From Candidatus Zixiibacteriota bacterium (GTDB taxonomy: Bacteria > Zixibacteria > MSB-5A5 > GN15 > JAAZOE01): 42,770 nucleotides of DNA. How positions within the stretch are numbered: the stretch's first letter is position 1; each line of letters starts with the position of its first letter. The translations under genes were made by a program, and so were the position numbers. A model generated the notes under the pieces. The model did not search any database. It was not told the origin of the DNA and saw nothing but the letters and a program-made list of their open reading frames with translations. Of this stretch, positions 1 to 42,770 are shown piece after piece. Location: NCBI GenBank assembly GCA_030668485.1, contig DAOUTW010000036.1:1-42770 (forward strand). Reading direction: 5' to 3'.

Positions 1-184
1 AAAACAGGCTTTGCCTGTCGCCAGGATGACCGGATGTTTGTTCTTGAAGTACAGCCTTGATATGGACTGGCGACAGCATAAAACAGGCTTTGCCTGTCGC
101 CAGGATGACCGGATGTTTGTTCTTGAAGTACAGCCTTGATATGGACTGGCGACAGCCAAAAACAGGCCCCTGCCTGCCGATCAG
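1..184. repeat. 79-bp tandem repeat, about 2.3 copies, cut by the window edge
   Basis: Two near-identical 79-bp units start at 1 and 80, and a third, diverged partial unit starts at 159. Each unit opens with a small palindrome (ACAGGC-TTT-GCCTGT) and carries CTGTCGCCAG near its start and the exact reverse complement CTGGCGACAG near its end, so one unit can fold into a long hairpin. The array may continue to the left of the window. The third unit runs into the 3' end of the reverse-strand gene that stops at 181. No coding role is supported. Confidence 0.85.
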
Positions 185-399
185 GCTGGTGGTTGATCCG
201 ATTTGTCAGATTTCTTGTCTTTATAGAACGATGCGATTATCAGGGAAATCCCGACTACGATCGGAATCAGGGGCCACATCTCGCCGATGTCCGGCAGGAG
301 ACCCAGATTGCTCAGAAGGAATACGAGACCGACGCCCATCGTTATCATTCCACCAATGAGCAGCCCCCGACGTTCCTCTTCCGTTTTTTTACCAGACAT
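181..399 (-). CDS. small two-helix membrane protein (LiaI/LiaF-like TM region, DUF5668-like)
   Basis: This 72-residue protein has a charged N-terminus with KTEEERR, a hydrophobic helix at about residues 11-31, a short loop containing PDIGEMWP, a second helix at about 42-62 and a Lys/Asp-rich tail. That is the layout of the small two-helix domain found in LiaI/LiaF-type envelope-stress proteins and DUF5668; the assignment rests on layout and the W-P-L-I-P pattern and is only family-level. I chose the ATG at 399 because GGAGGT lies 8 nt before it, although an in-frame ATG exists 15 nt upstream. A good promoter lies upstream. Function is unknown; a membrane role is inferred. Confidence 0.7.
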   Translation of the reverse strand: MSGKKTEEERRGLLIGGMITMGVGLVFLLSNLGLLPDIGEMWPLIPIVVGISLIIASFYKDKKSDKSDQPPA

Positions 400-446
400 A
401 TCAACGACCTCCATTTACTGGATTGTTTCTGTCTTTGTTCTATACG

Positions 447-475
447 AATTTACTTGATACCTACGTGTCGGTCAA
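447..475 (-). promoter_or_regulatory. predicted sigma70 promoter for the small membrane protein
   Basis: On the reverse strand TTGACC (470-475) is followed after exactly 17 nt by TAAATT (447-452). Transcription would start near 440, about 40 nt before the ATG at 399. Confidence 0.5.
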
Positions 476-509
476 CCTTTTGTTGCATCAGGTTTTGATC
501 CGCTAAAGT

Positions 510-523
510 CCGCCGTGGCGGAT
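510..523. repeat. short GC-rich palindrome
   Basis: TCCGCC-GT-GGCGGA is a perfect inverted repeat in the roughly 290-nt gap between the divergent genes at 399 and 690. It has no T-tract, so it is not an obvious terminator. The rest of this gap shows only the promoter at 447-475 and AT-rich sequence. Confidence 0.45.
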
Positions 524-689
524 GACCTGTCGGAGTAGGAAGGTGTTGAAACGGACAAATTAAGTTATTGAAAACTTTATCCGGAAAATCTCGAAGTAAA
601 TACAAGTGAATCGTTGTTACTCAACATTGTTATGGGAAATTTCGAATAAAGCCAGCTTAATGCTGTATAAATAACAAAAGGAGAATGAA

Positions 690-902
690 ATGGATAAGTG
701 GGAATATCAACTGCTGGATTCGAAAAAGCTAGCATCTGCCGAAGGTGGCCTCTTAACCAAAAAAAAGGTATCCCTTGAAGAAGCAGAAAAGTATTTGAAT
801 AAACTTGGAGAAGAAGGTTGGGAAATAATTGATATCGATTTTGACTTCTTAATACATGATACCGGTGCCTTTGTCGGCGTGGCCAAAAGAAGAAAAAACT
901 AA
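690..902 (+). CDS. DUF4177-family small protein
   Basis: This is a 70-residue soluble protein. It begins WEYQLLDS and contains the amphipathic segment LEEAEKYLNKLGEEGWEIIDID, followed by a beta-rich end, FVGVAKRRK. The N-terminal W-E-Y strand, the central helix ending in GEEGWE and the C-terminal strand ending in basic residues match the DUF4177 pattern. DUF4177 proteins have no established biochemical role. The start is well supported by AAAAGGAG 7 nt upstream of the ATG. It stands alone, with two terminators after it, so it is probably monocistronic. A TATAAA lies at 666-671 but I see no convincing -35 element. Confidence 0.8.
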   Translation: MDKWEYQLLDSKKLASAEGGLLTKKKVSLEEAEKYLNKLGEEGWEIIDIDFDFLIHDTGAFVGVAKRRKN

Positions 903-911
903 AAAAACAGG

Positions 912-930
912 GTGGCAGAGGCCACTTTTT
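912..930 (+). terminator. rho-independent terminator after the DUF4177 gene
   Basis: The stem GTGGC/GCCAC (912-916 and 921-925) has an AGAG loop and is followed by five T. A run of A precedes it. It starts 10 nt after the stop codon. Confidence 0.6.
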
Positions 931-997
931 GCTGTCGCGCGGATGATCGAACTTAATTGTTATTGTGACCATTGGGGCAGATCAGCGATGAACTTGT

Positions 998-1044
998 ACC
1001 CCATCTAAGCCCGTTTTCGGGGGTAAGATGGGGTTCTTTTTTTT
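998..1044 (+). terminator. strong rho-independent terminator
   Basis: ACCCCATCT (998-1006) pairs perfectly with AGATGGGGT (1026-1034). An inner CCCG/CGGG closes a TTTT loop, and the stem is followed by TCTTTTTTTT. It is a second, stronger terminator about 100 nt after the DUF4177 gene. It may instead be the relic of a lost gene's 3' end. Confidence 0.75.
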
Positions 1045-1080
1045 AATCATGAGACGTTTCACTGTTAAATTGATTTATTG

Positions 1081-1093
1081 GTGGCTCTGCCAC
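1081..1093. repeat. small palindrome related to the terminator stem at 912
   Basis: GTGGC-TCT-GCCAC, preceded by TTG, has the same stem as the hairpin at 912-925 but no T-tract. The gap 1045-1172 otherwise holds only an AT-rich segment with TATAAT at 1140-1145. Confidence 0.4.
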
Positions 1094-1172
1094 ATCAAAA
1101 ACAACATAACATCAACGTTGATTCCTGCACGGTACCCTATAATAGTAAGATCAAAATAGGAGACCATATGCA

Positions 1173-1328
1173 ATGAACCGAAAATCTGATCACAATACCA
1201 GGCAGTTAAAAAAAACTTTAAAAATGAGCGACCAAAGCCAAATCTATCTTAAGGCCATGATTGTCAATCAATTAGAGCTTCCGCATGAAACTGGGCATAT
1301 GTTAAATGATTGGACCACAGCCAGATGA
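1173..1328 (+). CDS. possible small protein, 51 aa, unknown function
   Basis: An open frame runs from ATG 1173 to TGA 1326-1328. It has AGGAG 10 nt upstream and a TATAAT about 27 nt upstream of the ATG. The product starts MNRKSDHNTRQLKK and ends MLNDWTTAR; it is basic at the N-terminus and polar throughout, with no membrane segment or recognised motif. Its 3' end overlaps the promoter of the DUF4846 gene. It may be real, a degraded gene or chance; the good ribosome binding site is the main support. I do not recognise a family. Confidence 0.35.
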   Translation: MNRKSDHNTRQLKKTLKMSDQSQIYLKAMIVNQLELPHETGHMLNDWTTAR

Positions 1329-1338
1329 TGTGTATAAT
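1310..1338 (+). promoter_or_regulatory. predicted sigma70 promoter for the DUF4846 gene
   Basis: TTGGAC (1310-1315), a 17-nt spacer and a perfect TATAAT (1333-1338). The start point near 1345 gives a short leader containing GAGGTG before the ATG at 1366. Confidence 0.6.
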
Positions 1339-1365
1339 AAACAAACACATGAGGTGTTAACTGCA

Positions 1366-2211
1366 ATGAAAAGACCAATTATCATTCCCGTTTTAATTCT
1401 GCTCGGTCTAAGTATCGGTACGCTGGTTTATGGGCAAACCTATTTATGGTACGACGCATCCGACGATAGCTCATATCAGACGGTGGCCGATATCGATCCG
1501 CCCGCCGGATTCTCACGACTCCCGGTCGCCGATACAGCATTCGACGCCTGGCTTCGTAATCTGCCCTTGAAAAAGGCGGCGAGTCCGGTGTTGCTGCACG
1601 ATGGACGGCGCAAGGGTAATCAGGAAGCCCACGCGCGGATCATCGACATTGATGTTGGCAAAGCCAACCTTCAGCAATGTGCCGACGCCGTCATGCGATT
1701 GCGTGCGGAATATCTCTATAGCCGCAAAACATACGACGCCATTCATTTCAATTTTACCAGCGGAGATACCTGCGCCTTCGCTCAATGGATCGACGGCTAT
1801 CGGCCCCGTATTGATGACAACCGGGTAACATGGGAGAAAACCGCCGCCCCCGATTCGTCATACCGAACATTTCGTAAGTATCTCACCACGGTGTTTACCT
1901 ACGCCGGTAGTTATTCGCTGTCGCAGGAACTGGAGCCGGTAGCAAATCCCGACAATATTAGGCCGGGTGATGTTTTTATTCAGGGAGGGTTCCCTGGGCA
2001 TGCGGTGATTGTTATCGATCTGGCAGTTGATGCCGAAACCGGCGAGCGGGCTTTTCTGCTGGCGCAGAGTTATATGCCGGCTCAGGATATCCATGTTCTG
2101 AAGAATCGGCAGGATCGAGAGTTGTCGCCGTGGTATGTGGTTGATCCGGCATCGGAACTTGTTACTCCGGAATGGATATTCGAATGGGGGGATTTAACAA
2201 GGTTTCGTTAG
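1366..2211 (+). CDS. DUF4846-family exported protein
   Basis: This is a 281-residue protein. Residues 1-23 form a signal peptide or N-terminal anchor (MKRPIIIPVLILLGLSIG...). The mature part has the DUF4846 landmarks: F-x-x-W-L-R-x-L-P-L, then V-x-x-D-V-G-x-x-N-L-Q-Q-C-A-D-A-V-M-R-L-R-A-E-Y, I-H-F-x-F-T-S-G, a W-x-x-G-x-R-P block, and a C-terminal block P-G-D-V-F-I-Q-G-G-x-P-G-H-A-V-I-V followed by AFLLAQSYMPAQ. The final G-H-A and Y-M-P-A-Q segments resemble the NlpC/P60-like papain fold, but the catalytic role is not established. An upstream in-frame ATG at 1306 was rejected because it precedes the promoter; ATG 1366 has GAGGTG 9 nt before it. It is probably monocistronic and periplasmic. 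Confidence 0.8.
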   Translation: MKRPIIIPVLILLGLSIGTLVYGQTYLWYDASDDSSYQTVADIDPPAGFSRLPVADTAFDAWLRNLPLKKAASPVLLHDGRRKGNQEAHARIIDIDVGKANLQQCADAVMRLRAEYLYSRKTYDAIHFNFTSGDTCAFAQWIDGYRPRIDDNRVTWEKTAAPDSSYRTFRKYLTTVFTYAGSYSLSQELEPVANPDNIRPGDVFIQGGFPGHAVIVIDLAVDAETGERAFLLAQSYMPAQDIHVLKNRQDRELSPWYVVDPASELVTPEWIFEWGDLTRFR

Positions 2212-2214
2212 GGT

Positions 2215-2237
2215 GTCGGGAGCTCAGGGCTCCCGAC
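2215..2237. terminator. perfect 9-bp hairpin between convergent genes
   Basis: GTCGGGAGC and GCTCCCGAC flank a TCAGG loop. It sits between the convergent genes ending at 2211 and 2278. There is no T-tract on either strand, so it may be a REP-like element or an mRNA-stabilising end rather than a classical intrinsic terminator. Confidence 0.5.
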
Positions 2238-2277
2238 CTACGAGGAAACTTTAATTGGGGGGGCTATCTGATATTTA

Positions 2278-2787
2278 TTAACGACCTTCAAGGCTCATGA
2301 AATTGCTGTACTGAGCCGACTGAGCGAAAGCCTGGGGATGCTTGAGGTACATCAACACCGCATCGATCATATGCACATGCCGCGTTTCCTCCTCAGCGAT
2401 CGTCAGCATCAACTTTTTCGTCGCCTCATCGGTTTCACTCTCGGCCTTTTCCTTGTAAAATGAATGCGCATTCTCCTCGATTCGCAACGCCTCAGTCCAG
2501 ACCGAAATCGCATCGTCACCGAATTTCTTATCCTCGGCGCTCTGCGCCATATTTTCAAAGATGTTCTTGACCAGTTTCAGATTCTCCGGCGAAGAATACG
2601 AAACCGACCCGATAATCCCCGATGGATTCTCCTTCAGCATCTTGAAAATGCGGTAATGACGGGACTCCTCATCGACCAGAGTCATGAAAATTTGTTTCAG
2701 CTCAGGATCGGAGGCGGCCTCGGCATTCGCCTTGTAAAAAGCCATCCCGTCCTGTTCCATCTTCATTGCATATTCCAAAATATCCAT
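2278..2787 (-). CDS. rubrerythrin-like di-iron ferritin-family protein
   Basis: This 169-residue four-helix-bundle protein belongs to the rubrerythrin/ferritin-like family. Candidate iron ligands are E11 in helix 1, the E-S-R-H segment (E41, H44), E104-E105 in RIEENAH, and the E-T-R-H segment (E134, H137). The two E-x-x-H motifs and two further Glu-bearing helices are the usual di-iron set. There is no C-terminal rubredoxin domain, so it is a short rubrerythrin. Such proteins reduce peroxide or store iron in anaerobes and microaerophiles. AGGAG lies 8 nt before the ATG. It lies 89 nt downstream of a desulforedoxin-like gene on the same strand and is probably co-transcribed with it, which would supply an electron donor. 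The intergenic stretch between them shows no terminator. Confidence 0.88.
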   Translation of the reverse strand: MDILEYAMKMEQDGMAFYKANAEAASDPELKQIFMTLVDEESRHYRIFKMLKENPSGIIGSVSYSSPENLKLVKNIFENMAQSAEDKKFGDDAISVWTEALRIEENAHSFYKEKAESETDEATKKLMLTIAEEETRHVHMIDAVLMYLKHPQAFAQSAQYSNFMSLEGR

Positions 2788-2876
2788 ATCAGGCGCTCCT
2801 ATCCTCCGAGAAGGGGAGGGTACGATTCATTAAATTCATGTTGTGTAGCGCAATTAAAGGTTAGAGATGGCAGATA

Positions 2877-3065
2877 TCAAGCATTCTTTTTGTTCATCGG
2901 GACACCGCAGCATTTAAGTCGGCTGAAACCCTTATCATCTACACCGCAATCCTTATCATCATCTAATAAACCTAGATCTTCACCTGCCTTCAAAATCTGG
3001 ATTTCAAAACCACACAGGCGGCAGGAATAAACCTCATCAGCTTTTACTTCATAACAATAGGCCAC
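2877..3065 (-). CDS. desulforedoxin-like small iron protein with an Asp-rich insertion
   Basis: This 62-residue protein has the C-x-x-C (C15, C18) and adjacent C-C (C52, C53) pattern of desulforedoxin and the N-terminal domain of desulfoferrodoxin, a four-cysteine Fe site. It shares their S-C-R-L-C-G-F-E-I...L-K-A-G and C-C-G-V-P-M sequence style. Between the two pairs sits an unusual acidic insertion of about 20 residues (GLLDDDKDCGVDD) with an extra Cys at 40; classical desulforedoxins are about 36 residues long. The start is GTG, chosen because AGGAG lies 9 nt upstream. A near-consensus promoter precedes it. The likely role is electron transfer to the neighbouring rubrerythrin. It could instead bind zinc. 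Confidence 0.75.
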   Translation of the reverse strand: MAYCYEVKADEVYSCRLCGFEIQILKAGEDLGLLDDDKDCGVDDKGFSRLKCCGVPMNKKNA

Positions 3066-3086
3066 TAATCTAGTCTCCTATAAGCT

Positions 3087-3115
3087 ATTATAAGATTTCG
3101 CTCAATCGTTGTCAG
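3087..3115 (-). promoter_or_regulatory. predicted sigma70 promoter for the desulforedoxin-rubrerythrin pair
   Basis: On the reverse strand CTGACA (3110-3115), a 17-nt spacer and a perfect TATAAT (3087-3092). The leader to the GTG at 3065 would be about 15 nt. Confidence 0.65.
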
Positions 3116-3236
3116 ATCATATTCAGTTTAACCAGATTGTTATATCTATGTTCCCCGATCATCGAATAATCTGTAAAAAAAGCCGATTACCCCCAGAACT
3201 GTCTCAGCGGGAGGGCATAATAGGGCCGGGTTTTAC

Positions 3237-3265
3237 TTGACTAACAATTGCCGCTGTGGTATCAT
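3237..3265 (+). promoter_or_regulatory. predicted sigma70 promoter placed directly on the TPR gene start
   Basis: TTGACT (3237-3242), a 17-nt spacer and TATCAT (3260-3265). The expected start point (3270-3274) lies only 2-6 nt before the ATG at 3276, so the transcript would be leaderless or nearly so. Confidence 0.6.
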
Positions 3266-3275
3266 TTTCATCTAT

Positions 3276-3905
3276 ATGACACAAGCGGCAGAAACCAAAG
3301 AAGAGAACTCGCTGGCCCAACGTGGCTATTGGCCAGCAATGGCTGAGCAGTTCTTCCGCGATGGCAGGTATTCCAAGGCGGTGGATCTCTGCCTGCGAAT
3401 GCTTGAGGACGAGCCTCATATCGTATCAGGGCGAGCGATCCTGGCCCGGTCGTTTTACCACGTCGGGCAGTATCGACAGGCCAAAGAGCAGTTTGTCGAG
3501 GTGCTAAAACTCGACGCGACGAATCTGGTGGCGCTCAATTATCTGGGCGATATACTGTATCGCGATGGCGAAGAAGCTGCAGCGATGGCGTATTATCGAC
3601 GGATTTTCGAGATCGATCCGCATTGCGCCGGATTATCCTGCCCGGTTGAGCAGGCCGCCTCGGTTGAAACAAAACAATTGACTATCAAACGTCCCGGAGA
3701 AAATGCGCCCCGTATGAAATCATCGCCGCTTCGGGAGCCGGCATTTATAACCGAAACGGTAGGCGATATCTATTTTGAGCAAGGGTATCTCAAGCTGGCG
3801 CGAGAGGTATACAGCCGTTTGCTAACCAATAGGTCGAGCAGCCGGATAGCCGAAAAGCTCAGTGAAACGGAAGAAAAGCTCAATAAAAAAGGATCAACGA
3901 AATGA
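3276..3905 (+). CDS. tetratricopeptide-repeat protein
   Basis: This is a 209-residue soluble protein. Residues about 14-115 form at least three TPR units, seen in segments such as YSKAVDLCLRMLEDEP, GRAILARSFYHVGQYRQAKEQF and ALNYLGDILYRDGEEAAAMAYYRRIFEIDP. A proline- and lysine-rich linker follows, then another TPR-like pair around GDIYFEQGYLKLAREVYSRLL and a charged coiled tail. A longer frame beginning at a TTG at 3237 was rejected because that TTG is part of the -35 element; no Shine-Dalgarno precedes ATG 3276. Its stop overlaps the start of the downstream peptidase (ATGA), suggesting translational coupling. TPR proteins bind partners; the partner here is unknown. Confidence 0.8.
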   Translation: MTQAAETKEENSLAQRGYWPAMAEQFFRDGRYSKAVDLCLRMLEDEPHIVSGRAILARSFYHVGQYRQAKEQFVEVLKLDATNLVALNYLGDILYRDGEEAAAMAYYRRIFEIDPHCAGLSCPVEQAASVETKQLTIKRPGENAPRMKSSPLREPAFITETVGDIYFEQGYLKLAREVYSRLLTNRSSSRIAEKLSETEEKLNKKGSTK

Positions 3906-4993
3906 AAGCACGTATCGATAAAGTTAAAAAATATCTGGTCAAAAACAACCTTGACGCCGCCTTTATCTATTATCCGCTCGACACCGGCCGCTTCCTGCCG
4001 AATGTGCGCTACCTGACAGGCTATTCCGGATCATCGGGAGCGGTGTTTGTGACGCGCAAGGCGTCGATATTTATTACCGATTTCCGGTACAAGGATCAGG
4101 CCGCGAAGCAGGTCAAAGGGTGCAAAGTGATAATATCGCGGCTGAATCCGGTTGCGGCATTGAAAGATATCAAAGAAGCACAGGTTAAAAACCTGCGACT
4201 GGCGATAGAATCACATCGGATGACGGTCCAACAGAAAACGCAACTGGGCAATACGTTGCCGAATGCGATCCTGATCGATACCTTCGAGATGGTCGAAGAG
4301 TTGATGATCTGCAAAGACAAGGATGAGATCGCAAATATAAAAAGAGCGGTAGAGATAAGCGATATCGCCTTCGAGAGAATCCTCGGAATTCTCAAGCCGG
4401 GAATAAGGGAAAAGGATGTCGCAGCGGAGTTGGAATATCAGATGAAAATGCTCGGGGCCGACCGCGAAGCATTTGAGTCAATCGTCGCATCAGGATATCG
4501 TTCGGCGTTGCCGCATGGTGTTGCCTCCGAGAAGAAGCTTAAGAATGGGGAATTTATCACTTTTGATTTCGGAGCGTTGTATAATGGATATTGCTCGGAT
4601 ATCACTCGGACGGTGGTACTTGGCAAGGCCAATGCCCGGCAGAAGAAAATTTACCAAATAGTAGCCCGGGCGCAGATGGCGGCGATCAGAAAAACCCGTG
4701 CCGGGGTAACCGGCAAGGCGGTCGACGCAGTAGCGAGAAGTGTTATCGAAAAGGCAGGTTATGGCAAGCAATTCGGCCACGGAACCGGTCATGGAATCGG
4801 CCTGGAAGTTCACGCCGCTCCGCGAGTGTCGGCTTTGGGCGTGCAACTCCTTAAGTCCAATATGGTTATGACGATCGAGCCGGGGATATATATATCCGGC
4901 TGGGGCGGTGTCAGGATAGAGGACGACGTTGTAGTGAGGCCGAAAGGGTGTTTGGTCTTGAACCAGGCGCCGAAAAAACTGTTGGAGATATAG
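3902..4993 (+). CDS. pepP: Xaa-Pro aminopeptidase / M24-family metallopeptidase
   Basis: This 363-residue protein has a creatinase-like N-terminal domain (about 1-135, with ARxxYLTGYSGSSG-type sequence) and a pita-bread M24 catalytic domain. The five metal ligands are all present: D222 in TFDFGA, D233 in CSDITRT, H297 in FGHGTGHGIG, E326 in TIEPG and E340 in RIEDD. M24B enzymes remove N-terminal residues preceding proline, using two Mn or Co ions. The length fits the short PepQ/PepP type common in bacteria. The start overlaps the stop of the TPR gene by ATGA, and a weak ribosome site AAAGGAT lies upstream. A small terminator-like hairpin follows. pepP next to accBC is a common bacterial arrangement. 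Confidence 0.93.
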   Translation: MKARIDKVKKYLVKNNLDAAFIYYPLDTGRFLPNVRYLTGYSGSSGAVFVTRKASIFITDFRYKDQAAKQVKGCKVIISRLNPVAALKDIKEAQVKNLRLAIESHRMTVQQKTQLGNTLPNAILIDTFEMVEELMICKDKDEIANIKRAVEISDIAFERILGILKPGIREKDVAAELEYQMKMLGADREAFESIVASGYRSALPHGVASEKKLKNGEFITFDFGALYNGYCSDITRTVVLGKANARQKKIYQIVARAQMAAIRKTRAGVTGKAVDAVARSVIEKAGYGKQFGHGTGHGIGLEVHAAPRVSALGVQLLKSNMVMTIEPGIYISGWGGVRIEDDVVVRPKGCLVLNQAPKKLLEI

Positions 4994-5014
4994 GGTAAAA
5001 TCCGTTACCTTTTT
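4994..5014 (+). terminator. weak intrinsic terminator after the peptidase gene
   Basis: The GGTAA/TTACC stem (4994-4998, 5005-5009) with a 6-nt loop is followed by five T. The 5-bp AT-rich stem is weak, so readthrough into accB is likely. Confidence 0.4.
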
Positions 5015-5037
5015 GTAACTCTAAGTTGGGGACGAAA

Positions 5038-5511
5038 ATGAAGGAAAAGACTATAAAGAAACTGATCAGGCTGGTCGAAGAATCTAATATAGATGTCCTT
5101 GAGGTCTCCAGTTGGGGGCGGAAGGTTAGAATTACGCGGCGGATGGACGGGGTATCCTCGGGCAACGGGGAAAACCCGGCGATGAATCATCGAGCCGTTC
5201 CGACGGCTCCGGCGCAAGTTCCGACAACCCCAGCGCCTCCTGCTGAAGCTCAGGTCGACGAAGACAAATATCGTGCTGTCAAATCGCCGATGGTCGGTAC
5301 ATTCTATGCGGCTCCGGCTCCCGATGCCAAGCCTTACGTTGAGCAAAATCAACGGATCGAAAAAGGTCAAGTGGTTTGCATCGTCGAGGCTATGAAGCTG
5401 ATGAATGAAATCGAATCGGAGGTGGCAGGTCGAGTAGTCAAAATTTGTATCCAAAACGCCCAACCGGTTGAGTTCGGTCAAACGCTGTACCTGATTGATC
5501 CCTCCGGCTGA
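5038..5511 (+). CDS. accB: biotin carboxyl carrier protein of acetyl-CoA carboxylase
   Basis: This 157-residue protein has an N-terminal helical region (about 1-35, KTIKKLIRLVEESNIDVLEV), a Pro/Ala-rich linker (about 50-75) and a C-terminal biotinyl domain. The biotinylation motif E-A-M-K-L-M places the biotinyl-lysine at K120. The domain also carries the thumb-like sequence V-G-T-F-Y-A-A-P-A-P-D typical of AccB. The AUG at 5038 is preferred over an in-frame TTG at 5026 because GGGGA lies just upstream. AccB carries CO2 from AccC to the AccA/AccD transferase. accC follows after an intervening PilT-type gene, and accA is 23 kb further on. Confidence 0.95.
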   Translation: MKEKTIKKLIRLVEESNIDVLEVSSWGRKVRITRRMDGVSSGNGENPAMNHRAVPTAPAQVPTTPAPPAEAQVDEDKYRAVKSPMVGTFYAAPAPDAKPYVEQNQRIEKGQVVCIVEAMKLMNEIESEVAGRVVKICIQNAQPVEFGQTLYLIDPSG

Positions 5512-5536
5512 TACGGCCACACACAAGGAGGGTCAG

Positions 5537-6664
5537 ATGAACCTGAAGCAGATGTTGACCGAAATGTTGAAACATAAAGCATCTGACCTTCATCTCCGGG
5601 TAGGAATACAACCATACCTGCGTGTCAACGGAATACTGGAACAAATCGATGCCGATCCGATGGATGTTCAGACGATGCAAACGGTGGTATCCCAAATACT
5701 CAACGAAGATCAACTGAAAAAATTTGAGAAACGGAACGAGGTCGACTTGGCGCTGTCGGTGGCCAAGCTGGGCCGTTTTCGTATTAATCTGTTTCGTCAG
5801 CGGGGCACTACCGGTATCGCCATTCGCGCCGTCAACACCCGCATTCCCGGATTTGAAGAACTCTACCTTCCTGATTCCATTAAGAAGTTGGCCAACCTTA
5901 GACGCGGTCTGGTAATCATCACCGGGACCACCGGTTCGGGCAAATCGACAACGCTGGCGGCGGTGATTGAGGAGATGAATAGCAACCGCCAGGATAATAT
6001 TATGACCATCGAAGACCCGATCGAGTATATCTTCCGTGACAAAAAATGTATTATAGCCCAGCGCGAGGTCGGGGGGGATACCGAAAGTTTCGCGACTGCT
6101 CTGCGTCACGCTTTCCGTCAGGATCCCGACGTTATTCTGATCGGTGAGATCCGTGACTTGGAAACGATGTCGATTGCCCTGACAGCGGCCGACACCGGTC
6201 ACTTGGTGCTGTCGACGCTTCATACGCTGAATACGTTGGAGACCATTAGTCGCATTATATCCTTTTTCCCACCGCATCAGCACCAGCAAATCCGTCTGCT
6301 TCTGGCCGGCACTCTTCAGGGAATCGTCTGTCAGCGACTGCTGGCCAGGCATGATATGCCCGGCCGGGTTCCGGCGCTGGAAGTGATGATCAACACTGCC
6401 GCGATACATGACTGTCTGATAGATCCTGAGAAGTTCAACAATATACCGGAACTGATCGAATCCGGCGCTTCGCAATATGGAATGCAGTCCTTCGATCAAT
6501 CGATTATGAAACTTTACAAACAGGGCTTGATCAGTTACGAAGAGGCAATGTCCAACGCCTCTAATCCCGATGACTTCGACCTTCGTATCAAGGGAGTGGT
6601 CGGCGCCTCCGATCGCTGGGATATGGGTCAGACGGCATCATCAGAAGCCAATATGGACGGTTAG
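5537..6664 (+). CDS. pilT: PilT/PilU-type type IV pilus retraction ATPase
   Basis: This is a 375-residue secretion/retraction ATPase. In order it has an N-terminal domain with KASDLHLRVGIQPYLRVNG (about 13-31), a Walker A GTTGSGKS at 130-137, an Asp box TIEDPIEY at 157-164, a Walker B ILIGEIRD at 200-207 and a His box TGHLVLSTLH at 220-229. The C-terminal region (GIVCQRLL, then FDQSIMKLYKQGLISYEEAM...NPDDFDLRIKG) is the PilT/PilU type. These hexamers power pilus retraction in twitching. The start at 5537 has AAGGAGGG 5 nt upstream; a longer frame from 5495 overlaps accB. It lies between accB and accC, which is unusual, and no other pilus gene is in the window. Confidence 0.93.
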   Translation: MNLKQMLTEMLKHKASDLHLRVGIQPYLRVNGILEQIDADPMDVQTMQTVVSQILNEDQLKKFEKRNEVDLALSVAKLGRFRINLFRQRGTTGIAIRAVNTRIPGFEELYLPDSIKKLANLRRGLVIITGTTGSGKSTTLAAVIEEMNSNRQDNIMTIEDPIEYIFRDKKCIIAQREVGGDTESFATALRHAFRQDPDVILIGEIRDLETMSIALTAADTGHLVLSTLHTLNTLETISRIISFFPPHQHQQIRLLLAGTLQGIVCQRLLARHDMPGRVPALEVMINTAAIHDCLIDPEKFNNIPELIESGASQYGMQSFDQSIMKLYKQGLISYEEAMSNASNPDDFDLRIKGVVGASDRWDMGQTASSEANMDG

Positions 6665-6680
6665 GCAAATCAGTTTCTCG

Positions 6681-6708
6681 GAAACGGCGACCTTTGGGCC
6701 GCCGTTTC
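6681..6708 (+). terminator. 9-bp hairpin after pilT
   Basis: GAAACGGCG and CGCCGTTTC are perfectly complementary around a 10-nt loop, 16 nt after the pilT stop. No long T-tract follows, so termination would be partial or factor-assisted. Confidence 0.45.
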
Positions 6709-6800
6709 TCATCTATCTATCGATTGAAATTCCCCCCTTTTTGAGCCGTACCTCGTGTGTGGTCGGCCTCTTTTATTTTGCTCCAAAAACATTTGTTTTG

Positions 6801-6829
6801 TTGAAATACGGCGGCCGATTGGTTATTTT
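6801..6829 (+). promoter_or_regulatory. predicted sigma70 promoter for accC-gcvH
   Basis: TTGAAA (6801-6806), a 17-nt spacer and TATTTT (6824-6829). A start near 6836 leaves about 20 nt before the accC start codon and lies after the hairpin that ends pilT. Confidence 0.45.
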
Positions 6830-6855
6830 ATGCCCCTTAAATAGAAAGGTTGCCG

Positions 6856-8247
6856 TTGTTTAAAAAAATACTGATTGCCAACCGCGGAGAGATTGCTCTG
6901 CGGGTTATTCGAGCTTGCCAACACCTTGGTATTAAAACGGTGGCGGTTTACTCGGAGGCAGACCGTGATTCGCTTCATGTTCGTTTTGCCGACGAGGATG
7001 TTTGTATCGGTCCGCCGCTGGCCATGGAATCCTACCTTGATCCCAAGAGAATTATAGCCGCTGCCGAGGTCACCAACGCCGACGCGATTCATCCCGGATA
7101 TGGATTCCTTGCTGAAAACGCCGAGTTCGCTGAGATCTGCGAAGAATGTAGTCTTACGTTTATCGGGCCCAGCGGCCAAATGATCCGGCAGATGGGAGCC
7201 AAAGCTCGGGCCAAGGAATTAATGCGTGATGCCGGTGTGCCGACTATTCCCGGGTCGGACGGTCTGGTCAGAGATCTGGATCATGCGCAGGAATTGGCGG
7301 GTCAGATCGGTTTTCCGATTCTCGTCAAAGCCTCCGCCGGAGGCGGCGGGCGCGGGATGCGTATCGCAAAAACTCCGGAAGAATTCGAGACGGCTTTCAA
7401 TATGGCTCGCACCGAAGCCGAGGCCGCCTTTCACGATGACTCGCTTTACCTGGAAAGAGTAATCGTCAATTCTCATCATGTCGAAGTGCAGATTCTCGGT
7501 GACAATTTCGGAAACATTATCCATCTGGGAGAGCGCGACTGTACGGTACAGAGACGCCATCAGAAACTGCTTGAAGAATCGCCCTCGCCGATAGTCGGTG
7601 ACGATTTGCGCAAACGGATGGGAGAAGCAGCTATTCTCGGAGCGAGGTCGGTCGGGTATCGAGGGGCCGGAACGGTGGAGTTTTTGGTCAATGACCGGGG
7701 CGATTATTATTTCATGGAAATGAATACCAGAATTCAGGTCGAGCATCCGGTGACTGAGGAATTGACCGGAATAGATATTGTCACCGAGCAGATAAAAATC
7801 GCATCGGGCGAGAAAATGGATTTGACTCAGTCGGATATAAAATTCCGGGGACATGTGATCGAATGCCGTATTAACGCCGAAGACCCGGAAAAAGGATTTC
7901 GTCCGACAGCGGGACAGATTACATCGTTCCATCAGCCGGGCGGTCACGGAGTGCGGGTGGATACTCACGCCTATGCCCGTTATCATATCCCGCCTTTTTA
8001 TGACTCCATGATCGGCAAACTGATTGTCAAAGGCGATGACCGCCAGCAGGCTATAATCAAGACATTGACGGCCCTTGACGAGTTTATCATAGAGGGAGTG
8101 CCGACTACCATAGATTTTCACAAATTAATACTGACTCATCCCGATTTCGTTTCCGGCAAATTCAGTACCGCTTTTATCGAGGAAAACCTTCGCGAGGAAG
8201 CAGGACTGCCGAGTTTGGAGAAGCAAGAATCGGGTGTTGAAAAGTAG
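6856..8247 (+). CDS. accC: biotin carboxylase subunit of acetyl-CoA carboxylase
   Basis: This is a 463-residue ATP-grasp enzyme that carboxylates the biotin on AccB using ATP and bicarbonate. It begins [20 protein letters not shown], has the glycine-rich ATP lid [14 protein letters not shown], the [10 protein letters not shown] and [21 protein letters not shown] blocks, and the catalytic [14 protein letters not shown]. It is full length. The start is placed at the TTG at 6856, which gives the family's usual [12 protein letters not shown] beginning and has AAAGG 6 nt upstream; a TTG two codons earlier abuts the ribosome site. The next gene, gcvH, begins within 20 nt, so the fatty-acid and glycine-cleavage genes share a transcript. 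Confidence 0.96.
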
Positions 8248-8261
8248 AAATGGGAGGCCTT

Positions 8262-8639
8262 TTGAATATTCCTGAAGAGCTTTTGTATACCAAAGTGCAT
8301 GAGTGGATACGTGTCAATGGTGATACCGTTGAAATAGGAATCACTGATTATGCTCAGGGTGAGTTGGGAGATATTGTTTTTGTCGAGCTACCCGAAGAGG
8401 GATCGGCCGTGGAAGCGGAGCAGCCTTTCGGGACTATCGAAGCGGTGAAGGCCGTTTCTGAATTATTTTCGCCCGTCACAGGAACCGTTTCCGGCGTAAA
8501 TAGTATGATTGAAGAGGATGCCGGGATAATCAACCAGGACCCTTATGGAGAAGGGTGGATGATTAGGATTAAAATTTCTGATACCTCGGAACTAGACACT
8601 CTGCTCAAAGCGGAGCAATACAAACAATTGTTGGATTAA
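8262..8639 (+). CDS. gcvH: glycine cleavage system H protein
   Basis: This 125-residue lipoyl carrier shuttles the aminomethyl group between the P, T and L proteins. It starts NIPEELLYTKVHEWIRV, has GITDYAQGELGDIVFVELPE, and the lipoylation site G-T-I-E-A-V-K-A-V-S (K63). The end DPYGEGWMIRIKI...LLKAEQYKQLL is typical. I favour the TTG at 8262 because it gives the family's usual MNIPE start and follows GGGAGG, though the 4-nt spacing is short; an ATG at 8250 is the alternative and would add four residues. gcvPA follows after 12 nt. No gcvT is present in the window. Confidence 0.95.
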   Translation: MNIPEELLYTKVHEWIRVNGDTVEIGITDYAQGELGDIVFVELPEEGSAVEAEQPFGTIEAVKAVSELFSPVTGTVSGVNSMIEEDAGIINQDPYGEGWMIRIKISDTSELDTLLKAEQYKQLLD

Positions 8640-8651
8640 TAAAGTCGAACT

Positions 8652-10016
8652 ATGCCCTACATACCGAATAGCAACACCGACATAAAGAAGATGCTGGAAA
8701 CGATCGGCGTTTCCGGTGTCGATGATCTTTTGGCGCCGATTCCTGAAAACCTACGCACGACTTCGGCCTTGAAGCTGCCCGAGCCGATGGCTGAGCCGGA
8801 ATTGATGAGACATATGGAAGAACTGGCGCAGAAAAACGATACCAGTGAGATATCCTTTGTCGGGGGAGGGATATATAACCATTATGTACCGCCGGTCGTT
8901 TGGACCCTGGCGATGAGGCCGGAATATGCCACCGCCTATACTCCTTATCAGGCGGAAGTAGCCCAGGGAACGCTTCAGGCGATCTATGAGTTTCAATCGC
9001 ATCTGTGTCGTCTGACCGGCATGGATGTCGCCAATGCCTCGATGTACGACGGAGCGACCGCCGTTGCCGAAGCGGCCATGCTTGCAGTACACCATACCGG
9101 GCGGGAACGGATCGTGGTTTCGGAAACGGTCAGCCCTCTCTTCCGCGAAGTTTTGTCATCGATAATTTCCGGGCGCGATCTGGAAGTGGTGACCATTCCC
9201 GCTGCCGGAAACGTTACCGACTTCGGCAAAATCGGGGACTATGTTGATGATCGGGCCGCTTGCCTGATTTTGGGACAACCCAATTTCTTTGGATATCTTG
9301 AAGAAATTGAAATCGGGGAGAAAGCTATTCATGAAGCCGGTGGCTTAATGATAATGGCTGTCGATCCGATCTCGCTGGGAATGTTGAAGACTCCGGCCGA
9401 ATACAACGCCGATATCGCAGTCGGTGAGGGGCAGTCATTGGGAATACCCAGGAATTTCGGAGGTCCCTTACTGGGTCTTTTCACCGCCAGGCAGGAATAT
9501 GTTCGTAAAATTCCGGGAAGGCTGGTTGGCCGGACGGTCGATACCGACGGGAAAACCGGTTTTGTCCTGACGCTGCAAACCCGCGAACAGCATATTCGCC
9601 GCAGCAAGGCAACCTCCAATATCTGCACCAGCGAGGCGCTATGCGCCACGGCTGCGACTATTTATATGTCCCTGATGGGCAAAGCCGGTTTGCCGCGCGT
9701 GGCAAGACTTTCGGCGGAGCATGCTCATTACCTGGCGGAGAAGATTGCTGCCATCGACGGTTACCGGATCTGGACGGACAAGCCGTTCTTCAAGGAATTT
9801 GTTATCGAGACTCCGGTGCCGCCGGCGCAGATAATAACAGAAATGGCCGCGGTCGGGATAGCGGCAGGAATAGACCTGAGCCGTTTTTACCCCGATCTGG
9901 ACCATTATCTTTTGGTAGCGGTCACGGAGATGGTTTCATTTGAAGATTGCAACCGTTTCAGGGACGGGCTGACGCTATTGGCCGCCGGAAAAAAACTGAC
10001 GGGAGCATTAGCCTGA
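8652..10016 (+). CDS. gcvPA: glycine dehydrogenase (decarboxylating) subunit 1
   Basis: This 454-residue protein is the N-terminal half of a split P protein. It shows MPYIPNSNTDIKKMLETIG, SFVGGGIYNHYVPPVV, TAYTPYQAEVAQGTLQAIYEFQ, MYDGATAVAEAAML and GEGQSLGIPRNFGGPLLGLF, all characteristic of GcvPA. It lacks the PLP lysine, which is in GcvPB. With GcvPB it decarboxylates glycine and transfers the aminomethyl group to GcvH. No good ribosome site precedes the ATG, which is 12 nt after gcvH, so translation may be coupled. The partner gcvPB is 1.8 kb downstream beyond three other genes, whereas gcvPA and gcvPB are often directly adjacent. Confidence 0.96.
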   Translation: MPYIPNSNTDIKKMLETIGVSGVDDLLAPIPENLRTTSALKLPEPMAEPELMRHMEELAQKNDTSEISFVGGGIYNHYVPPVVWTLAMRPEYATAYTPYQAEVAQGTLQAIYEFQSHLCRLTGMDVANASMYDGATAVAEAAMLAVHHTGRERIVVSETVSPLFREVLSSIISGRDLEVVTIPAAGNVTDFGKIGDYVDDRAACLILGQPNFFGYLEEIEIGEKAIHEAGGLMIMAVDPISLGMLKTPAEYNADIAVGEGQSLGIPRNFGGPLLGLFTARQEYVRKIPGRLVGRTVDTDGKTGFVLTLQTREQHIRRSKATSNICTSEALCATAATIYMSLMGKAGLPRVARLSAEHAHYLAEKIAAIDGYRIWTDKPFFKEFVIETPVPPAQIITEMAAVGIAAGIDLSRFYPDLDHYLLVAVTEMVSFEDCNRFRDGLTLLAAGKKLTGALA

Positions 10017-10053
10017 ATGAAATGGATATGTTGCCGACGAAAAGTGATTGCCG

Positions 10054-10395
10054 ATGAACCAGTTTGAAGACAACAATAAAGAACCGTATTACGACGATGT
10101 CGAGATCAGATCGAACTGGGTTGCGGTCGCTGAAGCAGAAAACCGGACAGTGGCGGAGTTTGCCGTGAATGGATTGAGATCGTATGATATCCCCGCGGTT
10201 CTCGATGCCCGCCCCGGAGTCTTGGGCAGCGCCGGGTTGACTCTGAGGTCGATGCGGACCGGCAAATTAGAAATGTTTCGAATCATGGTGCCTCCCGATT
10301 ATCAGGAGGAGGCGACAGAGGTGGTCAAAATCTTTTTGGGTGGCGCTCAAAATAATGATGAGCAAAATGATGAATCCATAAACGGGGAGTCCTGA
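10054..10395 (+). CDS. DUF2007-type protein, first of a tandem pair
   Basis: This is a 113-residue soluble protein. An acidic N-terminal stretch precedes one DUF2007-like domain: W-V-A-V-A-E-A...EFAVNGLRSYDIPAVLDAR...FRIMVPPDYQEEATEVVKIFLG. DUF2007 is a small ferredoxin-like fold thought to have a signalling role, but its function is not established. It is clearly paralogous to the next gene, sharing the order W-(V/I)...LR-x-x-DIPAVL...(V/I)-K-(I/V)-x-L-G, but it has no zinc ribbon. The start at ATG 10054 is weakly supported. It lies inside the gcv cluster, and there is only 2 nt between its stop and the next ATG. Confidence 0.7.
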   Translation: MNQFEDNNKEPYYDDVEIRSNWVAVAEAENRTVAEFAVNGLRSYDIPAVLDARPGVLGSAGLTLRSMRTGKLEMFRIMVPPDYQEEATEVVKIFLGGAQNNDEQNDESINGES

Positions 10396-10397
10396 TT

Positions 10398-10790
10398 ATG
10401 CCATACTGTCCCAAATGCCGGTATGAGTATGAGAATAACATCAGCGTTTGCCCCGACTGTGACGAGAAGCTGGTCATGTCGTTGCCACCGGAGCCGGATG
10501 CCGACGATGAAAAGATTTTTAAGGAATGGATTCCGCTGGCCCGGCTGCAGTCGACGCAACTGGCCGAAATGACTCTTGAGGCGTTGCGGGCTAAGGATAT
10601 CCCGGCGGTGCTGCAATCGGGAGTCGGTTATTTCGGATATGTCGGTACACAGGGATTATCTTCTTATGCCCCGGTCGGGGGCGGTTATACGCTGCTGACG
10701 CCCAAAGAGTATGTTGACCGGGCGGTTGGTGAGGTGAAAGTAATTCTGGGAGAGGATTGGGAAAAATCGAAACTGGTAGAGACCGATTGA
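10398..10790 (+). CDS. zinc-ribbon DUF2007-type protein
   Basis: This is a 130-residue protein. It opens with a two-knuckle zinc ribbon (CPKCRYEY...CPDCDEKL, residues 4-24), then an acidic linker and a DUF2007-like domain (WIPLARLQSTQLAEMTLEALRAKDIPAVLQSG...LLTPKEYVDRAVGEVKVILG). The zinc ribbon plus DUF2007 layout is known in other bacteria; function is unknown. GGGGAG lies 9 nt before the ATG. It sits in the gcv cluster and is followed after 16 nt by the thioredoxin-like selenoprotein candidate, so the three are probably co-transcribed. Confidence 0.78.
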   Translation: MPYCPKCRYEYENNISVCPDCDEKLVMSLPPEPDADDEKIFKEWIPLARLQSTQLAEMTLEALRAKDIPAVLQSGVGYFGYVGTQGLSSYAPVGGGYTLLTPKEYVDRAVGEVKVILGEDWEKSKLVETD

Positions 10791-10806
10791 CAAAAGAGAG
10801 GACAAG

Positions 10807-11766
10807 ATGAAAAAAACTGCTTTGATGTTTTTGCTGCTTCTTGCCTGTGCAACCCTGGCTCCGGCCAATGAGGTAGCCTTTTTCGAAACCTATGAACAGG
10901 CGCTTCAGGCTGCGGGTGAAAAATCCCAGAATATGTTGATCACCTTTTATACCGATTGGTGAAGCTGGTGCAAGAGACTCGATACCGTGACGTATCGAAA
11001 CGAAGAAGTGATCGCGCTGAGCGCTAACCTGGTCAATGTACAAGTGAATGCCGAGAAAGATACTCTTTTGCGGCGTGAATACGGCGTGGCCGGATTTCCG
11101 ACAGTGGTCCTGGCGAAGCCGGACGGTTCGGAAATTGACCGGATATACGGTTATGCCGACGGTCCCAAGTTCGTGGAAATCGTAAACGATTATCTGGCCG
11201 ATCGCAATACACTCGGCGATTACCTGCGGCGAGCCGAGACCGAGCCGACGATGAAATTGTATTCGCTGGTAGCGGAGAAATATACCGGCCGGAGTAAGTT
11301 CGACGAGGCTGAGAAGTTCTACCGGAAAATTTTGCAGGAAGATGCCAATAACAAGCAGGGTTATTCCGACAGTGCCTTGTTCTGGATGGGGCAAATGAAA
11401 TCACGGGCCAAACAGTATGCGGTGGCAGAGGATGTTTTTTCCAAATTTCCGCTGACCTATCCGGAGTCGGATCTGGCTGACGATGCCATGTACGAGATGG
11501 CCAAGACGAAGCGGTATGCGGAGAAGTTTGATGACGCGATCGCCTCGTTCAAGGATTTTCTAAAGACCTATCCCGAATCCGAGTTGGCCCAGGATGCCGA
11601 GATATATATAGCCTTCTGCCACGACAAGAAGGGGGCCAAGGATGAAGCCTTGCAGTTGTATAATAAGTTTTTAACCGATCATCCCGAAGCCTCCGACTCC
11701 ACCTGGGTTAAAAAACAAATCGATAAAATCGAAAACCCGCCTCCGGAGGAGGAGAAGAAAAAATAA
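10807..11766 (+). CDS. thioredoxin-like TPR protein, candidate selenoprotein (TGA at codon 52)
   Basis: The reading frame from ATG 10807 to the stop at 11764-11766 is open except for TGA at 10960-10962. It encodes 319 residues if TGA is read. Residues 1-20 look like a signal peptide (MKKTALMFLLLLACATLAPA; an L-L-A-C lipobox at C14 is possible). Residues about 24-140 are a thioredoxin fold of the Thioredoxin_7 type: ITFYTDW-TGA-SWCKRLD, later VNAEKD, GVAGFPTVVLAKPDG with the cis-proline. The TGA falls exactly where relatives have the first Cys of W-C-x-W-C, giving U-S-W-C. Residues about 150-310 are TPR/tol-pal-like repeats (EAEKFYRKIL, AEDVFSKFPLTYPESDLADDAMYEMAK, AIASFKDFLKTYPESELA) and an acidic-lysine tail. 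GAGAGG lies 5 nt before ATG. A SECIS-like hairpin follows the TGA. If TGA were a stop, the second part would need a GTG inside that hairpin with no ribosome site. A TGC-to-TGA mutation or read error is the alternative. Confidence 0.82.
10979..10998 (+). promoter_or_regulatory. candidate bacterial SECIS element
   Basis: Sixteen nt after the TGA, TCGATAC (10979-10985) pairs perfectly with GTATCGA (10992-10998) around the 6-nt loop CGTGAC. The apical loop begins 23 nt after the TGA and has G at its second position. Known bacterial SECIS elements have a short upper stem, a small loop with a G in the first two positions, and this spacing. SelB would bind it to deliver Sec-tRNA. SelB and SelC are not in the window. 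Confidence 0.72.
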
Positions 11767-11791
11767 AGAAAGAGGTCTGAGCAACAGGGTT

Positions 11792-13240
11792 ATGACAGAC
11801 GATGTTTTGATATATGAGAAATCGCGTCCCGGTCGGACCGGATTTTCCCTGGCGGAAACCGATGCCGGCGACAAGAATGTGGACGCGTTGATCCCGGAGA
11901 AATATCTGCGGGCGGTACCGGCCGAACTTCCGGAAATTTCCAAGCCGGAACTGGTGCGCCATTATGTCGAGATGTCGACTCGCAATCATCATATCGACAA
12001 AGGTTTTTATCCGTTGGGATCATGTACCATGAAATACAATCCCAAGATCAACGATACCGCCGCCGCGCTTCCCGGTTTTGCCAATCTGCATCCGCTGGCT
12101 GAAGAGGGAAACTGCCAGGGGGCTTTGGAATTGATGTATAACCTGGGAACGATGCTGGCAGAAATTACTGGTTTCGCAGGGACAACTCTGCAGCCGGTCG
12201 CCGGGGCTCAATGTGAACTGGTCGGGCTGCTGGTTATCCGGGCGGCGATGAAGAAACGGGGAAATGTTCGCAAGAAGATCATTATCCCCGATTCGGCGCA
12301 CGGCACCAATCCGGCTTCGGTGATAATGGCCGGTTATGATGTGGTACAGATCAATTCCACCGAACGCGGGATTCTATCGGCGGATGATGTGGCCCGTGTT
12401 ATGGATGAGGAAACGGCCGGGATTATGATCACCAATCCCAACACCCTGGGATTGTTTGAATCGGAAATTGAGCAGATCGCCAGGATAGTTCATGATGCCG
12501 GAGGGCTTCTGTATATGGACGGAGCCAATCTGAATGCTCTTCTGGGGCATGTCAAGCCGGCCGATATGGGCTATGATATGGTGCATTTCAACTTGCATAA
12601 GACCTTTTCAACGCCGCATGGCGGCGGTGGACCGGGCGCCGGGGCGTTGTCGGTAACCGAGGAATTGATTCCGTTTTTACCGCGGCCGATGCCGGCCAAA
12701 GACGGCGGTCGGTATTATCTGGATAACGACCGGCCTGACAGCATCGGGCGGATGCACAGCTTTTACGGCAATTTCGCCGTGTTGCTGCGGGCTTATACCT
12801 ATATCTGTCATCTCGGAAGCAAGGGGCTCAACCGTGTCTCGGAAAACGCGGTTTTGAATGCCAATTATCTCAAGGAGCTGTTGAAGGGCAAATATGAACT
12901 GCCTCATGACACGATTTGTATGCATGAGTTCGTTCTGTCCGGTTCGCAGCAGAAAAAACGTGGGGCGAGGACGTTGGATATCGCCAAGCGTTTGCTCGAT
13001 TTCGGCTTCCATGCCCCGACTATTTATTTCCCCCTGATCGTCAGCGAAGCGTTGATGATTGAGCCGACTGAAACCGAGTCGATAGAATCGCTGGATCGTT
13101 TCGCCGCCGCGATGCTCCAGATCGATCGTGAAATAGACAAAAACCTCGAACTGGTTACCTCGGCTCCCCATAATACGCCGGTGAAACGATTGAATGAAGT
13201 ACAGGCGACGAAAACGCTCGACATAAGCTATAAAGGGTAG
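11792..13240 (+). CDS. gcvPB: glycine dehydrogenase (decarboxylating) subunit 2
   Basis: This 482-residue PLP enzyme is the C-terminal half of the split P protein. It has STRNHHIDKGFYPLGSCTMKYNPK, TLQPVAGAQCELVGLL, PDSAHGTNPASV, NPNTLGLFE, and the PLP-lysine motif HFNLHKTFSTPHGGGGPG with K270. It ends with TPVKRLNEVQATKTLDISYKG. The ATG at 11792 is 25 nt after the thioredoxin-like gene, with GAGGT and AGGG upstream. It is followed by a terminator-like hairpin, which probably closes the accC-gcv transcript. Confidence 0.96.
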   Translation: MTDDVLIYEKSRPGRTGFSLAETDAGDKNVDALIPEKYLRAVPAELPEISKPELVRHYVEMSTRNHHIDKGFYPLGSCTMKYNPKINDTAAALPGFANLHPLAEEGNCQGALELMYNLGTMLAEITGFAGTTLQPVAGAQCELVGLLVIRAAMKKRGNVRKKIIIPDSAHGTNPASVIMAGYDVVQINSTERGILSADDVARVMDEETAGIMITNPNTLGLFESEIEQIARIVHDAGGLLYMDGANLNALLGHVKPADMGYDMVHFNLHKTFSTPHGGGGPGAGALSVTEELIPFLPRPMPAKDGGRYYLDNDRPDSIGRMHSFYGNFAVLLRAYTYICHLGSKGLNRVSENAVLNANYLKELLKGKYELPHDTICMHEFVLSGSQQKKRGARTLDIAKRLLDFGFHAPTIYFPLIVSEALMIEPTETESIESLDRFAAAMLQIDREIDKNLELVTSAPHNTPVKRLNEVQATKTLDISYKG

Positions 13241-13261
13241 ATAAAGCTGCCTCGAGAGCCT

Positions 13262-13290
13262 ATGCTGCTTACGGGCGGCATCGGTTTTTT
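13262..13290 (+). terminator. intrinsic terminator after gcvPB
   Basis: ATGCTGCT (13262-13269) pairs with GGCGGCAT (13274-13281), including two G-U pairs, around a UACG tetraloop. Six T follow at 13285-13290. It ends only 7 nt before the next start codon. Confidence 0.6.
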
Positions 13291-13296
13291 AATGCC

Positions 13297-14856
13297 ATGA
13301 TCAATCTTAACCATGTTTCATACTCGTATTCCGCTGACAAATCAAGGCCGATAATTAATGATTTGACTCTGAATGTCAGCAAAGGTGAGACGCTGGCAAT
13401 CATGGGCGGCAACGGATGCGGCAAGACAACCCTGGGATTACTGCTCTGCGGAATATTGAAACCGGATTCGGGTAGTGTCACTATCGATGGGCAGGTCGGT
13501 AGCGGCAGCGACGGCAAACCGCCGATCGGTTTCCTCTTTCAGGATCCGGACAACGGGCTGGTGGCGACCACGGTTGAACGCGAAATTGCCTTTTCACTTG
13601 AAAATAGAAACACTCCCTCGGATGAGATGCGGGATATTGTCGGTCGGATAGTTGAGTTGTTCGAAATGGGGCGGTTGCGCGAACGACTGGTATGGAATCT
13701 TTCGGGGGGAGAGAAGCAGCGATTGTCGCTGGCAGGTCTATTCGCTGCCGGGCCGAAAATTCTGTTTCTCGACGAGCCGGCCTCATACCTTGATTATCCC
13801 GGATCGATTCATCTTGATGAAGCGCTTACCCAAATCAGGCAGATTGATCCGGAATTGACGATTATCCGTATCACTCAATTTTCCCGGGTGGCGGAAAAAC
13901 ATCCGCGCCTGGTTATCATGGCTGATGGTCGGATTATTCGGGATAATACGCCGGATAAGATATTTACAGACGACACGATTCTTCTTAAAGCGGGAATTCG
14001 TCCGCCAATGAACTTCCTGACTCCAAAACCGGGGGTCGGGTCTGTCGAGGCCGTACCGAGTGCGAACTCCGCGGAAGATTCTGCCCTTCTGAAGCTGGAG
14101 AATTTATCATTTTCCTATGACTGCGGTACGCAGATTTTTGACAGTCTATCGTTGAACATCAACCGTGGAGAAATCATCGGGGTGGTTGGGCCATCGGGCA
14201 GCGGGAAATCGACCCTGGCTCAAATACTCTGCGGTATTTATCAGCCGGATAGCGGTCAAATTAAATACGCTGAAGGCGAGGCGCGTCCGGTGATGAGCTT
14301 TCAGCAACCTGAGCGGCAGTTCTTTTTAGATACATGCTATGATGAAATAGCATATGGTATTAAGGGAAATATTGCGAGTGGTACTTTAATAGAAAATGCG
14401 GTTCGCAAGTGCATGGATACTGTCGGCCTTGATTATGAGGCATTTAAAGGTCGCGATCCACATACGTTATCGGGCGGGGAAGCCCGTCGGCTGGGATTTG
14501 CCATTGTCGTCGCCCTCGATGCAGGTTTGATAATCTTTGATGAGCCTACCTGCGGTCTGGATGATTTCGGACTGCAGGCGTTTCAGGAAATGCTGACCAG
14601 TCTGAAAAACGATGGTAGAACGATTATGATAATATCGCACAGCAGTGACATAATTGCCGATTTGACCGACCGGGTAGCACTTCTGTCGGAGGGAAAAGTA
14701 ATTTCATCGGCGTCACCACTTGAATTTTTCAGTTCGGGATCATATAAAGGGATACTTTCTATTCCAGAGATAATTGGTTACCAGATAGATAATTATGACA
14801 AAGTATTCACAGTCCATACGGAAGATATTTTTGATCTCAACCATTTTTGTCCTTGA
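13297..14856 (+). CDS. fused two-domain ABC ATPase, ECF-transporter (EcfA1-EcfA2) type
   Basis: This 519-residue protein contains two ABC ATPase domains in one chain. Domain 1 has Walker A GGNGCGKT (37-44), signature LSGGE (135-139) and Walker B ILFLDEP (155-161). Domain 2 has Walker A GPSGSGKST (298-306), signature LSGGE (391-395) and Walker B LIIFDEP. FQDPDNGL and FQQPERQFF match the Q-loop sequences of ECF-type ATPases that energise vitamin or metal uptake. In domain 1 the switch-histidine position reads I-T-Q (Q194) instead of I-T-H, while domain 2 keeps ISH, so site 1 looks degenerate. No transmembrane T or substrate-binding S component is nearby, so the substrate is unknown. No Shine-Dalgarno precedes ATG 13297. 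Its stop lies within the -35 of the pyr promoter. Confidence 0.85.
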   Translation: MINLNHVSYSYSADKSRPIINDLTLNVSKGETLAIMGGNGCGKTTLGLLLCGILKPDSGSVTIDGQVGSGSDGKPPIGFLFQDPDNGLVATTVEREIAFSLENRNTPSDEMRDIVGRIVELFEMGRLRERLVWNLSGGEKQRLSLAGLFAAGPKILFLDEPASYLDYPGSIHLDEALTQIRQIDPELTIIRITQFSRVAEKHPRLVIMADGRIIRDNTPDKIFTDDTILLKAGIRPPMNFLTPKPGVGSVEAVPSANSAEDSALLKLENLSFSYDCGTQIFDSLSLNINRGEIIGVVGPSGSGKSTLAQILCGIYQPDSGQIKYAEGEARPVMSFQQPERQFFLDTCYDEIAYGIKGNIASGTLIENAVRKCMDTVGLDYEAFKGRDPHTLSGGEARRLGFAIVVALDAGLIIFDEPTCGLDDFGLQAFQEMLTSLKNDGRTIMIISHSSDIIADLTDRVALLSEGKVISSASPLEFFSSGSYKGILSIPEIIGYQIDNYDKVFTVHTEDIFDLNHFCP

Positions 14857-14880
14857 CACCTGCCAAGCTATCGATATCTT
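14853..14880 (+). promoter_or_regulatory. predicted sigma70 promoter of the pyrRBC operon
   Basis: Perfect TTGACA (14853-14858), a 16-nt spacer and TATCTT (14875-14880). Transcription would begin near 14887, immediately before the PyrR-binding hairpin. Confidence 0.6.
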
Positions 14881-14888
14881 GACGTCAA

Positions 14889-14920
14889 CCTTTTAAGCCG
14901 GTCCGGTGAGGCCGTAAAGG
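14889..14920 (+). promoter_or_regulatory. PyrR-binding RNA hairpin overlapping the leader-peptide ribosome site
   Basis: GGUCCGGUGAGGCC (14900-14913) matches the PyrR-binding consensus ARUCCNGNGAGGYU in its invariant core, with GG/CC replacing the AR/YU pairs. It folds with a C-G closing pair (14899/14914), a bulged U, a CC/GG stem and a GGUGA loop. A 5'-side AGC bulge and a lower stem of CCUUU(U)A (14889-14895) with UAAAGG (14915-14920) complete it. This is the architecture of known PyrR targets. The AAAGG of the lower stem is the leader peptide's Shine-Dalgarno. Confidence 0.78.
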
Positions 14921-14924
14921 AGCT

Positions 14925-15005
14925 ATGAAAAAGCAATTAAACAGAGATCGAAATAAATCGGGAGAATACCTGCCCGATATTTTTTTGCCCGAGGAAATAT
15001 CTTGA
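14925..15005 (+). CDS. 26-residue pyr leader peptide
   Basis: An open frame from ATG 14925 to TGA 15003-15005 encodes MKKQLNRDRNKSGEYLPDIF followed by LPEEIS. AAAGGAG lies 2-4 nt upstream, close but usable. The frame runs through the attenuator hairpin and its T-tract (codons ATT-TTT-TTG), and its TGA overlaps the TTG start of pyrR as TTGA. By position and design it resembles the E. coli pyrBI leader peptide, whose translation lets a ribosome break the attenuator when UTP is low and polymerase pauses. Its expression is probably controlled by PyrR binding the hairpin just upstream. The peptide itself probably has no function. Confidence 0.65.
   Translation: MKKQLNRDRNKSGEYLPDIFLPEEIS
14957..14986 (+). 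terminator. attenuator terminator inside the pyr leader peptide
   Basis: ATCGGG (14957-14962) pairs with CCCGAT (14973-14978) across a 10-nt loop, followed by a run of seven T (14980-14986). It would stop transcription 16 nt before pyrR. A second copy of TGCCCGA at 14986-14992 offers an alternative partner for the left arm. Confidence 0.7.
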
Positions 15006-15577
15006 ATAAAAATAATGCTCATGAGATCATGGATGACCACAAAATGGCTCGCGCCATTACCCGCATCGCCCATGAGATTCTGGAAAGGAACGGCGGAGCC
15101 GAATCGCTCGTGATCGTCGGAATCCTAACCCGCGGCGCTCACCTGGCGGCGCGGCTGGCTGAAACGATCAAGGGGATTGAAGGGGTCGATATCCCGGTCG
15201 GCCTGATGGATATCAACCTCTATCGAGATGATGTCCATTTTAACCCGGATCAACCGGAGGTTCGCAAGACAGAGATTATGTTCGATATTGACGAAAAGAA
15301 CCTGATCCTGGTGGATGATGTCCTTTACACCGGCCGCACGATCCGGGCCGCTCTTTCGCAAATCATAGATTTGGGTCGCCCGTGGACGGTGCAACTGGCG
15401 GTCCTGGTTGATCGCGGTCACCGGCAGTTGCCGATCAGGGCCGATTATGTCGGCAAGAATATCCCGACCAGTTTCGAGGATAATGTCCGCGTATATTTTA
15501 CCGAAAGCGATGAGAGTGATCAGGTCGTTTTATATCCGGCCACGGACAAGAAGTCTAAAAACGGAGAAATAAAATGA
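15002..15577 (+). CDS. pyrR: PyrR bifunctional pyr operon regulator / uracil phosphoribosyltransferase
   Basis: This 191-residue type I phosphoribosyltransferase has the PRPP-binding motif LILVDDVLYTGRT at 101-113, plus GILTRGAHLAARL and DINLYRDD, all typical of PyrR. PyrR binds UMP/UTP and then the leader RNA, repressing pyrimidine genes; it may also make UMP from uracil. The start is TTG 15002 with GAGG 7 nt upstream, overlapping the leader-peptide stop. A GTG or ATG further in would remove conserved residues. Its stop overlaps the ATG of pyrB (ATGA). A matching RNA target lies in its own leader. Confidence 0.94.
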   Translation: MNKNNAHEIMDDHKMARAITRIAHEILERNGGAESLVIVGILTRGAHLAARLAETIKGIEGVDIPVGLMDINLYRDDVHFNPDQPEVRKTEIMFDIDEKNLILVDDVLYTGRTIRAALSQIIDLGRPWTVQLAVLVDRGHRQLPIRADYVGKNIPTSFEDNVRVYFTESDESDQVVLYPATDKKSKNGEIK

Positions 15578-16512
15578 GTCTATCGTCGCGGCACCTGCTG
15601 CAACTGGAAGGCACGCCCAAGAAAGATCTTGATTTGATTCTTGATACGGCCGAGAGTTTCCGTGAAATCCTCGACCGACCGATCAAGAAGGTGCCACCGC
15701 TGCGAGGTAAAACGGTCGTCAACATTTTTTATGAACCGTCGACGCGCACCAAGTTGTCGTTTGAGCTGGCGGAGAAGCGGTTATCGGCTGACACGATGAC
15801 CTTTACCACGGCAATGTCGTCGGTGCGTAAAGGAGAATCGCTCAAGGACACGGTTCGCAATATCGAGGCGATGAAAATCGATATGGTGGTGGTCCGCCAC
15901 AGTTCTGCGGGGGTACCGTATTACCTGACCCAATGCCTTGAGGCCAATATTATCAATGCCGGTGACGGCACCCATGAGCATCCGACTCAGGGTCTGCTGG
16001 ATATTTTTACGATCCGGCAGAAATACGGAAAGATAAAAGGTCTGCGGGTTCTGCTCGTCGGCGATCTCAAGCATTCGCGAGTAGCGCGGTCGAATATCTG
16101 GGGTTTGAAAACTTTGGGGGCCTCGGTTGCAATCTGCGGCCCATCGACTTTATTACCGTATGAGGCCGAAAAATTCGGAATAGATGTTTATACCGATATT
16201 GACGAGGCGATGGAGGGCGTGGATGTCGTCAATATTCTTCGCATTCAGTTGGAGCGGCAAAAAGCGGGATTGTTCCCATCCCAACGGGAATATACCAATC
16301 TATTCGGAATAACTACCGAAAGACTCAAGCGGCTGAATAAAAATTATACCATTATGCATCCCGGCCCGATGAATCGAGGGGTCGAAATCAGCAACGATGT
16401 CGCCGACAGTCCCGCCTCGGTTATCCTGAGCCAGGTTACCAACGGTCAGGCGGTTCGTATGGCGGTCCTTTATCTCCTGTCGGGGGCTGAAGAACAGGGA
16501 AACAAAGTCTAA
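15574..16512 (+). CDS. pyrB: aspartate carbamoyltransferase catalytic subunit
   Basis: This 312-residue enzyme joins carbamoyl phosphate and aspartate to give carbamoyl aspartate in UMP synthesis. It has the carbamoyl-phosphate motif S-T-R-T (56-59) in FYEPSTRTKLSFE, HEHPTQGLLDIFTI, LLVGDLKHSRVARS, and HPGPMNRGVEI near the C-terminus. Length and domain order are those of the class without a PyrI regulatory chain; no pyrI is present. ATG 15574 overlaps the pyrR stop, so the two are translationally coupled. Confidence 0.96.
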   Translation: MSLSSRHLLQLEGTPKKDLDLILDTAESFREILDRPIKKVPPLRGKTVVNIFYEPSTRTKLSFELAEKRLSADTMTFTTAMSSVRKGESLKDTVRNIEAMKIDMVVVRHSSAGVPYYLTQCLEANIINAGDGTHEHPTQGLLDIFTIRQKYGKIKGLRVLLVGDLKHSRVARSNIWGLKTLGASVAICGPSTLLPYEAEKFGIDVYTDIDEAMEGVDVVNILRIQLERQKAGLFPSQREYTNLFGITTERLKRLNKNYTIMHPGPMNRGVEISNDVADSPASVILSQVTNGQAVRMAVLYLLSGAEEQGNKV

Positions 16513-16532
16513 GCTAAACTGGAAAGGCTGTT

Positions 16533-17840
16533 ATGCAATTCGATCTATTGATTATAAACGGGACACTGATGGATCCCGGATTCGGGTTTACCAAGAAGGC
16601 CGATCTCGGTATCAAGGATGGTAAAATCGCAAAGGTGTTTGATGAGGGTAAACTGACCAGGAAAGTAATTGATAAATTCCCCGCAGAGTCTATTGTAGAT
16701 GCCGAGGGCGCGATTGTGACGCCGGGGCTGGTCGATATTCATGTTCATTTCCGCGAACCGGGCCGCGAGGATAAGGAGACGATTCAATCCGGATCGCGGG
16801 CGGCGGCGGCTGGAGGATTTACAACGGTAGCCTGTATGCCGAACACTCAACCTGCCATCGACAACCAGGAGACGGTCAAATTCGTAACTTCGCTGGCCGA
16901 GAAGGGAGATTGCCGGGTCTACTGTGTCGGGGCGATCACCAAGAATCGGGACGGCGAGGAATTATCTGAAATCGGCGATCTGGTTAAGGCCGGCGTCGTG
17001 GCGATTTCCGATGACGGCGATTATTTGCAGAATCCGGAAATGATGCGACGGGCTTTGGAATATGCCAGGATGTTTGATATTCCGGTGATATCTCATGCCG
17101 AGGATGAATTTCTGGCCGGAGGGGGGATTGTCAACGAATCGTTCGAATCATCCCGTCTGGGGATGCAGGGTCGGCCGGCGGTGGCTGAGGAGATTGCCAT
17201 TCTTCGCGATATCAAGCTGGCCGGATTGACCGGTGGACGCCTGCATATCGCTCATGTGTCGACTGCCGGCGGGGTCGAGGCTATCCGGAGGGGCAAGGCT
17301 GAAGGAGTGAAAGTAACCGCGGAAGTGGCGCCGCATCACTTCACTTTGACCGATGATCTTATCGGGGAGAAATTCGATACCAACCTGCGTGTCAATCCGC
17401 CGATCCGGAGCGAGGCCGACCGGCAGGCAATGATCAAAGGGCTGATTGACGGTACTATCGATTGTATCGCTACCGACCATGCGCCGCATACCGAAGAAGA
17501 AAAAGATGTCGAATTCGACCAGGCTTCGCCGGGCATGATCGGTCTTGAGACCAGTCTCGGGCTGGCGATAACGGAGCTCTCCGACAGGGGGTATCTCGCG
17601 ATACCGGATCTTTTGCGGAAAATGAGTTCCAATCCGGCCAAGATTATCGGTTTGGAGCCGAATAGTCTGAATGAGGGCGAGGTTGCCGACATAACAATTT
17701 TTGATCCGGAAGCCCGCTGGGTTGTAAAAAAGGAAAAGTTCCTTTCCAAGTCAAAGAATTCGCCCTTCGTGGGGCGTAAGTTAAAGGGAAAGATCAAAGC
17801 CACGGTAATGGGCGGAAGAATAACCTACCGGGCTAAATAA
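16533..17840 (+). CDS. pyrC: dihydroorotase (class I)
   Basis: This 435-residue amidohydrolase closes carbamoyl aspartate to dihydroorotate. Metal-binding features are H70 and H72 in VDIHVHFREPG, D in ISDDGDYL, H in VISHAEDEF, H in LHIAHVSTAGG and D/H in ATDHAPHT. The PNTQPAIDNQ and ASPGMIGLETSLGL blocks are typical of class I enzymes. AAAGG lies 6 nt before the ATG, 20 nt after pyrB. The pyrR-pyrB-pyrC order is common in bacteria; carAB, pyrD, pyrE and pyrF are not here. Confidence 0.96.
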   Translation: MQFDLLIINGTLMDPGFGFTKKADLGIKDGKIAKVFDEGKLTRKVIDKFPAESIVDAEGAIVTPGLVDIHVHFREPGREDKETIQSGSRAAAAGGFTTVACMPNTQPAIDNQETVKFVTSLAEKGDCRVYCVGAITKNRDGEELSEIGDLVKAGVVAISDDGDYLQNPEMMRRALEYARMFDIPVISHAEDEFLAGGGIVNESFESSRLGMQGRPAVAEEIAILRDIKLAGLTGGRLHIAHVSTAGGVEAIRRGKAEGVKVTAEVAPHHFTLTDDLIGEKFDTNLRVNPPIRSEADRQAMIKGLIDGTIDCIATDHAPHTEEEKDVEFDQASPGMIGLETSLGLAITELSDRGYLAIPDLLRKMSSNPAKIIGLEPNSLNEGEVADITIFDPEARWVVKKEKFLSKSKNSPFVGRKLKGKIKATVMGGRITYRAK

Positions 17841-17862
17841 TAAAAAGTAATGAAGGTGTCCT

Positions 17863-18264
17863 ATGAATAAGACAAGAACGTTTCGATTTTTGACCTTTAC
17901 GACTTTTCTGCCGCTGCCTATCCTGGGGATTATGGTGATATTCGGAGGGATGGGAGCGCTTTTCAAGATCGGCTGGCTGCAGTCGGCTCCCGACGTGCTG
18001 CTGATCCCGATGCTTTTGCTATATTATATCTCCCTGATTATGGGGGCTTTATATGGGTATATGAAGCAGGAGGATTCGGTTTACTTGATGGCGATGATCG
18101 GTATCGCAATCTGGATTGTCGGTTTTTTGCTGGGAGCATTTCTGTCATTTGGCCGGCCGGTGATGATCGGTATCAATGTGATTTTACTGGCGGCGGTATT
18201 GGTGCTTCATATTCTGCAATATAGTCACACCAAAAAATGGGAAGCGCGGCTGCAAAAAGCGTAG
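17863..18264 (+). CDS. small integral membrane protein, about four helices
   Basis: This 133-residue protein has hydrophobic segments at about 14-34, 43-64, 71-95 and 100-120, and basic residues at both ends (NKTRTFRF and KKWEARLQK). I recognise no family. GAAGG lies 6 nt before the ATG, 22 nt after pyrC, and a strong terminator follows, so it is the last gene of the pyr operon. The position suggests no specific function; a transport or accessory role would be a guess. Confidence 0.7.
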   Translation: MNKTRTFRFLTFTTFLPLPILGIMVIFGGMGALFKIGWLQSAPDVLLIPMLLLYYISLIMGALYGYMKQEDSVYLMAMIGIAIWIVGFLLGAFLSFGRPVMIGINVILLAAVLVLHILQYSHTKKWEARLQKA

Positions 18265-18317
18265 AGGTGCACCTGATAATTTTGATCAGGCAATCCTGTG
18301 AGGTCCTAAAATTAAAG

Positions 18318-18353
18318 AAGGCGGCGGATCAATTTATCCGCCGCCTTTATATT
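18318..18353. terminator. strong bidirectional intrinsic terminator
   Basis: AAGGCGGCGGAT (18318-18329) and ATCCGCCGCCTT (18336-18347) form a perfect 12-bp stem with a CAATTT loop. TTTATATTT follows on the + strand, and a T-rich stretch follows on the - strand. It separates the pyr operon from the convergent lipoprotein gene ending at 18385. Confidence 0.85.
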
Positions 18354-18384
18354 TGCGGTTATGCATTATGCCCGAACTATCTTC

Positions 18385-19728
18385 TTATGGGCTTACCAGG
18401 TTTTGAATCGAAGGTTGTATTGGAGTGCCCTCATAGGTGGCCAGTTCGGCCGCAATCAGGTTTAAATCGCCGGTATGGGTGATGGTGAATATCCGGCTGT
18501 ATCCGGAGGCGATATAATCCTGCCCGATGTTATAGACCAGGACTCGTAATTCATTGCCGTCGACTCCATATTTGATATCCATGTCCCGGGCTCCAAACAT
18601 CAATTCGGGAACGCCGAGTTCTCCGGTGAAGTTAAAAACGAACAGGCCGGCGCCGAGATCATGGGGGGCGTCGATGGAAATATTGCCATTTTGTAGGAAG
18701 ACCTGGGCAATTTCGGGCGGGTAGACGAGATTATCATATGGAATAGCATCGCCAACGATAATCCGGATGAGATAAACGAAGTCGGCAACTGATAATTCTA
18801 TGCCGTCGTAATTGACATCCGAGGCGGCGGTGGAGGCTGCGACATGACCGTTAAAGGCGGCTGTTCCATTGATGAAGTAATTTGAGAAAATGACGGCGTC
18901 GGCAATTTCATTTGCGAGACCGTTCACGTTCAGATCGCCGCGAGGATCGATCGGATCGGAGCAGACAAGATCCAGTCCGCCGTTGTAGAAGTCGATATAG
19001 CGGATAGAGGTTTCATCACCGCCGTCAAAGCAGGGGCTGTTGGGGACGCCATAAGGGCCGGGGAAGCCGTAAGTTGAATCTTGAATTTCACTGCCGTCGT
19101 AATCATATATATATCTGTTAAGAGCAAGAGTATCGCCATCTATGGTGGATATTGCATTGTCGCCGCAATCGCCCCAGTAGAATGCGACCGGCTGGAAGGT
19201 GCATTCATACTGGCGGTCATTGCTGACGAAGAAAGTTATGGTGGCTATTGGTAGGGGAATTATCCCGCCGATGCAGTCATAATCGGGATGGATACCTCCA
19301 TTGTTGGTCTCAGCCACACCTACAATACGCACCAAACCCGAGAAGTACAGGCCGGGCGGCGCGCCATAGCGATAAGTGAAATATTCCCAGCCGCAGCTAT
19401 TGAGGTATTCACTAATGGCGGCCTCGGTGAAAGCGAGAGCGGCGGCATCATAGCCGATTAGAAGATCGAAGCCTCCGAATGGTATCGAATCGAGATCGGC
19501 GGTGATATCAAGGTCATAGTAATGGCCTTGAAGGACGTCATGGCCAGTTTCAATACTCACTTCCCAGACTTTGACAGGTTCTTCTTCCTCTTCTTCTTCC
19601 TCCTCGTCTTCTGGTACAATAATATCGTCAGGATCGATGTTTCCGATCTTGTCGGTACATCCGCCGAATGTCAGAAGGAAGCAGCCGAAGGCTATTATCA
19701 TCAGAATTGAAAGCCATGTGTGACGCAT
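18385..19728 (-). CDS. lipoprotein with poly-Glu linker, cohesin-like domain and dockerin-like repeats
   Basis: This is a 447-residue exported protein. A signal sequence ends in L-T-F-G-G-C, so C24 is the likely lipidated Cys, although F at -3 is imperfect. Residues 40-50 are almost all Glu (D41, then E42-E50). Residues about 52-185 are a beta-rich domain starting VWEVSIETGHDVLQGHYYDLDITADLDSIPFGGFDLLIGYD, which resembles cohesin-like folds. Two dockerin-type calcium loops follow at about 265-285 (GDLNVNGLANEIADAVIFSNYF) and 303-327 (SDVNYDGIELSVADFVYLIRIIVGD). A C-terminal beta-rich part completes it. GGGAGG lies 8 nt before the ATG. It is probably an outer-membrane-anchored surface protein; its binding partner is unknown. 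Confidence 0.78.
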   Translation of the reverse strand: MRHTWLSILMIIAFGCFLLTFGGCTDKIGNIDPDDIIVPEDEEEEEEEEEPVKVWEVSIETGHDVLQGHYYDLDITADLDSIPFGGFDLLIGYDAAALAFTEAAISEYLNSCGWEYFTYRYGAPPGLYFSGLVRIVGVAETNNGGIHPDYDCIGGIIPLPIATITFFVSNDRQYECTFQPVAFYWGDCGDNAISTIDGDTLALNRYIYDYDGSEIQDSTYGFPGPYGVPNSPCFDGGDETSIRYIDFYNGGLDLVCSDPIDPRGDLNVNGLANEIADAVIFSNYFINGTAAFNGHVAASTAASDVNYDGIELSVADFVYLIRIIVGDAIPYDNLVYPPEIAQVFLQNGNISIDAPHDLGAGLFVFNFTGELGVPELMFGARDMDIKYGVDGNELRVLVYNIGQDYIASGYSRIFTITHTGDLNLIAAELATYEGTPIQPSIQNLVSP

Positions 19729-20104
19729 TGAAAAATCCTCCCGGGTAGATTAAGTTTTTCGTCGATATATGCAACGATATATGAAATATAAGCAGAAATG
19801 GGAGTTATCAAAGGGATTTCTGGGGTTCGAGATAGGCGGCAGGAGAGGGGGCTATTATACCTTGACCGGTTCGATGATTGAGTCTAAATTACCTGCTTGC
19901 CTGTATAATGTTATTGTTATGGATAGTGATTGAGATTTCAATTTCATTTCTTCTTCGGCAATGCTTATATTAAACAGACTGTAGCTACCGGAAATGAATT
20001 GTTCAGGAAGTGAGAAAAGGCCGAAATTGACTTGGCAGGGAAGGTCAATTTTCATAAATTTGACCTTGGCAATAATTTTATAAAGGGTTCCAGGGATAGG
20101 TATA
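19729..20104. other. intergenic region between divergent genes
   Basis: This 376-nt AT-rich region lies between the lipoprotein gene (reverse) and the glycan operon (forward). It contains CGATATATG twice (around 19762 and 19775) and one possible small reverse-strand gene (19855-20055). I see no terminator, tRNA or clear consensus promoter. The promoter of the glycan operon must lie here or be non-consensus. Confidence 0.5.
19855..20055 (-). CDS. possible small protein, 66 aa, unknown
   Basis: The frame begins MKIDLPCQVNFGLF and ends LDSIIEPVKV. It is moderately hydrophobic, with an acidic-basic stretch EEEMKLKSQS and no recognised motif. AAGG lies 8 nt before the ATG, which is the main support. 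It is divergent from the glycosyltransferase at 20105. It may be a chance frame in AT-rich DNA. Confidence 0.3.
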   Translation of the reverse strand: MKIDLPCQVNFGLFSLPEQFISGSYSLFNISIAEEEMKLKSQSLSITITLYRQAGNLDSIIEPVKV

Positions 20105-21079
20105 ATGGAAGAACAGAAAAGAAATGGCGATCCGCGCGTTTCAGTCGTAGTTCCGGCTTACAATGAGGACGGGAATGTCGAGGAGTTATGCCGTCAATTC
20201 GATGCTATGGGGGAGAAGGCCACCTTTTCATTCGAGGTGTTGATTATCGATGATGGCTCCACGGACCGAACCGCCGAGATCCTGACAGCGCAGGAAGCCA
20301 AATATCCTTTTCTCCGGATGATTTCCCACGGCCGCAACCGGGGTCTGACCGAAGCGTTGCAAACCGGATTTGCTAATGCACTTGGTGAGATATTCGTTTT
20401 TTATCCCGCTGACTTGCAATATAAGCCGGAAGATATCCCGGCCATGATCGCCAAACTGGATGAGGGCAACGATCTGGTGACGGGATGGAAACAGGGCGAA
20501 TACAGCAAGCGGTTCGTATCGAAAATATACAACACTTTATCCCGAAAGCTATTCGGACTCAAGGTTCATGATTTAAATTCGGTCAAGGCCTTCCGCCGCG
20601 AGGTTATCGATAATATATTTCTCCGCCGTGATTGGCATCGGTATCTGGTGGCCCTGGCAGTAGAGCAGGGATTCCGCGTCGATGAGGTGAAAATTCCGTT
20701 ATACCCCCGGTATAGCGGCGATTCCAAATTTTCCGGTTTCTGGCGTATTCCGGTCGGAGTTCTCGACCTGCTGGCGGTTAAGTCACAACTGACCCTGTTG
20801 CGTAAACCACTTCTCTTTTTCGGATTTCTGGGAACGTTGTTGCTCGGCGGAGGAGTTCTTGTCGGTCTGGTTGCGATATATTTTCGTGTATTTGAGCATA
20901 CCGGTTTCCGGCCCATGCTCTACCTGGTAATCCTTTTATCGGTTCTGGGACTTCTGTTTTTCATCCTTGGTTTCCTGGCCGAGGGCCTGGCCGCGATCAG
21001 AGAAGAAATTTCAGGCGTCAGTGCGGCTGTCAAGCGACTGGAGGCTTTGCAGAAACGCAAACGCCGCGAAGAGGACTGA
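20105..21079 (+). CDS. GT2 family glycosyltransferase, polyprenyl-phosphate sugar type
   Basis: This 324-residue protein has an N-terminal GT-A domain: VSVVVPAYNEDGNVEELC, LIIDDGSTDRT, GRNRGLTEALQTGFANA and FYPADLQYKPED as the acidic-site region. Two C-terminal membrane helices (about 237-260 and 270-298) and a basic tail follow. This layout is that of GtrB/DPM1-like enzymes that transfer a sugar from a nucleotide to undecaprenyl phosphate. AGG lies close to the ATG. It is the first gene of the glycan operon. Sugar specificity cannot be read from sequence. Confidence 0.87.
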   Translation: MEEQKRNGDPRVSVVVPAYNEDGNVEELCRQFDAMGEKATFSFEVLIIDDGSTDRTAEILTAQEAKYPFLRMISHGRNRGLTEALQTGFANALGEIFVFYPADLQYKPEDIPAMIAKLDEGNDLVTGWKQGEYSKRFVSKIYNTLSRKLFGLKVHDLNSVKAFRREVIDNIFLRRDWHRYLVALAVEQGFRVDEVKIPLYPRYSGDSKFSGFWRIPVGVLDLLAVKSQLTLLRKPLLFFGFLGTLLLGGGVLVGLVAIYFRVFEHTGFRPMLYLVILLSVLGLLFFILGFLAEGLAAIREEISGVSAAVKRLEALQKRKRREED

Positions 21080-21087
21080 GTGGACTT

Positions 21088-22287
21088 TTGAAAGTCGTCG
21101 TCATAACCCACAATTATATCCGCCGCGAAGGGGATCTCACCGCGTTATACCTTCATCGGTTGTCATCGGGGCTGGTTGAGAAAGGCCTCGAAATAACCGT
21201 CGTTTGTCCGCATGCTCCGGGCCTGCTTCGCAACGATGAAATCGACGGCGTTAAGATTAAAAGATTCGGTTATCCCTTTTCCGGAATCAAACCGCTTGTC
21301 TATACCGGTAATATGCATCAGGAGGTGGCCGGATCGATTTTGGCCAAGTTTGTTTTCCTGAGCTTCCTCTGTTCCTTCTACCGATTCGCCCGTAAAATCT
21401 GTCGTCAGGAAAAACCAGATTTGATCTGGGCCAACTGGTGGGCTCCGCCGGGAATTATCGCGGCCCGGATAGCGCGTAAGATGAATGTGCCATTGGTAAT
21501 TTCTTCTCACGGCACTGATATATCGCTTCTGAGTAAAGGTGGAATATTCAGGAGAATCAGCCGGTATGTGTATGAGAGGACTAATAAAGCTACGGTAGTA
21601 TCTTCTTTCTTGAAGGACAAACTTCTACGGAATACCGATGTCATTGCCGGCGATGATGTGTCGGTCATCCCGATGCCGGTCGGGATGGAGCATTTCCCCA
21701 AAACGGCTCAACCGGAGAACGATGTCCCGGTTTTACTATCCGTGGCCAGGTACACCAAACAGAAGAGGTTGGGTGATATCATGTCGGCTGCGGCGAAGCT
21801 CAAGGCCGAGGGTATACCATTTAAGATTATCATGGTCGGCGAGGGCCCTCTTGAGGCTGAATTAAAAAAGGCGGTGGCCGACGGCGGGCTGGATGATCAA
21901 ATCGAGTTTATGTCACTGGTGGCGCAGCAACGGCTGGGAGAACTGTATCGGCAATCGGATGCCGTGATATTGTCATCCGAGGATGAAGGGTTCGGCCTGG
22001 TGCTGGTGGAAGCAGGATTTACCGGCCGGGTAGTGGTCGGTTCACGATCCGGCGGGATAACGGATATTATAAACGACGGTGAGAACGGCTTGCTGTATGA
22101 ATTGGGGGATATCGAAGCCCTATCCGAATGTATCAGGCAAATTCTGACCGATCGCGAGCTTAGAGCCCAACTGGGCGAGGGAAACTATAAGAGAGCAACG
22201 GAGAATTTTTCGACGCCGGTTCTGGTCGATCGAGTGTATAATCTATTCATGTCAGTATCATCTGAAAATGGCGGGTTGCAAGTATGA
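21088..22287 (+). CDS. GT4 family glycosyltransferase (group 1)
   Basis: This 399-residue GT-B enzyme opens KVVVITHNYIRREGDLTALYLHRLSSGL and contains PDLIWANWWAPPGIIAARIA, PLVISSHGTDISLL, LSVARYTKQKRLGDIMSAAAKL and the GT4 donor-site motif SSEDEGFGLVLVEAG. It probably adds a hexose in envelope glycan assembly. The start is a TTG at 21088, which begins the conserved first strand; a GAG-type ribosome site lies upstream. The end overlaps the next gene by ATGA. Confidence 0.9.
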   Translation: MKVVVITHNYIRREGDLTALYLHRLSSGLVEKGLEITVVCPHAPGLLRNDEIDGVKIKRFGYPFSGIKPLVYTGNMHQEVAGSILAKFVFLSFLCSFYRFARKICRQEKPDLIWANWWAPPGIIAARIARKMNVPLVISSHGTDISLLSKGGIFRRISRYVYERTNKATVVSSFLKDKLLRNTDVIAGDDVSVIPMPVGMEHFPKTAQPENDVPVLLSVARYTKQKRLGDIMSAAAKLKAEGIPFKIIMVGEGPLEAELKKAVADGGLDDQIEFMSLVAQQRLGELYRQSDAVILSSEDEGFGLVLVEAGFTGRVVVGSRSGGITDIINDGENGLLYELGDIEALSECIRQILTDRELRAQLGEGNYKRATENFSTPVLVDRVYNLFMSVSSENGGLQV

Positions 22288-23216
22288 ATGCCGCTGCGAA
22301 GAAAATAATCTGGCGGTCGCTTCAGGTCATTGTTATCGGTTTGATTTTCTATTTTATTATCCGGCAATTGGCCGAAAACTGGCACCTGGTAAGAAACTTT
22401 GACTGGCAGATCAATATTTATTATTTAATCGCGGCGTTAGTGTCAGTCATTTTTACTTTCTTTATTTTTTCCTCGGTTTGGCGGATAATTGTCCTGTCGC
22501 TTGATAAAAAAGTCAGCTACCGAAAATCGTTCAAAATTGCCTACCTGGCCAACCTGGGCCGTTATATTCCCGGCAAAGTATGGCAGATGTTCGGCATGAT
22601 TTTCCTGGCCAAAAAAGAGGGAGTTACCGAGGAAGAAGCGGTAACGTCATTCGGATTATCACAGATATTTGCCATTCCCTCGGGGCTCCTTTCCGGGTTG
22701 GTTTTTCTGAGTGTCTATCCCGGAGTATTGCGTCAGTATGCCGACATCCCTTTTTTGACCACCGGTGTGGTGATTGTCGCTGCCGCTATTTTTCTTGTTT
22801 CGTTGATGGTTGTCTTCCTCCCGCGTCTGATGGAATCATTTTTTAACCGTATTATCACCCTGGTCAAACGGAAACCGATTCGGCTGCGGATGAACAAATC
22901 GCTTGCGGCGACTATATACGGAGGTTATTTTCTAGCATGGAGTTTGTACGGCTTTTCCTTCTGGCTATTCGTTAAAGGTATTACCGTCCAGGAAACCGCG
23001 CTGCTCCCGATGGCCGGTATATTCATAATTGCCTATCAGGTCGGCTATCTGTTCCTGCTGGCTCCCGGCGGAGTCGGGCCGCGGGAAGCTATGATGACGA
23101 TGATGCTGGCCCCGTTTTTCGGACCCGGAGTGCCGGCGGCGATTGCCGTTGCCGCCCGGATATGGTTGATCGCAGCCGAGACGGTTTCGGCCATGATCGC
23201 CCTAAAAATAAAATGA
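22284..23216 (+). CDS. lysylphosphatidylglycerol synthetase/AglD-type membrane protein (UPF0104)
   Basis: This is a 310-residue polytopic protein with about eight helices. Landmarks are R-Y-I-P-G-K-V-W-Q (about 92-100) and P-G-G-V-G-P-R-E-A-M (about 261-270), which are hallmark segments of the LPG-synthase transmembrane/AglD family. Members take part in lipid flipping or in glycosyl transfer on lipid-linked sugars. There is no soluble LPG-synthase domain. ATG overlaps the previous stop, so translation is coupled. In this operon a lipid-linked sugar role is likely. Confidence 0.85.
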   Translation: MNAAAKKIIWRSLQVIVIGLIFYFIIRQLAENWHLVRNFDWQINIYYLIAALVSVIFTFFIFSSVWRIIVLSLDKKVSYRKSFKIAYLANLGRYIPGKVWQMFGMIFLAKKEGVTEEEAVTSFGLSQIFAIPSGLLSGLVFLSVYPGVLRQYADIPFLTTGVVIVAAAIFLVSLMVVFLPRLMESFFNRIITLVKRKPIRLRMNKSLAATIYGGYFLAWSLYGFSFWLFVKGITVQETALLPMAGIFIIAYQVGYLFLLAPGGVGPREAMMTMMLAPFFGPGVPAAIAVAARIWLIAAETVSAMIALKIK

Positions 23217-23228
23217 TGGAGCTTTATT

Positions 23229-25643
23229 GTGGCTAAAAGCAAAGCAGCCGACAGCGGCAATATCACTCGCCGTAATCTCCGGTTCGATCTGATTCTGTTT
23301 GCTATTCTCTTTCTCGCGGTTATATCTCTTTTTCACGTATTTGTCTTCTCAGATCAAATGCTTTATAGTTCGGATCAGATTCAAGCGGGTGTCTTTTTCC
23401 GATCTTTCTATGTCGATTTTGTGAGCGAGCATGGCGAAGTTCCAGTCTGGAATCCATATCAATATTGCGGCATACCGTATATCGACGGCTTTCATGGCGA
23501 CACCTTCTATCCGTTTTCCATAATCAAGTTCTTTATGAGCGTGTATCGAGCGCTGGGCTGGAATATGCTGCTCCATGTTTTTCTGGCGGGGATTACGATG
23601 TTCTTCTGCGCACGGGTTTTCAAGCGGTCGCAGATGGCCTCGGTGCTGGCCGCGGTGGCATATATGTTCGCGGCCTATTTCGTGTCGCAGGTTTCACCGG
23701 GGCATGACGGCAAAATGTTCGTAACCTCGCTTTTCCCGCTCACACTGATGTTTATCGAGTTGGGGTTCCGAGGCAGGCCGCTATTGTATTTTTCACTTCT
23801 CGGTCTGACGATCGGGATCATCATTCTAACACCGCATCCGCAGATGGCATATTATTGCCTGTGGGCCTGCGCTTTCTATTTCGTGTTTAAACTGGCGTTT
23901 AAGTATATCGAAAATAAGTCGATTCCGTCGCTGGTGAGGCCGACCAGTTTGTTTGTGCTCGCGGTCGTTATCGGGCTGGCGATATCGGCGATACATTTCT
24001 ATCCCGGTTATAAGTATGTAAAAGAATATTCGCCGCGTGCGGATGAAAAGCGAGGAGAGGAGTGGGCCCGGTCATGGTCGCTCGGCTGGGAGGAGACCGT
24101 CTCGCTGGTGGTGCCGGAGTTCTGCGGCGTGTCAGGCGATCAGGGGAACAGCTACTGGGGCAAAAATGCGTTTAAGGATAATTCCGAGTATGCCGGGGCT
24201 GTGCCGCTTCTGATGGCGCTGGTTGCGATTATCATGATCCGTTCGCGGAAAACATGGTTTTTCGGAGGGCTGGCGCTGTTCGCTGTCATATACGGTCTGG
24301 CGGGGAATACGCCGTTTTTCTATCTGTTTTACCATATCATACCGAATGTCAAATCGACACGAGCCTGGTCGATGATAATGTTTTTGTTTTCATTTTCGAT
24401 TTCCCTGCTGGCTGCGTTCGGACTGGATTTTATTATCGAACAAAGCCGCAAACTGAAGGGGCAGCAGCGGCGGGCTTTGAATATATCACTGTTTGCCTTG
24501 CCGGGGGCGGTATTCCTGGGAGCACTGTTTTTCGCGGCGGCGCCGGAAGCGGCGATCGGGTTGTACAAAAGTATCTTTTACAGCACAATGGATAACCAGA
24601 AAAACATGATCCTGAATCAACATCTGGGTACTATTACCTCCGGATTTTGGATCACTTCGCTGTTTCTCATTGCCGCCTCGGTGTCGGCGTGGTTGTATAG
24701 CCGGAAGAAGGCGGCCCTGGTTATTTTGTGGGTGATAATCGCGGTGGCCTTTGTCGATGCCTATCGGTTTGATAATCAATTTATCCGGACATACAATCAG
24801 GCTTCGACTTTTTCGCCGACGCCGATTTCAGATTTCTTCAAGAAGGCGCCTGGTAAATTCCGGGTGCTTGATATGACTGGGCCGTATTTGCCGACTAATT
24901 ATCTGCCGATGTTCGGCATTGAAGAGATGACCTCTTATCATGGCAACCAGCCGCGCTGGTATCACAAGCTGCTGGGCGGGACGGCGATGACTAATCTGGG
25001 CCGACCGAACCTGATTGATATGACCAACACCCGTTATTTTCTGGTGTCACCGGTATCGCCGATAAGTGGCGATAAACTGTCAGCGGCCGGTTTCCCAGAG
25101 GTGGCGCGATGGCAGAATTTGCAGGTGTTTGAAAATCGGGCGGCAAATGATCGGGCGATTATGATTCATGACTGGATGATCGATTCGGACGAGGATAAGA
25201 TCGATCAGATGATCCTGATGCCGTCGTTCGATCCGAAAAAGCAGGTCGGATTGTTTCAGGACCCCGGTATCGTGGCGGTTACCGACAGCGGTCTGATAGC
25301 GGGCGATGAGGTGACGATTGAAAAGTATGAGAATGACTATGTGTCTATAATGACCAATTCTCAGGCCGACGGGATTCTGGTGCTGGCCGATAACTGGTTC
25401 CCGGACTGGAAGGGATTCCTCGATGGGGAAGAGGTGGAAGTGATGCGCGCCAATGGAGCTTTTCGCGGTGTGGTGGTTCCGGCAGGTGAGCATGAAGTGG
25501 AATTTAAATATATCTCATCATCACAAAAAACCGGGAGGATGTTGACGCTGGCAGGGTTGCTGGCAGTCGGGTTAGGGATCGCAGGCTCGGTAATTTCGCG
25601 GCGTAGAGAAAGCAACATTGAATTGGAAGAACAAGATGACTGA
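23229..25643 (+). CDS. YfhO-type large membrane protein (GT-C-like)
   Basis: This 804-residue protein has around a dozen membrane helices and a C-terminal extracytoplasmic part. DQIQAGVFFRSFYVDFVSEHGEVPVWNPYQYCGIPYIDGFHGDTFYP near the N-terminus, then FMSVYRALGWNMLLHVFLAG, resemble YfhO and GT-C enzymes; YfhO-like proteins use a lipid-linked sugar donor outside the membrane. The late segment ADNWFPDWKGFLDGEEVEVMRANGAFRGVVVPAGEHEVEFKY is typical of the C-terminal domain. The start is GTG 23229 with GGAG about 8 nt upstream. It ends within the next gene's start region. Confidence 0.87.
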   Translation: MAKSKAADSGNITRRNLRFDLILFAILFLAVISLFHVFVFSDQMLYSSDQIQAGVFFRSFYVDFVSEHGEVPVWNPYQYCGIPYIDGFHGDTFYPFSIIKFFMSVYRALGWNMLLHVFLAGITMFFCARVFKRSQMASVLAAVAYMFAAYFVSQVSPGHDGKMFVTSLFPLTLMFIELGFRGRPLLYFSLLGLTIGIIILTPHPQMAYYCLWACAFYFVFKLAFKYIENKSIPSLVRPTSLFVLAVVIGLAISAIHFYPGYKYVKEYSPRADEKRGEEWARSWSLGWEETVSLVVPEFCGVSGDQGNSYWGKNAFKDNSEYAGAVPLLMALVAIIMIRSRKTWFFGGLALFAVIYGLAGNTPFFYLFYHIIPNVKSTRAWSMIMFLFSFSISLLAAFGLDFIIEQSRKLKGQQRRALNISLFALPGAVFLGALFFAAAPEAAIGLYKSIFYSTMDNQKNMILNQHLGTITSGFWITSLFLIAASVSAWLYSRKKAALVILWVIIAVAFVDAYRFDNQFIRTYNQASTFSPTPISDFFKKAPGKFRVLDMTGPYLPTNYLPMFGIEEMTSYHGNQPRWYHKLLGGTAMTNLGRPNLIDMTNTRYFLVSPVSPISGDKLSAAGFPEVARWQNLQVFENRAANDRAIMIHDWMIDSDEDKIDQMILMPSFDPKKQVGLFQDPGIVAVTDSGLIAGDEVTIEKYENDYVSIMTNSQADGILVLADNWFPDWKGFLDGEEVEVMRANGAFRGVVVPAGEHEVEFKYISSSQKTGRMLTLAGLLAVGLGIAGSVISRRRESNIELEEQDD

Positions 25644-26364
25644 ACAAGACAAGAGGGCGTTGATTATATTTCCGACGTACGATGAGAAGGAAAATATAGA
25701 GAATATCACGGCGGCGGCGCTGGCTCAGGACCCGATTATTGAGGCGCTTATCGTCGATGACAATTCCCCTGACGGGACCGGTGATATAGCCGACCGTCTG
25801 GCCTCGGAAAATCCTCGCATGCATGTTTTACATCGTACCGGGAAGGCGGGATTGGGAACGGCGTATATCCATGGATTCAAATGGGCCATTGAGCGTAAGT
25901 ATGATTATATCTTTGAGATGGACGCCGATTTTTCTCATAAGCCGGAATACCTGCCCGATTTCCTTGTGGCGATCAGGGATAACGACCTGGTGCTGGGATC
26001 GCGCTATATTTCCGGCGTTAATGTCGTGAACTGGCCAATGTCGCGCCTGCTGCTGTCTTATTTTGCCAATGTCTATTCCCGTCTGGTAACCGGACTGCCG
26101 GTTCGCGATGCCACCGGCGGTTTCAAATGTTTTCGACGCGAGGTGTTGGAGGCGATTGACCTCGACGCCGTAATATCAAACGGATACACATTTCAGATTG
26201 AGATGTCGATGCGGGCCTGGGTACGCAAGTTTCGGATCAAGGAAATCCCGATTATATTTACCGACCGCGAACAGGGCACTTCCAAAATGTCAAAAAAGAT
26301 CGTCCGTGAGGCGATCTGGATGGTCTGGTGGCTGCGCCTGGCGGCCCTCAGAGGGAAGTTGTAG
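25636..26364 (+). CDS. polyprenol-phosphate mannosyltransferase-like GT2 (DPM1/Ppm1 type)
   Basis: This 242-residue enzyme has ALIIFPTYDEKENIENI, LIVDDNSPDGTGDIA, GKAGLGTAYIHGFKWA and FEMDADFSHKPEYLP with the D-A-D metal site, then LGSRYISG and DATGGFKCFRREVLE. These are the markers of polyprenyl-monophosphomannose synthases. It lacks the C-terminal membrane helices of the first GT2. The ATG at 25636 has GGAAGA upstream and overlaps the YfhO gene by 8 nt. It would make the lipid-linked donor for a GT-C enzyme such as the upstream YfhO-type protein. Confidence 0.92.
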   Translation: MTEQDKRALIIFPTYDEKENIENITAAALAQDPIIEALIVDDNSPDGTGDIADRLASENPRMHVLHRTGKAGLGTAYIHGFKWAIERKYDYIFEMDADFSHKPEYLPDFLVAIRDNDLVLGSRYISGVNVVNWPMSRLLLSYFANVYSRLVTGLPVRDATGGFKCFRREVLEAIDLDAVISNGYTFQIEMSMRAWVRKFRIKEIPIIFTDREQGTSKMSKKIVREAIWMVWWLRLAALRGKL

Positions 26365-26384
26365 CAGAAACGGTGAGAGATTTT

Positions 26385-27242
26385 TTGAACCGGCAACCTC
26401 AAGTTTCCATAATCATCGTCAATCATCGATCGGAGAAGGTACTGCCTGACTGTCTTCAGGCAATTGCCGCCGGCGATTATGACTTTGCGGTTGAAATTAT
26501 TATTATAAATAATCCGCCGATAGAAACGGATCAGGCAATAGAAATCCCCGGTAAGCTGACTATCAAACAAATTGATACTACCTCAAGAGTTGGTTTTGGT
26601 GCGGCCAGCAATCTTGGGGTTTCGCATGCGGAGGGGGAATTTATTCTATTATTGAACCCCGATGTTATTTTAGATTCTTCAGCGATACGAGAATTATATA
26701 CGGCCCTGACCGAGAAGGCGGGGATGGATATCGCGGTAGGACGCCTCATCGGTCCCGATGGACAGTTTCAGGCCTCATGCCGACGATTCCCGACGCTGAG
26801 TAATCTATTTCTCTCCCGCGGTTCACTGTTGCATCGACTTTTTCATACCGGAGACCGCAGCTATACCCTTCCCGATTATACCGAGGTGACCAAAGTCGAG
26901 GCGGCGGCGGCGGCAATGATGATGATGCCGCGGGCAATTTTCGACAAGCTCAATGGGTTTGACGAATCATTTTTCTTGTATATGGAAGATACCGACCTAT
27001 GTTATCGGGTGGCGCAAAAGCGGTTCAATATCGGATATGTGCCGCAGGCCGGGGGGAAACATTACTGGGGTTTTTCTACCGGGCATTACCGTTTCCGACG
27101 GATAATTTGGCATCACCGTTCGCTCTGGAGATATTTTGTCAAACATCACCGATCACTTCCGGTCCTGATTTGTCTCGGTCCGCTGCTTTTGGTTAACTGT
27201 TTCTTGTCTTTAGTTGCCGAATTGGTTACCTTGCGGAAGTGA
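26385..27242 (+). CDS. GT2 family glycosyltransferase, rhamnosyltransferase-like
   Basis: This is a 285-residue enzyme. It has VSIIIVNHRSEKVLPDCLQAI, GFGAASNLGVSHAEGEFILLLNPDV with the acidic site N-P-D, and FDKLNGFDESFFLYMEDTDLCYRV, which is the GT2 rhamnosyl/N-acetylglucosaminyl type. A C-terminal hydrophobic segment (LPVLICLGPLLLVNCFLSLVAEL) may anchor it. The start is placed at TTG 26385 with GGTGAG 7 nt upstream; GTG 26373 is an alternative that adds four residues. The stop overlaps the GTG of the next gene. Confidence 0.88.
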   Translation: MNRQPQVSIIIVNHRSEKVLPDCLQAIAAGDYDFAVEIIIINNPPIETDQAIEIPGKLTIKQIDTTSRVGFGAASNLGVSHAEGEFILLLNPDVILDSSAIRELYTALTEKAGMDIAVGRLIGPDGQFQASCRRFPTLSNLFLSRGSLLHRLFHTGDRSYTLPDYTEVTKVEAAAAAMMMMPRAIFDKLNGFDESFFLYMEDTDLCYRVAQKRFNIGYVPQAGGKHYWGFSTGHYRFRRIIWHHRSLWRYFVKHHRSLPVLICLGPLLLVNCFLSLVAELVTLRK

Positions 27243-28303
27243 ACTGGGCCGATTATTTCATAATTTTTGCCGGGGGCGGAGTTGTAACCGGAATACTGAT
27301 ACCGGTCATCTGCCGTTTCGGCTTTCGACAGGGTATCTTGGATTTACCGGGAGCCCATAAACGGCATCGCTTTCCCACTCCCAATCTTGGCGGTATCGCG
27401 ATATTCCTCGGTTTCTGGGCGGCCATTTTCTTCGCCTATCAGCGCTATCCGGCTCTGTCGGGCGAGTTGGGCCAATTTCTTTATTATGTTATAGCGGGTG
27501 GCATAATAATGTTTTTGATCGGCCTGATCGACGATCTCAGCGGTTTATCGGCGCCGGTAAAACTGATGTCCCAGATTATCACCGGATTGATATTATACGC
27601 CGGCGGCCTGCAGATCACAATCCTGTTCATCCCGATGGTGGGACCGATCAACCTGGGTTATCTGTCCCTGCCGATTACGCTGATCTGGCTGGTCGGAGTC
27701 ACCAACAGTATTAATCTGATCGACGGTCTGGACGGATTGGCGGCCGGAGTTTCGGCGATTGCTGCGCTGGCTCTTCTCTTTGTCGGTTTGGCGTTTAACC
27801 TTTTGACTGTCATTGTCTTCTCCGGGGCTATTATAGGTGTCTGCCTGGTCTTTCTTTATTTCAATCATTACCCGGCGAAGATTTTTATGGGGGACAGCGG
27901 ATCGCTGTTTCTCGGTTATCTATTTGCCGTTATTTCGATGATATTCCCGATCAAATCGTATACCACGGCGGCTGTATTCATTCCGCTGTTGGCGTTGGGA
28001 GTACCGATTTTGGAGACCGTGGTCGCCTTCGTTCGGCGGACCGCCACCGGGCAAAAATTCTATAAGGCTGACAACCGCCACCTGTTTCATTATCTGGCAT
28101 ATTTCGGCCTTTCCAAATCGCAAGTGGTCTGGTCATTTTATTTACTGTCGGCCGTTTTTGCCGTCTTTTCGGGGGCGATGCTTATTGTCAACAAGCGGGT
28201 AGTAATAACGATTTTGGCCGTTTTTATGGTTGTAATTCTCGGGATTTTGTATAGATTTATGCTCGCGTATAGAAGAAGAAACAGGGAAGACGAAAAGATA
28301 TGA
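27239..28303 (+). CDS. wecA: undecaprenyl-phosphate GlcNAc-1-phosphate transferase-like (WecA/MraY family)
   Basis: This 354-residue membrane enzyme of the polyprenyl-phosphate N-acetylhexosamine-1-phosphate transferase family has about ten helices. Motifs are HRFPTPNLGGIAIFLG, LIGLIDDLSGLS with the catalytic aspartates, NLIDGLDGLAAG, MGDSGSLFLGY and the late KADNRHLFH. It starts the lipid-linked glycan on undecaprenyl phosphate. The start GTG 27239 overlaps the preceding stop (GTGA). WecA and MraY are hard to separate by eye; the glycan neighbours favour WecA. Confidence 0.9.
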   Translation: MNWADYFIIFAGGGVVTGILIPVICRFGFRQGILDLPGAHKRHRFPTPNLGGIAIFLGFWAAIFFAYQRYPALSGELGQFLYYVIAGGIIMFLIGLIDDLSGLSAPVKLMSQIITGLILYAGGLQITILFIPMVGPINLGYLSLPITLIWLVGVTNSINLIDGLDGLAAGVSAIAALALLFVGLAFNLLTVIVFSGAIIGVCLVFLYFNHYPAKIFMGDSGSLFLGYLFAVISMIFPIKSYTTAAVFIPLLALGVPILETVVAFVRRTATGQKFYKADNRHLFHYLAYFGLSKSQVVWSFYLLSAVFAVFSGAMLIVNKRVVITILAVFMVVILGILYRFMLAYRRRNREDEKI

Positions 28304-29259
28304 TTGAAGGCCCGTACCTGGAGTTTGAAAAGCCGATCCTGGAACTCCGGAAAAAGATTTCTGATATGAAGGAGTTCAGCCGGGTCGAGAATATCGAGAT
28401 GGTGAGCGAGATCAAATCGCTGGAAGGCAAGTTGATGAAGATGCAGGATAGTATCTTTGTCAATCTTAGCCGCTGGCAACGGGTTCAATTGGCGCGCCAT
28501 CCCAAACGTCCGTACACTCTCGATTATATTAATTTAATGACGACCGATTTTGTCGAGCTTCATGGTGACCGTTGTTTCGCCGACGATAAAGCGATGGTCG
28601 GAGGGTTCGCGCGGCTGGATAATCGGCCGGTATTGATTTTGGGACAGCAAAAAGGGCGTAACACCAAAGACAAATTGTTTCGCAATTTCGGAATGGCCAA
28701 TCCCGATGGCTACCGCAAGGCGCTTCGTTTGATGCAAATGGCGGCCAAATTCGGACGGGCGATTATTATCCTGATCGATACGCCAGGGGCATATCCGGGA
28801 ATCGGCGCCGAGGAGCGGGGACAGGCAGAGTCGATCGCCAGAAATCTGCGGGAGATGACCAATCTTGACGTCCCGATTATAATCACCATCATCGGCGAAG
28901 GTGCCTCAGGCGGTGCCCTGGGAATTGGACTGGGCGATCGCGTTTTCATGACGGAAAACTCATGGTATTCCGTAATATCTCCTGAGGGCTGTGCGGCTAT
29001 CCTTTGGCGCGATGCTTCCAAAGCTCCCGAGGCAGCCGAGGCGCTCAAGCTGACCGCAGTTGATGTCCAGGGCTTGGGATTGATAGATGGGATTATTCCT
29101 GAACCGAAGGGGGGAGCCCATAATGATCCCAAGATGGCAGCGGAAAAAATAAAAGAGTGGATCATAAAAGCCCTCAGTGAACTCGATAAGCTTTCTTCAG
29201 AGGAGTTGATTCTCCGGAGGATTGAAAAATACCGCCGGATGGGAGTTTTTCGTGAGTGA
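28300..29259 (+). CDS. accA: acetyl-CoA carboxylase carboxyltransferase subunit alpha
   Basis: This 319-residue crotonase-fold subunit has the N-terminal coil FEKPILELRKKISDMKEFS, then RWQRVQLARHPKRPYTLDYI, GDRCFADDKAMVGGFARL, GQQKGRNTKDKL, NFGMANPDGYRKALRLM, DTPGAYPGIGAEERGQAESIA and GEGASGGALGIGLGDRV. All are typical of AccA, which with AccD transfers CO2 from biotin to acetyl-CoA. ATG 28300 overlaps the stop of the WecA-type gene. It sits at the end of the glycan operon, far from accB and accC. Confidence 0.96.
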   Translation: MIEGPYLEFEKPILELRKKISDMKEFSRVENIEMVSEIKSLEGKLMKMQDSIFVNLSRWQRVQLARHPKRPYTLDYINLMTTDFVELHGDRCFADDKAMVGGFARLDNRPVLILGQQKGRNTKDKLFRNFGMANPDGYRKALRLMQMAAKFGRAIIILIDTPGAYPGIGAEERGQAESIARNLREMTNLDVPIIITIIGEGASGGALGIGLGDRVFMTENSWYSVISPEGCAAILWRDASKAPEAAEALKLTAVDVQGLGLIDGIIPEPKGGAHNDPKMAAEKIKEWIIKALSELDKLSSEELILRRIEKYRRMGVFRE

Positions 29260-29322
29260 GGTGTTAAGGCTTTTGAATAAGTGGAATGGTCGCGCCTCTC
29301 GCAGGGGCGTACCGTGGATTTT

Positions 29323-29331
29323 TGATATAAA
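29323..29331 (+). promoter_or_regulatory. possible extended -10 promoter for ptsN
   Basis: TG-A-TATAAA (29323-29331) is an extended -10 motif 19 nt before the ptsN start; the -35 region is poor. The rest of the 90-nt gap carries an imperfect GC-rich hairpin around 29290-29310. Confidence 0.3.
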
Positions 29332-29349
29332 AGGTTAAATGGTGCTGTT

Positions 29350-29802
29350 ATGAAGCTATCCAAATTCTGTGATGAGAATCTGATTTCCTTCGAGCTGAAG
29401 GCGACGTCGAAGGAAGAGGTAATTGAAGAACTGGTCGAGCTGGCCTCGGGATCTCCTCTGGTTAAAGACCACGATAATCTTCTAAAAGATATTATCCATC
29501 GGGAAAACATGGTCACAACCGGAATCGGTTACGGAGTAGCCTTTCCTCATGCGAAGACCAAGGCGACCAAAGGGATCGTAATTTCCTTTGGCCGGAGCGA
29601 ACAGGGCATTGATTTTGAGGCGATGGATAAGAAACCGGTTCATGTTTTCTTCTTGATAGCGGCTCCGGAAGATGCCATCGGCGCCCATCTCAATGTTATG
29701 GCGCGACTTTCGTATATTATGAAATCGGAAGAAAACCGCCAGAAGCTGATGACGGTCAATTCCCCCGGGGAATTGCTAACGATCCTCGACTCGGTCGAGT
29801 AA
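29350..29802 (+). CDS. ptsN: PTS IIA-like nitrogen-regulatory / fructose-type EIIA protein
   Basis: This 150-residue EIIA type-2 domain has the phosphorylation-site segment GIGYGVAFPHAKT, with H67 as the phosphoacceptor, and HVFFLIAAPEDAIGAHLNVMARLSYIMKSEENRQKLM, typical of PtsN. No sugar-transporting EIIB or EIIC genes are near, so a regulatory role is more likely than transport. A GGTG ribosome site lies 5 nt before the ATG. It precedes mreC by 23 nt. Confidence 0.87.
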   Translation: MKLSKFCDENLISFELKATSKEEVIEELVELASGSPLVKDHDNLLKDIIHRENMVTTGIGYGVAFPHAKTKATKGIVISFGRSEQGIDFEAMDKKPVHVFFLIAAPEDAIGAHLNVMARLSYIMKSEENRQKLMTVNSPGELLTILDSVE

Positions 29803-29825
29803 CCTCAGCCGTAATTCCGGGGATA

Positions 29826-30620
29826 ATGCCAATGGATTGGCGCTCGTCTTGGTTAAAGGAAAAAAAGACGCTTGTTCATACGGTGGTCGTGTTTGTGCTT
29901 TCGTTGGCGGTGCTTCTCTCAGGGGAGCAATTCACGGTCATTACCGGCAATATTACTACCACCCTGTTTTATTATCCATTCCATAAGCTGAAAAGCACCG
30001 TTATACATTTGACCAAGACCGCCGACGACAATGCGGCTCTGAGCGCGTCGGTTGTGGAATTGAGCACCCGGCTCCAGACATACAATGATATACTGGAGGA
30101 AAACCGCCGTCTGAGAGCGTTGCTGGGATTCATACCGCCGGATGAATTTAAAATCGTACCGACAGAAATCATCGGTGTCTCCGGTGCCGGTGTTCCCAAT
30201 ACCGTGCTAATCAACCTGGGAGCCGAAGATTCCCTGATGGCAAATCAGACGGTTATAAATCGCAATGGTGTGGCCGGCCGCGTTGCCAGGGTTATGAATA
30301 ATTATTCGGTGGTGTATCTTTTAACCGAGCCGCGCTGCCGGGTTGCCGCACGAGTCAAGCGCAGCCGTGAACAGGGCATCATCAGATACGGCGTCAGTCA
30401 GGGTATGTATCTTGACAATTGTCCCCGTCAGGGAGATGTCGTCGTTGGCGACACCGTAATTACCTCCGGACTGGGCGGGGTTTTCCCCGAGGGGCTGGTG
30501 ATCGGAGTGGTGAAAAGTGTCGAGGCTCCGGGGAAAAAATTCTTTTATGACATCGCCGTGGATGCTGCCGTTAATTTCAACGGTTTGGATGAATTGTACA
30601 TTCTCACGAGGGGGGAATGA
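29826..30620 (+). CDS. mreC: rod shape-determining protein MreC
   Basis: This 264-residue protein has a short cytoplasmic tail, one membrane helix (about 18-36), a coiled coil (about 58-98, with LSTRLQTYNDILEENRRLRALLGF) and two beta domains. Blocks such as GAGVPNTVLINLGAEDSLMANQTVINRNGVAGRV, RCRVAARVKRSREQGIIRYG and GLGGVFPEGLVIGVV identify MreC, the periplasmic scaffold of the elongasome. The start is ATG 29826, or ATG 29832, which has better spacing to GGGGA. It is followed at once by mreD; no mreB lies upstream here. Confidence 0.93.
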   Translation: MPMDWRSSWLKEKKTLVHTVVVFVLSLAVLLSGEQFTVITGNITTTLFYYPFHKLKSTVIHLTKTADDNAALSASVVELSTRLQTYNDILEENRRLRALLGFIPPDEFKIVPTEIIGVSGAGVPNTVLINLGAEDSLMANQTVINRNGVAGRVARVMNNYSVVYLLTEPRCRVAARVKRSREQGIIRYGVSQGMYLDNCPRQGDVVVGDTVITSGLGGVFPEGLVIGVVKSVEAPGKKFFYDIAVDAAVNFNGLDELYILTRGE

Positions 30621-31114
30621 TGCGTTTCATCCCATACGTTTTGTATCTGCTTCTGATAGCCTTGTACCGTACCAACCTGATCGGACTGTTCTCTATCGGC
30701 GGGATAGAGATCTATCTAACCGCTCTGATTGTCCTCCTGGTGGCTCTCAATAAGGATCACCTGACAACTCTCTGGTTTGCTTTCGCGGCGGGATTGATCT
30801 ATGACGCACCCGATCCCTCATTGCTGGGGGTGCATATGCTCATCCTGGTCACAATCGGTATCGCCGCATCTCAGGCCAAAGAGCAATTGAATCTGGAATC
30901 GGTTCAAAGTCGGCTTATGCTGATCGTGGCGGGATTGTTTGCTTATGCGATTCCATACACACTGATTTATCCCACTTCGGGGATGAGCGAGTTTTTCCGG
31001 CTCTTCATCCGGATGGCAATTCCCAGCGTATTTTATACCGCCGTCGTCGGGTCGCTGTATTTCATGATTCAAACCGGCCGTTTTTCCTATTCACGATTAA
31101 AATCGATTTTCTGA
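30617..31114 (+). CDS. mreD: rod shape-determining protein MreD
   Basis: This 165-residue membrane protein has about five helices and matches MreD in size and position between mreC and PBP2. Landmarks are VLLVALNKDHLTTLWFAFAAGLIYDAPDPSLLGVHML. The start overlaps the mreC stop; the second ATG at 30620 has better spacing from the GGGGGG site and is an alternative. MreD helps assemble the elongasome. Confidence 0.88.
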   Translation: MMRFIPYVLYLLLIALYRTNLIGLFSIGGIEIYLTALIVLLVALNKDHLTTLWFAFAAGLIYDAPDPSLLGVHMLILVTIGIAASQAKEQLNLESVQSRLMLIVAGLFAYAIPYTLIYPTSGMSEFFRLFIRMAIPSVFYTAVVGSLYFMIQTGRFSYSRLKSIF

Positions 31115-31116
31115 TC

Positions 31117-32925
31117 ATGAAAGGCGAGCGTCTCAATATACAGCAGAGGTTTCAGATCGGGATCGTCTTTTGCGCCCTGTTTCTGGCTTTCATGATAGGA
31201 CGCATGTTTTATCTGCAGTCTTTCCGTTACAGTTCTCTTTATGCCCAGTCGGAAAATAATCGCATCCGGATTCAGCCGGTGGTACCCAAGCGGGGACTGG
31301 TGTTTGACCGGAATCATAACATCCTGGTTGACAACCGAGCGTCATACACGCTTTCGGTGGTGCCGGTGGAAGTTTCCAAAAACGAGACGGTCAATAACCT
31401 TTCCCGGCTGCTTGAAACCGACGAAGAAGCTCTGAGGAGCCGTATTCGTAAAAATCTTACCGGCAATTTTCAGCCGGCCCTGATCAAACGGGATATCGGC
31501 TTTGAAAAAGTGGCAATTCTCGAAGAACAAAATGAATCATACCCGGGGGCAGTCTATCGAAAAGACCAGGTGCGAATGTACACTCCCGGGCTCAGTAGCG
31601 AATGTTTTACCGGGTATGTGGGGGAGATATCAGCCGATGAAATGAATAATCTCGATGCCTCTATTTATCGTGCCGGAACTGTAATCGGAAAATCGGGCAT
31701 TGAGAAATATTACGACCGGGAACTTCGCGGGATAGAGGGGACGCAGTATATTGAGATTGCGGCCACCGGTCAGTTGCTGGGTGTTCTTGAGGATCACCAC
31801 GGTACGGTTGCCGAAACAGGAAGCGACCTGGTGCTGACCATCGACATGGATGTCCAGAAGGTGGCTTCCGAATCGTTCGGTGATTTTTGCTGTGGCGCGG
31901 CGGTGGCGATCGACCCCCGCAACGGTGAAGTTCTGGCTCTGGTCTCGAAGCCGTCGAATGATGCTAATATTTTCTCAACCGTCATCCCTGACAGCCTGTG
32001 GCGTTCGATTCTGTCTGATACCACCAATCCCCTGCTGAACCGTCCTTTGGTTGGTCAATATCCCCCCGCTTCGCCATATAAACTGGTAATCGCCGGCGCC
32101 GGACTGGAGTTGGGACTGATCGATCGCAATACTAAATTCTCATCATGTGTCGGTGGGTATCAATTCGGTATTCGTTTTTTCCGATGCTGGGCGCCGGGGG
32201 GACATGGTCGCGTTTCACTGGTTGAGGCAATCGCTCAATCATGCGATGTCTATTTTTATCAGTTGGGGTATAAGCTGGGACTGGAAGAGTTCTACCGTTT
32301 TTCTCGCGCCTGCGGATTTGGCCAGAAAACCGGAATCGATTTGCCTCAGGAATCATCCGGGAATGTTCCCGACAAGGCCTGGTACGACAAAAGAATCGGC
32401 GTAAAGAAATGGACCCTGGCGGTGCTGCTAAATCTGTCAATTGGGCAGGGAGAGATCCTGGCGACACCGCTTCAAATGGCGCAGTTTTATTGTGGTCTGG
32501 CCAATAATGGGCGGGTCTATCGCCCCCATCTGATAAAATCGATGATTGGGTCGGATGGACGAGAAACGGCGCGAGGCGGCGAGATTGCCTTTAATCTGCC
32601 ATTTTCTGAAAAAACAATCGACCTTCTCAATGAAGGCCTGATTCAGGTAATGGAGGGAGAACACGGTACCGGGCGCGGGTCCAGAATCGATGGGGTGGCC
32701 ATGGCGGGCAAGACTGGCACCGCTCAAAATCCGCATGGTGAGAATCATTCCTGGTTTATCGGTTATGCACCGGTGGAGGAACCGGAGATTGTTGTCTGCG
32801 TCATTATCGAGAATGCCGGTCATGGTTCCGATTGGGCGGCGCCGGCGGTGCGAGATATTATCAAAGCCCATCTGCTGGGGCCGCAAATGCCCGATTCTTC
32901 AGTTGTGATAACCGAGGTTGAGTGA
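31117..32925 (+). CDS. mrdA: penicillin-binding protein 2, cell-wall transpeptidase
   Basis: This is a 602-residue class B PBP. One N-terminal membrane helix (about 10-30) is followed by the dimerisation domain (RGLVFDRNHNILVDNRASYTLSVVP, GKSGIEKYYDRELRG) and the transpeptidase domain. Active-site motifs are S-x-x-K as S319-P-Y-K, S-x-N type as S375-C-D, and K-T-G-T beginning K532. The YPPASPYK form replaces the more common YPPGSTFK. It cross-links peptidoglycan with RodA, whose gene follows directly. Only 2 nt separate it from mreD. Confidence 0.95.
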   Translation: MKGERLNIQQRFQIGIVFCALFLAFMIGRMFYLQSFRYSSLYAQSENNRIRIQPVVPKRGLVFDRNHNILVDNRASYTLSVVPVEVSKNETVNNLSRLLETDEEALRSRIRKNLTGNFQPALIKRDIGFEKVAILEEQNESYPGAVYRKDQVRMYTPGLSSECFTGYVGEISADEMNNLDASIYRAGTVIGKSGIEKYYDRELRGIEGTQYIEIAATGQLLGVLEDHHGTVAETGSDLVLTIDMDVQKVASESFGDFCCGAAVAIDPRNGEVLALVSKPSNDANIFSTVIPDSLWRSILSDTTNPLLNRPLVGQYPPASPYKLVIAGAGLELGLIDRNTKFSSCVGGYQFGIRFFRCWAPGGHGRVSLVEAIAQSCDVYFYQLGYKLGLEEFYRFSRACGFGQKTGIDLPQESSGNVPDKAWYDKRIGVKKWTLAVLLNLSIGQGEILATPLQMAQFYCGLANNGRVYRPHLIKSMIGSDGRETARGGEIAFNLPFSEKTIDLLNEGLIQVMEGEHGTGRGSRIDGVAMAGKTGTAQNPHGENHSWFIGYAPVEEPEIVVCVIIENAGHGSDWAAPAVRDIIKAHLLGPQMPDSSVVITEVE

Positions 32926-32926
32926 A

Positions 32927-34156
32927 ATGAGATCGTCGGGAATCAGATATCTTGAGATCGACTGGAAACTGGTAACGGCGGCTCTGCTGTTATCGGTAAT
33001 CGGTATCCTGATGATTTTCTCCGCTCAGCATCACAGTGAAGATCCGGCCATGAAAAATTATTATATCAAGCAACTTGTCTGGCTGGTGTTTGCTCTTATC
33101 GCGTTTTTCGTTACCATTTCAATTCCGATACGATTCTATGATTTCTTTGCCTATCTGCTGTATCTGCTACTGATATGTTTATTGATTGCGGTTTTGATAA
33201 TAGGATCGCAGCAGATGGGAGCGGCGCGCTGGTTTTCTCTGGGGCCGGTAAATTTCCAGCCATCGGAATTTGCCAAGTTGGCGGTCTTGCTTGCTCTGGC
33301 GCGGTTTTTTGCTTATACCAAGCTGCCCCCCGAATCGAAACGGCGCCTGGCACTGTCATTTATTATGGTGGCAATCCCGGTTGGTTTGATTCTCAAGCAG
33401 CCCGATTTGGGGACGTCGCTGGTTTATTTCGTCCTGCTTTTTTCGCTCTGGTTCTTTTCCGGATTGCGGCCGCTTTATCTGGTTTTGATCGTCTCGCCGC
33501 TGATTTCGATGATCACCGCTTTTCACTGGCTAACCTGGGCGATATATCTTCTCCTGCTCTTGATTTTGCTGTTTGTCAGGCGGCCGGCTTTGTCCTTCGG
33601 GGTGGTGGTGACGATGGTCAACCTTGCATTCGGGATGATGACGCCGCTGGTCTGGAACCGGCTGGCCGAATACCAGAAGATGAGGATTTTGATTTTCCTT
33701 GATCCCGGCCGCGATCCTCAACGGGCCGGTTATCAGATTATTCAGTCGATTATTTCAGTCGGATCGGGCGGGATTATGGGTAAGGGTTTTCTGGGAGGAT
33801 CGCAGACCCGACTGGAATATCTACCGGTGCGGCATACCGATTTTGTGTTCTCGGTTCTGGGGGAAGAGATCGGTTTTGTAGGTGGATTGATTGTCCTGGG
33901 ATTATTCGGTTATATTCTATACCGGGGCCTGAGAATAGCCGCCAGATGCAGATCCACATTTATGGCGACCGTCGCCTGGGGAGTGGTGACGATCATATTT
34001 TTTCAGATGGTGGTCAATATCGGCATGACACTGGGATTGATGCCGGTAACGGGACTGCCGCTGCCGTTTATGAGTTATGGTGGCACCTCACTGATATTAT
34101 TCTGGGTTCTTATCGGGATGTTGGTCCTGGCCGATTATCGATGGCAGGAGTATTGA
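32927..34156 (+). CDS. rodA: rod shape-determining protein RodA, SEDS glycosyltransferase
   Basis: This 409-residue polytopic protein has ten predicted helices. It has the SEDS landmarks ARWFSLGPVNFQPSEFAKLAVLLALA, LKQPDLGTSLVY, FLDPGRDPQRAGYQIIQSIISVGSGGIMGKGF, LPVRHTDFVFSVLGEEIGF and GLPLPFMSYGGTSL. RodA polymerises glycan strands with PBP2. The ATG at 32927 has GAGG 9 nt upstream; an in-frame TTG at 32918 overlaps the PBP2 gene and was rejected. Confidence 0.95.
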   Translation: MRSSGIRYLEIDWKLVTAALLLSVIGILMIFSAQHHSEDPAMKNYYIKQLVWLVFALIAFFVTISIPIRFYDFFAYLLYLLLICLLIAVLIIGSQQMGAARWFSLGPVNFQPSEFAKLAVLLALARFFAYTKLPPESKRRLALSFIMVAIPVGLILKQPDLGTSLVYFVLLFSLWFFSGLRPLYLVLIVSPLISMITAFHWLTWAIYLLLLLILLFVRRPALSFGVVVTMVNLAFGMMTPLVWNRLAEYQKMRILIFLDPGRDPQRAGYQIIQSIISVGSGGIMGKGFLGGSQTRLEYLPVRHTDFVFSVLGEEIGFVGGLIVLGLFGYILYRGLRIAARCRSTFMATVAWGVVTIIFFQMVVNIGMTLGLMPVTGLPLPFMSYGGTSLILFWVLIGMLVLADYRWQEY

Positions 34157-34227
34157 TAGAATCCCGGTGTTGAATATTCCCGACAGCTTGAATGGAAATT
34201 ATTAATTTGACTTCGCGGAGAAATTTG

Positions 34228-35808
34228 ATGACACGTTATAGAGTTATTAGGCGGCTCATTGTTTTTTGGATGGTACTTTGCATATCCGGTTACGCCTCGG
34301 CGGTTGACCTTCAGACGGTTCTGGACAAACATTTTCAGGCTCTGGGGGGGAAGGACGCGATAGTCGCTTTAGACGCAATTAAAGCGTATTCTTCGATAGA
34401 ATATATGGGGATCTCGGGAAAAACCATCAGTATCGTCAAATTCCCGCGAAAATACTACACCCGGCTTGACCTGGGTGTGATTACGGAAGAAAAGGGGTTT
34501 GATGGTTCGACTGCCTGGACCACCGACGCCAACGGCATCACCCACCGCGATATCCCGGAAGAACTCAAGCCGATGATGAATGAATTATATGTGAGCACTT
34601 ATGCTTACTTGCTTCCGGGAAGGAATCCCGGTCGGACCGTGTATCGGGGGGATACGCTGATCGGCGATCGGGGGTACCACCATCTGGTTATGTATCCCGA
34701 GGGAGGCGATTCGCTTTCGGTCTTTATCAATTCCGATAACGGACGCCTGGAATATCGATCGGAGACCGTTACCGGGATCAAGATGATTACCGCCTACCAC
34801 GATTTCCGGAAAATCGGCGGAGTTGAGGTTCCTTTCGGCATGGATATCGAGACGCCCGGCGCTCCGTATGAAATTACGGCCTGGGTCGATTCGGCGCATA
34901 TCAATCCGAATATCCCCGATTCCCTGTTTTTAATGCCCGGCATATCCTCCAGAGATTTCGCCTTTCCGCCGGAGGATGATTCGGTTGTTATCCCGATGAA
35001 GATGACAGGGAACAATGTTTTCATCGAGGTGATGGTTGACGGTCGGGGACCATTTCTTTTCATGCTCGACAGCGGTTCGGCCTCGACCATCCTGTCCAAA
35101 AAACTCGCCGGAAAGCTGGGGATTAATGTCGATGGCTCGATACCGGCCCGTGGTGTCGGCGGTTTTGGGAGTATCGGTTTCGGAAAGATAGATTCTTTGA
35201 ATATCGGAGGGTTGTCCTGGGGGTTGAAACGGATTACGGTTTTCGATTTCAGTTCGCTCACCGGTGGCAGTCTGGGAAGAATTGAAGGCATTTTGGGATA
35301 TGATTTCTTTACCCGTTTTCCGATGTGGATAAATTTCGACAAAGCGGAACTGGTGCTTTTCGATCCTGACCAGCCGGATTTCTCCCGGCCGGACGATGGC
35401 TTCGATATCGATATTTACTGCCAGATACCGGTCGCCGAACTTATCCTCGACGGGCACCCAATCCGCCTCGCTATCGATCTCGGAGCCCAGATGGGAATTG
35501 TCGTCCAGGGACATTCTCGCTGGTATAAAGAAATGTCAGATAAACTTGATGGAGATATGTTTGAGACGGAAATTCAGGGTGTCGGCGGGATTCAGACGGT
35601 TCGAAATGTACGGGTCGACTCCTTGAATATCGGCGATGTTAGGATAGAGCAGCCGACGGTTATGATAGTCGATGATTATGCCGCGATTCCGTTTCCCGAT
35701 TATATCGAGGGATTTCTAGGGATGGGAATACTGAAACGTTTCAACCTCTTTATAGATTATCCCGATGGGAAAATCTATTTTAAGAATCATGGGCGAAATG
35801 ATAAATAA
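34228..35808 (+). CDS. exported retropepsin-like protein with two aspartyl-protease lobes
   Basis: This 526-residue protein has a signal peptide (cleavage near ASA-VD, residue 25) and an N-terminal domain of about 27-235 that resembles LolA/LolB-type beta folds (FQALGGKDAIVALDAIKAYSSIEYMG, then FDGSTAWT). Two retropepsin-like lobes follow. Lobe 1 (about 260-385) has D281-S-G-S and the later ILGYDF block. Lobe 2 (about 400-515) has D417-L-G-A, where the usual T/S is L, and FLGMGIL. The order is like a bilobal pepsin built of two bacterial single-lobe units, with the second lobe possibly altered. The ATG at 34228 has GGAG 7 nt upstream. It is monocistronic or follows rodA; function beyond peptidase-like is unknown. 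Confidence 0.8.
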   Translation: MTRYRVIRRLIVFWMVLCISGYASAVDLQTVLDKHFQALGGKDAIVALDAIKAYSSIEYMGISGKTISIVKFPRKYYTRLDLGVITEEKGFDGSTAWTTDANGITHRDIPEELKPMMNELYVSTYAYLLPGRNPGRTVYRGDTLIGDRGYHHLVMYPEGGDSLSVFINSDNGRLEYRSETVTGIKMITAYHDFRKIGGVEVPFGMDIETPGAPYEITAWVDSAHINPNIPDSLFLMPGISSRDFAFPPEDDSVVIPMKMTGNNVFIEVMVDGRGPFLFMLDSGSASTILSKKLAGKLGINVDGSIPARGVGGFGSIGFGKIDSLNIGGLSWGLKRITVFDFSSLTGGSLGRIEGILGYDFFTRFPMWINFDKAELVLFDPDQPDFSRPDDGFDIDIYCQIPVAELILDGHPIRLAIDLGAQMGIVVQGHSRWYKEMSDKLDGDMFETEIQGVGGIQTVRNVRVDSLNIGDVRIEQPTVMIVDDYAAIPFPDYIEGFLGMGILKRFNLFIDYPDGKIYFKNHGRNDK

Positions 35809-35905
35809 ATCACGCTTCCGGTCGATATTAAGTTATTGGGGCATTATTAGTTGAGTGTATACTGGCCCCCTCGATTGGTGACCATCTTTTGACCCGGAGG
35901 ATCGA

Positions 35906-37066
35906 TTGAAGATAGGAGTTCTCACCGGCGGCGGCGACTGCCCCGGCCTCAATGCCGTAATAAGGGCGGTAGTCAAGACTGCTATTAATGACTATGACAT
36001 GTCGGTGATAGGTTTTCGGGACAGTTTTGAAGGTCTGATCCTGAATAACTATGTTACTATGGATAAAGGTTCGGTGTCGGGGATTTTATCCCGAGGAGGT
36101 ACCATTTTGGGTACATCCAATCAGGCCGATCCGTTTAAGTATCCCATTCTGCAAAAAGACGAATACATCTATCTTGACCGTTCCCCCGAACTGGTGGCCA
36201 ACTACGAGCGCCTCGGGCTGGATGCCATCGTCGCCATCGGTGGCGACGGGACCATGACGGCGGCGGCAAGCCTGAGCAAACTGGGAATTAACATTATCGG
36301 CGTTCCAAAGACAATAGACAATGACCTCTACGGAACCGATCAGACTTTCGGTTTCGATTCGGCGGTGGTAACCGCGACCGAGGCGATAGATAAAATCCAC
36401 ACCACGGCTCAGTCGCATCACCGGGTGATGATTATCGAAGTCATGGGCAGGTATGCGGGATGGCTGGCTCTGGCATCCGGAGTGGCCGGAGGTGGAGACA
36501 TCATTCTCATACCGGAAATCCCATACGATATCGAAGTCGTCTGTAACAAAGTCCGCGAACGTAATCGGCAGGGTAAGAATTTCTCGATAGTCGTTGTCGG
36601 TGAAGGCGCCAAAATCGAGGGTGGGGACATGGTTGTCAACCGTGTCATCGAAACTTCGCCCGACGCCATCAGGCTCGGAGGGGTCTCCAACCAGTTGGCC
36701 GCTCAGATCGAGGGCCTGACCGGACTGGAAACCCGCGTCACGATATTGGGACATCTCGTTCGTGGCGGTTCGCCGACGGCCTATGATCGTCTTCTGGGTA
36801 CTCATTTCGGCTGCGAGGCAGTAAGGCTGGCGGCCCGGAAAATTTTTGGCCGGCTGGTTGTTCTGAATGGCAGGGATATAGACTCCATCGCTCTCAGCGA
36901 GGTGGCCGGAAAGATAAGGACCGTGCCTTTGGATTCACTCTTAATCAGCGCAGCTCAATCGCTCGGTATTTCACTCGGAGTGGAAAAAGAATCTCTCGAA
37001 AGGCTAAAATCATCAAATAATACGGACGAGAAAACGATCGCTAACAAGAAGGAAGTTGCGACGTAA
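35906..37066 (+). CDS. pfkA: 6-phosphofructokinase, ATP-type signature (PfkA paralogue 1)
   Basis: This 386-residue phosphofructokinase has MKIGVLTGGGDCPGLNAVIRA, the nucleotide-site GGDGT at 112-116, PKTIDND at 134-140 with D138 as catalytic base and K135, and EVMGRYAGWLAL. E. coli PfkA has G at position 104 for ATP; here G115 is at that position, predicting ATP use. K135 (E. coli G124) is the residue usually found in PPi enzymes, so it is the mixed type also seen in some actinobacterial ATP-dependent PFKs. The start is TTG 35906 with GGAGG 5 nt upstream. The C-terminus is extended by about 40 polar residues. A terminator follows, separating it from the next paralogue. Confidence 0.93.
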   Translation: MKIGVLTGGGDCPGLNAVIRAVVKTAINDYDMSVIGFRDSFEGLILNNYVTMDKGSVSGILSRGGTILGTSNQADPFKYPILQKDEYIYLDRSPELVANYERLGLDAIVAIGGDGTMTAAASLSKLGINIIGVPKTIDNDLYGTDQTFGFDSAVVTATEAIDKIHTTAQSHHRVMIIEVMGRYAGWLALASGVAGGGDIILIPEIPYDIEVVCNKVRERNRQGKNFSIVVVGEGAKIEGGDMVVNRVIETSPDAIRLGGVSNQLAAQIEGLTGLETRVTILGHLVRGGSPTAYDRLLGTHFGCEAVRLAARKIFGRLVVLNGRDIDSIALSEVAGKIRTVPLDSLLISAAQSLGISLGVEKESLERLKSSNNTDEKTIANKKEVAT

Positions 37067-37078
37067 GCTATAGATAGG

Positions 37079-37129
37079 GCCGAGGTTATTGAGATCCATT
37101 TTGGGTGGCATAATAACCGGCAGGTTTTT
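37079..37129 (+). terminator. intrinsic terminator between the two phosphofructokinase genes
   Basis: GGTTATT (37084-37090) pairs with AATAACC (37112-37118), extended by GCC/GGC across a 2-nt bulge, around a 21-nt loop. AGGTTTTT follows. Thus the second gene needs its own promoter. Confidence 0.6.
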
Positions 37130-37131
37130 AA

Positions 37132-37159
37132 TTGACTGCCTATCGACCCACGATATATT
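37132..37159 (+). promoter_or_regulatory. predicted sigma70 promoter for the PPi-type phosphofructokinase and the glycolysis operon
   Basis: TTGACT (37132-37137), a 16-nt spacer and TATATT (37154-37159), just after the terminator. A start near 37167 gives a short leader with GGGAGG. Confidence 0.6.
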
Positions 37160-37189
37160 GACGACGTTCATAGATATTGGGAGGATACA

Positions 37190-38236
37190 TTGAAGGTAGG
37201 AGTTCTTACAGGAGGGGGCGATTGCCCCGGACTTAACGCGGTTATTCGCGCCATCGCACGCAAGGGAATTATTCGGTACGGCTATGTGATATACGGAATT
37301 TACCAGGGGTGGAAGGGGTTGCTTGAAGACGGCCTGGTTCATCCTATCGATTTGTCCGACACCAGCGGTATTCTGCCAAAAGGCGGAACCATTTTGAGAA
37401 CCTCCCGCACCAATCCATACAAGGTCGAAGACGGTGAGAGAAAAGTCCTCGAAAGCATCAAGAAAAACCGAATCGACGCCCTTATCGCAATCGGCGGCGA
37501 TGATACTCTCGGTGTAGCCGCCAAATTGTATGAAAAAGGAATCAAGATTGTCGGCGTCCCCAAAACAATTGACAATGATATTTACGGCACCGATAGAACT
37601 TTCGGTTTTGATACCGCCGTCAATATTGCCACCGATGCCATCGACAGGATTCATACCACGGCCGAATCGCATAACCGGGTTATGGTGGTCGAGGTTATGG
37701 GCCGTCATGCCGGATGGATAGCTATCGAGTCAGGCCTGGCCGGCGGGGCCGATATGATTCTTATCCCGGAACGCCCATTCAATATGGATGACGTATGCAC
37801 TCTGATCAAGCGCCGTCATGAACGAGGCAAAGACTTTTCGATCGTGGTCGTTGCTGAAGGTGCCTTGATTAAAACTTCGGAACATCCCGAGGGCACCGAA
37901 ATCACTCAGGACGGTTCGGTCGACGAATTCGGAAACGTCCGCCTCGGCGGTGTCGGAAATTTTGTGGCCATGGGTATCGAAAACCGCCTTGGATTCGAAT
38001 CGCGAGTGGTTATCCTCGGTCATGTCCAGCGCGGCGGATCACCTACCGCTTTTGATCGAATGCTTGGAACCAGGTATGGAATAAAGGCTATAGACCTTGT
38101 TCATAAGGGTCAGTTTGGTAATTTTGCCGCCTTAAAAGGAAGCGAGATTGTGGCGGTGCCCCTGGCTGATATGGCGGGGAAAACGAGAACCGTTGATGAT
38201 GAACTTTATGAAATGGCCGAGGTGTTTTTTGGCTAA
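37190..38236 (+). CDS. pfp: phosphofructokinase, PPi-type signature (PfkA paralogue 2)
   Basis: This 348-residue paralogue of the preceding enzyme shares the glycine-rich start, PKTIDND (D128 catalytic, K125) and EVMGRHAGWIAI. Its nucleotide-site motif is GGDDT (102-106) with D105, and K125 is present; D at the E. coli 104 position with K at 124 is the mark of PPi-dependent phosphofructokinase, which works reversibly. This predicts PPi use, from known family residues and not from assay. The start is TTG 37190 with GGGAGG 5 nt upstream, in the same style as paralogue 1. The outer-membrane protein gene overlaps its stop. Confidence 0.92.
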   Translation: MKVGVLTGGGDCPGLNAVIRAIARKGIIRYGYVIYGIYQGWKGLLEDGLVHPIDLSDTSGILPKGGTILRTSRTNPYKVEDGERKVLESIKKNRIDALIAIGGDDTLGVAAKLYEKGIKIVGVPKTIDNDIYGTDRTFGFDTAVNIATDAIDRIHTTAESHNRVMVVEVMGRHAGWIAIESGLAGGADMILIPERPFNMDDVCTLIKRRHERGKDFSIVVVAEGALIKTSEHPEGTEITQDGSVDEFGNVRLGGVGNFVAMGIENRLGFESRVVILGHVQRGGSPTAFDRMLGTRYGIKAIDLVHKGQFGNFAALKGSEIVAVPLADMAGKTRTVDDELYEMAEVFFG

Positions 38237-38918
38237 GACACCCTTTCTTTGCCTGACTGCACTACTTTTCGTTTTCATAGTCTCGACCGGATTTTCCGTG
38301 GCCGCTGAAAAACGATCGGGCGACCGGTTACTCGATGCCGAATATTCGATGGTCGGCCTGCGCCTCGGGTTCTGGGCCGATTTGTCGAAATCGAACGGGA
38401 TTGTCGATACGACCATAGATGCCGATTTGCCGAATGCCGGATTTTACACCGAATTATTCATCGATTATCGTCTGGCGCGACCTTTGTTTGTAGAAATGTC
38501 GTTCGGTATTGCCAGCCGCGGCGATATAATTATTACGAATTCCGACGACAGATATATCGGAACACTTAATCTTTATCCCGTTTTACTGCAATTGAAACTG
38601 TCGCCGCTGGCGGGTAGGACCCGATCCTTCCAGCCGTTCATCATTGGCGGAGGAGGGCTTGTTTTTGGGAGACAGAGTATTGATATTATCGATTACGGTC
38701 CCGATGGGAGTTACAATTATGATCTTCTCAACAGGACTGAAATCGATTTTATCGGCGTTTTCGGAGGCGGTGTCGATCTGGCGATTTCCGAGCAATTAGG
38801 TTTAAGTATAGCTGCCAAGTACCACCCTGTTAAATTTACGGATAGCCTGGCGGGAGTCAGAGAGTTTACCGGGATATCGTTTTCGATTGGGGTGTCGTAC
38901 TTTCTTCATAAAAAATAG
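38229..38918 (+). CDS. outer-membrane beta-barrel protein
   Basis: This 229-residue protein has a signal peptide with a hydrophobic core (TALLFVFIVSTGFSVA) and cleavage near residue 23. Many short amphipathic strands follow, such as GLRLGFWADLSK, FYTELFIDYRLARPLFVEMSFGIASRG, LQLKLSPLAG and EFTGISFSIGVSYFLHKK, ending in a strand with a C-terminal aromatic. The size and the closing strand fit an OmpA-like or OmpW-like eight-stranded barrel. The start is a TTG at 38229, supported by GAGGTG 4 nt upstream and by a complete signal peptide; it overlaps the stop of the preceding gene by 8 nt. The reason for its place among glycolysis genes is unknown. Confidence 0.75.
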   Translation: MAKTPFLCLTALLFVFIVSTGFSVAAEKRSGDRLLDAEYSMVGLRLGFWADLSKSNGIVDTTIDADLPNAGFYTELFIDYRLARPLFVEMSFGIASRGDIIITNSDDRYIGTLNLYPVLLQLKLSPLAGRTRSFQPFIIGGGGLVFGRQSIDIIDYGPDGSYNYDLLNRTEIDFIGVFGGGVDLAISEQLGLSIAAKYHPVKFTDSLAGVREFTGISFSIGVSYFLHKK

Positions 38919-38944
38919 CTGTCTTATGGAACATGGAGGATAGG

Positions 38945-39943
38945 ATGTCAATTAAGGTTGGAATTAATGGTTTCGGTCGTATCGGTCGCCTGGTTTTTCG
39001 GGCCGCCATGCAGGGCAAGAATGATATAGAAGTGGTCGGGATCAACGATATCACCGACGCCAAAACTCTGGCTCATCTTCTCAAGTACGACTCAGCTCAG
39101 GGCAAGTACCCCGGCGAGGTCAAGCCCGGTAGGGATTCTCTGGTCGTTGATGGAAAGACGATTCCGGTCAGCGCCGAACGCGATCCCGGCAATTTGCCGT
39201 GGGGCAATCTGGGCGTGGAAATTGTGGTCGAATCGACCGGGCTGTTCCGCACTAAAGAGGCTGCATCCAAGCATATATCTGCTGGCGCCAAAAAGGTCTT
39301 GATCTCAGCTCCCGGTAAAGGAGATGACGGCACTTTCATTCTGGGCGTGAACGACGAATTATATGATCCGGCCAAGCATGATGTGATCACTATCGGATCC
39401 TGCACCACCAATTGCCTGGCTCCGGTGTGCAAAGTCCTGGTCGATAATTTTGGTATCGAAAAAGGGTTTATGACGACCATCCATGCCTACACCAGCGACC
39501 AGCGTCTTCTCGACGCACCTCACAAGGACTTGCGCCGCGCACGTTCAGCGGCCCTTTCGATGATTCCCACCACAACCGGCGCCGCCAAGGCGATCGCGCT
39601 GGTAGTTCCGGAACTTCAGGGCAGGATGGACGGCTGCGCCATCCGGGTTCCCACTCCGGTAAGCTCCATTGTTGACCTGGCGGTCAATCTCGAAAAAGAG
39701 GCGACAGTCGAGGAAATCAATGCCGCGATGAAAAAGGCTGCCGACGGACGGATGAAAGGGTTCCTCGAATATTGCGAAGATCCGATCGTTTCCATCGACG
39801 TCACCGGTAATCCGCATTCATCGGTGTTCGATTCGGCGATGACCATGGCCTCCGGCAAATTTGCCAAGGTATTCAGTTGGTATGACAACGAATGGGGCTT
39901 TTCCAGCCGCATGGTTGACATGATCGGTAAAATGCCGGGCTAA
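38945..39943 (+). CDS. gap: glyceraldehyde-3-phosphate dehydrogenase, type I
   Basis: This 332-residue enzyme has the Rossmann start SIKVGINGFGRIGRLVFRAA, NAD-site GIND, the catalytic C153 in GSCTTNCLAPV, and the GTTTGAAKAI-type segment (MIPTTTGAAKAI). It converts glyceraldehyde 3-phosphate to 1,3-bisphosphoglycerate. The ATG at 38945 has GGAGG 5 nt upstream; the upstream in-frame ATG at 38933 precedes this site. It is followed by pgk and tpiA, an arrangement found in many bacteria. A hairpin separates it from pgk. Confidence 0.97.
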   Translation: MSIKVGINGFGRIGRLVFRAAMQGKNDIEVVGINDITDAKTLAHLLKYDSAQGKYPGEVKPGRDSLVVDGKTIPVSAERDPGNLPWGNLGVEIVVESTGLFRTKEAASKHISAGAKKVLISAPGKGDDGTFILGVNDELYDPAKHDVITIGSCTTNCLAPVCKVLVDNFGIEKGFMTTIHAYTSDQRLLDAPHKDLRRARSAALSMIPTTTGAAKAIALVVPELQGRMDGCAIRVPTPVSSIVDLAVNLEKEATVEEINAAMKKAADGRMKGFLEYCEDPIVSIDVTGNPHSSVFDSAMTMASGKFAKVFSWYDNEWGFSSRMVDMIGKMPG

Positions 39944-39949
39944 AATCTT

Positions 39950-39980
39950 AATCGGCGGATCATCTTGTGATTCGCCGATT
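39950..39980 (+). terminator. hairpin between gap and pgk
   Basis: AATCGGCG (39950-39957) pairs with CGCCGATT (39973-39980). No T-tract follows, so it is more likely an mRNA-processing or stability element, or a partial terminator that tunes gap versus pgk. Confidence 0.45.
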
Positions 39981-40024
39981 ATTCCAAATAAATCTTCCGG
40001 ATCGAACGGTCTACAGGAGTCAAT

Positions 40025-41233
40025 ATGAACAAATTGACGATTAAGGACATAAACTGCGCCGGCAAGAAAGTCCTGGTGCGAGTCGATTATAATGTTCCCC
40101 TCGATGAGAGGCAGAGGATTACGGACGATACCCGTATCGTCGCGTCGTTGCCGACCGTCAGAAAGATCCTCGAGGACGGTGGTCGGGCAATTCTGTGCAG
40201 CCATCTTGGACGCCCGAAAGGGAAAGTCGTGCCGGAGATGAGTCTGCGCCCGGTAGCCGAACATCTGGCCGACCTGCTTGACAGACCGGTCAAGTTTGCC
40301 GCCGATTGTGTCGGCGATGAACCGACTCAGAAAGCGGCCGATCTGAAAGACGGACAATGCCTGCTTCTGGAAAATCTTCGCTTCCACAAAGAGGAAACCG
40401 ACAACGATACGGAGTTTGCCAAACAACTTGCTTCGCTGGCGGAGCTTTATGTCAATGACGCTTTCGGGACGGCTCATCGGGCTCATGCCTCGACCGAGGG
40501 AGTGACAAAATATTTCGATAAAGCGGTGGCCGGTTTTCTAATTGAGAAAGAACTGAAATATCTCGGTCAGGCGTTGGCCGATCCGAAGCGGCCGTTTACG
40601 GCGGTTCTCGGGGGAGCCAAAATCTCCGGTAAAATCGATGTCATAAACAGCTTGTTCGATAAGGTTGAGAATCTTCTTATTGGTGGCGGCATGGCGTTCA
40701 CCTTCTTCAAAGCGATGGGTAAAGAGATCGGCCAGTCCCTGCTGGATGAAGAGAAGCTTGAATTGGCAGGGGAGATTCTGGAAAAGGCCAAAGGCAAAAA
40801 GGCCAATTTCCATTTGCCGGTCGACTGCGTGGTGGCGGCTGAAATTAAGGAACAGGCGGAAGTCAGGATAGTCGGGATCGACGAAATTCCTAACGATATG
40901 AAAGGTCTCGATATCGGTCCGCGGACGCTACTGAAATATTCGGAGATCCTCCATCAGTCGAAAACTATCGTCTGGAACGGCCCTATGGGGGTGTTTGAGG
41001 TTGATAAGTTTTCTTTGGGAACGGTTGGTCTGGCCGGGCAGTTAGCCAAGGCGACTGACAATGGCGCGGTTTCGATAATCGGCGGTGGCGATTCGGCGGC
41101 GGCGGCGATCAAGGCCGGGGTCCGCGACCGGATATCGCATATTTCAACCGGCGGCGGGGCTTCGCTGGAATTCCTGGAAGGGAAGACCTTGCCCGGAATA
41201 GCCGCCTTGACAGATGCCTCGGTGAAGGTTTAG
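40025..41233 (+). CDS. pgk: phosphoglycerate kinase
   Basis: This 402-residue two-domain kinase has [63 protein letters not shown], and WNGPMGVFE and GGGDSAAA in the nucleotide domain. It transfers phosphate from 1,3-bisphosphoglycerate to ADP. AGGAG lies 7 nt before the ATG. tpiA follows after 9 nt. Length and motifs are complete. Confidence 0.98.
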
Positions 41234-41242
41234 GAGGAGATT

Positions 41243-41998
41243 GTGAGACGCAAAATAATTGCCGGCAATTGGAAGATGAATAAGACAGTCGTCGATGGCC
41301 AGGCTCTGGTGGGAGAGATTAAGAAGGAAGTCGGTAAAGTCAACGATCCGGTGGTCCTGGTTTGCCCGCCATTTACTGCCTTGACCGAAGTTGCCATGGC
41401 CTTGAAAGACAGTGAAATACAGATCGGCGGGCAGCATATGCACGAGGCCGATTCGGGCGCTTATACCGGCGAGATCTCGGCGGAAATGCTATTGACAAGC
41501 GGTTGCACCTATGTTATATTGGGCCACTCTGAAAGAAGGGCTCTTTTTTCGGAGACCGATAAGCTGGTGAATGCCAAGGCCCAAAAGGCTCTGGCGGCCG
41601 GTTTGATTCCGATTGTGTGCGTCGGTGAAACGCTCGAGCAGCGTGAGAGCGGCGCCATGGAGAAGGTAATCGAGGAGCAGATATCGGGCTCACTCGATTC
41701 TTTGTCTGAATCGGATATGAAAAAGACGGTTATTGCTTATGAGCCGGTCTGGGCGATTGGGACCGGCAAAGTGGCGACGCCGGAGCAGGCGGAAGAAGTT
41801 CATGTTTATATTCGCCGGCTGCTGGCCAAAACTTATGGTGACGAAACCGCAAATGAAGTGACGATTCTTTACGGAGGTTCGGTTAAGGCGTCCAACGCCG
41901 ACGGATTATTCGAGAAGGAAAATATTGACGGTGCCCTGATAGGGGGTGCCAGCCTGAAGGCCGATGAGTTTACGGCGATTGTCAAGGCGATGATGTAG
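41243..41998 (+). CDS. tpiA: triosephosphate isomerase
   Basis: This 251-residue TIM barrel has substrate-binding N9-W10-K11, catalytic H95 in VILGHSERR and E167 in AYEPVWAIGTGK, plus the phosphate-binding VTILYGGSVKASNADGLF. It interconverts DHAP and glyceraldehyde 3-phosphate. The start is GTG 41243 with AGGAGGAG upstream. It is followed by secG after 15 nt, a common neighbour of tpiA. Confidence 0.98.
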   Translation: MRRKIIAGNWKMNKTVVDGQALVGEIKKEVGKVNDPVVLVCPPFTALTEVAMALKDSEIQIGGQHMHEADSGAYTGEISAEMLLTSGCTYVILGHSERRALFSETDKLVNAKAQKALAAGLIPIVCVGETLEQRESGAMEKVIEEQISGSLDSLSESDMKKTVIAYEPVWAIGTGKVATPEQAEEVHVYIRRLLAKTYGDETANEVTILYGGSVKASNADGLFEKENIDGALIGGASLKADEFTAIVKAMM

Positions 41999-42013
41999 AG
42001 TGGAGGAAAGACT

Positions 42014-42442
42014 TTGTTTTCAATTCTTCTTGTTTTTCATGTGCTGATATGTGTGGCGCTGGTTATTGTGGTGTTGCTGCAATCGTCCAAGGGTGAAGGC
42101 CTTGCCGGCGCATTTGGCGGCGGCGGCGGCGGAGGTATGAGCGGTGCTGTTTTCGGCGGGCGCGGAGCAGCTTCATTTTTGTCCCGGGCAACAACGGTGC
42201 TGGCCATCTGCTTTATGGTTTCCTGCCTCAGTCTTTCATTGATGTCGGCCGGACGTGGTCTTGCCGTTGCCGCAAGCGACGGATCGTCGGTTACCGATGC
42301 GGCTCAGCAGGATATGACGGCCCAGCAACAGGCTGCTCAGCAACAGGCCGAGCAACAGCAGCAACAACAGCAAGGCGAAGGAACCCTGCCGGAAGATGTT
42401 TTTGACATCCAACCGGTTGAAGCCGCACCCGATTCGCAGTAA
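42014..42442 (+). CDS. secG: protein-export membrane protein SecG with a Gln-rich tail
   Basis: This is a 142-residue protein. Helix 1 (about 3-22) and helix 2 (about 56-78) flank the typical SecG loop (QSSKGEGLAGAFGGGGGGGMSGAVFGGRGAASFLSRAT). It is part of the SecYEG channel. The tail (about 85-142) is unusually long and rich in Gln and acidic residues, with AQQQAAQQQAEQQ and a further Q run; many SecG proteins end soon after helix 2. The start is TTG 42014 with GGAGG upstream. The tRNA follows 15 nt later. Confidence 0.93.
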   Translation: MFSILLVFHVLICVALVIVVLLQSSKGEGLAGAFGGGGGGGMSGAVFGGRGAASFLSRATTVLAICFMVSCLSLSLMSAGRGLAVAASDGSSVTDAAQQDMTAQQQAAQQQAEQQQQQQQGEGTLPEDVFDIQPVEAAPDSQ

Positions 42443-42457
42443 GAAAAGCTTTCTAAT

Positions 42458-42541
42458 GCGGAAGTGGTGGAACCGGTAGACACACCATCTTGAGGGGGTG
42501 GCGGGCTAACGCCTGTGCGGGTTCAAGTCCCGCCTTCCGCA
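42458..42541 (+). tRNA. tRNA-Leu(GAG)
   Basis: The acceptor stem GCGGAAG pairs with CTTCCGC. The D arm contains GGTAGACAC, the anticodon stem CCATC/GGTGG encloses TTGAGGG with anticodon GAG, a long variable arm typical of class II tRNA follows, and the T arm is GCGGG-TTCAAGT-CCCGC. The discriminator is A. CCA is not encoded. It reads CUC and CUU codons. Confidence 0.95.
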
Positions 42542-42549
42542 TAAATTTC

Positions 42550-42585
42550 AACCCCTTGTGCCACACGGTACAAGGGGTTTTGTTT
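42550..42585 (+). terminator. intrinsic terminator after tRNA-Leu
   Basis: AACCCCTTGT (42550-42559) and ACAAGGGGTT (42570-42579) form a perfect 10-bp stem with a 10-nt loop, followed by TTGTTTGG. It probably ends the secG-tRNA transcript. Confidence 0.85.
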
Positions 42586-42637
42586 GGTTTTGCACAAATC
42601 TAAGACTGAGAGTAAAGTCTATTATTTTAGTGTTCCC

Positions 42638-42770
42638 GCAAAGTGATAATGTCCTAAAAGAGCAAAGTAGAAATGTCCTGTTGAGAGGCTATAATAATCC
42701 TCAAAGAATTGGGGAGGATTATGGTCGGAGAGGACATTATCAGGATGAGTATGAGGGAGTTGAGACGGTT
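42638..42770 (+). mobile_element. left end of an insertion sequence (ISNCY-like), cut by the window edge
   Basis: Two 18-bp direct repeats, GCAAAGTGATAATGTCCT (42638-42655) and GCAAAGTAGAAATGTCCT (42662-42679), differ at three positions. They sit before a transposase start at 42721. Such repeated motifs at IS ends are probable transposase-binding sites. The exact left boundary and the right end are not visible. It lies about 100 nt after tRNA-Leu. Confidence 0.6.
42721..42770 (+). CDS. transposase, N-terminal fragment (window end)
   Basis: The 16 complete codons read MVGEDIIRMSMRELRR, and the 17th starts with TT. The E-D-I-I-R-M-S-x-R-E-L-R-R opening matches the start of ISNCY-type IS transposases from memory, followed in those by a helix-turn-helix. 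GGGGAGG lies 3-5 nt before the ATG. Only the window edge truncates it. Confidence 0.62.
   Translation, partial: MVGEDIIRMSMRELRR

Follow-up and report, generated by a model that had tools for sequence, protein, structure and literature searches.

A predicted exported thioredoxin-TPR selenoprotein with repeated selenocysteine/cysteine switching in Candidatus Zixiibacteriota

In a stretch of 42,770 nucleotides of DNA from a bacterium of the uncultured phylum Candidatus Zixiibacteriota (Zixibacteria; the whole stretch is referred to as the window below), the gene at positions 10807-11766 is very probably a genuine selenoprotein gene, the UGA at codon 52 of which would be decoded as selenocysteine (Sec). 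We put the probability of this reading, which is based on sequence comparisons, at about 0.95, since the UGA is aligned with cysteine (Cys) in homologous genes, the full Sec machinery is present, a hairpin close to the codon bears marks of selection and covariation, and UGA serves as a stop codon elsewhere. Within its genome (4.5 Mb, 139 contigs, 99.95% complete), the window corresponds to contig 85. The gene and its elements, with the basis of each assignment in brackets, are the following:

10799..10802, plus strand: ribosome-binding site AGGA, with the ATG 4 nt further on (read directly)
10807..11766, plus strand: predicted selenoprotein gene, thioredoxin/TPR, 319 codons, TAA stop (frame, Pfam, orthologues, structure model)
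10807..10869, plus strand: predicted N-terminal signal peptide MKKTALMFLLLLACATLAPAN (composition)
10888..11178, plus strand: thioredoxin domain (PF00085/PF13899), DsbD-gamma-like, residues 28-124 (Pfam, NCBIfam, structure model, fold search)
10960..10962, plus strand: TGA, predicted selenocysteine 52, the U of U-S-W-C (frame and homologue alignment; Cys52 in 45 homologues)
10969..10971, plus strand: TGC, resolving cysteine 55 (sequence and alignment)
10979..10998, plus strand: bacterial SECIS hairpin UCGAUAC-CGUGAC-GUAUCGA, 7 bp, 6-nt loop (folding, comparison, bSECIS rules of PMC13188914)
11212..11736, plus strand: helical TPR domain (TPR_6, YbgF/BamD-like), residues 136-310 (Pfam, NCBIfam, structure model, fold search)

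Re-translation of the 319-codon frame gives exactly one TGA, at codon 52, as a sequence-only reading of this DNA had described. With U at this codon, the product reads MKKTALMFLLLLACATLAPANE...LITFYTDW-U-SWCKRLDTVTYRN..., and the TGA thereby encodes the first active-site residue of the thioredoxin domain (DW-U-S-W-C). The ribosome-binding site and the signal peptide that had been placed upstream of the TGA were both recovered, the latter as a prediction from the composition of the N terminus; in many homologues, the signals are of the lipoprotein type (e.g. ..SGC). Standard ORF calling reports only 10987-11766, starting with a GTG that corresponds to Val61 and lies within the loop of the hairpin 3' of the TGA. 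The warning of the earlier reading was thus appropriate: standard gene callers would drop both the signal peptide and the active site. Differences at codon positions 1/2/3 amount to 0.47/0.34/0.63 upstream and 0.31/0.26/0.60 downstream of the TGA, which indicates that the sequence is coding on both sides of it.

With regard to the domains, the protein is matched by PF00085 (44.7 vs 23.5 bits), PF13899 (38.6 vs 27 bits) and PF13098 (38.8 vs 27 bits). An AlphaFold2 model, for which 22 family sequences were used and Sec was replaced by Cys, reached a pLDDT of 93.8 and displays a beta-alpha thioredoxin topology followed by TPR helices. Among the 25 matches listed for NCBIfam release 20, no model, including those of selenoprotein families, scored above its curated cut-off. 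Pfam, NCBIfam, structure model and fold search agree on the thioredoxin fold and the TPR region downstream that the sequence-only reading had proposed, and the protein is predicted to be exported and to consist of a DsbD-gamma-like thioredoxin joined to a TPR domain of the YbgF type.

The gene is present in 97 of the 132 Candidatus Zixiibacteriota genomes (E <= 1e-30). Alignment of 98 homologues, which had been suggested as a check on the identity of residue 52, revealed TGA at the site in 50 genes, a Cys codon (TGC or TGT) in 45 and a Ser codon in the remaining three, and the proposal that the TGA stands at the first active-site Cys is borne out by 95 of the 98, which have Cys or TGA in this column. 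In the sample of the home family, which comprises seven species of six genera, all species carry the gene (53-58% identity), with a single TGA at the site in six of them and TGT in the seventh (L027), the sequence of which was also found exactly in record JAAZOE010000400.1 (L144). Since the orthologues come from six genera and the TGA recurs at the same codon, the match is far beyond chance. Cys55 is invariant in the 22-sequence alignment. A tree built with the site masked requires at least 15 changes between Sec and Cys (18 when Ser is counted), 9 to 11 of which are forced by well-supported branches. On these sequence comparisons, the family is phylum-wide in Zixibacteria, within the range searched, with repeated Sec/Cys switching. 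The three homologues with Ser at the Sec/Cys position are L068, L072 and L119; the second Cys is also gone in L072 and L119, and the fold can apparently survive without the redox pair, since these two have neither residue. Two search matches (G063:C1:3983-4774 and G074:C11:93033-93887) were reported with one TAG besides the TGA.

The components needed for Sec insertion, whose presence had been proposed as another check, were all found in the source genome: selC (tRNA-SeC with anticodon TCA, i.e. UCA in the RNA) scored 73.5 bits, with the cut-off at 47, and SelA (505.9 bits), SelB (327.8 bits) and SelD (381.2 bits) each scored above their cut-offs. The SelD gene has an in-frame TGA of its own, in the motif SCAGU (L018:1531-1533; G000:C39), and SelD is accordingly a predicted selenoprotein; many SelD proteins are known to contain Sec themselves. 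Across the phylum, tRNA-Sec was detected in 106 of the 132 genomes. Among the genomes with a TGA form and no tRNA-Sec match, selA was found in G001, G005, G029, G041 and G071, and a piece of selB at a contig edge in G097. Searches for tRNA-Sec and selA gave no match, and those for selB no clear match, in two drafts with a TGA form (G004 and G094), where the machinery is probably missing due to assembly gaps.

The loop of the hairpin (CGUGAC) starts 24 nt after the UGA, with 23 nt between, and has G at its second position. The bSECIS model specifies an apical loop of 3-9 nt with a G as its first or second nucleotide, a stem of 4-16 bp, a distance of 16-37 nt from the UGA and a minimum free energy of at most -7.5 kcal/mol (PMC13188914, Fig. 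2A). The hairpin conforms to this model in its loop, its stem, the place of the G and the distance from the UGA, and its energy is borderline, with -7.0 kcal/mol for the bare hairpin and -8.0 (centroid) to -9.4 kcal/mol with flanks. Folding of the single sequence gave no signal relative to dinucleotide shuffles (z of -0.35 to -1.3), and comparative tests were therefore needed. Among the columns of the home-family alignment, 77 hold an amino acid other than M or W that never varies, and in just seven of these is one codon used throughout all seven genes. Six of the seven are the consecutive codons 58-63, i.e. the hairpin (hypergeometric P about 3e-8, uncorrected for shared ancestry). The TGT form L027 retains the entire hairpin; fossil SECIS elements after Sec-to-Cys conversion have been reported previously (PMC1794560), and L027 is of the same kind.

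In the sister family f2, the corresponding hairpin is UNGACAC-GGUC-GUGUUNR. All seven pairs and the GGUC loop are present in 21 of 21 Sec forms, among which pair 2 is swapped between C-G and G-C (8 and 13 sequences) and pair 5 of L079 has gone from C-G to U-A through two synonymous changes. All pairs plus a GG loop were found in 6 of the 16 Cys forms of f2 (P = 2e-5 vs Sec forms, uncorrected for shared ancestry). Relative to synonymous shuffles, folding 3' of the site is stronger in Sec forms (mean z of -0.92) than in Cys forms (-0.11; P = 1.4e-4, again uncorrected for ancestry). A generic bSECIS screen at -7.5 kcal/mol did not separate the two groups, with 25/50 Sec vs 18/48 Cys forms (P = 0.23), in part because fossil hairpins persist in some Cys forms; with looser cut-offs, chosen post hoc, the groups came apart (39/50 vs 21/48 at -6 kcal/mol). 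No hairpin was found under the rules of the screen in five Sec forms. These results argue that the hairpin is under RNA-level selection, with covariation, and suggest that this selection on the SECIS lasts as long as a lineage uses Sec and no longer. Together, the Cys/TGA column, the sel genes and the hairpin under such selection support the selenoprotein candidacy that had been raised from the window.

Readings of the TGA other than Sec insertion have to be weighed against these observations. The TGA is one base away from the Cys codons and the assemblies are largely metagenomic drafts, as would suit a base that was read or assembled wrongly, or a pseudogene in which a Cys codon (TGC/TGT) has mutated to the nonsense codon TGA; this is contradicted by the recurrence of the TGA at the site in 50 of the 98 genes, across many genera and assemblies, and the frames are intact on either side with coding-type divergence, which makes such an origin extremely improbable. 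If UGA were reassigned throughout the genome to one of the standard amino acids, for instance Trp or Gly, it would likewise be found in frame. However, among the ordinary stops of the window TGA is the most frequent one, ending 16 of the 31 long genes, and the genetic code is thus not reassigned; moreover, selA and selB of the source genome are free of in-frame TGA, the TGA column aligns with Cys and not with Trp or Gly, and the genome encodes a Sec tRNA with a TCA anticodon, leaving this explanation with a practically negligible probability. Termination always competes to some degree with Sec insertion (SelB/RF2 competition), and this competition, as well as the standard ORF call of 10987-11766, is compatible with the UGA being a real and perhaps regulated stop that separates a short peptide from a downstream piece starting at GTG 10987. 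We regard this as very improbable, given that the GTG is located in the hairpin loop and is frozen solely as part of the hairpin, that its product would stay in the cytoplasm as a fragment lacking the active site, and that the Cys homologues read straight through the site.

If codon 52 is decoded as Sec, SelB and Sec-tRNA(UCA) would bind the hairpin at 10979-10998 during translation and Sec would be inserted at this codon. The protein would then be exported via its signal peptide, and its thioredoxin domain may act like the gamma domain of DsbD or like a periplasmic thioredoxin: the selenolate of Sec52 would attack a disulfide or an oxidised substrate, Cys55 would resolve the intermediate as a selenenylsulfide, the TPR domain would dock a partner, and a DsbD/CcdA-like donor would re-reduce the thioredoxin domain. 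Judging from the family, a role of the protein as disulfide reductase is rather likely. Alternatively, Sec may be present and serve in something other than a DsbD- or thioredoxin-type exchange, such as peroxide or selenium handling, or the protein may be a TPR scaffold with a secondary active site. The Ser residue at the site in three homologues, two of which (L072 and L119) are also without the second Cys, leaves some room for such a role, but position 52 is occupied by Cys or Sec in 95 of the 98 homologues and Cys55 is invariant in the 22-sequence alignment, which makes such a role fairly unlikely.

The order of thioredoxin and TPR domains is shared with E. coli YbbN/CnoX, which is a cytoplasmic co-chaperone. 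Its structure (PDB 3qou) was the top fold match by E-value, but the global superposition is poor (TM 0.26-0.29) and YbbN has no Sec. The gamma domain of DsbD (PDB 1uc7 and 2fwg) was among the best domain matches, with TM values of 0.72-0.77 over the target and 26-27% identity, and the C-terminal part of DsbD was matched in NCBIfam with 2.4e-14. Against full-length DsbD (NF001419), however, the score was 52.8 bits, below the cut-off of 330, with just residues 21-128 matching the C-terminal domain; compared to DsbD, the Zixibacterial protein lacks the membrane domain, has Sec for Cys and carries an additional TPR tail. Similarly, the C-terminal thioredoxin part of the rhodanese/DsbD-fusion selenoprotein TsoB (NF045694) is similar (5.3e-15), whereas the family score of 54.5 bits falls below the 805 required, and the rhodanese and membrane parts are absent from the Zixibacterial protein. 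The TPR half superposes on the TPR domain of YbgF/CpoB (PDB 2xev) with TM 0.82-0.85 over the target, and NCBIfam YbgF was matched with 7.8e-20; YbgF has no thioredoxin domain, and the score of 71.6 is under the YbgF cut-off of 90.1. Among described selenoproteins, the PF13098 UxxC 'Thiol:disulfide interchange protein' and the PF00085 Sec-thioredoxin likewise have a thioredoxin fold with Sec at the first Cys (Table 1 of PMC13188914), and the Zixibacterial protein corresponds to the PF13098 UxxC class by its domain score (given above) and its motif U52-S-W-C55. It differs from the families of PMC13188914, as judged from their names and descriptions, in its long TPR fusion, its location in a gcv operon and, within the range searched, its distribution in Zixibacteria.

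The neighbourhood of the predicted selenoprotein gene comprises the following genes:

8250..8639, plus strand: gcvH, glycine cleavage H protein
8652..10016, plus strand: gcvPA, glycine dehydrogenase subunit 1
10048-10395 and 10398-10790, plus strand: two small conserved genes without Pfam match, often at the same place in relatives
11792..13240, plus strand: gcvPB, glycine dehydrogenase subunit 2, directly 3' of the selenoprotein gene

In 89 of the 94 relatives with enough sequence, gcvPB has the same orientation and begins within 400 nt 3' of the gene. A gene for a redox protein with predicted export is thus retained inside a glycine-cleavage operon (8250-13240 of the window). The two small genes, for which a Pfam search at 1e-5 gave no match, appear to be related to each other, as either query matches both positions in relatives; the second (10398-10790) has a zinc-ribbon-like start of the form CxxC...CxxC. 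From the anatomy alone, with the Sec gene in the same operon as gcvPB and a few bases 5' of it, the Sec codon could be imagined as a sensor through which selenium governs glycine catabolism: scarce Sec-tRNA would lead to a stop at UGA 52, the resulting long untranslated stretch would lower gcvPB by polarity, and selenium supply would thereby set the expression of glycine decarboxylase. We consider this improbable, and the sensor is disfavoured as the cause of the synteny because many Cys-form lineages have the identical gene order.

A UxxC thioredoxin-like selenoprotein is of a known kind. A 2026 review counts 119 prokaryotic selenoprotein families or subfamilies, several of which are UxxC thioredoxin-like, and describes no thioredoxin-TPR fusion. 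No report on selenoproteins of Zixibacteria or Zixiibacteriota was found in the literature searched, which covered few subscription journals. From what the sequences indicate, the protein appears to represent an undescribed selenoprotein family, and the family, its phylum and its record of Sec/Cys switching appear to be new. This apparent family would add a domain architecture of its own, a predicted exported thioredoxin plus TPR. About 50 Sec and 45 Cys versions are available from a single syntenic locus of the phylum, with SECIS decay visible in the Cys forms, and the family would serve well as a natural experiment to learn under which circumstances and for what reason bacteria swap selenocysteine and cysteine.

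An apparent second selenoprotein family, likewise undescribed, was encountered in the source genome at L041:871-2040 (minus strand; G000:C11:8855-10024). This gene encodes another exported thioredoxin-like TPR protein of 390 aa with one in-frame TGA, in which the motif is DDUE[FY]C and a hairpin CCGCU-CGUGA-AGCGG is located 3' of the TGA. It is found in 45 of the 132 genomes of the phylum, mostly with a single TGA.
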